Position numbers and translations under genes: made by a program. Source: Nitrospirota bacterium (lineage in GTDB: Bacteria; Nitrospirota; Thermodesulfovibrionia; Thermodesulfovibrionales; Magnetobacteriaceae). From it: a stretch of 42,680 nucleotides of DNA. Below are positions 1-42,680 of the stretch, in pieces; position 1 is the first letter of the stretch, and each line of letters opens with the position of its first letter. The stretch is from positions 1-42,680 of the forward strand of contig JADFYL010000006.1 of the NCBI GenBank assembly GCA_015233045.1, in the 5' to 3' direction. The notes beneath the pieces were generated by a model. That model was not told the origin of the DNA. It ran no database searches and was given only the letters and a program-made list of their open reading frames with translations.

Positions 1-2
1 TG

Positions 3-473
3 CTTCAGGGTGCGCGCCTTACGGCATGGGAGCTGATGCAGGACAACATACCCGTTACGCTGATACCTGATAACGCAGCCGGAGAGCTTATGAGAAGGGG
101 CGAGATAGACCTCTGCATCGTTGGCACGGACAGGACGGTGAGAAACGGCGATGTTGCCAATAAGATAGGGACTTATTCTGTGGCTGTGCTGGCAAAGGAA
201 CACGGCATACCGTTTTACGTTGCGGCTCCACTAAGCAGCATAGACTTTACGCTTTCCACGGGTGGTCAGATACCCATTGAGGAGCGTTCATCAGATGAGG
301 TAACGAATATCTTTGGCCGATGCGAAATTGCCCCTAAGGGTGTAGCCGTTAGAAACATAGCCTTTGACGTAACGCCGGCCAAATATATAACATTGATACT
401 GACAGAAAAGGGCGCGTTTAAGCCCGAAGATATTCATACGCTGGCGCCAAAAGGCCAAAAAGGTAAGACATGA
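3..473 (+). CDS. mtnA: S-methyl-5-thioribose-1-phosphate isomerase, C-terminal part (5' end outside window)
   Basis: The reading frame is open from the first bases of the window and starts mid-protein with the conserved stretch [11 protein letters not shown], so the start codon lies upstream. MtnA interconverts methylthioribose-1-P and methylthioribulose-1-P in methionine salvage. The family block [18 protein letters not shown] contains the catalytic Asp (usually GADRI/GADAV; here GTDRT). It is followed by the [12 protein letters not shown] segment and the [10 protein letters not shown] motif that precedes the C-terminus. The stop overlaps the start of the downstream prenyl synthase by ATGA, indicating translational coupling. 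The catalytic Cys region is off-window. Identification is secure from motif order; only about 156 residues are visible. Confidence 0.93.
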
Positions 474-1480
474 TGAATGCCGAGGGCATATTCAGGTACT
501 ATGAAAAGGATTTGAGGCGTGTAGAGGGCGAAATTGCGAAGATATTCAGCAGCGATGTAGTGGTTATCCCTGACATAGGCAGACACCTTATTGGAGGCGG
601 GGGAAAGAGGCTTCGTCCGATGTATCTGCTGATGTCCGCCGCACTATCGGGCTACGGTGGGGATGGCAGGTATGTCTTTGCCGGCGTAATAGAGACTATA
701 CACGCGGCCTCGCTCCTTCATGACGATGTGGTAGATGGGGCTGGGGTAAGACGCGGCAAGCCCACCTCTCATTCGATATGGGGGACACAGGTCGTTATCT
801 TAGTAGGTGATTATCTCTATGCCAACTCACTTAGAATGGCCGTAAGCCAGCAGAATTTAAAGACAATGGAGGCTATTTCATACGCTGTTGCGAAGATGTC
901 CGAGGGCGAGATACTACAGTTACAAAAAATCGCGGACCCTGAAATAACCGAAGCGGACTATGTGCGAATAGTTGAGTCCAAGACCGGCGCCCTGATTTCA
1001 GCCTCATGCAAGATAGGGGCTATATTGGGCGGCCTTTCGGAGGAAAAAATCAATGCCATGGCAAGCTACGGCCTGAAGAGCGGGACAGTCTTTCAAATAT
1101 ACGACGATATACTGGATTTTAAGGCGGACGAGGAGAATCTCGGCAAAAAACTCGGCAGGGACCTCCACGAGGGGAAGATAACCCTTCCGCTTATCTACCT
1201 CCTGAAATCAGCAAATGCGCAGGAACGGCAAGAGCTTACCTCCATTATTGATTCAACATCGGACGAGGACATGCCGGACAAGGAAAAAGACGGGCAGATT
1301 GAAAGTGATTTGAAAAAGGTGCTGGCACTGTTCAAAAAATATGACGTAATCGAAAAGACGATGGATAAGGCAAAAGAAATAGTGGCAGAGGCTAAGGCTG
1401 AGCTGTCGGCGTTTGACGATTGCAAGGAGAAAGACGCCCTTATTGTTATGGCAGAGTACGCCTTAAGCAGAGACAAGTAA
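470..1480 (+). CDS. trans-polyprenyl diphosphate synthase (IspB/HepT-like)
   Basis: This 336-aa protein has all the landmarks of the all-trans isoprenyl diphosphate synthases. GGGKRLRP is at residues 43-50, the first aspartate-rich motif DDVVD at 85-89 (preceded by LLH), the KTGAL segment at about 171-175, and the second aspartate-rich motif DDILD at 212-216. These enzymes condense IPP onto allylic diphosphates; the length fits octaprenyl/heptaprenyl-type synthases making quinone side chains. Residues around 257-275 form a charged Asp/Glu/Lys-rich insertion ([12 protein letters not shown]) unusual for the family. The start overlaps the mtnA stop (ATGA). Two adjacent ATG codons are possible. 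Chain length of the product cannot be read from the sequence with confidence. Confidence 0.93.
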
Positions 1481-1506
1481 TAACTGAAATGGGGGAAGCC
1501 GGACAT

Positions 1507-2031
1507 ATGGAAACGCCTCTAAGCCCCTTGACGCGCCTCGCGCGGGAGGCTGTGGAGTCTTACGTCAGACGGCGAGAGGTTGTCTGCCCGCCGGTTGACC
1601 CAGCTCAAGGTGAGCTGAAGGAGCGGGCGGGGGTTTTTGTATCTTTAAAAATAAAAGGACGTCTGCGGGGCTGCATAGGAACCTTTGCCCCAACAACAGA
1701 AAACGCGGCGGCCGAGATAATAAGAAACGCCATAGCAGCCGCCACAGAGGACCCGCGTTTTTCACCCGTTTCACCCGATGAACTCAGCGAAATAACGTAT
1801 TCGGTAGATATGCTCTCACCACCGGAGAAGGTTAACGATATCTCCGAGCTTGACTGTAATAAATACGGCGTAATCGTTACGCAAGGCCATAGGAGGGGGT
1901 TGCTCCTTCCGGCACTGGAAGGTGTGAACACAGTGGATGAGCAATTACAAATCACTAAGGCAAAGGCGGGTATTCATCCAGAGGACAACAATGTCGAAAT
2001 ACTTAGGTTTGAGGTAAGGAGATTTAAATGA
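1507..2031 (+). CDS. AMMECR1-domain protein (AmmeMemoRadiSam system protein A-like)
   Basis: The frame is open from 1420, but the ATG at 1507 is preferred: GGGGGAAG lies 8 bases upstream, and the protein then begins METPLSPLTRLAREAVESYV as in the family, without overlapping the prenyl synthase. The AMMECR1 hallmark GRLRGCIGTF is at about 51-60, followed by AIAAATEDPRF, the beta-strand EITYSVDMLSPPE, and the glycine-rich RGLLLPALEG. AMMECR1 proteins often occur with a MEMO protein and a radical SAM enzyme; the biochemical role is still unclear. Here the usual MEMO partner is not adjacent, although a radical SAM gene begins 0.56 kb downstream. An alternative start is ATG 1489. The product is about 174 aa, normal for the domain. 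Confidence 0.9.
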   Translation: METPLSPLTRLAREAVESYVRRREVVCPPVDPAQGELKERAGVFVSLKIKGRLRGCIGTFAPTTENAAAEIIRNAIAAATEDPRFSPVSPDELSEITYSVDMLSPPEKVNDISELDCNKYGVIVTQGHRRGLLLPALEGVNTVDEQLQITKAKAGIHPEDNNVEILRFEVRRFK

Positions 2032-2297
2032 GCGAGAAGACAAAGTTGGAACTCGATCTGGAAAGAATAAAGAAACCAAGTCAAAAGGAGCCCGGCCATG
2101 GGAAAATCCTTAAAGACCTCCCCCTTATAATATTAATAATGGCGATGCTCACCGGATGGTTTCTCCTTATAGTCGAGCGTGTCAACCACAATGCGACGAA
2201 AAGCCAGCTCACCGCAATAAACGCCAAATATGAGGAGCTGAAATCGAAAACCGACAACACAACCAAAGACCATACGCCGGTGAAGAAAAGCCATTGA
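2028..2297 (+). CDS. small single-pass membrane protein, unknown function
   Basis: This 89-aa protein starts within the stop of the AMMECR1 gene (ATGA overlap), with AAGGAGATTTAA just upstream. It has a charged Lys/Glu-rich N-terminus of about 30 residues, one hydrophobic segment (LPLIILIMAMLTGWFLLIV, about 31-49) and a Lys/Glu/Thr-rich C-terminal tail with helical, possibly coiled-coil character (LTAINAKYEELKSKTDN). The topology is reminiscent of small FtsB/FtsL-like or energy-transduction accessory proteins, but no diagnostic motif is present, so no function is assigned. It is the last gene of the operon that begins with mtnA. Confidence 0.75.
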   Translation: MSEKTKLELDLERIKKPSQKEPGHGKILKDLPLIILIMAMLTGWFLLIVERVNHNATKSQLTAINAKYEELKSKTDNTTKDHTPVKKSH

Positions 2298-2593
2298 CTC
2301 CATTCAGAATACACGGTAAATTTGTTCTCCATCATAAGTAAGTGGTAGTCCCTTAGTTTGCTGCCATCCTTGTCCCTTTCTGTCATTCCGGCTTGTCCAG
2401 AATCGTCCCTTAAACCTATCAGTTGAATTATGACATAGGGAAAAAATAATATATAGGATGAGGAGTTACGGCAAAAAAGAGAAGAAGGAGAACTGATTGC
2501 ACAGGCAATTTCCGCCTAATTTTTCTAATGCGATTGCCCTGAAACATCCATTTTTTATCAAAAACAGAGCTGTCAATTTGTTATAATACGTCT
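2298..2593 (+). other. intergenic region with REP-like hairpin and a possible leader
   Basis: No convincing standard gene is present. It contains an imperfect hairpin at 2385-2403 (ATTCCGG / CCAGAAT arms, loop CTTGT), of the kind often dispersed between bacterial genes. A possible promoter TTGAAT-N18-TAATAT lies near 2424-2453. A purine-rich AAGGAG near 2487 precedes a TTG-initiated 29-codon frame (2498 onward) that I do not regard as proven. Bases 2501-2541 hold an inverted repeat (CAGGCAAT / ATTGCCCTG, one bulge). The segment ends with the extended -10 element of the next gene. Confidence 0.5.
2579..2587 (+). promoter_or_regulatory. extended -10 promoter element, leaderless configuration
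   Basis: TGTTATAAT is a perfect extended -10 (TGn-TATAAT). It ends 6 bases before the GTG start at 2594, so the expected transcription start coincides with the start codon. No good -35 and no Shine-Dalgarno is seen. Confidence 0.6.
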
Positions 2594-3664
2594 GTGCATA
2601 AAACCGCCGGAGATATAAGGCTTCCCATTAGAAGGCTTCACATTGAGCTTACAAATGTCTGCGATTTCTCGTGCGAGTTTTGTCCGGATTCAATTATGAA
2701 AAGAAGGCGGGGCGCTATGTCTTTTGAAATGCTCAAGTCCATTTTAGACGCGGCCCCGGGGATTGCCTCGCTTTGCTTGTTTCACGTAATGGGGGAGCCG
2801 ACTCTTTACCCCCGCCTCACCGACGCGGTGGCCTATGCCTCGAAATCAGGGCTCGACGTGTGCGTTACCACAAATGGAAACAGGATGGATGTTCATTTAA
2901 TGGACGCCCTTTACGCCGCCGGGGTTAAGGAAATCATCATATCTCTTCAAACACCCGACGAGAACTCCTTTAATCTACGAGGGGCTAAGGGGCTTACTTT
3001 CTCCAGTTACGCGGCAAACGTTACGCTTCTTGCCAGAACCTTCCTTATGGATGGCCTTACCATGGCACATCCCGAGGCACGCCTTACGGTGAGCTTTCTG
3101 TCTTCGCCCCTGAGGAGGCTGATAATCCCTGTTGCCAGCAGTGTCAGCATTGCCGACACATCCGCCGCCCTTGCCCGCTATCTTTCACACTGGGCGGAGG
3201 CCGTGCTTAAGGATTCCCCGCATGAGGGACGCCTGCGGGACGTGAATAAAGAAATTAAAAGGGCGCGAGCCTATAAAAAGAACTCCATACATCTGGCCAA
3301 AAATCTTTTTTTTACCACCCGCATTGCCGGTGACTGGAGAAAACCGGATGGTGAGAAGGTAGTGGGCGCGCGTATTGGCTATTGTCCTGGCATTGTGGAT
3401 AATTTTGGCATACTTTATAACGGCGACTATGTGTTCTGCTGTGCCGACTATGACGGGGCAACGACAACGGCCAATTTCAACGACATGGCAATCATGGATT
3501 ACCTGAACAGCGGGTTGGTTCAGGAAACAGTGAGGGCCTTTAGGCGCTTCTCCGTAATAAATCCATACTGCCGCAGGTGTTTAGGGGATAAATCTTTTCT
3601 CAATTCAATTGTAAAACAGGTCGGCTCTATATTATACTTTAAGGTAGCGGGGCGGCTCCACTAA
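2594..3664 (+). CDS. radical SAM / SPASM-domain protein
   Basis: This 356-aa protein has the radical SAM cluster motif C23-x3-C27-x2-C30 (CDFSCEFC) directly after an N-terminal strand. It also has the GEPTLYP SAM-binding 'GGE-like' segment and a C-terminal cysteine-rich SPASM-type region (YCPG, YVFCCADYDG, NPYCRRCLGDKSF) expected to hold auxiliary [4Fe-4S] clusters. SPASM enzymes modify peptides or other substrates by radical chemistry. No precursor peptide was found nearby, and similar enzymes occur in surface-glycan loci, so the substrate is unknown. The start is GTG: no upstream alternative exists after the in-frame stop at 2540-2542, and the next ATG would remove the cluster motif. It probably starts at or near the mRNA 5' end. 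Confidence 0.88.
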   Translation: MHKTAGDIRLPIRRLHIELTNVCDFSCEFCPDSIMKRRRGAMSFEMLKSILDAAPGIASLCLFHVMGEPTLYPRLTDAVAYASKSGLDVCVTTNGNRMDVHLMDALYAAGVKEIIISLQTPDENSFNLRGAKGLTFSSYAANVTLLARTFLMDGLTMAHPEARLTVSFLSSPLRRLIIPVASSVSIADTSAALARYLSHWAEAVLKDSPHEGRLRDVNKEIKRARAYKKNSIHLAKNLFFTTRIAGDWRKPDGEKVVGARIGYCPGIVDNFGILYNGDYVFCCADYDGATTTANFNDMAIMDYLNSGLVQETVRAFRRFSVINPYCRRCLGDKSFLNSIVKQVGSILYFKVAGRLH

Positions 3665-3701
3665 ATTGACTAGTGCAAAATAGTAAAACGGAGGGAAGTT
3701 T

Positions 3702-4277
3702 ATGAAAAGAACGGCTGTTGTAAACGCCGCGGCGGTCTTTGCCTTCGCAGCATTGGTTTTGCTGTTGTGTGGGCGAGGGATTGCCGCGGATGCCGACTAT
3801 TACGCGCGGTGTAATCTGAAGGTCTTAAAGGGCAACAAGGTAACATGGCTGAACTGGCAGGCCTCCCCTACGTTTATACCCGCCGGTACGAAGCTGAAGG
3901 TGTCAAAAAGCGGCGCGAAGGCAACACTGACAGACCCGGCGGGGGAGCAATACACGCTTGACATTGGCAGTGCCGGAGAAAAATATCTTGAAAAATTCGT
4001 CACTCAAAAGCCGCTGAACATTGATAAGTATCCCAAAGACGTACAGGAGGGCATCAGGGAGGCGGTTGCGAGGTTAGGCATGACAAAAGAACAGGTGTAC
4101 ATCGCAATGGGCCCACCCGTAAAGCTCCTCAGCGGTGACACAGAGACAACGACCTATGAACAGATAATGGGATCTAATAACTGGATATATGCCAGACGCC
4201 GAATGGGTAAAAATATCGGCGTAGAATTTGACCCGTCAACCGGCAAGGTAATACGAACCGAGGGAATCTGGCGGTAA
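3702..4277 (+). CDS. exported protein with BamE/OmlA (SmpA)-like C-terminal domain
   Basis: This 191-aa protein is preceded by GGAGGGAAG 8 bases before the ATG. The N-terminus is a signal peptide (KR, then a hydrophobic stretch AAAVFAFAALVLLLCGRGIAA), with probable cleavage after IAA-DA. The middle part is beta-rich and describes binding of a small charged domain (LKVLKGNKVTWLNWQASPTF). Residues about 129-191 match the BamE/OmlA fold pattern: GMTKEQVYIAMGPPVKL, then a tyrosine/tryptophan strand (WIYARRR) and IGVEFDPSTGKV. It probably acts in the periplasm or at the outer membrane, but there is no lipobox. It sits between two radical SAM genes and precedes the second by 18 bases. Confidence 0.75.
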   Translation: MKRTAVVNAAAVFAFAALVLLLCGRGIAADADYYARCNLKVLKGNKVTWLNWQASPTFIPAGTKLKVSKSGAKATLTDPAGEQYTLDIGSAGEKYLEKFVTQKPLNIDKYPKDVQEGIREAVARLGMTKEQVYIAMGPPVKLLSGDTETTTYEQIMGSNNWIYARRRMGKNIGVEFDPSTGKVIRTEGIWR

Positions 4278-4295
4278 CGCTGAGGAGATTTACAA

Positions 4296-5645
4296 ATGAA
4301 ACTAACGCTGATATCTCCGCTTGCCTCTAAGAGCCTGTTAGGGGGGGATTTCTTCTTTCGCCTGCCGAGCCTGGGACTGTTAAAGGTAGCCGCCGCCACA
4401 CCCCCTGAGTGGGAAGTCAGTATTATTGATGAGAAGGCGGAGCGTCTGCCTGATGACATAGACGCTGACCTTGTCGGGATTACGGCGATGACACCGGCGG
4501 TAAAGAGGGGCTACGAGATAGCCGACACCCTCCGCTCAAAAGGCAAGACTGTGGTAATGGGGGGTATGCACGCCTCAAAACTGCCGCAGGAGGCGCTCAA
4601 TCATGTTGACGCTGTCGTCATTGGGGAGGCCGAGGGCATATGGCCGCGGCTCCTTACTGATTTCAAGCGCGGCTCTCTAAAAAAGATATACCAGCACGAA
4701 AACGGTTATCCTGCCCTGGACAAGCTATCAATTGTGAACTGGAACCTCTACAAGGGCAAGAGATACCTGCCCGTACATTTTGTTGAGACCACGCGCGGCT
4801 GCCCGTTTAACTGCGAGTTCTGCTCTGTGACAAGCTCCTTCGGCGGGCGGTTCAGAAACAGGCCGGTTGACGAGGTGGAGCGTGAGATTCAGTCATTAAA
4901 ACCATTTGAACAGCGGTTTATCTTAAAAAACACGGTATTCTTTGTTGACGACAACATAATCGGCAACCGCGCCCACGCCAAAGAGATGCTTACGCGTATA
5001 AAGCCTTACAATTTGAAGTGGCTGGGCCAGGCCTCAAGCAACATCGCCAAAGACGCCGAGCTGCTTAAACTCTGCAAAGATAGCGGCTGCATGGGCCTGC
5101 TTGTGGGATTTGAATCGCTGTCAAAAGCCAATCTCTCAAAAATGGGCAAGGGGTTTAACAAACCGGACGACTATGTCGAAATCGTGAAAAGGTTCCATGA
5201 GCATGGGCTTGGTATAGACGGGGCATTTGTCTTCGGTTTTGATGACGACGACGAGGACGTGTTTGACCGGACAATTGAGTTCACCATCAGGGCCAAACTT
5301 GACGTCTGTTATTTCTCTATCCTGACCCCGTACCCCGGCACGAGGCTCTATGAGCAAATGGAGGCGGAGGGCAGGATTATAGAGAGGGACTGGTCATACT
5401 ACAATACGAATAACGTGGTCTTTAAGCCCAAACTGCTGTCGCCGCAAAGGCTCTTATCCGGCTACTATAAGGCGCTTAAGGAGGCATATTCGTATCCAAA
5501 TATTGTCAGGCGGCTCTGGGGCAATGGTTCGTACAAGAATTTCTTTTATCCAATGAACTTTGGTTTCCGGCAATCAATAAATAAGACCACAAGGCGCGGG
5601 CAGGATTTTAACGTGCCAGAAAATATAAAGAACGTGGGGGGATAA
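4296..5645 (+). CDS. B12-binding-domain radical SAM protein
   Basis: This 449-aa protein starts at an ATG with GAGGAG 8 bases upstream. Residues 1-130 form a Rossmann-like cobalamin-binding domain (DLVGITAMTPAVKRGYEIA, VVMGGMHASKLPQEAL, VVIGEAEGIW). The radical SAM core follows, with C169-x3-C173-x2-C176 (GCPFNCEFC), VFFVDDNIIGN, GLLVGFESL, and DGAFVFGFDDDD. These are the signatures of class B methyltransferases and related anaerobic cyclases. The B12 domain lacks a clear DxHxxG motif, so base-off cobalamin binding by His is uncertain. The tail after residue about 380 is basic and aromatic. It lies in tandem with an ATP-grasp gene (7-base gap), suggesting a shared pathway. Confidence 0.88.
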   Translation: MKLTLISPLASKSLLGGDFFFRLPSLGLLKVAAATPPEWEVSIIDEKAERLPDDIDADLVGITAMTPAVKRGYEIADTLRSKGKTVVMGGMHASKLPQEALNHVDAVVIGEAEGIWPRLLTDFKRGSLKKIYQHENGYPALDKLSIVNWNLYKGKRYLPVHFVETTRGCPFNCEFCSVTSSFGGRFRNRPVDEVEREIQSLKPFEQRFILKNTVFFVDDNIIGNRAHAKEMLTRIKPYNLKWLGQASSNIAKDAELLKLCKDSGCMGLLVGFESLSKANLSKMGKGFNKPDDYVEIVKRFHEHGLGIDGAFVFGFDDDDEDVFDRTIEFTIRAKLDVCYFSILTPYPGTRLYEQMEAEGRIIERDWSYYNTNNVVFKPKLLSPQRLLSGYYKALKEAYSYPNIVRRLWGNGSYKNFFYPMNFGFRQSINKTTRRGQDFNVPENIKNVGG

Positions 5646-5652
5646 AGCCCAT

Positions 5653-6813
5653 ATGAGCCGTGTGCTGATTCTTGACGGGCTGTGGAACAAGACGCTTGCC
5701 GCCGTGAGGTCACTTGGCAGGAGGGGTTTTTATGTGGCCGCAGGAGAATGGACGCGTTTCGCAACGGCGCTGTTTTCAAACTATTGCGGCAAACGGTTAA
5801 TCTACCCATCGCCAAAGGAGAGGCCGGCAATGTTTCTTGATTGGCTTGAGGACGAACTAAAAAAGAACGAATATGATGTACTGATGCCGATGGAGTTTCT
5901 GACACAGACACTGGTAACGTCGCAGAGGGAGCGGCTTTCTAAGTATTGCCGCATCCCGTTTGCCGATGTTTCTCTGGCGTTGAGGCTTCATAACAAGGCA
6001 TTTCTGATGAAATATGCCCGTGAAAAGGGCTTTGACATCCCAAAGACGCATATTGTTGACGATTTAGGCCAGTTGCCTGCCCTTGCCGGAGAGCTGCCCT
6101 TCCCTGTTGTCATAAAGCCACAGATGAGCTCAGGGGCAAGGGGAATCCGGTATGTCAATAGGAAGGAGGATTTCGTAAAGCAATACAAAAAGGTGCACAG
6201 GCAATACGAATTCCCCATTGTACAGGAGCGAATCCCCGATGGAGGCGACGCCATAGGCGTGTGCCTGCTCCTTAACAACGACTCAGAGGTGAGGGCGTCG
6301 TTTGTCTATAAGCGGCTGAGGGAGTACCCCATCAGGGGCGGGCCAAGCACGCTAAGGGCAAGCATAAAGAGAGACGACGTAAGATACATTGCCGAGTCCC
6401 TGTTGAGGTATTTCAAGTGGACAGGCGTTGCACACATAGAGTTCAAGGTTGACCCAAGAGATGGTACGCCTAAGCTGCTTGAGATAAATCCGCGTTTTTG
6501 GGGCTCGTTACAGCTTGCAATCAACTCAGGCGTAGATTTCCCCTATTTATTGTATAAATTAGCCATGGACGGCGACATAGACCCGGTAACCGAATACAAG
6601 ACTGGCGTGATGTGCAGGTGGATTATCCCAGGCGATTTGCTTCATTTCATAATGAATCCCAATAGATTTAACATGACTCCGGGCTTTTTCGACATGACAA
6701 TAAAGGACGACCTTTTTTCCCTTAGAGACCCCATGCCGGTAATAGGCCGGCTGTCATCGGCGTTAACACTCCTGTACAATAAAGAGATGCAGGACCTGTT
6801 TCTGCGCCGGTGA
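5653..6813 (+). CDS. ATP-grasp domain protein
   Basis: This 386-aa protein has the ATP-grasp architecture. An N-terminal pre-grasp domain (VLILDGLWNKTLAAVRSLGRRG) is followed by the ATP-binding half (FPVVIKPQMSSGARGIRYV, about 148-168; VQERIPDGGDAIGV) and the metal-binding end (HIEFKVDPRDGTPKLLEINPRFWGSL, about 262-287). The E-x-N-P-R motif that coordinates Mg is intact. Such enzymes ligate a carboxylate to an amine or thiol via acyl-phosphate. Similarity to carbamoyl-phosphate-synthase-like ATP-grasp proteins found in exopolysaccharide and PEP-CTERM-type loci suggests a role in modifying a glycan or small molecule. No strong Shine-Dalgarno is visible, so it is probably translated by coupling to the gene before it. 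Confidence 0.86.
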   Translation: MSRVLILDGLWNKTLAAVRSLGRRGFYVAAGEWTRFATALFSNYCGKRLIYPSPKERPAMFLDWLEDELKKNEYDVLMPMEFLTQTLVTSQRERLSKYCRIPFADVSLALRLHNKAFLMKYAREKGFDIPKTHIVDDLGQLPALAGELPFPVVIKPQMSSGARGIRYVNRKEDFVKQYKKVHRQYEFPIVQERIPDGGDAIGVCLLLNNDSEVRASFVYKRLREYPIRGGPSTLRASIKRDDVRYIAESLLRYFKWTGVAHIEFKVDPRDGTPKLLEINPRFWGSLQLAINSGVDFPYLLYKLAMDGDIDPVTEYKTGVMCRWIIPGDLLHFIMNPNRFNMTPGFFDMTIKDDLFSLRDPMPVIGRLSSALTLLYNKEMQDLFLRR

Positions 6814-6817
6814 GGCC

Positions 6818-7654
6818 ATGCGCCCAACAATAAACGCCTTTACTGTGGACCTCGAGGACTGGTACCATGTCTGCGGCGTGGACGCCTGTTCTGATCCCGC
6901 GACATGGGCATCCTACGAACGCCGCGTCACTGGAAACACAGAAAAAATTCTCTCCCTTTTGAGAAACTACGGCGTAAAGGCCACTTTTTTCGTACTTGGC
7001 TACATAGCGGCCAACGAACCAGCCCTGATAAAGGAAATAGCTGACGAAGGACATGAGCTGGCAACACATGGGTTTTTCCACCGGCGTGTATATGAGATGT
7101 CAGAAACGGAGTTCGACGCCGACATCGGACGCTCCATAGAGGCAATATCGTTTGTTACAAAGAGTCGCGTGCTTGGGTTTCGCGCCCCTGAGTGGTCAAT
7201 TCGCAGGGAGAACTTTTGGGCGTTTGATGTGCTGAGAAGACACGGCATCGAGTATGACTCAAGCCTTGTGCCTATGTCTTTTATGGGTTGGCGCACCTAT
7301 CCGCGCCTGCCCGTTAAACTTCAGACCAGATACGGTGAGATAGTGGAATTTCCACTGACAACCGCGAGATTATTCCACGAAAACGTGCCCTTTTCGGGCG
7401 GACTGCCTCTTCGTATAGCACCATATTTTTATGTGCTGTCGAAAATTCAGAGGATGAACCGCCAGGGCATTCCGGCGGTAGTCTATGTTCATCCATGGGA
7501 GTTTGATACAGAGCAGCCAAGGCTTGCCCTGCCGCTTAGCAGGAGGTTCATGCACTATTTCAACATAGGCGTTACTGGCGGGAAGGTAGAGGGATTATTA
7601 AAGCGCCTGCCATTTGCCCCTATGAAAGACGTCGTCACGGCATATTTTTCCTGA
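6818..7654 (+). CDS. polysaccharide deacetylase, PEP-CTERM/XrtA-locus type
   Basis: This 278-aa protein begins INAFTVDLEDWYHVCGVD, the signature of the polysaccharide deacetylases found in exosortase/PEP-CTERM exopolysaccharide loci. The NodB-type metal site is visible: the Asp of VDLED, and the HELATHGFFHRRVYEM His pair (about 87-102). RAPEWSI and the C-terminal YVHPWEFD follow, with catalytic His in the last. It removes N-acetyl (or other acyl) groups from a glycan. There is no signal peptide, so it is probably cytoplasmic. It follows the ATP-grasp gene by 4 bases. No exosortase or PEP-CTERM protein is present in this window, so the link to that system rests on family resemblance alone. Confidence 0.9.
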   Translation: MRPTINAFTVDLEDWYHVCGVDACSDPATWASYERRVTGNTEKILSLLRNYGVKATFFVLGYIAANEPALIKEIADEGHELATHGFFHRRVYEMSETEFDADIGRSIEAISFVTKSRVLGFRAPEWSIRRENFWAFDVLRRHGIEYDSSLVPMSFMGWRTYPRLPVKLQTRYGEIVEFPLTTARLFHENVPFSGGLPLRIAPYFYVLSKIQRMNRQGIPAVVYVHPWEFDTEQPRLALPLSRRFMHYFNIGVTGGKVEGLLKRLPFAPMKDVVTAYFS

Positions 7655-7686
7655 CAGGAAATTTTTCTGAATTTACGGAAATAATG

Positions 7687-7717
7687 TTGACTTTTTGGGG
7701 GGAAATGTATTTAATAT
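7687..7717 (+). promoter_or_regulatory. candidate sigma-70 promoter for the TPR/FecR/OmpH operon
   Basis: TTGACT at 7687-7692 is followed by an AT-rich stretch with TTAATA/TAATAT at 7711-7717 (18-19 base spacer). It lies in the 151-base gap after the deacetylase gene and about 90 bases before the next start. Confidence 0.45.
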
Positions 7718-7805
7718 ATAAGTCCTGATAAACGTACGCGATGGGGGATATTATAGCGGTTATGATATTAAGTATGGGCGTCAAGAGGGTTAAAGAGGGG
7801 GTCAA

Positions 7806-9299
7806 ATGAGAAAAACGGCATTGATTGTGATTATGGCGTTGTTTGTATTTAACGCGGGGATGTTGATAGCGGCCGATAGCAGCCTTGATGAGGGTATCAA
7901 CCAACTTAAAGAAGAGAATTTCGAGGAGGCTATAGTATTTTTCAAAAAGGCAAAGGAGGCCCAACCGGGCTCATCCGCTATTTCCTACTATTTGGGTGTT
8001 GCCCTTAAGAAAACCGGAGATACAAAGGGGGCTGAGGAGAATTTTGTCGAGGCCTTAACCATTGTGCCGCCGGTTGAAGAGGCCTATACAGAACTGATAG
8101 AGGTCTACTATACCCAGGACAAGCTGAAAGAGGCCAAAGAGTGGATAGCAAAGGCCGAAGCTGCGAAGGCCAGGCCTGGCAGCGTAGCCTTCCTGAAGGG
8201 GCTTGTATTGTTAAAGGACGGTGACAACGACGGCGCCATAGAGGCCTTTAACAAGGCAAAGGAGCTTGACCCTTCGTTGGCTCAGACCGTAAATTACCAG
8301 CTCGCCGCCGCATATAACAGGGAACGCAGATTTACCGACGCAAAGACAGCCCTTGACGCGGTCATAGAGGCCGACCCTTCGTCGGACATGGCCTCATTCG
8401 CAAAGGAATACCAAAAAGCGGTCGAGGAAAATATCTCCGCGAATAGGGAATGGCGCTTTGCCATCGGTATATCCTACAGATACGACGACAATGTCTTGCT
8501 GAAGCCTGAGGGTGGAATCCCCGGTGTCGAAATTTCAGGGCAGAGAGACAGCGCCATATTAAATACGCTTCGAATAGACTACCAGCCAAACCTCGGCAAC
8601 ACGTGGTTCCTTAACATGCAGTACAATCTTATAAGCAACTACTACTTCAGAAACGCCAGCCACGATCTCCTGATACAGTCACTTACGGCAAATCCCGGAT
8701 ATGGCTTCAAAGACGGTGCCATATATCTGCCCATAACCTATAACTATGCCCTATTAAATGGAAGCAAATATATGGGGCTTTTGTCGGCGAAACCGACGGT
8801 TAACTGGATGTTTGAGAAAGACCATATCGCGCAGGCGTTCGTGGGTTATGAAAGGAGAGACATGCTTGGCGACATATCCGACCCGGACGAGGACAGGACA
8901 GGCAACAGATACCTGACCGGCTTAGGCTATATATACCTGTTGTCACACGGCAAGGGGATGCTGAACTTCAGATACGAGTATTCCTCTGACATGACCCAAG
9001 GGCAGAACTGGGCCAACATGGGTAACAAGTTGACGGCCGGGGCCATGATTCCAATTGTTCAGGACGTGTATGGCGTTTTAAACTTTGAGGCTTTTTTCCA
9101 GAGATACTACAACGAAAACACGTTCTTCGGCTATAAAAGAAAGGACGACACTTATACCGCCACGGCTAGCATAGTATGGCAGGCGACGAAATTTATGGAC
9201 GTGAGCATGCAGTATTCACATACGACGGCAGACTCGAATATTTACCTGTATCAATATAACCGTAACATGTACACTACCGGCGTAGAATTCAAGTTCTAG
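7806..9299 (+). CDS. TPR domain plus outer-membrane beta-barrel protein
   Basis: This 497-aa protein is preceded by GAGGGGGTCAA. A signal peptide (MRKTALIVIMALFVFNAGMLIAA) is followed by about five TPR units (residues 25-205; e.g. GINQLKEENFEEAIVFFKKA, YYLGVALKKTGDTKGA). From about residue 213 the sequence changes to alternating aromatic/polar strands (AIGISYRYDDNV, LRIDYQPN, LNMQYNLISNYYF) and ends with Phe (YTTGVEFKF), as outer-membrane barrels do. A TPR plus C-terminal barrel of about 280 residues matches the overall plan of surface lipoprotein assembly modifier (DUF560/SlipAM) proteins and, less closely, of PgaA/BcsC-type polysaccharide exporters. It is transcribed with the FecR protein, 30 bases downstream. 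The family assignment is an inference. Confidence 0.82.
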   Translation: MRKTALIVIMALFVFNAGMLIAADSSLDEGINQLKEENFEEAIVFFKKAKEAQPGSSAISYYLGVALKKTGDTKGAEENFVEALTIVPPVEEAYTELIEVYYTQDKLKEAKEWIAKAEAAKARPGSVAFLKGLVLLKDGDNDGAIEAFNKAKELDPSLAQTVNYQLAAAYNRERRFTDAKTALDAVIEADPSSDMASFAKEYQKAVEENISANREWRFAIGISYRYDDNVLLKPEGGIPGVEISGQRDSAILNTLRIDYQPNLGNTWFLNMQYNLISNYYFRNASHDLLIQSLTANPGYGFKDGAIYLPITYNYALLNGSKYMGLLSAKPTVNWMFEKDHIAQAFVGYERRDMLGDISDPDEDRTGNRYLTGLGYIYLLSHGKGMLNFRYEYSSDMTQGQNWANMGNKLTAGAMIPIVQDVYGVLNFEAFFQRYYNENTFFGYKRKDDTYTATASIVWQATKFMDVSMQYSHTTADSNIYLYQYNRNMYTTGVEFKF

Positions 9300-9329
9300 A
9301 CAACTAAAAAAGCATAGGAGGGGCGTTTT

Positions 9330-11522
9330 ATGATAAGACAAAGGGCACGTATATCAATATATATGGCACTGGCGCTGGTGATATTTCTGACTGCGGGAGC
9401 GGTGGCATGGGCCGAGACCGAAATCGGCAAGGTGACGTTTGTAGAGGGCAAGTGTGACGTCTTAAGAGGCGGCAATCTCCCCGCGAAACCACTTCAACTG
9501 CAAGACCCTATATTCGAAAAAGACACCGTCAGGACAAAGGCGGCTTCAAAGGCCGAAATCTCTTTCAAAGACGGCAACATGCTGAGGCTCGCTCAGAGTA
9601 CCCGAATAGACATCAGCGAATATATCTCAAACAACGAACAAAACAAAGGCAAGGTTGCCCTTCCCCGCGGACATGTGCGCGCAATAGTGGACAAGGACAT
9701 AGCCAAACGCATAGCGAACGCGCCATCGGCAAATCATTTCGAGGTTCAGACCCCTAATGTCGTAGCGGGCGTTCGAGGCTCTGATGGTGATGTCATGTTC
9801 GAGCCGACATCAGGCGATACAATTGTCGCAATCAGAGAGGGCGTCTTTTATGTATATAATATGCGCTTCCCTGATAATACAACCGATGTAACCGCCGGCA
9901 ATGTGGTAGTGATACCGCAACACGCCCCGCCAGGACATCAAAGGCCTGTAACTACCACAGAAACTCAAAAGAACGAAAAATCAACCGACCCTGATAAAAA
10001 GGACTCCAGCCCGTCGGGCTCATCCTCCACCAGCACTGTCACTAGCACAGCATCGCAAGTGGACAGCACGGTTAAAAACGTAAACACGGTCTCAAGCGTC
10101 ACATCAACCGACACGAATGTAGGCACAGTAACCAATGTCATATCTCCCGATACAAATGTCTACCAGCCACCGGTTACGCAAAACTCAACTCCTACCCCAA
10201 CACCGATGCCAACTACTACTCCAACGCCTACGCCAACTCCAACTCCGGCGCCCACTCCGACTCCGGCGCCAACTCCTACTCCGGCACCAACTCCTACTCC
10301 TACGCCGGTAAAGACCTATAATTTTGGCGGAACGATCACCGGTTCGCAATATGCACTATATAGCGGTTCGGCTAACAATTTTACAACCGGCGGTTCAATA
10401 ACCGGAAGCATGACATCCGGCACTTATTCGGGTGCATATACGCCGTTTAGTTTCACCGCCTCTGGTACATCCAGCCAACCGAGTGGTTATCCCCTATGGG
10501 CCTTTTCTATCGGCACCTCTTCGACAAATTCATACATAAACATGAACGCCTATGCCGGAGGAGTTTCCACCGGCAGTGGCAACATTGGGAGTTTAGCCGG
10601 TACATATACAAATTCCTATGACAATACTCAAGGTTTTGTGGTGTCTTATTCAACAACCGCCGGCGGGATGTTCTATCCCTCATCAGGCACAAATGGCGCG
10701 TGGAGCACCACAGGGCAGCTTGTAACAGTTCCGATAGACCCAAGCCATGGGATTTATGGTTATGACACATATTTCTATGGATTTAACAATATAACCAGCG
10801 GAACGAGCAGGGTTGACTATGGCAACAATAAATATTTCAACATATCGTCATGGAACAGCAACGGCCTCGTGTATGGAACAAGCTACGGTGCCTCCACAGT
10901 GGGCAATGTCCCGGTTATATCCGTGGGAACCGCGATGGGTTATTACAATGGCGGGGTGTTGCAACTGACTGATGTCTACAAATACATGTCGGCCTCGCAG
11001 TATCTCTACCTTGCCTGCGGCAATGAGACCGGCGCCTCCGGCTGCTCAAAAACAACGCCCGTTACCTCCCTGTCATATCTGAACATACCGTCTGTTGAGA
11101 TAGGACGCACGAATCTCTCAGGTGCGCTGATAAGTGGTTCGGACTATGTTAATTTAAACATGAATAACGTCGTTTTCTTCGCGCCATCCACAGGGACTAA
11201 ACCGTCCATATTTACAATAGGAAGCATAACGGGAACGTACAGTCTGGGAACCAATCTTACGGCCTTAACCCTCCTGACACAAGCAAACCAGATATACCTT
11301 TCCGACTTCACTAAAACCGGAATTAATGTGTATTTCAATTTCAACACATGGAGCGGCGGTCTGTGGAACGGCACAATAGGGCCATCGTTTACAAGCGGCA
11401 ACCTCTCAGGCGGCAACCTCACGGGCAGTTCGTGGAGCGGCCAGGTCACAATGAACGGATTTGCCGGTGGGACTTTTGGTTCGGGAACCATTGCCGGTAA
11501 TGGGATAGGGATTGTCAGGTGA
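9330..11522 (+). CDS. FecR-domain exported protein with Pro-Thr linker and large Gly/Ser/Thr-rich C-terminus
   Basis: This 730-aa protein has a GGAGGGG ribosome-binding site. It has a signal peptide (to about residue 28, AVAWA-ET). A FecR domain occupies about 33-175 (VTFVEGKCDVLRGG, DPIFEKDTVRTKAASKAEISFKDGNMLRL, FEVQTPNVVAGVRGSDGDV). A Ser/Thr/Val-rich spacer (about 215-285) and a Thr-Pro repeat linker (287-326) follow. The last 400 residues are rich in Gly, Ser, Thr, Asn and Tyr and predicted beta, with strands such as GGTITGSQYALYSG and GGTFGSGTIAGNGIG; the only Cys pair in this part is in LACGNETGASGCSK. No lipobox or C-terminal sorting motif is seen. The stop overlaps the next start. 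It is probably secreted or surface-exposed and may be the cargo of the preceding barrel protein. Confidence 0.85.
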   Translation: MIRQRARISIYMALALVIFLTAGAVAWAETEIGKVTFVEGKCDVLRGGNLPAKPLQLQDPIFEKDTVRTKAASKAEISFKDGNMLRLAQSTRIDISEYISNNEQNKGKVALPRGHVRAIVDKDIAKRIANAPSANHFEVQTPNVVAGVRGSDGDVMFEPTSGDTIVAIREGVFYVYNMRFPDNTTDVTAGNVVVIPQHAPPGHQRPVTTTETQKNEKSTDPDKKDSSPSGSSSTSTVTSTASQVDSTVKNVNTVSSVTSTDTNVGTVTNVISPDTNVYQPPVTQNSTPTPTPMPTTTPTPTPTPTPAPTPTPAPTPTPAPTPTPTPVKTYNFGGTITGSQYALYSGSANNFTTGGSITGSMTSGTYSGAYTPFSFTASGTSSQPSGYPLWAFSIGTSSTNSYINMNAYAGGVSTGSGNIGSLAGTYTNSYDNTQGFVVSYSTTAGGMFYPSSGTNGAWSTTGQLVTVPIDPSHGIYGYDTYFYGFNNITSGTSRVDYGNNKYFNISSWNSNGLVYGTSYGASTVGNVPVISVGTAMGYYNGGVLQLTDVYKYMSASQYLYLACGNETGASGCSKTTPVTSLSYLNIPSVEIGRTNLSGALISGSDYVNLNMNNVVFFAPSTGTKPSIFTIGSITGTYSLGTNLTALTLLTQANQIYLSDFTKTGINVYFNFNTWSGGLWNGTIGPSFTSGNLSGGNLTGSSWSGQVTMNGFAGGTFGSGTIAGNGIGIVR
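10188..10307 (+). repeat. Thr-Pro linker-coding tandem repeat
   Basis: Twenty consecutive Thr-Pro-like dipeptide codons (act/acc/acg + cca/ccg/cct, with Ala or Met substitutions) form a degenerate 6-base repeat with an 18-base higher period. It encodes an extended, rigid linker between the FecR part and the C-terminal domain; length variation between strains is likely. Confidence 0.85.
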
Positions 11523-12031
11523 GACCTAACTCAAGCATGAAGGTAGCCTTTATGCTGTGTGTTGTGCTGCTTGTTCCGGCGTTGCTCCGGGCTGAGACGC
11601 TGAAAATCGGGATCTTTGACATACAGCGAATCATGAGCGAGGCCGCCCCCGTCAACACATATCGGCAGCGTTATCAAAGCACCCTTGAGTTGAAGCGAAA
11701 ACCCTTTGACCAGACAGAAGAGGAACTAAAACAGCTCAGGGAACAAATTGATAAAGGAAAACTCAAGCCCGAAGAGCAGATGGCAAAAGAAGAGGAGTTC
11801 GCGCAAAAAGTCCTCGTCGCCAAGCACCAGAAGGAAGACCTTGAGGCCGAAGTTGCAAAGATGGACAGGTGGATGAAGGCACAGGTCTTCAAGGACATAA
11901 GTGCGTTGCTGGAAGAGCTGAATAAAAAAGAGGACTACTCCATCATCTTCGAGAGAAGCACCGTAGCCTACTACAAAAACGCCATAGACGTCACTGCCAA
12001 GATCATTGAGTTGTATAATAAGAAGAAGTGA
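11519..12031 (+). CDS. OmpH/Skp-family periplasmic chaperone-like protein
   Basis: The frame opens with GTG at 11519 overlapping the FecR stop; an ATG at 11537 is an equally possible start and would give a 164-aa protein. After a signal peptide (VAFMLCVVLLVPALLRA-ET) comes LKIGIFDIQRIMSEAAP, the typical beginning of OmpH/Skp proteins. A long charged helix with coiled-coil character (KRKPFDQTEEELKQLREQ ... EEFAQKVLVAKHQKEDLEAEV) leads to the C-terminal strand YSIIFERSTVAYYKNAIDVT. Skp-like proteins hold unfolded outer-membrane proteins in the periplasm; here the position after a barrel protein and a large exported protein suggests a dedicated chaperone. Confidence 0.85.
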   Translation: MRPNSSMKVAFMLCVVLLVPALLRAETLKIGIFDIQRIMSEAAPVNTYRQRYQSTLELKRKPFDQTEEELKQLREQIDKGKLKPEEQMAKEEEFAQKVLVAKHQKEDLEAEVAKMDRWMKAQVFKDISALLEELNKKEDYSIIFERSTVAYYKNAIDVTAKIIELYNKKK

Positions 12032-12040
12032 CGCAGGACA

Positions 12041-12090
12041 AGGATTAACGACGAAGGGGGGGGTAACCCCCCCTTCACCCCGTAAATTTC
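12041..12090 (+). repeat. dispersed palindromic repeat, copy 1
   Basis: A perfect 10-base-pair hairpin (GAAGGGGGGG / CCCCCCCTTC, 4-base loop) at 12053-12076 is flanked by conserved bases (taacgac before, accccgtaaatttc after). The reverse complement of the whole element matches 39555-39597 almost base for base, differing mainly in run lengths. It begins about 10 bases after the OmpH stop codon. No U-tract follows, so it is not a classic terminator. Confidence 0.8.
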
Positions 12091-12147
12091 GCCACGTTTT
12101 GTCTGTTGAATTTTGGCTGCCGCCCGTTGGCGGCTTCGGTGCGTCAG

Positions 12148-12276
12148 CTAGTGCTGGCCGTGGATTAAACTTGGAAGGCAGCGGACACAGGTCACTTTTT
12201 TCTCGCCCTCATGGTAACACTCAAAGAAGACCCTGTCCTTGTCGGTCGTGCCGCAAACAAAGCATTTCAACTCCAT
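12148..12276 (-). CDS. 42-aa zinc-ribbon mini-protein
   Basis: The start ATG is complement 12276, with AGGAGGAATTAC immediately upstream. The protein reads MELKCFVCGTTDKDRVFFEC, then YHEGEKKVTCVRCLPSLIHG and QH. Two CxxC pairs (C5-x2-C8 and C30-x2-C33) form a treble-clef or zinc-ribbon site; an extra Cys20-Tyr-His22 lies between. The second knuckle CVRCLPSLIHG is basic and hydrophobic. It is 35 bases downstream of the DUF1858 gene on the same strand, so both are probably one transcript. It was found by reading the reverse strand, as it is too short for usual gene-calling cut-offs. The function is unknown; a metal-binding accessory to the DUF1858 redox protein is a reasonable guess. Confidence 0.8.
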   Translation of the reverse strand: MELKCFVCGTTDKDRVFFECYHEGEKKVTCVRCLPSLIHGQH

Positions 12277-12311
12277 TGTAATTCCTCCTATCGTTTATTA
12301 GCGTTCAATTA

Positions 12312-12512
12312 CTATTGCTCAATCGCGTTAATCTCATCTACCACCTTCTGCGGGTCAAGGTTATGCATCATAGAGCCAAAGGCAATAGTCTCCATATTGA
12401 TGCCCGGACAGGTGAAGCAGCCCCCGCCAAAATATTTCTCTATGACGGCCTTAGCACCGGGAGAATCTTTTATCACCGTACCTATTACCGAATCCTTTGT
12501 CACTTTTCCCAT
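12312..12512 (-). CDS. DUF1858 / hybrid-cluster-associated redox disulfide protein
   Basis: This 66-aa protein has a strong AGGAGGG site 7 bases before the ATG. It matches the DUF1858 domain: VTKDSVIGTVIKDSPGAKAVIEKYF, then the GGGCFTCPG motif with the CxxC redox pair (C32, C35), and a helical end (MMHNLDPQKVVDEINAI). Members occur as stand-alone small proteins in anaerobes, often near hybrid-cluster (prismane) proteins or sulfur-metabolism genes. They are thought to be redox or metal carriers. No hybrid cluster protein is nearby here; the partner appears to be the 42-aa zinc ribbon downstream. Confidence 0.9.
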   Translation of the reverse strand: MGKVTKDSVIGTVIKDSPGAKAVIEKYFGGGCFTCPGINMETIAFGSMMHNLDPQKVVDEINAIEQ

Positions 12513-12666
12513 ATCGTCCCTCCTGCTTTTAATTATGCTTTAGTTACATAATGGAATAAAGTATAGTGCCATGTGTATGATTTATATCAGATTATTAAAA
12601 TAAAGGCGGGGACTTCCCTCGCTGTCAACGGCTCAAACCGGAAACTCCGGTCTTGATAGGATTATG

Positions 12667-12765
12667 TCAACCGTCCTGAGGCCCCTCAGCCGGAGACGAA
12701 GGCATCGTAGAGCAACCCGCCGCCAGCAACGTAAACACTAACAGAATTATCGAAAACAATTTCAT
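12667..12765 (-). CDS. 32-aa predicted lipoprotein at the end of the RND operon
   Basis: The start ATG is at complement 12765, with AGAGGACGG about 8 bases upstream; the stop is TGA. The sequence is MKLFSIILLVFTLLAAGCST followed by MPSSPAEGPQDG. It is a textbook lipoprotein signal peptide with lipobox LAAGC (Cys18), leaving only 15 residues after lipidation. It lies 40 bases downstream of the RND transporter stop on the same strand. Known small envelope lipoproteins of this size (entericidin- or LptM-like) show no clear sequence match. The good ribosome-binding site, exact lipobox and operon position support it as a real gene. A short hairpin (ACCGG/CCGGT) at about 12638-12652 follows. Confidence 0.72.
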   Translation of the reverse strand: MKLFSIILLVFTLLAAGCSTMPSSPAEGPQDG

Positions 12766-12805
12766 TTCTTACCGTCCTCTGCTAAAGCATATTGCTATTA
12801 GTATA

Positions 12806-15800
12806 TCAGTCCTTGTGACAATCGTCAACAGGACATTTCTTATTTCTGTAGAATTCGTAGTACAGAAGCGGCACGGCTATGAGCGTCAGCAATGTGGCGG
12901 AGCCAGCCCCGAACATCATAGAGATGGCAAGACCCTGAAATATTGGGTCAAAGAGCATTACTAATGAACCGACAAGCACCGCCGCCGCCGTCAGGGATAT
13001 GGGCATGATGCGAACCGCCCCCGCCTTTATTATAGCGTCGGCAAGGTTTCCACTTTCCTTCCAGTCGTGCTGAATAAAGTCCACCAGCAAGATGGAGTTA
13101 CGTACGATTATACCGGCAAGGGCAATAAATCCAATCATGCTGGTGGCCGTAAAAAACGCCCCCATTATCCAATGCCCGGGCAGTATCCCCACGAGCGTCA
13201 ACGGTATAGGTGCCATAATTATTATCGGCGTTGTGAAGTTCTTAAACCACCCTACGACGAGTACATAAATGAGGACAAGCACAGCGCCAAAGGCTATCCC
13301 CATATCCACGAACACGTCATAGGTTATCTGCCACTCCCCATCCCACTTCAACGAGTATTGCTTCTCAAGCCAGGGCATTTCAGAGAAGTGCTGCGTCAGC
13401 TCGTAGCCTTCGGGGAGCTTTAGCGCTTTCACCGCGTCTTTCATTTTCAATATCGCATAGGCAGGGCTTTCCTCCTTTCCAGCCACATCACCCACCACAT
13501 AGACAACACGTCTGAGGTTTTTGTGGAAAATAGTCTTGTCCTCTGTGGTACTTACTGTATTGACAAGTTCAGAAAGCGGTACTGATTTGCCAGTGGAGCT
13601 GATAACTGTCAACCCTTTGAGTTCGTTTATGCCTGAGCGCTTGTCTCTGGGGGATTGTAAGTATATCTCAATGGGTTCTTTGGATTTACTGTCGTGAATA
13701 AGCCCTGCCGGTGTGCCCCCAAGGAATGCGCGCAGTGTGGCAGCCACTGCGGACGAGGATACACCGCTGATGGCTGTCTTTGTCTTGTCTATTTCAAGGA
13801 TGTACTTAATTTCGTCCGCCTCGACGAACCAGTCCACATCAACTACGCCAGGGGTGTTTTCAAAGATTTCCTTTATCTGGTGAGCCAGTTGGGTCTGCCG
13901 CGTAGGGTCAGGGCCATACAACTCCGCAACAAGGGTGCTAAGCACCGGAGGGCCGGGCGGGATTTCGGCTACTTTCACGTTGGCGCCATAGTGTTTTGCA
14001 ATCTCCTGAATCGGGCCGCGTATGCGCTTTGCAACGTCATGGCTTTGTGCGCGGCGTCTGCCTTTTTCGACGAGGTTTATCTGGATGTCGGCCGTGTTTG
14101 GCTGTTGCCTGAGGTAGTAGTGCCTGACCAGTCCATTAAAATTAAACGGTGCCGCCGTGCCTATATAAAGTTGAAAGTCCCTGACCTCAGCAACCGTTCT
14201 GACGTATTCGGCTATGGCTCGTGTTGCCCTTGCGGTTTCCTCAAGCGGCGTCCCCGCCGGCATATCTATGATTATTTGTATCTCGCTTTTGTTGTCAAAT
14301 GGAAGCATTTTGACCATAACCAGTTTAAGCGGCAGGAGAAGCAGGGCAACTGCAAGAAGACCCGCAACTGTCATCAGCCCCGCAATCCTGTATCCCCTGT
14401 GCTGGATTAACGGTCTGAGCATTTTTTCGTAAAATGTCGTTGTCGCTTTTCCCCCGACCTCTTCGGCGTGGTCAGCGTGTTTGACGTTTCTTAAGACCTT
14501 GAAACTCATCCACGGCGTGACAACAAACGCGATTAAAATGGAAAAGATCATCGCCGCCGACGCCCCCACCGGTATGGGTCTCATATACGGCCCCATCAAC
14601 CCGCTCACGAAGGCCATCGGCAACAGCGCCGCTATTACCGTAAACGTGGCCAGGATAGTTGGATTTCCAACCTCGTCAACCGCCATCACCGCCCTTTGTA
14701 TGCCTGCCCCACCTGTCTTAAAATGCCGGTGAATATTCTCCACTACCACGATAGCGTCGTCAACGAGGATTCCTATGGAGAAGATAAGAGAAAACAACGT
14801 TACGCGGTTAAGCGTGTATCCATAGATGTAAGTTACCAAAAGCGTCAGGGCAAGGGTAACCGGCACCGCAACGGCAACGACAATGGATTCCTTCCAGCCC
14901 AGTGTCAGCGCGATAAGTATTATTACCGAGAATGTGGCTATCATCAGGTGGTCAAGGAGTTCGTTGGATTTTTCCTCAGCGGTCTCGCCGTAGTTTCTGG
15001 TTACGTTTATATCAATGTCTTTGGGGATTATCCAGCCCTTCATCTGTTCGGTTTTTGCAATAGCCCTATTAGCTATTGCGGTGGCATTGGAGCCGCTCTT
15101 TTTGGCCATTGAGATAGTGACGGCAGTGTGTATGTCTGCGCCGGGCCTGTCGTTTGACGCGGCATTGCCCGTAAATACATAGTTGGCGTGGTCCTCGGGG
15201 CCGTCGGAGATTGTGGCAACGTTTTTTAGATATATGGCGGAGGCGCCGCTTGTTCCAACAACGAGATTACCCACATCTTCCGCGTTTTTCAGGAATCCAC
15301 CGGTAGCCACGAGGATTTCCTTGTTGTCTTTTTGAAATGAACCGGAAGGCATTTGCGTGTTTGCCGTGTTGAACATGTCTATAATTGCAAGCGGTGAAAT
15401 ACCGTAGGCGCGGAGCTTGGCGGGGTCTATGGCCACCTTGAGCTGCCTTTTTTGGCCGCCTGTGATTGCTATCTCACAGATGTCGGGGTCTTTTTTCAGT
15501 TCATTGGCCATTTCCGCGGCTACTTGCCTTAGTTGGTAGCCATTATATTTTTCACCTGAAATCGTCAGCGTAAGGATTGGGACCTCGTCTATGGACTTTG
15601 GTTTTACGAGTGGTTTAGAGACACCGGGGGGGATGATGTCATAATTGGACATGAGTTTGTCGTAGAGTTTTACGAGGCTCCTCTCTGTATCCTCACCAAC
15701 ATGAAAACGCACGATTACCATACTCATACCGGGCCTTGTTATTGAGTATACATACTCTACGCCCTTGATTTCGTAAAGCAGGCCCTCCATCGGGCGGGTC

Positions 15801-16006
15801 ACGCGCTCTTGCACCTCTTTGGCCGAGGCGCCCGGGTACATTACCATAACATCATACATCGGGACGATGATTTGCGGCTCTTCCTCACGCGGGGTCACCA
15901 TCACGGCAAATACGCCGAGAATCAGAGAGGCCACCACTATTAACGGCGTCAGCCTTGAGTTTATGAAGGCCCCGGCTATGCGCCCGGAGATGCCAATTTT
16001 TTCCAT
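12806..16006 (-). CDS. RND efflux transporter permease subunit (AcrB/HAE-like)
   Basis: This 1066-aa protein is of the usual length for RND pumps. The N-terminal helix (LTPLIVVASLILGVFAVMV) precedes a first periplasmic loop (PREEEPQI, YPGASAKEVQERVTRP). TM4 carries the proton-relay pair in SIGILVDDAIVVVENIHRH. The second half repeats the fold, with TM10-11 GIIVRNSILLVDFIQHD in place of the lysine-bearing segment of AcrB. It uses the proton gradient to expel small molecules through the MFP and TolC partners encoded just upstream. The start codon follows the MFP stop after one base. Substrate class cannot be deduced; no Met-rich metal-site signature of CusA type is evident. Confidence 0.95.
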   Translation of the reverse strand: MEKIGISGRIAGAFINSRLTPLIVVASLILGVFAVMVTPREEEPQIIVPMYDVMVMYPGASAKEVQERVTRPMEGLLYEIKGVEYVYSITRPGMSMVIVRFHVGEDTERSLVKLYDKLMSNYDIIPPGVSKPLVKPKSIDEVPILTLTISGEKYNGYQLRQVAAEMANELKKDPDICEIAITGGQKRQLKVAIDPAKLRAYGISPLAIIDMFNTANTQMPSGSFQKDNKEILVATGGFLKNAEDVGNLVVGTSGASAIYLKNVATISDGPEDHANYVFTGNAASNDRPGADIHTAVTISMAKKSGSNATAIANRAIAKTEQMKGWIIPKDIDINVTRNYGETAEEKSNELLDHLMIATFSVIILIALTLGWKESIVVAVAVPVTLALTLLVTYIYGYTLNRVTLFSLIFSIGILVDDAIVVVENIHRHFKTGGAGIQRAVMAVDEVGNPTILATFTVIAALLPMAFVSGLMGPYMRPIPVGASAAMIFSILIAFVVTPWMSFKVLRNVKHADHAEEVGGKATTTFYEKMLRPLIQHRGYRIAGLMTVAGLLAVALLLLPLKLVMVKMLPFDNKSEIQIIIDMPAGTPLEETARATRAIAEYVRTVAEVRDFQLYIGTAAPFNFNGLVRHYYLRQQPNTADIQINLVEKGRRRAQSHDVAKRIRGPIQEIAKHYGANVKVAEIPPGPPVLSTLVAELYGPDPTRQTQLAHQIKEIFENTPGVVDVDWFVEADEIKYILEIDKTKTAISGVSSSAVAATLRAFLGGTPAGLIHDSKSKEPIEIYLQSPRDKRSGINELKGLTVISSTGKSVPLSELVNTVSTTEDKTIFHKNLRRVVYVVGDVAGKEESPAYAILKMKDAVKALKLPEGYELTQHFSEMPWLEKQYSLKWDGEWQITYDVFVDMGIAFGAVLVLIYVLVVGWFKNFTTPIIIMAPIPLTLVGILPGHWIMGAFFTATSMIGFIALAGIIVRNSILLVDFIQHDWKESGNLADAIIKAGAVRIMPISLTAAAVLVGSLVMLFDPIFQGLAISMMFGAGSATLLTLIAVPLLYYEFYRNKKCPVDDCHKD

Positions 16007-16007
16007 T

Positions 16008-17174
16008 CTAGTTTGAGCCGGGTTTATAGTCTGGTTTATAATCAGTTATTTGGCCGCCGTCCACTGCCGTGCCTCCAGTGATAATCACCTCGCCATCTGT
16101 GACTCCAGAGAGGACTTCCATCGTGCCTGTTGCAGGGAATTTTCTTCCCGTGGTAATCAGTCTGTATGTTGCAACGCCGTTTTCGTCCACGACATAGACG
16201 CCGCGAAGCTGTCCTTTTTCCACAACCGCTGTCTCCGGCACGTTGAGTGTTTGGCGTGGGCTGCCCTTAATGGAGGCAACGGCATAGAGGCCGCTTTTCA
16301 GGCCGCTTTTGGGCACATCTTCTGCGATAGCTATTTTGACAGAAAATGTCCTCGCCGCGGGGTCAATGTACTGGCTCACCTCGGTAATCGTGCCCTTTGT
16401 TTTAAGCGCCGGGGTATCAAGTGAGATGTCAACCTGTGTGCCCTTTTTTATATCTGCCACAATGCCCTCGTCAACATTAATGATTACGTTATAGGAGGAG
16501 GTGTCTTCAACCGTTATAAGCGGCACGCCGGGGGCTGCCATAGCGCCCGCGTCCACCATTTTTTTCCCTACTATACCGTTAAATGGCGCGGTTATTGTCG
16601 TATAGCCCTGAAATACATTCGCCTCACTGAGGGCGGATCGGGCACGCCGCTGTGCCGCCTCGGCCTGCTTATAGGAAAGGTCAGCAATCTTTCTCTTTGA
16701 ATCTATCTCGTTGAACTCCTGTTTGGATATGGCCTTTTCCTCATAGAGGTTTTTGAATCTTTCATAGGTCGTATCTGTAAGGAGCTTGTTCTCCTCTGCC
16801 ATGTTAAGGGCTGCCTGTGCCTCCACAACGCCAGCGCTGGCTTGGGCTGACTTATTGGCAAACTCACCGGCTTCGATGCTAAGGAGCGTTTGGCCTGCCT
16901 TAACCCTGTCACCCTCTTTGACGGCAATTGACTTTATCCCGCCCATTACCTTTGAGGACAAGACGGCGATGTTTTCGGCCTTCACTGTGCCGCTGATTTC
17001 ATAAACGTCATTTACGGTGTTTTTTGTTATCTTAGCCGTCTTAACGCCCGTAATAGCGGGGCGGGCTATCTCCTTTGTTCCGGGCTTTATCTTGTCGCCG
17101 CAGCCGTAAACAACGAGGGCCAGGCATATGAACGCAAACGTCTTAATAAGTGCACATGTCTTAAAATGCCTCAT
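16008..17174 (-). CDS. RND periplasmic adaptor (MFP) lipoprotein
   Basis: This 388-aa protein has an N-terminal signal with a plausible but atypical lipobox (LVVYGC, Cys25). The barrel-sandwich/lipoyl halves are VLSSKVMGGIKSIAVKEGDRVKAGQTLLSIEAGE and FNGIVGKKMVDAGAMAAPGVPLITVED. They flank an Ala/Glu-rich helical hairpin with coiled-coil character. Beta-barrel and membrane-proximal domains follow (SGLYAVASIKGSPRQTLNVPETAVV). It bridges the RND pump and the TolC channel. The start overlaps the TolC stop (TAATG), so translation is coupled. Confidence 0.94.
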   Translation of the reverse strand: MRHFKTCALIKTFAFICLALVVYGCGDKIKPGTKEIARPAITGVKTAKITKNTVNDVYEISGTVKAENIAVLSSKVMGGIKSIAVKEGDRVKAGQTLLSIEAGEFANKSAQASAGVVEAQAALNMAEENKLLTDTTYERFKNLYEEKAISKQEFNEIDSKRKIADLSYKQAEAAQRRARSALSEANVFQGYTTITAPFNGIVGKKMVDAGAMAAPGVPLITVEDTSSYNVIINVDEGIVADIKKGTQVDISLDTPALKTKGTITEVSQYIDPAARTFSVKIAIAEDVPKSGLKSGLYAVASIKGSPRQTLNVPETAVVEKGQLRGVYVVDENGVATYRLITTGRKFPATGTMEVLSGVTDGEVIITGGTAVDGGQITDYKPDYKPGSN

Positions 17175-18571
17175 TAGTTCCTCCCTGAATTGTCAACCCC
17201 AAAAAACCTGAGAATCCTGCCGCCCGTGTATTCAAGCATGGCGGCCTCAATGAGGTACTGCCCCTCTGCCGCCGCGGCGTTGGCCCTTGCCTTATCGAGG
17301 GCTGTCTGCCCGTCTAACAGTGATACCATTGGGGCAAGGGAATTGGCGTATCGTTTCGCAATAAGTCGAACGCCCTCCTCCGCGGCATTAAGGGTGTCGC
17401 GCGATAGTTCAAGCCTCCTTTGCGCCTCCTCTAATGATATGAGGGCCTCGTAAACCTCATATGCGGCCTGTTGTTTAATCCCGAGAAGGAGCTGCCCCGT
17501 CTCCTCGGCCTCAAACCTTGCCTTTGCCAGCTTTGATTCTCTCTGCAGGCCATCAAACGCGTTTAGTTTCATAAAAATCCCTACCTGATAGCTCTTTCCC
17601 TCGTCGCCAAAAGGATACCTGTGTTCGTTCAACTGATAATTGCCGCCAAGGGCTACAGAGGGAAGATATTCGGCCTTCGCGGCTTTCACAGATTGTTTGG
17701 CATTCTCATGGTTTTTCTCCATCGCGGCCACGTCTGAGCGGCTCATAGAACCCTTTAGATACTCATCGGGTGTCGCAGGGGGTGGAAAGGTAATCTTTTC
17801 ATCGGCGCTGTCATAGGACTGTTCTGAGCCTATCATCAGGCCAAGGGAGCGTTTCGCAAGGTTTAGGTTTTTCCCGGCGGTAACAAGGCGCATCTGAGCC
17901 TCTGACAGTGCCGTTTGTGCCTGCAAGACATCAGAAAGAAGCCCTGTGCCGGTGTCAAGGCGCACCTTCGCTATACGCATATGTTCTTTGGCGTCCTCAA
18001 GGCCTTTAGCGCTTGCGGCATAAAATGCCTTTGCCGTCTTTACGCCTGTGTATGCCTTAAATACGTCGAGGACGGTCATCTCCTCAAGACGTGTTTGCTG
18101 AAATCCCTTGCCCTCGGCGCGCACCCTCGCCATATCAATGGCTAAATATGCCTTCATAGAAAACACGGGCATTTCAAAATTAAAGCTGGTACGATAGTTG
18201 TTAATCGGGGCTGGGTCTTTCAAATCGGCTAAATCGGCGCTCGTAAAGCGCCCCTGGTCAAGTTTGGACATGAAAAAATACGTCGGGTTGTTAGTGTTGC
18301 TGTACCCCTCCTGCACTTCAAGCCTCGGTAGCAGACCACCCCATGCGATAGATACATCTTTCCCCATGGCCTCAACCGCCCATTTGCCTGCCCTGAGGCG
18401 ATGATTGCCCCTTAGGGCAGCCTCTACGGCCTCTTTCAGGGTTATAACACTGGACGGCTGTTCGTTGGGTTGGCAATATGCGGGGCATACGTATGAGCTA
18501 AGAAATATGACAAGGAAAAGTGCAGCAACCGCCGCCCCCGACGATGCACATATGGTGTTTTGATTCAGCAT
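17174..18571 (-). CDS. TolC-family outer-membrane efflux protein
   Basis: This 465-aa protein has a hydrophobic signal (AAVAALFLVIFLSSYVCPAYC) after about 13 polar residues. Two outer-membrane efflux repeats follow: SVITLKEAVEAALRGNHRLRAG and EGYSN in the first half, and SMSRSDVAAMEKNHENAKQS with the YLPSVALGGNYQL strand in the second. Long Ala/Glu/Arg helices form the periplasmic tunnel. It is the first gene of the three-component pump operon on the minus strand. The consensus promoter at 18583-18612 leaves a leader of only about 4-5 bases. Confidence 0.94.
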   Translation of the reverse strand: MLNQNTICASSGAAVAALFLVIFLSSYVCPAYCQPNEQPSSVITLKEAVEAALRGNHRLRAGKWAVEAMGKDVSIAWGGLLPRLEVQEGYSNTNNPTYFFMSKLDQGRFTSADLADLKDPAPINNYRTSFNFEMPVFSMKAYLAIDMARVRAEGKGFQQTRLEEMTVLDVFKAYTGVKTAKAFYAASAKGLEDAKEHMRIAKVRLDTGTGLLSDVLQAQTALSEAQMRLVTAGKNLNLAKRSLGLMIGSEQSYDSADEKITFPPPATPDEYLKGSMSRSDVAAMEKNHENAKQSVKAAKAEYLPSVALGGNYQLNEHRYPFGDEGKSYQVGIFMKLNAFDGLQRESKLAKARFEAEETGQLLLGIKQQAAYEVYEALISLEEAQRRLELSRDTLNAAEEGVRLIAKRYANSLAPMVSLLDGQTALDKARANAAAAEGQYLIEAAMLEYTGGRILRFFGVDNSGRN

Positions 18572-18582
18572 TCCCTGCTGTC

Positions 18583-18612
18583 AGTGTACTATATTTCACA
18601 ACAATTTGTCAA
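18583..18612 (-). promoter_or_regulatory. sigma-70 promoter of the TolC-MFP-RND operon
   Basis: On the minus strand a perfect -35 TTGACA (18607-18612) and a -10 TACACT (18583-18588) are separated by 18 bases. The ATG lies only 11 bases beyond the -10, implying a very short 5' leader. Confidence 0.7.
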
Positions 18613-18649
18613 TGTGGTCGAGGGGGGTATTTCCTTATTTCGGAATAAC

Positions 18650-19252
18650 CTAGCCCCGTTTCGCGTTTTTGATTTCACGCACAAGGTCTGCAATTGTGTC
18701 AATCGGCCCTGAAAGCAGGGTGTGGTAGCTGCCGACATCGCGCGGGCAGTGGGCGTCGCTTGCGTAGATGCGTGGCAGGTTGCGCTGTGTGGCAAGTTTC
18801 ACGGCAAGGGCCTGTGCGGTTTGTGAGGTGTTTGAGCTGTCAACCTCAACGGCGTCAATATCGAGACGGTAACAGTTATTGCCGCATTCCATGCTGAAAC
18901 GAAATGGATGGGCGGCGACAATTGCGGCTTCACGCCTTCGCGCAATACCAATCAGTTCCTTAACAGGCATGTTATAGCGCAGGCCGTCTATCTCGTCCAG
19001 CCCGTAAACAAGGAAATGCCCCTCAAGGCACGAGACCTCAATACCCGCCAGCAGACGAAGCTGCCCCCCAGCCCACTGCTGCAGCTCATCAATCTCCTGC
19101 CCTGACCAAATCGTATCATGGTCAGTAAATACAAGGACATCTATGCCCGCGTTTATGGCGGCCTCAATAGCCTCGTGCGGAGTGGTGGTGCTGCACGGCG
19201 AAAACGGGTGGGTGTGGACATGCATATCCACTTTTAATAATCGGCTGCTCAT
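18650..19252 (-). CDS. PHP-domain metal-dependent phosphoesterase-like protein
   Basis: The start at complement 19252 (MSSRLLKVDMHVHTHPFSPC) is chosen because the longer open frame upstream is a shadow of the cysteine-rich gene ending at 19260. Metal ligands of the PHP domain are visible in order: HVHTH, FTDHDT, VAAHPFR and YASDAHCPRDVG. The 200-residue length fits small PHP proteins of the YciV/RnaseAM-like type, which hydrolyse phosphoesters. GHFLVYGLDEIDGLRYNMPV matches the typical insertion of this subgroup. The substrate is unknown. It lies 7 bases downstream of the Cys-rich gene and forms a two-gene operon with it. Confidence 0.88.
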   Translation of the reverse strand: MSSRLLKVDMHVHTHPFSPCSTTTPHEAIEAAINAGIDVLVFTDHDTIWSGQEIDELQQWAGGQLRLLAGIEVSCLEGHFLVYGLDEIDGLRYNMPVKELIGIARRREAAIVAAHPFRFSMECGNNCYRLDIDAVEVDSSNTSQTAQALAVKLATQRNLPRIYASDAHCPRDVGSYHTLLSGPIDTIADLVREIKNAKRG

Positions 19253-19259
19253 TGATTTC

Positions 19260-19412
19260 TCAACGTCCCGCTTTCTTATTCCCAAACAGAGCGGGCTGAA
19301 CATAAAGCGCGTACTCGGCGCACCCTTGAACATATCTGCATCGTTTACAGACCTCTATATACTTATAGCACTGTCGTTTGGAGCAGAAGAGCTTATCCCT
19401 GTTTACAGCCAT
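19260..19412 (-). CDS. 50-aa cysteine-rich mini-protein
   Basis: This protein was read directly on the reverse strand. ATG is at complement 19412 and TGA ends at 19260. It reads MAVNRDKLFCSKRQCYKYIE, VCKRCRYVQGCAEYALYVQP and ALFGNKKAGR. Five cysteines are spaced C10-x4-C15-x6-C22-x2-C25-x5-C31, a pattern suited to zinc or an iron-sulfur cluster. Basic and aromatic residues are prominent (YKYIEVCKRCRYVQ). There is no signal peptide. A perfect extended -10 (TGGTATAAT) lies 9 bases before the ATG and no Shine-Dalgarno is visible, so the mRNA is probably leaderless or nearly so. It is followed after 7 bases by the PHP gene. I recognise no named family. Confidence 0.75.
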   Translation of the reverse strand: MAVNRDKLFCSKRQCYKYIEVCKRCRYVQGCAEYALYVQPALFGNKKAGR

Positions 19413-19421
19413 GCTGGTTTG

Positions 19422-19430
19422 ATTATACCA
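19422..19430 (-). promoter_or_regulatory. extended -10 promoter element for the Cys-rich/PHP operon
   Basis: The minus strand reads TGGTATAAT, ending 9 bases before the ATG at 19412. There is no recognisable -35 at the expected distance, as is typical for extended -10 promoters. Confidence 0.65.
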
Positions 19431-19515
19431 CAGTGAGGCCAGGCAGGGCAGGGCTTTTTTTGAGAAATTCCGAAAGTACCAAAATGCGTTTAGTAGAAGT
19501 AATAAGACTTGAATA

Positions 19516-19536
19516 ATCCTGAGCCTGTCGAAGGAT
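19516..19536. repeat. short dispersed-type hairpin (ATCCT...AGGAT)
   Basis: The sequence ATCCTGAGCC TGTCGAAGGAT forms a 5-base-pair hairpin. It matches a short motif (CTTCGACAGGCTCAGG) that is common between genes in many bacterial genomes; only one copy is seen here. Confidence 0.45.
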
Positions 19537-19618
19537 GCTCTGATATGGCCTGAACTTGATATTGGAGCAATACCATTATGAGAGAAATACGCATATAGTG
19601 CGTTTGCCCTGCGATAAC

Positions 19619-19647
19619 AGCGTCGGGCGGCTTGCCGCCAGCGTCGG
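19619..19647. promoter_or_regulatory. hairpin flanked by direct repeats upstream of the methyltransferase promoter
   Basis: AGCGTCGG occurs twice (19619-19626 and 19640-19647), bracketing the perfect hairpin GGCGGC-TT-GCCGCC (19626-19639). The structure ends 5 bases before the extended -10 at 19653 and could be an operator or structured DNA element. Confidence 0.45.
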
Positions 19648-19652
19648 CGCTG

Positions 19653-19661
19653 TGCTAAGAT
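19653..19661 (+). promoter_or_regulatory. extended -10 promoter element, leaderless configuration
   Basis: TGCTAAGAT (TGn plus TAAGAT) ends 7 bases before the ATG at 19669. No Shine-Dalgarno sequence is present between them. Confidence 0.55.
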
Positions 19662-19668
19662 AGTTGCG

Positions 19669-20394
19669 ATGCTGGAAGACGATAAACGATTAAAAGTGGC
19701 CGCGGAACTTGACCCGTCTCATAATCTCATGCAGATGGCCGCTGAGTCTGAGTTTTCAAGGCACGTGCGCGATCTATTTAAGACCCTGAGGCCGCATAGA
19801 TTAATTGAGACCGGCACATATTGTGGGGTTGGCTCAACCACCGTTATCGCCTCTGCGCTGCGGGAATGTTCGATTACCGGCCATAAATTCTATTCAATTG
19901 AGGTCAACCCATTGTATCATAAGACGGCCATCGAAAATCTCACAAACAATGGTCTGATTGACTATGTAACCCTCGTTAACGGCCTCTCACTGCCGCGGTA
20001 CTGTCTCCTGTCATTGGATGAGATTGAGGAAAAATTTGTTAATAAAGTCGAATTCACTGATATATTCGTTGACCACCCCAAAGATGAACGCGCTCAAAAT
20101 TATTACAGTGAAGTGTCATTTGACGGTGTCCCAGATGACCTGCTTGGACTCTATCTAAAGGAATTCGATTACCGGCCTGATTTTGTCCTGCTTGACAGCG
20201 CCGGGCATCTTGGCGCGGTTGAGTTTCAGTATGTGATTTCACTGCTCAAAGGACAGTGCGTCATCGCCCTTGACGATATCTATCACGTCAAACATTACAA
20301 AAACTTCATGGACGCACAAAAAGACCCCCGCTTTGAAATCATCTTCTCCTCTAAAGAGAAATTCGGATTTTGCACCATGAAGTTTAATCCCTAA
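19669..20394 (+). CDS. class I SAM-dependent methyltransferase-like protein
   Basis: This 241-aa protein has a Rossmann-type motif I (LIETGTYCGVGSTTVIA, about 45-61). A motif II-like acidic strand follows (YSIEVNPLYHKTAIENL), then a motif IV region (PDFVLLDSAGHLGAVEF) and LDDIYHVKHYKNF. The arrangement resembles the class I methyltransferases that sit in surface-glycan clusters and act on sugar or cofactor hydroxyl groups. The LDSAGHLG segment may contain a metal ligand. It is followed after 3 bases by the pyruvyl transferase/GT2 fusion, so both are probably co-translated in one operon. Confidence 0.75.
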   Translation: MLEDDKRLKVAAELDPSHNLMQMAAESEFSRHVRDLFKTLRPHRLIETGTYCGVGSTTVIASALRECSITGHKFYSIEVNPLYHKTAIENLTNNGLIDYVTLVNGLSLPRYCLLSLDEIEEKFVNKVEFTDIFVDHPKDERAQNYYSEVSFDGVPDDLLGLYLKEFDYRPDFVLLDSAGHLGAVEFQYVISLLKGQCVIALDDIYHVKHYKNFMDAQKDPRFEIIFSSKEKFGFCTMKFNP

Positions 20395-20397
20395 CGA

Positions 20398-22662
20398 ATG
20401 AAAATTCACGTAACTTTTTCGGGACTCGCCGCCGGCAACATAGGAGACGAGGCAATGATGAAGGGGTTCTTATCCATTCATCCACTGCCCGAAGGCACTA
20501 CCATTGAGGTCTGGGACGCCAAATCCGAGGCCATCGCCCAACTCCCCCCCACGTACAGGTATATCAATTACTCTGACACAGAGGCATGTAACGCCGCCTC
20601 GCTCTCGGCTGATTATGTGTTGATAGTTGGGGCTACGATAGTCACAGATATGCTTGGCACAGAGTGGCCGCTTAATATACTTGGCGGCAAGTACGCCCTC
20701 TGCCACGCTGCCGGTATCCCCATTCACGCAGTCGGCATTGGCGTGGATAAGCTCCATTCAGACGAGGCGGTTCAATTGTTCAATAGGGGATTTCTGCCCT
20801 TTGAAACATGGACAGTGCGCTCTGAAAGGAGCAGGAAAAACCTTTTCACTCTCGGCGTGCACCCGGGGCGCGTTGTTGCCGCGGCAGACCTCGCGTGGCT
20901 CACCCCAACGCAGGATGTTGATAAACAGTGGGCAGCCCAATACCTCGCCGCCCTCGGCGTTAAAGAGGGCATACCCATTGTAGGCGTAAACATAGTCAAC
21001 GAGAAGTGGAAAGACGACAACGCCATTAAAATGGCGGCGGCCACCGCCCTCGACTGGATATGCTCAGAGTTGAAGTGGCAGGTGGTTTTCTTTTGCAACG
21101 AGACCAGAGAGGGTGAATATTTCGATAAAGAGGCAACCCGCGCCACGGCGGCGTTTATGAAGAGCCAACCAGTCATAGCGCTAAACCAGTATTTCACGCC
21201 GGAGCAGATGATTGCGCTGCTTTCGTGCTGCAAACTGGCCATATCGTGGCGCTATCATTTTACCGTCTTCAGCGCACTTGGCGGCGCGCTTGCCATATCA
21301 GTTCTCAGGGGCGAAAAGTTGACTGAGCTTTCTGATGAGCTTAACGGCCTTAATCTTGGGACGCCCGAATCGCTGACAAGTGAAAAAATCAGGGATTCTA
21401 TCGTTCAGGCCATCGGTAATTACGCAACACTGAAATACAGGCAGGACGTCGCGGTTGACGCCCTCAGGCAGAGGTGCAGGTTTAACACTTATTTTATTGA
21501 CAAACTCAGGCCGAACAGCACTCATCTGACTGTGGAGACCCTCCCCCCCGCGCCGTTTGGATTGGTACGCTACAAGGAGGCCATCACCGCCCCCCCAAAA
21601 GCCGGTAAAGAATACGCCGTAACCGTAATCGTCTCCACATATATGTCAGGGGACTTTATAGGCGAATGCCTCAATGGCCTCAAAGGGCAGACGATTTGGC
21701 AGGAAATTGAGGTAATCGTAATTGACGCAGCCTCCCCGCAGGGTGAACAGGCAATCGTTACTGAGTTTCAAAAAGAAAATCCTAATATTACGTATGTGAA
21801 AACCGGCCAAAAGGTCAGTATCTACGCCGCGTGGAACATAGGGCTTAGGCTGGCCGGAGGCAGGTACATTACTGTGTTAAGCACAAACGACAGACTTCGC
21901 GGTGACGCCCTTGAGATTATGTCGCAAACCCTTGACAATCGCCCTGATATAGCGCTCGTCTATGGCGATTCGTATATGACAACAACCCCGCACGAGAGCT
22001 TTGAGCGGCACACGGGCAGCCCCTCTATGGTGTGGCCGGCGTACCAGTACGAAGATTTGCTAAAGACCTGCCTCATTGGACCTCATCCCATGTGGCGTAA
22101 ATCCGCATCGGTGGCAACAGGGTTTTTCGATGAGACATACACCTCAAACGGCGACCAGGAGTACTGGCTTCGAATGGGTGAGCGCTTTGAGTTCCTCCAC
22201 ATCGCGGAGTTTACCGGCCTGTATTGGCATAACCCGCAGTCTCTTTCAATGAGCGGCGGCATACCGGAGACCCACAGGGCGCAGGCCTTGTATCAGAAGC
22301 GCTATGTTGATAGGCTGAAACAGAGGGTTATTCTGACCGGAGCTGACCGGCCTGTGTATGTATGGGGCATCGGGCAGCTTGCCCTCATTACAAATCACAT
22401 GCTGGCGAATCTCGGTGTCCCTGTCAGCGGGTTTATCAGTGACTGTCCGGACAGCACGTTTGCGACATTGCCCGTTTTAGGACGGGAGCTTATACTTGGA
22501 CCGGGAGGCCAACGCCCGTTTATCGTAATCGCCAAGGAAGATGGTGATAAGACAATCAAACCCCTGCTTACCGGGGCAGGATACATCGCCCGCGAGGACT
22601 TTTGGACAAATATCTATGAGTTAAGCTGGGTATGGGATTTACATAATCCGATTGAGCAATAA
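20398..22662 (+). CDS. three-module fusion: polysaccharide pyruvyl transferase-like, GT2 glycosyltransferase, Rossmann-like C-terminus
   Basis: This is a 754-aa protein. Residues 1 to about 370 resemble polysaccharide pyruvyl transferases: AGNIGDEAMMKGF at 12-24, HAVGIGVDKLHS, VVAAADLAWLTP, CKLAISWRYHFTVFSALGG. Residues about 402-640 form a GT-A family 2 glycosyltransferase (VTVIVSTYMSGDFIGECLNG, EVIVIDAASPQ, WNIGLRLAGGRYITVLSTND, HPMWRKSA, NGDQEYWLRMG). Here the usual DxD is represented by STND. Residues 651-754 (RPVYVWGIGQLALITNHMLA, FISDCPDSTFATLPVLG) look like a Rossmann sugar-modifying N-terminal domain of the PglD type. The combination suggests stepwise addition and decoration of a glycan residue by one cytoplasmic polypeptide. 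Module boundaries are approximate. Confidence 0.82.
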   Translation: MKIHVTFSGLAAGNIGDEAMMKGFLSIHPLPEGTTIEVWDAKSEAIAQLPPTYRYINYSDTEACNAASLSADYVLIVGATIVTDMLGTEWPLNILGGKYALCHAAGIPIHAVGIGVDKLHSDEAVQLFNRGFLPFETWTVRSERSRKNLFTLGVHPGRVVAAADLAWLTPTQDVDKQWAAQYLAALGVKEGIPIVGVNIVNEKWKDDNAIKMAAATALDWICSELKWQVVFFCNETREGEYFDKEATRATAAFMKSQPVIALNQYFTPEQMIALLSCCKLAISWRYHFTVFSALGGALAISVLRGEKLTELSDELNGLNLGTPESLTSEKIRDSIVQAIGNYATLKYRQDVAVDALRQRCRFNTYFIDKLRPNSTHLTVETLPPAPFGLVRYKEAITAPPKAGKEYAVTVIVSTYMSGDFIGECLNGLKGQTIWQEIEVIVIDAASPQGEQAIVTEFQKENPNITYVKTGQKVSIYAAWNIGLRLAGGRYITVLSTNDRLRGDALEIMSQTLDNRPDIALVYGDSYMTTTPHESFERHTGSPSMVWPAYQYEDLLKTCLIGPHPMWRKSASVATGFFDETYTSNGDQEYWLRMGERFEFLHIAEFTGLYWHNPQSLSMSGGIPETHRAQALYQKRYVDRLKQRVILTGADRPVYVWGIGQLALITNHMLANLGVPVSGFISDCPDSTFATLPVLGRELILGPGGQRPFIVIAKEDGDKTIKPLLTGAGYIAREDFWTNIYELSWVWDLHNPIEQ

Positions 22663-22680
22663 AATATTTACTGATAGTTA

Positions 22681-22698
22681 TAATTGCCTTGGCAATTA
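22681..22698 (+). terminator. inverted repeat followed by T-tract; also overlaps a rubredoxin promoter
   Basis: TAATTGCC-TT-GGCAATTA is a perfect 8-base-pair hairpin followed by ATCTTTTT, consistent with termination after the fusion gene (stop 22662). A consensus -10 TATAAT (22679-22684) overlaps its left arm, so it may instead be an operator for the rubredoxin gene. Confidence 0.6.
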
Positions 22699-22740
22699 AT
22701 CTTTTTCGTTTGTGATTTCTTAAATCAGGAGGTAAAGTCT

Positions 22741-22908
22741 ATGTGGCAATGTCAATCAACAGGTAATTGCGGTTATATATACAACCCGGCAAAGGGTGAC
22801 AAAAGGGGTAAGATTGCCGCCGGTACAAAATTTGAGGATTTACCGGAAGACTGGAAATGTCCGCTTTGCGGGGTGGGCAAAAAATTCTTTAAAAAAGTAG
22901 AATCTTAA
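22741..22908 (+). CDS. rubredoxin with expanded first metal knuckle
   Basis: This 55-aa protein has an AGGAGGT site 8 bases before ATG 22741 (the frame is open further upstream but without a better start). The rubredoxin fold is clear: [38 protein letters not shown]. The C-terminal knuckle C40-x2-C43 is canonical. The N-terminal one is C4-x5-C10 (CQSTGNCGY) instead of C-x2-C. Enlarged first loops are known in a few rubredoxins (the C-x4-C Rd-2 type of Desulfovibrio desulfuricans), and they change the iron-site environment. It carries electrons in anaerobic metabolism or oxidative-stress reduction. It stands alone between glycan genes. Confidence 0.92.
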
Positions 22909-22926
22909 AACGGGCTAATTAACTAA

Positions 22927-24015
22927 TTAGCCTGATAAATCAATAACTTCCCTGACGACCTCATCCACGCTTATTTGAGTGAGGCATTGAATCGAATCAC
23001 AGGGCGGCGTATAGCCGAATTTGGTGCACGGGCTGCACGGCAGTCGTTTATTTATTATCCTGTGTGTTTTCCCTAATGGCGCCCATTTCTTTTCGATGCC
23101 GCTACCGAAGAGGCATACCGTGGGGGTGCCGAGGGCGTAGGCGATGTGCATAATGCCGCTGTCCGCACAGACCAGCACGCTTGCCGATTTAAGAAGTGGC
23201 GCAGTGTCTTTCAGCGATGTGGCACCGGTGAGGTCAAACGCCGCCGGGCAGTAACTTTTTATCGTCAGGGCGTCTGATTTATCGGCCTGTGAGCCAATTA
23301 TCAGGATATTAAATCCCCTGTCAGACAACTGTCTCGCCATGAGACCGAAGTTCTCCCCACCCCAGCGGCGTTCTTTCACAGACGCCCCGGCAGCAATGGC
23401 GATTGGACGGCCAGTTTTAAAAATTTCAATACCTTCGGCCTCAATAAAGGCATCGCCGGATATAAACACATCCGGTGTGCCGTCAACGGCTCCCGCGCCG
23501 ACAACGGGCGCGATAAGGTTAAAGAAACTCCTCCCCTCGTAGTCGTCGTGACTGTAGGGAATTCGATGCGTAAAAAGTTCGCCTCTTTCGTTTGTGTTAA
23601 AACCAATCCGCACACGCGCCCCCGTCAGATACGCGATTACCGCCGAAAGCCTGTGCCACTGTTCGGTGTCAATGACGGCGTCGTATGTGTTTCTCAGGCA
23701 TTCGATAAGTCCCGGGCGACTGTCATAGAGATAGATTCGATTAATATCTCCTGACAATTGAAAAATCCCGTGATTCCTCTTCTCACAAAGGATGTCTATC
23801 TGCACGCCGGGATGGATGGCCTTGATTTGCTTTAACGCTGGAAGCAGCAAGACCGCGTCCCCTACGCCTCCGGGACGAATGACAAGGACTTTTCCTAACT
23901 GGCCGGGGGGAGGAACATGCACTGTTTGGTTTGTATGTCCGATACGCGTTAGTATTGACACGAGGGCGTGGCCGACCAGGCCGTCAACGGCCTTCAAAAA
24001 CCTGATTTTGTCCAT
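22927..24015 (-). CDS. glycosyltransferase family 9 (heptosyltransferase-like)
   Basis: The start is placed at complement 24015 (MDKIRFLKAVDGLVGH); the frame stays open further but without family similarity. The protein of 362 aa shows the GT9 N-terminal motif GKVLVIRPGGVGDAVLLLPAL and the AAGASVKERRWGGENF segment. The nucleotide-sugar site is TSLKDTAPLLKSASVLVCADSGIMHIAYALGTPTVCLFG, and a Cys-rich end follows (LPCSPCTKFGYTPPCDSIQCLT). GT9 enzymes add heptose or related sugars to lipopolysaccharide core. It is transcribed alone on the minus strand. A perfect extended -10 sits 7 bases before the ATG, with no Shine-Dalgarno. Confidence 0.9.
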   Translation of the reverse strand: MDKIRFLKAVDGLVGHALVSILTRIGHTNQTVHVPPPGQLGKVLVIRPGGVGDAVLLLPALKQIKAIHPGVQIDILCEKRNHGIFQLSGDINRIYLYDSRPGLIECLRNTYDAVIDTEQWHRLSAVIAYLTGARVRIGFNTNERGELFTHRIPYSHDDYEGRSFFNLIAPVVGAGAVDGTPDVFISGDAFIEAEGIEIFKTGRPIAIAAGASVKERRWGGENFGLMARQLSDRGFNILIIGSQADKSDALTIKSYCPAAFDLTGATSLKDTAPLLKSASVLVCADSGIMHIAYALGTPTVCLFGSGIEKKWAPLGKTHRIINKRLPCSPCTKFGYTPPCDSIQCLTQISVDEVVREVIDLSG

Positions 24016-24022
24016 GGCGCGT

Positions 24023-24031
24023 ATTATAACA
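24023..24031 (-). promoter_or_regulatory. extended -10 promoter element, leaderless configuration
   Basis: The minus strand reads TGTTATAAT followed by seven bases (acgcgcc) and then the ATG at 24015. It is identical to the element at 2579-2587. Confidence 0.65.
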
Positions 24032-24107
24032 GAACTAATAGGCAATACCAAACCACTGGAAGTGCGGCGTGGCGGCGTCTGGAAATCTGTAATATTGAAA
24101 AAAATAG

Positions 24108-24136
24108 TTGACAAGTGCCGACGCTATATTTATACT
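24108..24136 (+). promoter_or_regulatory. strong sigma-70 promoter for the AT-rich membrane protein operon
   Basis: TTGACA (24108-24113), a 17-base spacer and TATACT (24131-24136) form a near-consensus promoter. Predicted start is near 24143, giving a leader of about 118 bases to the GTG at 24261. The leader contains an AGCGGC / GCCGCT pair that could fold. Confidence 0.75.
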
Positions 24137-24260
24137 ACTTTGGGAGTTCGTGTGTTATGAGGATATGATTTTTTTATCGAGCGGCTTTAAAACATGGGTT
24201 ATTGGCAGGCTGTCGTATTATCAGTGTGCCGCTTAGTTTGTGACGGGAGGGCGTTTATTT

Positions 24261-26033
24261 GTGCAGCGGGACTACGCATTGATTCAATACATAAGAGGGT
24301 TTAGCACTGGAAACAGAAAGACTATTTTTTTCTTGTCCTTATTGCCAATATTAATCTGTTTTGTATATATATGGTATTATGGGGTAAACGTTCCATATTG
24401 GGATGAATGGGATAATTTTATTCTGATTGACAAGGTTCTCACCGGCAACTTCAACTTTTCAATGTTTTATGACCAGTTCAATGAACACAGGATTGTCCTG
24501 CAAAGAGTTACTATGGTTATATTGGGGATTCTTTTTTCATACAACACGAAAGTAGATATGTATTTTAGCCAGATAACTATGGTTATTATGGTTTTTATAC
24601 TATTTATTGAGTTTAAAAGATTATTGGGAAAGGATTTAATTGCCCTTTTTATTCCTATTCCCTATCTGGCATTTAGTCTGATGCAAGCTGTAAATACGTT
24701 GTATGCCATACAGGCTGTCGCGTTTTATTCTGTCTTCTTTAGTATGCTTACTTTTTATCTTATTTCGAGGCTCGCTTACTGTGAAACGAGGGGTAAACGG
24801 ATATTGCAACTGGCTTTGCCGATTGTCAGTGCCTTAGCAACTTCATTTACATTCACGTGTGGGCTGATGGTGTGGCCGGTGGGATTTCTCCAGATTCTTA
24901 TTTCCGGTTTGCAAAAGAGGTTGAAAATTGTTATGCTATGTGTATGGCTCATTATGGGAGCGGCCACCTTTTTGCTATATTTTTCAAACTATACGCATCC
25001 CACAGGGTCACCTCCGGCTATGATATTTTTTAAATATCCTATTCAAGGATTAACATACTTTTCTTATCTGATAGGCAATATTCTATATTTCGGAAGGTTC
25101 GTTAATCTCATCGTTGGTATTTTCATTTCTTTTGCGGCTTTATTGCTGTTTATCTCTATCCCTTTTAGTAAATTACCAAAATATTCTTTTTGGATAGCTT
25201 CATTCACATATTCTTTTCTTGCTATATTTGCGATAGCGTTTGGCCGGTCAACGTTGGATTTTGAATATCTATATTTGCCCATCAGATATACCACGTATGG
25301 GGTTGTAGGCCCTATAAGCCTGTATGTTATGTACACAGGCGCTGTAGCTGAGGAGTCTTCCAGCACATCAATAAGATATTCAAGCCTTGTAAAGTGTGTG
25401 TTTATTGTTTTGATTATAGTAATATGTTCAAGCATTATCCCATCTTACGAGAGCGGGTATTCACAGGGGGTATTTTGGAAGGGACACAGGGAAAAGGTCG
25501 CCTACTACACCTATACATATAAAACGCAGTCGGATGAAAACCTAAAGATAGTACATCCGGACCCAATGATAGTCAGAAAATATGCCCCTATTTTAGAGAG
25601 CCGGAAATACAGTGTATTTACGCGCTCTTATTTGCCACCTTTGGATAAACTAACAAGCACTAATTGCACAACCACAGGTTTTTACACAATAAATTCAGTT
25701 CAGCCTACTGTCCCTGAGCAACTTTTTACAATAGATGATAAACAGCCGTATCTGTCTATAATAGGGTGGGCCGCTGACGATTTAAAAATTGACACCGCCG
25801 GCGGTGTTTATGTGAAAATAGACGATAAATTATTTCCCGCCCTATATGGTTTAGACAGAGTTGATGTTGCCGAGCATCTAAAAAATAATAGCTATAGATA
25901 TACTGGCTACAACTTAGAGATACCTGTTTCTCTAATCGAAAAAGGAACTCACAAACTATCCGTTTTAGTTTTGACAAATGATAGAAAACACTATTTTGTC
26001 CCAAGTGTTGAAGTCATCGTTAATCGGGCATGA
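24261..26033 (+). CDS. polytopic membrane protein with C-terminal beta domain, GT-C-like, unknown function
   Basis: Start GTG 24261 is chosen because GGGAGGG lies 9 bases upstream; GTG 24240 is the alternative. The 590-aa product has roughly ten hydrophobic segments in the first 400 residues (TIFFLSLLPILICFVYIWYY first). A short motif after the first helix, VPYWDEWDNFIL, has the acidic residues typical of GT-C glycosyltransferases. Residues from about 400 are extracytoplasmic. The last 100 (LSIIGWAADDLKIDTAGGVYVKID to the end) look like a beta-sandwich found on several membrane glycosyltransferases. The gene is AT-rich compared with its neighbours. The stop overlaps the acyltransferase start by ATGA. 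Function is inferred only from topology and context. Confidence 0.7.
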   Translation: MQRDYALIQYIRGFSTGNRKTIFFLSLLPILICFVYIWYYGVNVPYWDEWDNFILIDKVLTGNFNFSMFYDQFNEHRIVLQRVTMVILGILFSYNTKVDMYFSQITMVIMVFILFIEFKRLLGKDLIALFIPIPYLAFSLMQAVNTLYAIQAVAFYSVFFSMLTFYLISRLAYCETRGKRILQLALPIVSALATSFTFTCGLMVWPVGFLQILISGLQKRLKIVMLCVWLIMGAATFLLYFSNYTHPTGSPPAMIFFKYPIQGLTYFSYLIGNILYFGRFVNLIVGIFISFAALLLFISIPFSKLPKYSFWIASFTYSFLAIFAIAFGRSTLDFEYLYLPIRYTTYGVVGPISLYVMYTGAVAEESSSTSIRYSSLVKCVFIVLIIVICSSIIPSYESGYSQGVFWKGHREKVAYYTYTYKTQSDENLKIVHPDPMIVRKYAPILESRKYSVFTRSYLPPLDKLTSTNCTTTGFYTINSVQPTVPEQLFTIDDKQPYLSIIGWAADDLKIDTAGGVYVKIDDKLFPALYGLDRVDVAEHLKNNSYRYTGYNLEIPVSLIEKGTHKLSVLVLTNDRKHYFVPSVEVIVNRA

Positions 26034-27094
26034 TTATGGAAAATACTCCGGCGACTCGTTATGTGGGTATAGATTATTTAAGGGCTTTCTTCTCAATCTG
26101 CGTTGTGGTATGGCACGAAAATGGATTTACCCAGCCTGATATTAAAAACTATGGGGAATTCTCAGGACATACCTTTAGCGTTTCTGATTTCATGAATTAC
26201 CACGTCTTATTAGCCGCCGTGCCTTCATTTTTTCTTATCGCATCATTTTTATATATTGCCAAAAACAGGACTACGGCATATCTGAAACAGAGGGTATATA
26301 ACCTTTGCTTATTGGCTTTATTTTGGATGGTATTACTAACAATTTATGCGTATAATTACAATGGGTTGTATGCGCTGGCACCTAAATCTGTGGGGGATGC
26401 GCTTGTCATATTTCTAACGGCTGGCAGCACACCGTATTATTTTTTTATAAGTCTTTGTTTTGTTACAATCCTGACTCACTTTGCAAATAAATTATCTACT
26501 CGTGCCAACATTATCTTGTTTTTGATTTCCACATGTATATTTGCGCTATCACCTCTTATTGCAATCAAAACAAAATCGTGGTCTTTGACAGTTTTTTGGA
26601 ATCCCATGAATTTTCTTTCGTATCCTTTTGCGGCGATAGTGATTTATCGTCTTCATAATCAGTTGCTAAAACTTAGAAAACAATACCAGTGGGGCATCTT
26701 CATATCCCTGATAGTGATTGCAGCGTTAACTGCCATTGCTGAATGGACATATTATTTGGATCCTATCTTTTTGTGTGGACAGAAGATCGCGTTGCCTGTA
26801 TATACACGCACGTCTGTCCTGATATCTTCGGTTGCATTTTTGTTAACACCTTTGTTAATCGGGTTTCCATCTAATCCTATTATCAGTTTCATGTCAAAAT
26901 ACTCTCTGGCATTATACTGTTTACACGCGTTTTCTTTTCGTATTTTTTATAATCCCGCGCACTTTCCCGCTTTAAGTAAATCAATATGGATTGTAATCAC
27001 GCTTTCCATTGGACTCAGTTATATACTGGCCATTGCACTAAGGGTATTTATAAGGGATAAATATATTTTAACCATTAATAACAACAGCTCATAA
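26030..27094 (+). CDS. acyltransferase-3 family membrane protein
   Basis: This 354-aa protein begins RYVGIDYLRAFFSICVVVWHENG, which is the diagnostic first helix of the acyltransferase-3 (OafA/NodX) family with its catalytic His. About ten transmembrane helices follow. Such enzymes O-acetylate or succinylate surface sugars or membrane lipids. The C-terminus (YSLALYCLHAFSF) also fits the family, which usually has a conserved YxxHxF-type segment there. The gene is translationally coupled to the preceding membrane protein (ATGA) and shares its AT-rich composition, so the two probably travelled together. Confidence 0.9.
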   Translation: MIMENTPATRYVGIDYLRAFFSICVVVWHENGFTQPDIKNYGEFSGHTFSVSDFMNYHVLLAAVPSFFLIASFLYIAKNRTTAYLKQRVYNLCLLALFWMVLLTIYAYNYNGLYALAPKSVGDALVIFLTAGSTPYYFFISLCFVTILTHFANKLSTRANIILFLISTCIFALSPLIAIKTKSWSLTVFWNPMNFLSYPFAAIVIYRLHNQLLKLRKQYQWGIFISLIVIAALTAIAEWTYYLDPIFLCGQKIALPVYTRTSVLISSVAFLLTPLLIGFPSNPIISFMSKYSLALYCLHAFSFRIFYNPAHFPALSKSIWIVITLSIGLSYILAIALRVFIRDKYILTINNNSS

Positions 27095-27141
27095 TGGCGG
27101 CGCGTGCCGCCATATAACCGGGCAGGTAAGGAGATAGCGAC

Positions 27142-28038
27142 TTGATCAGATGCACAAGGTGTAATTACACGATGACAGAAGAGACAAACGAGGGAGGCCG
27201 CACAACAAGGCTTCTTTGTGGTGGTTGTGGCCATGAGATAGCGCTGTCTGGTGGGCTGCTTTCATTGCACCCTGTATTACCAACAGCCACCGGCAGCGGC
27301 ATAGACGAGACACTTAATGAGTACTACTCTAAGAATGAGGAGAAGCACTTCTGGTTTGCTACGAGAAGGGATTTCATAAAGACAGTCTGTGATATGTACA
27401 TCAAACATACCGACAAGATAATAGAAATCGGAGCCGCAACTGGTTATATCACGAGACATTTGATATCCGAGGGTTATAAGAATATCTCAATTGGAGATAT
27501 CAATTCAGACAGCTTCAAATACAGCGGCGACGAGGGAATCATCAACAGATACCAGTTTGACCTCACAAGAGCACCCTTTGTCGGGCATTTCGACGCGGTC
27601 TTTATGTTCGATGTCCTGGAACATATAGACGACGCTGAGCTCTCTGTAAAAAAGGCCTGCGAAATGCTAACCCCACAGGGGAGAATTGTTATAACCGTGC
27701 CGGCTCACATGTGGCTATGGAGCAAACATGACACCCTTGTATCCCATAAGAAAAGGTATGAACTTGATCAGGTGGTGCAACTTCTCAGGCGTAACGGTTT
27801 TAAGATATTGAAGGCCACCGCTTTCTTTGCCTCTATACTGCCTCTTTTGTATCTCAGGAAATATGTGGATAGAGACACTGGGCATGTCTCTAAGTCCGAT
27901 GTTGCGTATAGATTTAGGGTAAACCCTATTGTAAACCGATTGCTTGATAAAATACTTCATGTGGAGTGTAAATTATTGGACGGAATCTCGCTGAAATATG
28001 GCGGCAGCCTGATTGTGGTGGGGGAGAAACTCAAATAG
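27142..28038 (+). CDS. zinc-ribbon plus class I SAM methyltransferase
   Basis: The start is TTG 27142, supported by AAGGAG 8 bases upstream; ATG 27172 would truncate the zinc ribbon. The 298-aa protein opens with a four-Cys ribbon (CTRC at 4-7 and CGGC at about 27-30). The methyltransferase core follows: IIEIGAATGYITRHL (motif I), ISIGDINSDSF, FDAVFMFDVLEHIDDAE (motif IV/post), and GRIVITVPAHMWLWSKHD. The same ribbon-methyltransferase layout is frequent in glycan and polyketide-sugar loci. It closes the glycan block; composition is back to the surrounding average. The methyl acceptor is unknown. Confidence 0.86.
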   Translation: MIRCTRCNYTMTEETNEGGRTTRLLCGGCGHEIALSGGLLSLHPVLPTATGSGIDETLNEYYSKNEEKHFWFATRRDFIKTVCDMYIKHTDKIIEIGAATGYITRHLISEGYKNISIGDINSDSFKYSGDEGIINRYQFDLTRAPFVGHFDAVFMFDVLEHIDDAELSVKKACEMLTPQGRIVITVPAHMWLWSKHDTLVSHKKRYELDQVVQLLRRNGFKILKATAFFASILPLLYLRKYVDRDTGHVSKSDVAYRFRVNPIVNRLLDKILHVECKLLDGISLKYGGSLIVVGEKLK

Positions 28039-28125
28039 GCGGGCACACAAGTATTTAATAGCATTTAACCGGCAATTGGAATGTAGACTTATGTAGCGTG
28101 ATTGTGATAAATTATATACATGTTG

Positions 28126-28155
28126 TTGCATGGTTTTCCATTTGGAAGATATATA
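28126..28155 (+). promoter_or_regulatory. possible promoter of the propeller gene
   Basis: TTGCAT (28126-28131) and TATATA (28150-28155) are 18 bases apart. An inverted repeat TTCCA-TT-TGGAA lies within the spacer. This is a weak match to consensus. Confidence 0.35.
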
Positions 28156-28189
28156 TTAAAAGGGACCGCATTTGGAAGGAGGTTACATA

Positions 28190-31126
28190 ATGACGCAGAA
28201 AGATACACTATGTAAACGGTTGGCCGCAAGAGCTTGTGAAGCCGCGCCTTTTGCCAACATGTCATTTGCCGCGATATTAACGTTGGTAGTTTACCTTGTT
28301 TTGTCCCAGATCGGCCCGAACGTTGGCCTGGAAGCCGCCACAATCACCGAGTATAGTATGCCCCTTTCGTCGTCCACATCCCCGTATGGCATAACAAAGG
28401 GACCGGACGGCAATCTCTGGTTTACAGAGTATTACGGGAATAAGATAGCGAAGGTAACCACGTCAGGCGTTATTACCGAGTATCCCTTACCCAAGTCCAA
28501 TAGCACCCCTATTAATATAACAAACGGGCCGGACGGCAATCTCTGGTTTACAGAAAACGATGGCAACAATATAGGCAAGATAACTACATCAGGCGTTATC
28601 ACAGAATATGCGCTACCCACGAGTTTTCAACGGCTTACCGGAATCACGGCAGGACCGGACGGCAATCTCTGGTTTGCCGCGTCTGGCCTCGGCAAGATAG
28701 GCAAGATTACCACCTCTGGAGTTATCACCGAGTACTCCCTGTCTTCGGCCAATAGCAGTCCTAACGGGATAGTTGCAGGGCCTGACGGCAACCTCTGGTT
28801 TGCCGAAGAGTATGTCAACAAGATAGGCAAGATTACCACCTCCGGCACTATTACTGAGTACACCCTGCCCGTTTCCAGTGGCGCTCCAAATGGGATTGTA
28901 GTGGGCAGCGATGGCAACCTCTGGTTCACCGATTGGATGAACGACGCCGTATGGAAGTTAACGACATCTGGTGTTTTTACAGAATATGTCTTACCCAATC
29001 CCGGTGCTCTCAACGCGCCCCATGGTATTACACTGGGGCCTGACGGAAATCTCTGGCTTGTCGAAACAAGTACTAACAGAATAGCAAAGATAACCACATC
29101 CGGGGCTATTACCAGCTATTCCATAACCACCAGCGGGGCATATCCCTGGGGCATAACGCTTGGGCCGGATGGCAATATCTGGTTTACTGAATCGGGTACC
29201 AACAATATAGGCAAAATGACCACATCCGGGGCTATTACCGAATATCCCATTGCTAAAGTCGGAGGCGCACCCTATAACATCGCAAAAGGGCCGGACGGCA
29301 ATCTCTGGTTTGTCGAAACAAATGGCAACAATGTAGGAAAGATAACCACATCAGGGGTTATTACCGAATATCCGATAACCACGCGTGGGTCTCTCCCCTG
29401 GGGTATAGCGGCAGGGCCGGACGGTAATCTCTGGTTTACTGAATCTGATGTCAGCAAGATAGGCAAGATAACCACTTCGGGGGTTATTAAAGAATATACC
29501 CTGCCCGGCGCATCGTTTACGTCAGTGACAAGGGTTTGGCCTAACAATATCGTGGCAGGGCCGGACGGTAATCTCTGGTTTACAGAAACGGGCTCCAGCA
29601 AGATAGGCAAGATAAGTACGACGGGGGCCATTACCGAGTACACGGTGTCCCCGACGGGGCTTCCTGACGGCATTACAGTCGGGCCTGACGGCAACCTCTG
29701 GTTTACCGACCCGTTTAACGATAAAATAGGCAAGATAAGTACAACGGGGGCTGTTGCCGAGTATTCCCTGACCTCCGGCAGTTATCCCGCAGGAATTACA
29801 TCAGGGCCGGACGGTAATCTCTGGTTTACCGAATCGTCCCGGAACAATATAGGCAAGATGACCACCGCAGGGGTTGTTACTGAATATGCCGTGCCTCAGG
29901 GGGGTTATCCCGCAGGAATTACATCAGGGCCGGACGGTAATCTCTGGTTTGTTGAGACAGGCGGCGATAATACTCAGACGGGCGGCAACAATATTGGGAG
30001 GATAACGACGGGCGGGGTCATTACCGAGTATCCCATCCCCACATTGGGAAGCTGGTCTACGTACATTGCCCTTGGGCCGGACGGTAATCTCTGGTTTACC
30101 GAATATAGCGGTAATAAGATAGGGAAGTTGGCCATCGGCGCGGCATCACCAACGACAACAACGGTAAGTTCATCACTGAATCCCTCGACATACGGCACGG
30201 CAGTAACACTGACCGCGACAGTTACCGGTAAATCTCCCACGGGTACGGTTTCATTCAAGTATGACTGGGGAAAGATTGGCACCGCCACACTTAACAGCAG
30301 CGGACAGGCCTCGTTTACAACGACAACACTTTCGTCAGGTGACCACCTCGTGTCGGCCATATATGGTGGGGACGCCACAAATGACGCCTCAACCTCAGCA
30401 ACCATTTATCAAACAGTTCACACCGGACAAGGGGGAACTGTGGCAGTCAGCAAAACCGGACAAGGCACTATAACAAGCTACACTTCAACAAGCACAGCGG
30501 GAATAAACTGCGGCTCCACATGCTCGGCCTCCTTCACTGACGGCACCTATTTAATATTAACCGCGACTCCCGCATCTGGTTACACCTTTTCAAGCTGGTC
30601 GGGATGTGACTACACCTCGCAAAGCATATGCGGTGTAACCGCGTCTTCCACTAAGACTGTACAAGTCGCTGCCACTTTCACGGATACTGATTCTCAAAGT
30701 GCCACGACATACATTAACAGTCTCGCTAGTCAATACTCGTCGTATTTTGGCACAAAATCAGGGAGCCTTAGCTCGGGTACCAGCTCAAGCGGCACATACT
30801 ACGCCCAGTGGTATACCAACGGCAACGCCCTTGTTGCATGGTATGACGGTAACTTGTATTACTTAATCAGCGGCGCCGTCGGCTCCACCGGCATCCAGTG
30901 GCGCACTGACCTAAGCAAGGCCTCGGCCATGATAAACTCAATCTACCTTTCATACTCCACCTTGTTCACCTTTCCATCGGGCGGTATAACAGCAACCACC
31001 GACGCTTACGGCACAAACTATGTCCAGTGGTACGCTAACACGACCGCTATTTTGGCATGGGATGACGGGTCTGTGTATGTCTACTACAACGGAGCGTGGA
31101 CGAAGTCCGTATTTACATGGAAATAG
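28190..31126 (+). CDS. secreted protein with 14 Vgb-like beta-propeller blades, Ig-like and InlB-like domains
   Basis: The ATG at 28190 follows AGGAGGT by 7 bases, giving 978 aa. A membrane-spanning signal (FAAILTLVVYLVLSQIGPN, about 27-45) is followed by 14 repeats of about 42 residues built on GPDGNLWFTE ... NKIGKITTSGVITEY (nt 28343-30132). These are related to virginiamycin B lyase, whose fold is a single seven-bladed propeller. Residues about 652-745 form a bacterial Ig-like domain (TTVSSSLNPSTYGTAVTLTATV). About 746-840 is an InlB/divergent-repeat-like domain with Cys pairs. The last 130 residues contain a duplicated module (YAQWYTNGNALVAWYDGNLYY and YVQWYANTTAILAWDDGSVYV). It is probably an extracellular or surface glycan- or protein-binding protein; lyase activity is not assumed. 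Confidence 0.85.
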   Translation: MTQKDTLCKRLAARACEAAPFANMSFAAILTLVVYLVLSQIGPNVGLEAATITEYSMPLSSSTSPYGITKGPDGNLWFTEYYGNKIAKVTTSGVITEYPLPKSNSTPINITNGPDGNLWFTENDGNNIGKITTSGVITEYALPTSFQRLTGITAGPDGNLWFAASGLGKIGKITTSGVITEYSLSSANSSPNGIVAGPDGNLWFAEEYVNKIGKITTSGTITEYTLPVSSGAPNGIVVGSDGNLWFTDWMNDAVWKLTTSGVFTEYVLPNPGALNAPHGITLGPDGNLWLVETSTNRIAKITTSGAITSYSITTSGAYPWGITLGPDGNIWFTESGTNNIGKMTTSGAITEYPIAKVGGAPYNIAKGPDGNLWFVETNGNNVGKITTSGVITEYPITTRGSLPWGIAAGPDGNLWFTESDVSKIGKITTSGVIKEYTLPGASFTSVTRVWPNNIVAGPDGNLWFTETGSSKIGKISTTGAITEYTVSPTGLPDGITVGPDGNLWFTDPFNDKIGKISTTGAVAEYSLTSGSYPAGITSGPDGNLWFTESSRNNIGKMTTAGVVTEYAVPQGGYPAGITSGPDGNLWFVETGGDNTQTGGNNIGRITTGGVITEYPIPTLGSWSTYIALGPDGNLWFTEYSGNKIGKLAIGAASPTTTTVSSSLNPSTYGTAVTLTATVTGKSPTGTVSFKYDWGKIGTATLNSSGQASFTTTTLSSGDHLVSAIYGGDATNDASTSATIYQTVHTGQGGTVAVSKTGQGTITSYTSTSTAGINCGSTCSASFTDGTYLILTATPASGYTFSSWSGCDYTSQSICGVTASSTKTVQVAATFTDTDSQSATTYINSLASQYSSYFGTKSGSLSSGTSSSGTYYAQWYTNGNALVAWYDGNLYYLISGAVGSTGIQWRTDLSKASAMINSIYLSYSTLFTFPSGGITATTDAYGTNYVQWYANTTAILAWDDGSVYVYYNGAWTKSVFTWK
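28343..30132 (+). repeat. 14 tandem Vgb-type coding repeats
   Basis: Each unit is about 120-140 bases and contains the near-invariant core gggccggacggcaatctctg followed by gtttac. Units 12 and 13 are the most alike, sharing the upstream GGYPAGITS core, which hints at recent duplication. Confidence 0.85.
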
Positions 31127-31176
31127 CGGCGCAATTGATGTCACAGCGTTTTGAGAAGACCTGAATTACTAATGTA

Positions 31177-31196
31177 GGGGGGCGCATATGCCCCCC
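31177..31196. repeat. G6/C6 palindrome centred on CATATG
   Basis: GGGGGGCGCATATGCCCCCC gives a 7-base-pair hairpin with a 6-base loop, 50 bases after the propeller gene. There is no following T-tract. A shorter relative, GGGCATATGCCC, is at 38490-38501. Confidence 0.6.
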
Positions 31197-31228
31197 ACCT
31201 AACTACGGAGGAGATTGCCTGAACTGCG

Positions 31229-31780
31229 TTATTTAATAAGGAATTTAAACATTACACCCATGGCGGCTATCAGTATGCCGATTTGTGTTGCCCAAAAAGC
31301 CAACATCCACTTGATTGAATCTGTTTTGGACTTCTCTATCTCTGTTTTTAAATTGGCAATGTCTTCTTTCGTGGCCATGTCTTTTATGTCAGTCTTTGTG
31401 GCCATGTCTTTTATGTCGGACTTTGTAACCATGTCTTTTATGTCAGTCTTTGTGGCCATGTCTTTTATGTCGGACTTTGTAACCATGTCTTTTATGTCGG
31501 ACTTTGTGGCCATGTCTTTTGTGTCGGACTTTGTAACCATGTCTTTTATGTCGGACTTTGTGGCCATGTCTTTTGTGTCGGACTTTGTAACCATGTCTTT
31601 TATGTCGGACTTTGTAACCATGTCTCGCCGGAGAACCGTAACCATCTCATTTAAGTCAGATTTGGTCGCCAAATCACTGCGCGTATCAAGGCTTACTTCG
31701 CTGAATACAGCAAGAAGCGCGTCAACGCCGTCTTCGCCCAGTTTTTCTCTTAACACCCTTGGTATAGTCATCACACTCAT
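31229..31780 (-). CDS. coiled-coil protein with ten 9-residue repeats and C-terminal membrane anchor (DUF1640/CCDC90-like)
   Basis: The start is placed at complement 31780 (MSVMTIPRVLREKLGEDGVD; 183 aa). ATG 31771, with AAAGG 10 bases upstream, is the alternative. The N-terminal 40 residues (REKLGEDGVDALLAVFSEVS) and the C-terminal anchor (WMLAFWATQIGILIAAMGVMF) resemble the DUF1640/CCDC90-type coiled-coil proteins. Between them are ten near-identical units of DMVTKSDIK/DMATKSDTK (nt 31355-31624). Ala and Val alternate at one position, giving an 18-residue super-period. Function is unknown; such proteins often lie beside toxin-like or mobile genes. The opposite strand is also open here because the repeat lacks stops, but no start signal or family pattern supports it. 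Confidence 0.75.
   Translation of the reverse strand: MSVMTIPRVLREKLGEDGVDALLAVFSEVSLDTRSDLATKSDLNEMVTVLRRDMVTKSDIKDMVTKSDTKDMATKSDIKDMVTKSDTKDMATKSDIKDMVTKSDIKDMATKTDIKDMVTKSDIKDMATKTDIKDMATKEDIANLKTEIEKSKTDSIKWMLAFWATQIGILIAAMGVMFKFLIK
31355..31624 (-). repeat. 27-bp tandem repeat array, 10 units
   Basis: Ten contiguous 27-base units (core catgtcttttatgtcggac on the plus strand) encode the 9-residue repeats. There are no spacers, so it is not a CRISPR. Substitutions are mostly a/g exchanges alternating between units. Confidence 0.92.
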
Positions 31781-31786
31781 GCCTTT

Positions 31787-31795
31787 ACAATACCA
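31787..31795 (-). promoter_or_regulatory. possible extended -10 element, leaderless configuration
   Basis: The minus strand reads TGGTATTGT ending 6 bases before ATG 31780. The hexamer TATTGT is weaker than at the other sites. Confidence 0.35.
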
Positions 31796-31876
31796 CAACA
31801 AAAAAATATTTACAACACCATCCACCTTATTACCTTGTCCAGTTTTTGGGGGGCGTATCATACCCGATATGAAATA

Positions 31877-31885
31877 TGTTAAAAT
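31877..31885 (+). promoter_or_regulatory. extended -10 element of the pilin-like gene
   Basis: TGTTAAAAT (TGn plus TAAAAT), about 44 bases upstream of the GTG at 31929, which has its own AGGGGGG ribosome-binding site. Confidence 0.45.
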
Positions 31886-31928
31886 GAGGCAGCATGCAAA
31901 CGAAATTCTTAGATAGGGGGGTTATCAT

Positions 31929-32510
31929 GTGTCAAAATCAGGGGAGATGATTTCAGGAATGCGAGTAAGAGATGGGGCTGGTTTTACGTTAATCGAGCTT
32001 CTGATTGTTATAGCAATAATTGGTATATTGACTGCTATCGCGGTGCCGGCGTTTATGGGGCAGCGGGAAAAATCGAAGGTGAGGGCAACTGAGTCAAGCG
32101 CCAAGGGCGCGGTTGCGGACTTACAAGCATATCTTGATGCTTACGTGGCCGGAGACCCTATTGTCACAAATAATGATATACTAGGCGGACCAGGCGCAAA
32201 AGGATGCTATGAGTTCACTAACGCTATTACCACGGGTAAAACTTGTTTAGCCATCTTCAATCAGCAAGCCAGCGTGTACCAATACCCCACATACCCGGAC
32301 GGTCTGTCAGAAATTCTCACCCTCTTTGTGGGTACCCGTACATTGAGTGGAGACAAGAGCGCGTATACTGGTCTTCCCTTGTTCGTAATGGCATCTCCAA
32401 CTGACGGACAGGTTCTTTTAAGTCCATCAGGAAGTAACTCTGTTTATATCCTTGCCTATGCCTCAAACTTAACAGCGCCAGTACTCAGCCAATTAGTAGT
32501 CAGCCGATAA
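31929..32510 (+). CDS. type IV pilin-like protein (prepilin)
   Basis: This 193-aa protein has the prepilin signature: an 18-residue leader ending in G, then FTLIELLIVIAIIGILTAIA with Glu at +5. Prepilin peptidase would cut G/F and methylate Phe. The globular part is Gly/Thr/Ala-rich with two cysteines (GCYEF, KTCLAIF) that could pair. GTG 31929 with AGGGGGG 7 bases upstream is the preferred start; ATG 31947 and 31959 are shorter options, and the latter gives the more usual short leader. No pilus assembly genes are nearby, so it may be an orphan major or minor pilin, or a pseudopilin of a secretion system encoded elsewhere. Confidence 0.9.
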   Translation: MSKSGEMISGMRVRDGAGFTLIELLIVIAIIGILTAIAVPAFMGQREKSKVRATESSAKGAVADLQAYLDAYVAGDPIVTNNDILGGPGAKGCYEFTNAITTGKTCLAIFNQQASVYQYPTYPDGLSEILTLFVGTRTLSGDKSAYTGLPLFVMASPTDGQVLLSPSGSNSVYILAYASNLTAPVLSQLVVSR

Positions 32511-32554
32511 TTAATAAAATGGGGCATATGTCCTTTTGGTTGACATTAGTGATA

Positions 32555-32563
32555 TGGTAAAAT
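32555..32563 (+). promoter_or_regulatory. extended -10 element for the small-protein/dut operon
   Basis: TGGTAAAAT lies about 58 bases before ATG 32621. A TTGACA at 32540-32545 is too close (12 bases) to serve as its -35. Confidence 0.45.
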
Positions 32564-32620
32564 AGGAGACGGTGTGCTGGAGTGCAGGGGGATTATACTA
32601 CCGGCAATGGAGGGGTTAGT

Positions 32621-32788
32621 ATGTGCCTGGGCGAGCAATTTGGGGACGATTTGGACGAGGGGCCAGATGGCGAGGAACAGTCTTCACCGGAGGACAGGGA
32701 CATAAACGATATAAAATACCTGCTTTTAACCGGTAAGGGCAAAAAAAGGGATATACGGAGGATTATTTTATGCGGCGGCATCATTTAA
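32621..32788 (+). CDS. 55-aa acidic small protein, unknown
   Basis: ATG 32621 has GGAGGGG about 6 bases upstream. The first half is acidic (GEQFGDDLDEGPDGEEQSSP), while the second is basic and hydrophobic (DINDIKYLLLTGKGKKRDIR, RIILCGGII). I recognise no family. The end of the gene contains a second strong ribosome-binding site (GGAGG near 32756) for a 30-aa frame at 32770. The run of short frames leads into dut, so these may regulate its translation. Confidence 0.55.
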   Translation: MCLGEQFGDDLDEGPDGEEQSSPEDRDINDIKYLLLTGKGKKRDIRRIILCGGII

Positions 32789-32862
32789 CCAGGCATCATC
32801 AGAGCAGATGGCCGGATTCACCGGAGCACCCACCAAAGGCTGCGAGGTTGATGTGGAAATAA
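32770..32862 (+). CDS. possible 30-aa His/Arg/Pro-rich leader peptide overlapping the dut start
   Basis: ATG 32770 has CGGAGGA seven bases upstream. The frame reads MRRHHLTRHHQSRWPDSPEH then PPKAARLMWK and stops at 32860-32862, just 7 bases beyond the alternative dut start GTG 32853. This arrangement would allow termination-reinitiation coupling. It overlaps dut in another frame and has unusual composition, so it may be a coincidence. Confidence 0.35.
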   Translation: MRRHHLTRHHQSRWPDSPEHPPKAARLMWK

Positions 32863-33281
32863 AATTTAAAAAACTATTCCCGTCAGCAAAACAACCGCGC
32901 CGCGCATACGACACAGACGCAGGGTTTGACTTATTCAGCGTTGAGGATTGTATAGTTAATAAAAACGGCATTACCGTTATTCCTACCGGCATTGCCGTAG
33001 AGATACCACCCGGCTATGAAATGCAGATACGTCCGCGGTCAGGGCTGGCGGCTTTATATGGTTTTGTGGTAGTTAATTCGCCCGGGACTATTGACTCCGG
33101 CTATCGCGGCGAAATCAAGGTTATCGCGTGTTTGGTCGGCAGCAATGAATCCCTTCATGTCCACAAAGGAGAGGGTATAGCACAGGCCGTTATATACAAA
33201 CTGCCCGACGTTTCTTTTGTGGAAGTGGAGACCTTAAGCGATTCAGCCAGAGGAACGAAAGGTATGGGAAGTACAGGCTGA
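32808..33281 (+). CDS. dut: dUTP diphosphatase
   Basis: All five trimeric dUTPase motifs are present in order: DAGFDLFS, PRSGLAALYG, GTIDSGYRGEIKV (with the catalytic Asp region), GEGIAQAVI and the C-terminal RGTKGMGSTG. In the last motif Phe of the usual GFGSTG is replaced by Met, while the glycines stay. It hydrolyses dUTP to dUMP, preventing uracil in DNA and providing dTMP precursor. The frame from ATG 32808 gives 157 aa. GTG 32853 (MEIKFKKLFPSA, with GAGG 5 bases upstream) would give 142 aa and matches the usual N-terminus better. Confidence 0.93.
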   Translation: MAGFTGAPTKGCEVDVEIKFKKLFPSAKQPRRAYDTDAGFDLFSVEDCIVNKNGITVIPTGIAVEIPPGYEMQIRPRSGLAALYGFVVVNSPGTIDSGYRGEIKVIACLVGSNESLHVHKGEGIAQAVIYKLPDVSFVEVETLSDSARGTKGMGSTG

Positions 33282-33306
33282 CGGGCCAGTCAGGGAGGCT
33301 GTGATT

Positions 33307-33480
33307 ATGTCTATGACAGCCATGATATTATCCTTCATAACGGGGGCAGTATCGTTTGTATGGCTTAACGTAGTGTTTACAAGAAATGGATTGAGCAGAG
33401 GGCTTGCCATGTTTTTATCGTCCACCGTTGGCAGCCTTGTATCAGGCGTCGTGTATTACGCGGCAGACGCGTTATTTTAA
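33307..33480 (+). CDS. 57-aa membrane mini-protein
   Basis: ATG 33307 follows GGGAGG by about 9 bases, 25 bases after the dut stop. The product has two hydrophobic segments (MTAMILSFITGAVSFVWLNV and GLAMFLSSTVGSLVSGVVYY), separated by a short basic turn (FTRNGLSRG). No family is recognised. It was read directly; it is too short for common cut-offs. It probably belongs to the dut transcript. Confidence 0.65.
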   Translation: MSMTAMILSFITGAVSFVWLNVVFTRNGLSRGLAMFLSSTVGSLVSGVVYYAADALF

Positions 33481-33538
33481 CAAAGCAGTGGTTGCGGCAT
33501 GTTGTCCCGAACAGTCCCCGACTTGCGGGTATCGCCCG

Positions 33539-33547
33539 TGCTATGAT
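33539..33547 (+). promoter_or_regulatory. extended -10 element of cobB, short leader
   Basis: TGCTATGAT ends 14 bases before ATG 33562, implying a 5' leader of about 7 bases without a Shine-Dalgarno. Confidence 0.5.
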
Positions 33548-33561
33548 ACCATCTTTACTCT

Positions 33562-34911
33562 ATGAAGAGCGCGTTTGTCATATCCGCCCTGCAAAGCGGC
33601 GCGGGGAAGACCACGGCGGCCCTGGCGCTGATGGCCGCCCTCACGCGCATGGGCCGTCGCGTGCAACCGTTTAAGACAGGCCCGGACTTCATTGACCCTG
33701 GCCTGCACCGCGCCCTAACCGGCGTGCCGTCGTGGAATCTTGACAGGTGGATGTGCGGCGATGACTACGTCAGACATCTGTTTGCCGCGAAATCAAACGC
33801 TACTGACGTATGTATCATAGAGGGGGCGATGGGACTATTTGACGGAGGGGCGGCTTCGGCGGCCGAAACCGCAAAATTCCTCTCCCTTGCGGTGGTTATT
33901 GCCCTTGACGTAAGGGGTACCGCCGAGACCGCTGCCGCCCTGGTCAAAGGAATCGAGGCCTTCGACCCCGAACTGACGCTGGCCGGTGTAATTCTCAACA
34001 GGACAGGAAGCGACAGACACTACCGCAGGGTCAAACAGGCCATAGAGGCGCACTGCAGGTGCAAGGTGCTTGGATTTCTCCCTGCTGAGCCGCAGATACG
34101 CATACCTGAGCGCCACCTCGGCCTGTACACGGCTGAGGACGGTGTGATAAACGCTGAATTCGCTCAAAAACTTGCCTCTGCCGCCCACACCGGTATCCAC
34201 ATCGAAGAACTTCTCATGGCCTCGGCCATTAATAGTCCGCCTGTTTATATACCCGCGCCATCTCCGCCGCCACACCCCAACGCCCCGCGCATAGGTGTGG
34301 CCCGTGACAGCGCCTTCTGTTTTTATTACGAAGACAACCTCGATTACCTCTGTGCCGCCGGGGCAGAGATAGTCTTTTTCAGCCCTATAAACGACGACAA
34401 AATCCCCAATGGCGTAGGGACGGTCTATCTCGGCGGCGGCTACCCTGAACTCTACGCTGAAAGGCTCTCCTCAAACCGGAACATGCTTCGCTCAATGAGA
34501 GACTTCGCCCTCAGAGGGGGGGCAATCTACGCCGAGTGCGGTGGGTTTATGTATCTTACCCAAGGCATTGTTGACCTCAACGGGCATATCTTCCCGATGG
34601 CCGGCATATTTCCCGTAAAGACGAAAATGGCAAAGAAAAGGGTTAAACTAGGCTATAGAGAGGTGACGCTCACATCAGATTCAATACTGGGAAAAAAAGG
34701 TGCCAAACTCAGAGGACACGAGTTCCATTATTCAGAAATGGAGGATATGCCACCCTCTGTGGAAACCATATACGATAGCCACGAGGGAACAACTGGCTAC
34801 AGGATAAAAAACTGCACAGCCGGCTATGTACATCTGCACTTTGCGAGTAATCCGCAAATAGCCGGGTCTCTTTATTTAGCCGCGGCCACAGGGGTTACCG
34901 CCGTTACCTGA
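33562..34911 (+). CDS. cobB: cobyrinate a,c-diamide synthase
   Basis: This 449-aa protein is of normal length. An N-terminal dethiobiotin-synthetase-like ATPase domain has the P-loop SGAGKTTAALALM (12-24), the VQPFKTGPDFIDPGLH motif, and EGAMGLFDG. A C-terminal class I glutamine amidotransferase domain has YLGGGYPELYAERL and the nucleophile Cys326 in AECGGFMYL. It amidates the a and c side chains of cobyrinate (CbiA in anaerobic pathway naming). It is the only corrin gene in view, though the B12-binding radical SAM protein shows that the cell uses cobalamin. The last 40 bases overlap the DUF4015 gene of the opposite strand. Confidence 0.93.
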   Translation: MKSAFVISALQSGAGKTTAALALMAALTRMGRRVQPFKTGPDFIDPGLHRALTGVPSWNLDRWMCGDDYVRHLFAAKSNATDVCIIEGAMGLFDGGAASAAETAKFLSLAVVIALDVRGTAETAAALVKGIEAFDPELTLAGVILNRTGSDRHYRRVKQAIEAHCRCKVLGFLPAEPQIRIPERHLGLYTAEDGVINAEFAQKLASAAHTGIHIEELLMASAINSPPVYIPAPSPPPHPNAPRIGVARDSAFCFYYEDNLDYLCAAGAEIVFFSPINDDKIPNGVGTVYLGGGYPELYAERLSSNRNMLRSMRDFALRGGAIYAECGGFMYLTQGIVDLNGHIFPMAGIFPVKTKMAKKRVKLGYREVTLTSDSILGKKGAKLRGHEFHYSEMEDMPPSVETIYDSHEGTTGYRIKNCTAGYVHLHFASNPQIAGSLYLAAATGVTAVT

Positions 34912-36200
34912 GCCGGGGCCTGAACAGGGGCTTGGGCAGACTGCGGCGACTTCTGCTTCAGTCCTTCGGGGTAATAGTTATTCTGAGGATTCCAGAGCAT
35001 CCAACCGTTGGAGCCAAACTGTTCGGCGGCTTTTATCTGTTCTCTGACTGGCTCTCCCTTGAAGAATCTCCTGTCGTAGGCGTAATCTCTAAAGGCCTGT
35101 ATCCAGGGCCTGAAGCGATTGGTGGCCAGTTGAGTGCGCTCTTGCGCCCTCTTAAGGGATAGATAGACTATTTTATTAGGATTCTGGACAGGATTCCTAT
35201 AGCCAGGGATTCCAAACTGAAACCCTGATGGGTAGAGCATTGGTGACAGGTAGTCGGGGACGCCGGCGAGGTTCTCAATTTTTTGGCCGATTTGCGTATC
35301 GTCAAGATTCCAGCACGCATATCCGAATATGTCCGCGCCAAGATACACGTTATATGGGGCAAGTCTCCTTTTGGCCTCCTGAAGAAAACCGGTGACCGCC
35401 TTTACCCTGGCCTCCTCAGTGCTTGGTTTGGAAAACTTGGGTTTCAACGAATCGGGAAACCTCACATAATCAAACTGTATCTCGTCAAATCCGCTTTGGG
35501 CGGCCTCAACGGCTATATCAATATTGTAGTCCCACACCTCTTTTCTGAAAGGGTCAACCCATGCTAGTTTCTCTCTGTCGCGCCAGAGGTCTCCGCCCTG
35601 TGTCTTTACAGCGAGTTCATGCCTTGCCTGGGCCAGCGGGTTGTCCTTAAAAACAACTATGCGCGCAATTAGATATATGCCTTTATCCCTGAAAGTCTTT
35701 ACCATTTCTTTAAGGTCTTTAACAAGAATAACCTTCTGCCCGCCGATTTCAGCGGCAAGCGGAATGGCGCTCTTGTAGTTCAGCACACCCCAGTCGGTCT
35801 TTACGTCAATTACAAGGGCATTGATTTCTGTATCTTCTATTAGCTTAAGGGCGGCGTTTCGCAGTTTCTTGCTGGCCGCTCCATACATGGATAAATAGAG
35901 GGCCTTAGGGACAAAGGGCCTTAAGGGTATCTCGATTGCGGTGGCACCCTGCGAAGGGACACCCTCGCCCCTCATGTACCCTGGAGACTTCGCCAATATT
36001 TTACTTGCCGGAGCCTTAACACTGACAACGCCAGCCTCGTTTGTCAGAAGTGTCGTGGTGTTGTCCACAAGCACCGAGGCATTAATTATTGGTTTCTTCG
36101 ACACGGAATCTACAACTTTTACGTCCAGCGCATACGCGTCGTTAAACAAAAGCACCATGACAAACAGGACTGCCGCAGAATATTTAGCTATTGATCTCAT
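34872..36200 (-). CDS. putative glycoside hydrolase, DUF4015 family
   Basis: Start ATG at complement 36200 is supported by GAGGGTG 8 bases upstream (the TTG at 36239 overlaps the preceding gene). The 442-aa protein has a signal peptide (AVLFVMVLLFNDAYA-LD) and a small beta domain with a carboxypeptidase-regulatory-like pattern (VKVVDSVSKKPIINASVLVD). A TIM-barrel of the DUF4015 type follows: ALVIDVKTDWGVLNY, GIYLIARIVVFKDNPLA, WRDREKLAWVDPFRKEVWDY, and FDEIQFDYVRFPD, with acidic catalytic candidates. The C-terminus is a Pro/Gln/Ala/Val-rich tail. It presumably cleaves a polysaccharide in the periplasm or outside, together with the deacetylase upstream. Confidence 0.88.
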   Translation of the reverse strand: MRSIAKYSAAVLFVMVLLFNDAYALDVKVVDSVSKKPIINASVLVDNTTTLLTNEAGVVSVKAPASKILAKSPGYMRGEGVPSQGATAIEIPLRPFVPKALYLSMYGAASKKLRNAALKLIEDTEINALVIDVKTDWGVLNYKSAIPLAAEIGGQKVILVKDLKEMVKTFRDKGIYLIARIVVFKDNPLAQARHELAVKTQGGDLWRDREKLAWVDPFRKEVWDYNIDIAVEAAQSGFDEIQFDYVRFPDSLKPKFSKPSTEEARVKAVTGFLQEAKRRLAPYNVYLGADIFGYACWNLDDTQIGQKIENLAGVPDYLSPMLYPSGFQFGIPGYRNPVQNPNKIVYLSLKRAQERTQLATNRFRPWIQAFRDYAYDRRFFKGEPVREQIKAAEQFGSNGWMLWNPQNNYYPEGLKQKSPQSAQAPVQAPAQVTAVTPVAAAK

Positions 36201-36235
36201 ACAATTTTCACCCTCTGTTTTATTTAAAATTTTAG

Positions 36236-37030
36236 TCAATTCCCTGTTAACAATCTCTCAAATGACTTCCCCTGGTTCGCATTTTCAAGAAGGAAGCGTG
36301 GCAGCGACATCACATTGTCGCCACTTCTGACCGGGCGCCTCTCAATAGAAAACGCGGCCACGTATCCCGCCTCAGACGCCTTGCCCGACAGGTAGTCGTC
36401 GTATATCCCGAACGGCCACGCGAGCAGGTCTATTTTTGTGCCAAACTCCTTTTCGAGCTTATCCTTAGATTTCTTTAACTGAGTCTCTACGAGTTTTTCA
36501 TATTCCTTCTGGTCAAGCTTCTTTTTTTCCCTCTTGAAATTTGGATGCCAGTACGTATGGGATTGAAGGTCGAAAAGGCCAGTCTCTTTCAGCTCTTTGA
36601 GCTGGTTCCATGTCATAGCGTACGAGGCGTTTGAGATCGCGGAAGGGTAGATGAAAAGGGTAACAGGTATCTGGTATTTCCTTACAAGGGGAAGCATATC
36701 GGTGTGGATGGATTTATGGCCGTCATCCGCGACAATAACCACACTGTGCGGTGGAAGGGGTTTATTGTTTTTCAGGCAGTCAATAACCTGCCTTAGCGGG
36801 ATTACCGTGTAGCCGTTTTGCTTGAGATATTTTAAGTGCGATTCAAAAACAGGCGTCGTTATAGTCATACTGTCAGCAACAGTTGGCCCAAGCCGGTGAT
36901 AAAGCAATATTGGAACCCCCGTCCCCGATGTAGCGGCTTTGTCCGCGGAGGCCGCTGCAAAAGAGCCGGTAATAAACAAAAAAACAACCGCCATTAAGAC
37001 AATTTTCGTGCTAATTCTCGTGTATCTCAT
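36236..37030 (-). CDS. exported polysaccharide deacetylase
   Basis: ATG at complement 37030 follows GAGGAGGGGG by 6 bases; an ATG at 37051 precedes that site and is unlikely. The product of 264 aa has a signal peptide (IVLMAVVFLFITGSFAAASA). The NodB domain includes GVPILLYHRLG, VVIVADDGHKSIHTDMLP (motif 1, DD), LQSHTYWHPNF (motif 2, H-x3-H) and LLAWPFGIYDDYL. It resembles PgaB/IcaB-type deacetylases that act on poly-N-acetylglucosamine-like glycans. It is the first gene of a two-gene operon with the DUF4015 glycosidase, the same two activities that are fused in PgaB. That parallel is my inference. Confidence 0.9.
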   Translation of the reverse strand: MRYTRISTKIVLMAVVFLFITGSFAAASADKAATSGTGVPILLYHRLGPTVADSMTITTPVFESHLKYLKQNGYTVIPLRQVIDCLKNNKPLPPHSVVIVADDGHKSIHTDMLPLVRKYQIPVTLFIYPSAISNASYAMTWNQLKELKETGLFDLQSHTYWHPNFKREKKKLDQKEYEKLVETQLKKSKDKLEKEFGTKIDLLAWPFGIYDDYLSGKASEAGYVAAFSIERRPVRSGDNVMSLPRFLLENANQGKSFERLLTGN

Positions 37031-37060
37031 ATCAAACCCCCTCCTCAACATAACCCCGTT

Positions 37061-37089
37061 ATCTTATACAATATTTACAAATTCTGCAA
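37061..37089 (-). promoter_or_regulatory. sigma-70 promoter of the deacetylase/DUF4015 operon
   Basis: The minus strand reads TTGCAG (37084-37089), a 17-base spacer, then TAAGAT (37061-37066). Predicted start near 37054, 24 bases before the ATG and just ahead of the GAGGAGGGGG site. Confidence 0.6.
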
Positions 37090-37138
37090 GCTATTTGTTT
37101 TAGGCGTAAAAATATTTCTGATATATGTATCGAGAATT

Positions 37139-37171
37139 GTCTTCCCCGGGGGTTTTTCAAAACCGGAAGAC
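37139..37171. repeat. long bulged hairpin between HD-GYP and deacetylase genes
   Basis: GTCTTCC and GGTTTT pair with AAAACC and GGAAGAC, giving 13 base pairs around a 2-base loop, with a 5-base bulge CCGGG on one side. It lies about 30 bases past the HD-GYP stop. No T-tract follows on the minus strand. Confidence 0.6.
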
Positions 37172-37202
37172 GCACAAATCTCTTTACGCAAAGGCATTTT
37201 AA

Positions 37203-38474
37203 TTAAAAGTAGTCGCGTACCAGCTCGCTTAGGGATTTCTCAAGGACGGCGTCTTCAGCTTTGCTTGTCTTGTCGTATAGTTCGACTGATAGACCTATGA
37301 AGACTTCCAACAGCTTAGGGTCAAAGTGTTTCCCTGAACCTTCTTTTAGTATCTCTATGGATTTTTCATAAGAGTACGGCTCTTTATAAGGGCGTTTCGA
37401 CGTGAGGGCGTCAAACACATCGGCTATCGAAAATATTCTTGCGTTAATTGGTATGTCTTCCCCTGCAAGCCGCCCCAAATAGCCATTTCCGTCATATCTC
37501 TCGTGATGATATACCACCACGGCAACCGCGTCTGTGAGCCACGCGTGTCTTCCCACTATATCTACGCCGTGAAGGACGTGGGTTTTCATCTGGTCGAACT
37601 CCTCTTCGGTGAGATTGCCTGGTTTTAGCAAAATATTGTCTGATATAGCAATTTTCCCTATATCGTGGAGAAATGAACCCATTATCAGGCTTCGCATTTC
37701 GTCTTCTTTTAGGCTCAGGGCGGCACCAAGCGTGACGGCGTAAATCGTAACCCGATAGTTGTGGCTGTTTGTGTCGCTGTCTCTTTTAGCAATGGCGCTG
37801 CCTAGTGACTCAAGCATCCCGATGTTGGCGTCTGACAGGTCGCCCGTGAGTTTTATCAAATCCTTATTCATCGCCATGACTATCGGATAAAAGATAATCG
37901 CCGTTACAAAAACTGCCAAAACTACTATGAGTAAAGACCCTGTGAGCAGATTCCTAATATCTTTCATTGTATGGTCATCCGCGCGATACACGCCCTCGAA
38001 ATAACCGTATTTCTTGTTATCATCGTCAAACAGCGGCACAACGAACTGTAAGAAGATTCGACCGCCTATGAAAAACTTGTTATAGGTGACATTGTCGGTA
38101 AACAAATACGAGTGGTCTTTCGATTCGATGTATTTCTCGCTCTTTTCTATTGCATCGGCGTCTTTAGAGGAGACTTCGTAGAGCTTTTCACGTTTGGCGT
38201 TGTAGAGTTCGACGGCGATGAAATGGGCCATTTCGATGTGTCGGTTGAGTTTTTTGATCATTGTGTCACGCTCTTGTTCGGTTGCGTTCAGTGAAAAATA
38301 CTGTTTATCATGTAATAGCGGTTTAGATTCGGCTAAGGCAAGGTCTTCAACGAAATCGCCAATCTCTTCAAGCTTGACAAAAAATACCACCACCCCTAAC
38401 ACAACAGACAACACAATCCAGCCCAGAAACAGACGCGCTATCAGCTTTCTGTGTATATTTCTTGTTACTACCAT
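37203..38474 (-). CDS. HD-GYP-type phosphodiesterase with extracytoplasmic sensor domain (GYL variant)
   Basis: This 423-aa protein has two transmembrane helices (about 11-33 and 178-200) enclosing an extracytoplasmic sensor of about 145 residues, CHASE/PAS-like. The cytoplasmic HD domain has H270-D271, the HHERYDGNGYL segment at 323-333, and the conserved C-terminal half (IPINARIFSIADVFDALTSKRPYKEPYS). The family normally hydrolyses cyclic di-GMP. In this protein the name-giving GYP is GYL (Leu333), while both His and the IADVFDALTSKRPY segment are kept. It follows the GT-C-like membrane gene after a CATATG-centred palindrome. No clear Shine-Dalgarno is seen. Confidence 0.9.
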   Translation of the reverse strand: MVVTRNIHRKLIARLFLGWIVLSVVLGVVVFFVKLEEIGDFVEDLALAESKPLLHDKQYFSLNATEQERDTMIKKLNRHIEMAHFIAVELYNAKREKLYEVSSKDADAIEKSEKYIESKDHSYLFTDNVTYNKFFIGGRIFLQFVVPLFDDDNKKYGYFEGVYRADDHTMKDIRNLLTGSLLIVVLAVFVTAIIFYPIVMAMNKDLIKLTGDLSDANIGMLESLGSAIAKRDSDTNSHNYRVTIYAVTLGAALSLKEDEMRSLIMGSFLHDIGKIAISDNILLKPGNLTEEEFDQMKTHVLHGVDIVGRHAWLTDAVAVVVYHHERYDGNGYLGRLAGEDIPINARIFSIADVFDALTSKRPYKEPYSYEKSIEILKEGSGKHFDPKLLEVFIGLSVELYDKTSKAEDAVLEKSLSELVRDYF

Positions 38475-38489
38475 CTATTCGTAATATCC

Positions 38490-38501
38490 GGGCATATGCC
38501 C
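38490..38501. repeat. palindrome GGGCATATGCCC
   Basis: Perfect 12-base palindrome in the 27-base gap between two minus-strand genes, abutting the stop codon of the membrane gene. It shares the CATATG centre with the larger palindrome at 31177-31196. Confidence 0.5.
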
Positions 38502-39524
38502 TCAGGGTACATCCTGTTTGTTAAAATCCCTTATCACTATGAGACCGGCCGGAATAAACACAACCGCAAGAGGAACCAAAAATAATCTTGTCTCGCTCGT
38601 TGAACCAAAGAAAAACATCAAAACAGTCCACGGCAAGACAATGAAATACAGACATTTGGCAAGAAAATCCGGCCATAATATTATAAAAAACACCGCACAC
38701 AGCAAGATGTGAAACATCTCTGCCAGTCCTTTCCATGTCCAATCATTTATAAAATTCAAATATGCCAGCATAAATCCCGGCATAATCGGCCCATAGCCGC
38801 TGTCCACATAGCTTGACAAACCCAGCACCAGTCTCAACCCAACATACACAAACACCCATGTGGACATCGTGATGGCAAGATAAAGAATATTGCGCCTCTT
38901 CTGTTCCTTAAAGTTATCCATACACAAGAGCATCAACGGGATGAAAATTGATGTCTCCCTGTTTAGCGCGGCGAAGAGCGTCAACGGCACTAAATACACC
39001 AGTTTATCTTTTCTTATCCACAAGGAGGCCAGCAGATAAAATATTACGTCCGTGTAGGTATAAGCCGACAGCGAGGAGTGATGATACGAATGGCTTATCC
39101 CCCATGCAAGCATAATTAAGCCCATTATTGCGTAATTGCGGCTGAGGCCAAACGTCCTGTAATAGAGAAAGGCCAGCCAAAAAATGATTACATTTTGAAC
39201 GATTCTGAAAGTCAGCCACGAAAGCCAGTGGTCAAGGCGCAGGTTTGCGCTTTGAGCCTTGAAAACATTGGGCACGTTGATATACTTATCGGCCAACGGC
39301 CTGAAGGGCTGTCTCCAAAGTTCATATACCCACTGCGTAAGTATTCTGTACCTATAGGGTATTGGAGCAGTCCCATTTATAATTACACTATGTCTGTTTT
39401 GTTCCTCAGTGGATAAGTAGTCGCCACCGTAATCGTAAACAGACTTGAACTGCGTATAAATCGTATATAACGACAGCGCTATCACTATGGAAATAATTGT
39501 GCCGTTTACGGTATTGCTATTCAC
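38502..39524 (-). CDS. polytopic membrane protein, GT-C-like, unknown function
   Basis: This 340-aa protein starts with GTG. About eight to nine hydrophobic helices are visible. After the first helix a loop (YGGDYLSTEEQNRHSVIINGTAPIPYRYR) carries acidic and Arg residues. A central HSYHHSSLSAYTYTDVIFY and NRETSIFIPLMLL follow. The 'RYR' and 'NRET' landmarks recur in uncharacterised bacterial membrane proteins thought to be lipid-linked-sugar glycosyltransferases. It lies between the receiver protein (upstream, separated by the dispersed palindrome) and the HD-GYP gene. No Shine-Dalgarno is obvious. Confidence 0.7.
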   Translation of the reverse strand: MNSNTVNGTIISIVIALSLYTIYTQFKSVYDYGGDYLSTEEQNRHSVIINGTAPIPYRYRILTQWVYELWRQPFRPLADKYINVPNVFKAQSANLRLDHWLSWLTFRIVQNVIIFWLAFLYYRTFGLSRNYAIMGLIMLAWGISHSYHHSSLSAYTYTDVIFYLLASLWIRKDKLVYLVPLTLFAALNRETSIFIPLMLLCMDNFKEQKRRNILYLAITMSTWVFVYVGLRLVLGLSSYVDSGYGPIMPGFMLAYLNFINDWTWKGLAEMFHILLCAVFFIILWPDFLAKCLYFIVLPWTVLMFFFGSTSETRLFLVPLAVVFIPAGLIVIRDFNKQDVP

Positions 39525-39554
39525 ACTATTCTGTTCAATAGATAAAGCATATGA

Positions 39555-39597
39555 GAAATTACGGGTGAAGGGGGGTTACCCCCCTTCGTCTTTAAGG
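39555..39597 (-). repeat. dispersed palindromic repeat, copy 2
   Basis: GAAGGGGGG / CCCCCCTTC, with TTA/TAA-type centre, flanked by gaaattacgggt and gtctttaa. On the minus strand it has the same orientation as copy 1 (12041-12090) and starts immediately after the receiver-protein stop codon. Confidence 0.8.
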
Positions 39598-40842
39598 TCA
39601 TCTCCTTGCCTTCTTATGTGCTTCCTTTATCGTTGACAGTAATTTATTTATATCTACGGGTTTCTCGAAATATGCAAACGCCCCAAGTTCGGCGGCCATC
39701 TCCCTGTCTTCGTCTGTGCCGTGTCCTGTGAGGATTATTACCTCCACGCGGGGATTTTTTTGCTTTATCACCCTTAGCACGTCAAGGCCGCTTATCCCGT
39801 CCATTTTCAAATCGAGGACCAGAACCTCCGGCATCTCCTCATCAATGAAGCTGAGCGCGTCCTCTCCACTGAACACCGCGGCGGTTCCTATATCGCGCAG
39901 TTGCAATCTGTTCGAGAGAGTCAGGGCAAAATCCTTCTCATCATCAACAACAAGTACCTTTGATGGCAGCTCAAAGTCATATTTTCTGTATATCTCATCG
40001 TTAAAATCAGGTCCCGGCACAACACTAACCGCCCCTACACCCTCAACGGCTACGGCGATGCCGATTAACTCCGCCTCAAGTTTTTTCAACCGCATAGTAT
40101 ATTTATTAACAACGATAGAGAGAGCGCCGTCCTTTGAGGTTACTGTTACGTCGTGGCCCTCTTCAATGAGGCGCAGCTTCACCTTGGAGGCCAGCTTAAA
40201 GTCAGTCATCGCAGAGGATTGCCCTGAGGCGTTGTTTATGGCAATCTTCTCAGCGTTTTCCATTATCAGCGACAATGCCTGCTCAGTGGATACCTTATCC
40301 GTTGGGATTAAGATGTCATACAGGCTGCTGTCCCAGGGTGATTTTCTGGATAGGAATTGAGTAAGGGTGTTGAGTTCATTATCAAGGGTTTGAATCTTTA
40401 ATGAGGCATCCTTTTCCGAAAGGCTCTCTGCTTTTGCCGCTTCAAGTCTCCTGTTTTGTATATCAGAGATAGTGCATACGCGCAGGACATGATAGATGTT
40501 AAAGGGAATCAAATGGGCTGAGAAACCCTCGTATATGACCATATCGTCAGGAAGAGATTCAGAGAGCGCTATCTGAATATAAGTCAGGAGTCTTTGTTTT
40601 TCGTGGGTAAAGTTATTAAATACCGACTGCTTATGGTACAGCGCCCTGATGAGCTTTGCCACCGGAACGTTAAACTGCCTGGATGCCCGTTCGATGACGG
40701 TGCTCTCCGCTAAATAAGCGTAACCACCTCGCTCAGCGAGTTTTCTCTCAAAACCCCCGCTTAAAGAATACGCACCTTTGAATAACGCTATAATCGCCAT
40801 ATATAGTTCATCCGACAGCTCCCACTTTCCAGCCGCCGTCAA
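39598..40842 (-). CDS. receiver-domain protein with cytidylate-kinase-like and BON-like N-terminal regions
   Basis: This 414-aa protein ends in a complete receiver domain (about 294-414): acidic pair D300-D301, phospho-acceptor D344 in LVLDLKMDGISG, T372 in LTGHG and K394 in YFEKPVD. The N-terminal 200 residues (MVIYEGFSAHLIPFNIYHVL, RVCTISDIQNRRLEAAKAES) look like a cytidylate-kinase-like fold that has lost a normal P-loop. About 212-280 (DFKLASKVKLRLIEEGHDVT, AVEGVGAVSVVPG) resemble a BON-like domain. The start is TTG; a TATAAT just 2 bases before it means that a transcript from that promoter would need the ATG at 40800 instead (400 aa). Function of the output is unknown. Confidence 0.75.
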   Translation of the reverse strand: MTAAGKWELSDELYMAIIALFKGAYSLSGGFERKLAERGGYAYLAESTVIERASRQFNVPVAKLIRALYHKQSVFNNFTHEKQRLLTYIQIALSESLPDDMVIYEGFSAHLIPFNIYHVLRVCTISDIQNRRLEAAKAESLSEKDASLKIQTLDNELNTLTQFLSRKSPWDSSLYDILIPTDKVSTEQALSLIMENAEKIAINNASGQSSAMTDFKLASKVKLRLIEEGHDVTVTSKDGALSIVVNKYTMRLKKLEAELIGIAVAVEGVGAVSVVPGPDFNDEIYRKYDFELPSKVLVVDDEKDFALTLSNRLQLRDIGTAAVFSGEDALSFIDEEMPEVLVLDLKMDGISGLDVLRVIKQKNPRVEVIILTGHGTDEDREMAAELGAFAYFEKPVDINKLLSTIKEAHKKARR

Positions 40843-40902
40843 GCATTATAATACTTTACGGGGTAATTTAAAGTCAACTAATAATGAGCCACGGCAATCT
40901 TG

Positions 40903-42168
40903 TCAGATGCCTATGATTGTTTTTAATTCCCTGATGGCATTGCTGATAGCCCCGGAGTTTCTTTGATAGAGTTCACTGGCCCTTTTGCCCATTTCAACCC
41001 TCTTTGCCTCGTTTGAAAGCAGCTCGAAAAGCACCTCATAAAGCCTCCCCGCATCAGTGGCAACGGCGGCATGGGCGGCTATAAATTCCCCCACCATCGG
41101 GAAGTTCTCCATATGAGGGCCGCACACTATGGGCTTTCCCCAGAAAGCCGGCTCAAGCAGGTTGTGCCCACCCCTTGGCACAAAACTCCCGCCCATTACA
41201 CACACATCGCCCACCCCGTAAACCGACGCCAGCTCCCCTATTGTGTCAAGGAGAACAAAAGACGCTGGTGCATCGGTTATCTCGCTTCGCCTTACAAACG
41301 GTATATCAAGCGATTTCAATATCGCGCCAGCCTCATCAAACCGTCTCGGATGCCGGGGGGCTAACACCACCGAAAGTCCCCCTATACTGGCCATAAGCCT
41401 CTTTACCGCGCTTAACACAATGGCCTCTTCCTTTTCGTGCGTGCTGCCGATTATAAGCACAGGATGTGAAAGCCTCAACGCCCACGGCGGGATTACTGGC
41501 GACGGCGCGGTGTCGAACTTGAAATTCCCCAGTGTCTTTACTGACGCCTTGTCTGCCCCCATTGCTATGATTCGCTCTGAGTATTGCGCGCTCTGCATAC
41601 CAAAAAGTGTTACAGTACGCAAAACCCCTTTCATAAAAAATCTGATTTTCTTATAGCCCTCAAAGGACTTTTCAGATATGCGGCCATTTAGTATCACAAC
41701 AGGAATGTTTTCCCGTCGCATCTCCTTAAAAATGCACGGCCACAACTCGGTCTCCATGACGATAAATACGGCCGGATTTATTGCCTTAATTGCCCGCCTT
41801 ACCGCAGACAGCGTGTCAAACGGCACATAGATAACCTCTACGCCATCGGGGAGTTTCTCCTTTGCCGTCTGGCGACCGGTGTCGGTCACTGTTGAAAGGA
41901 TGATATTGGGGGTTATCTCAGCAATGATACGGCGTATCAGCGAAATGGCCGTTATGGTCTCCCCCACAGATACCGCGTGAATCCAAACCGTGGGTGTTTT
42001 ATCAGATGGGGCGGCTTTTCTTGACAAGACAACAGGATACCGGCCAGTCCTCTCCAAAAACCAGCTTCGCCTTAATCCCTTAGGCCTCTTGAAATACTCA
42101 ACCGGCACTATCACTAAGAGGGCAAGAAAATATAATACGCGGTAGATAAAGAACATTGCTTTATGCAA
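40903..42168 (-). CDS. waaA: 3-deoxy-D-manno-octulosonic acid (Kdo) transferase
   Basis: This 421-aa protein is of usual length. It has an N-terminal membrane anchor (MFFIYRVLYFLALLVIVPVEYF) and GT30 motifs RSWFLERTG (catalytic Glu region), WIHAVSVGETITAISLI, STVTDTGRQTAKEKLP, and METELWPCIFKEMRRENIPV. The C-terminal Rossmann half carries IIGSTHEKEEAIV, LAPRHPRRF, GGSFVPRGGHNLLEPAFWGKPIVCGPHMENF. It attaches Kdo to lipid IVA on the inner face of the inner membrane. Its start overlaps the end of lpxB by 8 bases, so both belong to a lipid A operon. Confidence 0.95.
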   Translation of the reverse strand: MHKAMFFIYRVLYFLALLVIVPVEYFKRPKGLRRSWFLERTGRYPVVLSRKAAPSDKTPTVWIHAVSVGETITAISLIRRIIAEITPNIILSTVTDTGRQTAKEKLPDGVEVIYVPFDTLSAVRRAIKAINPAVFIVMETELWPCIFKEMRRENIPVVILNGRISEKSFEGYKKIRFFMKGVLRTVTLFGMQSAQYSERIIAMGADKASVKTLGNFKFDTAPSPVIPPWALRLSHPVLIIGSTHEKEEAIVLSAVKRLMASIGGLSVVLAPRHPRRFDEAGAILKSLDIPFVRRSEITDAPASFVLLDTIGELASVYGVGDVCVMGGSFVPRGGHNLLEPAFWGKPIVCGPHMENFPMVGEFIAAHAAVATDAGRLYEVLFELLSNEAKRVEMGKRASELYQRNSGAISNAIRELKTIIGI

Positions 42169-42679
42169 TTAAATCCGCAATCAGCTCGGCTACCCGGTTT
42201 GTCGGATTTTTCTGGTCGAAAATCTCCCTCAGGCGTTTAAATTTTTCAAGCGTCTCGTTTCGCAAATCATCATCTTCATACAGTTTTATTAACTCATCCG
42301 CCACAGCCTCAGGGACGGCCATCTCCTGAATAAGTTCCTTCACCACGGGGGCGTCGTAAATCAGATTAACGAGATTTATGTATTTCACATCAATTATCCT
42401 TTTAATTATATTATAGTCCAGAGCGGCCATCTTATATATTACCACAATCGGCACACCGATGAGCGCGGCCTGAAACGCCGCTGTCCCGGATTTCACTACG
42501 GCCAGATCACATACCGACAGCACCTCAACCGCCCGTCCATCGGCAAGTTTTACGTCCAGAGCCGCTAACTCCACAAACATCTGGCCAAACCCGCCAATTG
42601 CCAGATTTGGGGCAATCGGCATGATGTATTGGAACTCAGGGTGGCGCGATTTCAGTATTTTTATGGTATCTATAAGCAC
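42161..42679 (-). CDS. lpxB: lipid-A-disaccharide synthase, C-terminal part (5' end outside window)
   Basis: The frame runs off the right edge of the window, so only the last 172 or so residues are seen. It contains the LpxB end motifs: SGTAAFQAALIGVPIVVIYKMAALDYNIIKR, and VKYINLVNLIYDAPVVKELIQ with Glu and Gln of the 'PEllQ' segment. The protein joins UDP-diacylglucosamine and lipid X. It overlaps waaA by 8 bases. The first Met visible (MLIDTIKIL) is internal, not the real start. Confidence 0.92.
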   Translation of the reverse strand: MLIDTIKILKSRHPEFQYIMPIAPNLAIGGFGQMFVELAALDVKLADGRAVEVLSVCDLAVVKSGTAAFQAALIGVPIVVIYKMAALDYNIIKRIIDVKYINLVNLIYDAPVVKELIQEMAVPEAVADELIKLYEDDDLRNETLEKFKRLREIFDQKNPTNRVAELIADLIA

Positions 42680-42680
42680 G

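Follow-up and report, generated by a model that had tools for sequence, protein, structure and literature searches.

A 50-residue cysteine protein gene paired with a PHP phosphoesterase gene in Magnetobacteriaceae

In EndoIII/MutY, AddB/Cas4, and WhiB proteins, a fourth cysteine is followed by the arrangement C-x2-C-x5-C, and these proteins carry a [4Fe-4S] cluster. The iron-sulfur loop of EndoIII/MutY (HhH-GPD) has the spacing C-x6-C-x2-C-x5-C, and the iron-sulfur staple of AddB/Cas4/Dna2 consists of one distant cysteine plus C-x2-C-x5-C. On the PHP side, we know of no small cysteine partner of TM0559 or RNase AM/YciV. Our literature search found no link among PHP enzymes, iron-sulfur, and small proteins and nothing on unannotated cysteine-rich small proteins. 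Here we describe a 50-amino-acid (aa) protein with a similar cysteine order, encoded directly upstream of a PHP phosphoesterase gene.

The small gene and its PHP neighbor

The window, by which we mean the whole 42,680-nt stretch of DNA analyzed, contains the following features at this locus.

18650..19252, (-) strand: gene for a 200-aa PHP phosphoesterase (PF02811 and PF13263), co-directional with the small gene and 7 nt downstream of it
19253..19333, (-) strand: spurious N-terminal part of the longest PHP frame, which shares DNA with the small gene in a different frame; not conserved
19260..19412, (-) strand: gene for the 50-aa cysteine protein, MAVNRDKLFCSKRQCYKYIEVCKRCRYVQGCAEYALYVQPALFGNKKAGR, stop included, read from 19412 to 19260
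19422..19430, (-) strand: extended -10 element, TGGTATAAT, 9 nt 5' of the small-gene ATG

The first-pass annotation had described a complete 50-aa frame here with five cysteines spaced x4/x6/x2/x5, and we found the frame, its coordinates, and the spacing as described. C10, C22, C25, and C31 are the candidates for core ligands, and C15 is a lineage-specific extra. Two further claims also held: the stop codon lies 7 nt ahead of the PHP ATG at 19252, and the gene has its own extended -10 element at 19430 to 19422. The small gene had also been proposed to explain a false N-terminal extension of PHP. Consistently with this, the start of the longest PHP open reading frame (19333) lies inside the small gene in a different frame. 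In G001, a relative from the same genus, the PHP frame is closed immediately before the 200-aa start, leaving an open frame of exactly 200 aa, and we therefore judged the extension not to be conserved.

The small gene shows coding constraint. Between the window and locus L002, there were no changes at codon positions 1 and 2 and five at position 3, and the closest within-genus pairs differ mostly at third positions. For the four pairs with unsaturated dS, dN and dS were 0 and 0.207, 0.020 and 0.309, 0.141 and 0.963, and 0.198 and 0.974. Thus, dN/dS is about 0 to 0.2 within the genus, with synonymous change far exceeding nonsynonymous change. The first-pass annotation had named two observations that would speak against the gene, an absence of coding constraint and homologues without conserved cysteines. 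Neither was seen; dN/dS was low, and the cysteines are kept in homologues. A six-frame search of the window gave one occurrence of the pattern C-x11-C-x2/3-C-x5-C, compared to 0.08 expected from mononucleotide shuffling. The frame is short, and the AlphaFold model of the protein is poor (pLDDT, 54), as might be expected of a chance or decayed open reading frame. That explanation is countered by the dN/dS values, the orthologues, the exact cysteine spacing, and the PHP linkage; we regard it as practically excluded and consider it ruled out by the comparative data. We conclude that the 50-aa frame is a genuine coding gene. A gene this short can escape ordinary gene-length cutoffs.

The promoter element recurs in relatives. 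In the host genus, a box reading TG-N-TATAAT, or close to it, lies 9 to 12 nt ahead of the ATG, and several genomes of another family, f13, have TGGCATAAT or TGCCATAAT 7 to 9 nt ahead of it. Altogether, extended -10 boxes about 7 to 12 nt 5' of the small-gene ATG were seen in the window and at L020 to L024, L028, L033, L034, and L059 to L062, which span several genera. If transcription starts about 7 nt after the box, as we assumed, the leader would be 0 to 5 nt. These sequences thus predict, for the host genus and f13, a small-gene mRNA that is leaderless or almost so. Genomes of genus g3 have a longer leader.

The PHP protein scored above the cutoffs of both PF02811 and PF13263, which places it among the PHP proteins. 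Its metal motifs (HxH, TxHD, GxEV, AHP, and SDxH) are conserved, and judged by these motifs the enzyme appears catalytically intact. The best matches of its structure model (pLDDT, 91) were TM0559 (2anu) and the PHP domain of RNase AM (7ug9), both with an E value of about 1e-9. Assignment as RNase AM itself was rejected, as the protein scored 42.7 bits against an equivalog cutoff of 375 (NF047791). The CehA/McbA-type metallohydrolase model (NF038032) was a near miss, at 74.3 bits against a cutoff of 80.

Elsewhere in the window, genes for an outer membrane efflux protein and an HlyD/CusB-type membrane fusion protein (16008 to 18571, (-) strand) lie just 3' of PHP on the same strand and are not kept beside PHP in relatives. 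A single 754-aa protein encoded at 20398 to 22662 ((+) strand) combines polysaccharide pyruvyl transferase (PF04230) and family 2 glycosyltransferase (PF00535) domains.

Linkage and distribution of the family

Of 19 Magnetobacteriaceae genomes, 15 contain an orthologue that has kept all five cysteines. In all 15, an orthologous PHP gene (43 to 100% identity) lies directly 3' of the small gene on the same strand. The linkage, whose conservation the first-pass annotation had proposed to check, is thus borne out in Magnetobacteriaceae but not outside, where relatives lie away from PHP. Among the loci examined, the gap between the two genes ranges from -8 to about +76 nt; a 4-nt ATGA overlap occurs at g3 loci L008, L009, L010, and L027 and at L023. 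Of the four genomes without the small gene, two are incomplete (75% and 56%), and no PHP match was seen in them either. The other two, G010 and G012, are well covered and contain only a distant PHP (33 to 34% identity) with no such small cysteine ORF upstream; nor was one found upstream of the order's more distant PHP genes. Within the family, then, neither gene occurs without the other, apart from the distant PHP homologues. Twelve loci from the family, each up to 12 kb long, were compared. PHP is the only gene kept beside the small gene in all of them, in otherwise rearranged surroundings; a few have a response-regulator gene or a gene for a small membrane protein in common. A branch (support, 66/89) in a tree of 23 PHPs has all the linked ones on the same side, so the pairing need have been gained only once. 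Linkage required one change on the tree, and none of 500 shuffles was as low.

At L023/L125 (G004:C69:23946-24610), in a relative from the host genus, PHP is split by a frameshift, with two-frame matches overlapping at residues 18 to 51, and the small gene is intact. The split may be an assembly error or a pseudogene.

Using profile A3, we found relatives in 49 of the 176 genomes of the order, in 22 of its 85 genera. All 38 positives among 396 genomes sampled across the phylum belong to the order. Since the order holds at most 176 of those 396, the profile search found no relative in at least 220 Nitrospirota genomes outside it. When 84,980 species were scanned for one short core motif as a peptide pattern, the confirmed relatives were all from Nitrospirota. 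Plasmids, phages, and viral contigs gave no match. No named family fits in Pfam, NCBIfam, PHROGs, PADLOC, or the PDB sequences, where a profile search with the small protein also returned nothing; this agrees with the earlier suggestion that the pattern has no name. As judged by these searches, the proteins form an unnamed family confined, among the genomes searched, to one Nitrospirota order.

The family core is C-x11-C-x2/3-C-x5-C followed by Y..Y..P.LF. All 46 members listed have the four cysteines with the exact x11 and x5 spacings. The middle spacing is x2 in Magnetobacteriaceae and x3 (CxxxC) in most members of families f10 and f12 and in f4. Every PHP-linked member has C15, as do most members in f13, but many f10 and f12 members lack it. 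The five-cysteine pattern of the first-pass annotation thus stands for the window protein and the PHP-linked members but not for the whole family, in which four cysteines are invariant. In the alignment, Y18 and P40 are conserved and K17 and Y37 nearly so. The PHP-linked proteins have a net charge of +6 to +9. We found no conserved neighbor for the f10, f12, f13, and f4 members, which are solo genes and not near PHP. We therefore take the module to be autonomous and its association with PHP to be either derived or specific to one lineage. One solo f12 relative (L051/L058, G235:C42) has, 35 nt 3', an ORF that by eye resembles a HAD-type nucleotidase.

In Magnetobacteriaceae (family f1), there is also a paralogous subfamily, again of tiny Cys4 proteins, with the consensus CERYExLSEI..C..CE....C..Y. 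Its loci include G000:C34:8684-8830 ((-) strand; L063, L128), L127, L131 to L136, and L144, and in G000 and G001 the gene directly adjoins a gene for a family 1 glycoside hydrolase or overlaps it. A profile built on either subfamily retrieves members of the other. One member of the paralogous subfamily matches Ycf34 (PF10718) weakly over the cysteine stretch (E value, 0.016, below the cutoff). We rejected membership in Ycf34, as 20 relatives gave no PF10718 match over the cutoff and the small genes were not among the matches listed.

Proposed cofactor and role of the small protein

The small protein is probably metal or iron-sulfur binding. By analogy rather than homology, its cysteine order, which resembles that of EndoIII/MutY, AddB/Cas4, and WhiB, makes [4Fe-4S] the more likely cofactor than zinc. 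The explanation that we favor, tentatively and at just under an even chance, is an operon of two genes for a mini-metalloprotein, preferably iron-sulfur, and PHP. In it, the four core cysteines of a basic 50-aa protein would hold a [4Fe-4S] cluster or, less likely, a zinc ion. The protein would be an autonomous module, as its solo relatives outside Magnetobacteriaceae suggest. In Magnetobacteriaceae, its gene would have become translationally coupled to PHP, so that both proteins are made together. The small protein would then act as an accessory that responds to metal or redox state; it would bind nucleic acid or PHP itself and tune the enzyme or its access to substrate. The coding status, conservation, linkage, and intact PHP motifs are shown by the data. 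Co-expression points to the small protein serving PHP as an accessory or a sensor in Magnetobacteriaceae; we infer the cofactor, the nucleic acid binding, and the physical partnership, and an operon alone does not prove that the two proteins interact. PHP does not appear to be obligatory for the small protein, since outside Magnetobacteriaceae the gene lies away from PHP with no conserved partner found. The CxxxC of most f10 and f12 members and the poor AlphaFold model of the small protein are points against this explanation, and the mostly acidic paralogous subfamily argues against a shared nucleic acid role. A more specific version, in which an undescribed Nitrospirota-specific family of stand-alone [4Fe-4S] redox or iron sensors, made from a leaderless message, switches PHP, seems to us quite improbable.

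Four invariant cysteines, a strongly basic core, and a PHP partner whose fold is akin to that of a 5'-3' exoribonuclease would also suit a zinc-binding mini-protein, in which a Cys4 knuckle provides a stable fold and the protein serves as a nucleic acid-binding adaptor for PHP, with no redox chemistry. However, it is unusual for a zinc knuckle to end in C-x5-C and to vary between CxxC and CxxxC in its middle pair, as seen here. No zinc family was significant in Pfam, and we consider this alternative possible but on the doubtful side. Passive co-transcription, with the small protein having its own housekeeping role, such as electron transfer or gene regulation, fits the solo relatives, which share no neighbors, and the predicted promoter close to the ATG. 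It accounts poorly for a linkage kept in 15 of 15 genomes despite surrounding rearrangement, for the several overlapping stop and start codons, and for the finding that neither gene occurs in the family without the other, distant PHP homologues excepted; we think it unlikely. WhiB was the best Pfam match of the small protein (residues 13 to 39; E value, 0.052; 14.6 bits against a cutoff of 23.6), and both share C-x2-C-x5-C followed by tyrosine. Nevertheless, PF02467 gave no match over the cutoff in 20 genomes and did not single out the small gene, only one copy of which was among the matches listed (E value, 0.6). G[VI]WGG is absent from the small-protein alignment, and with it the WhiB combination of that turn and a basic tail. 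Membership in WhiB, below the cutoff singly and unsupported in whole-genome scans, was rejected, and a WhiB-like iron-sulfur transcription regulator is very improbable.

These genes add an undescribed family of proteins below the usual length cutoffs, in a lineage, including the magnetotactic Magnetobacteriaceae, for which genomes are nearly the only source of knowledge. Because the pairing with an intact PHP enzyme is fixed, a function for both genes can be tested directly. If the cofactor is iron-sulfur, then, to our knowledge, few autonomous Cys4 cluster carriers would be smaller than these proteins, and they would be a first candidate iron-sulfur partner of a PHP enzyme.

Comparison with described systems

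The PHP partner resembles TM0559 (2anu) and RNase AM/YciV (7ug9) in its fold and intact metal motifs but is only 18 to 21% identical to them in the structure alignment. Like WhiB (PF02467), the small protein is very small and has four cysteines ending in C-x2-C-x5-C (x3 in most f10 and f12 members and in f4), then a tyrosine-containing stretch. Unlike WhiB, its first cysteine is just 11 residues off, it has no G[VI]WGG, and it is not found in Actinobacteria. Compared to the EndoIII/MutY loop, C15-x6-C22-x2-C25-x5-C31 is an exact match in the PHP-linked group. However, C15 is dispensable, being lost in many f10 and f12 relatives, whereas C10 is invariant, and the 50-aa protein stands alone with no HhH-GPD domain. 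The AddB/Cas4/Dna2 staple has the same cysteine order, but the small protein has no nuclease domain and its first cysteine is only 11 residues away.
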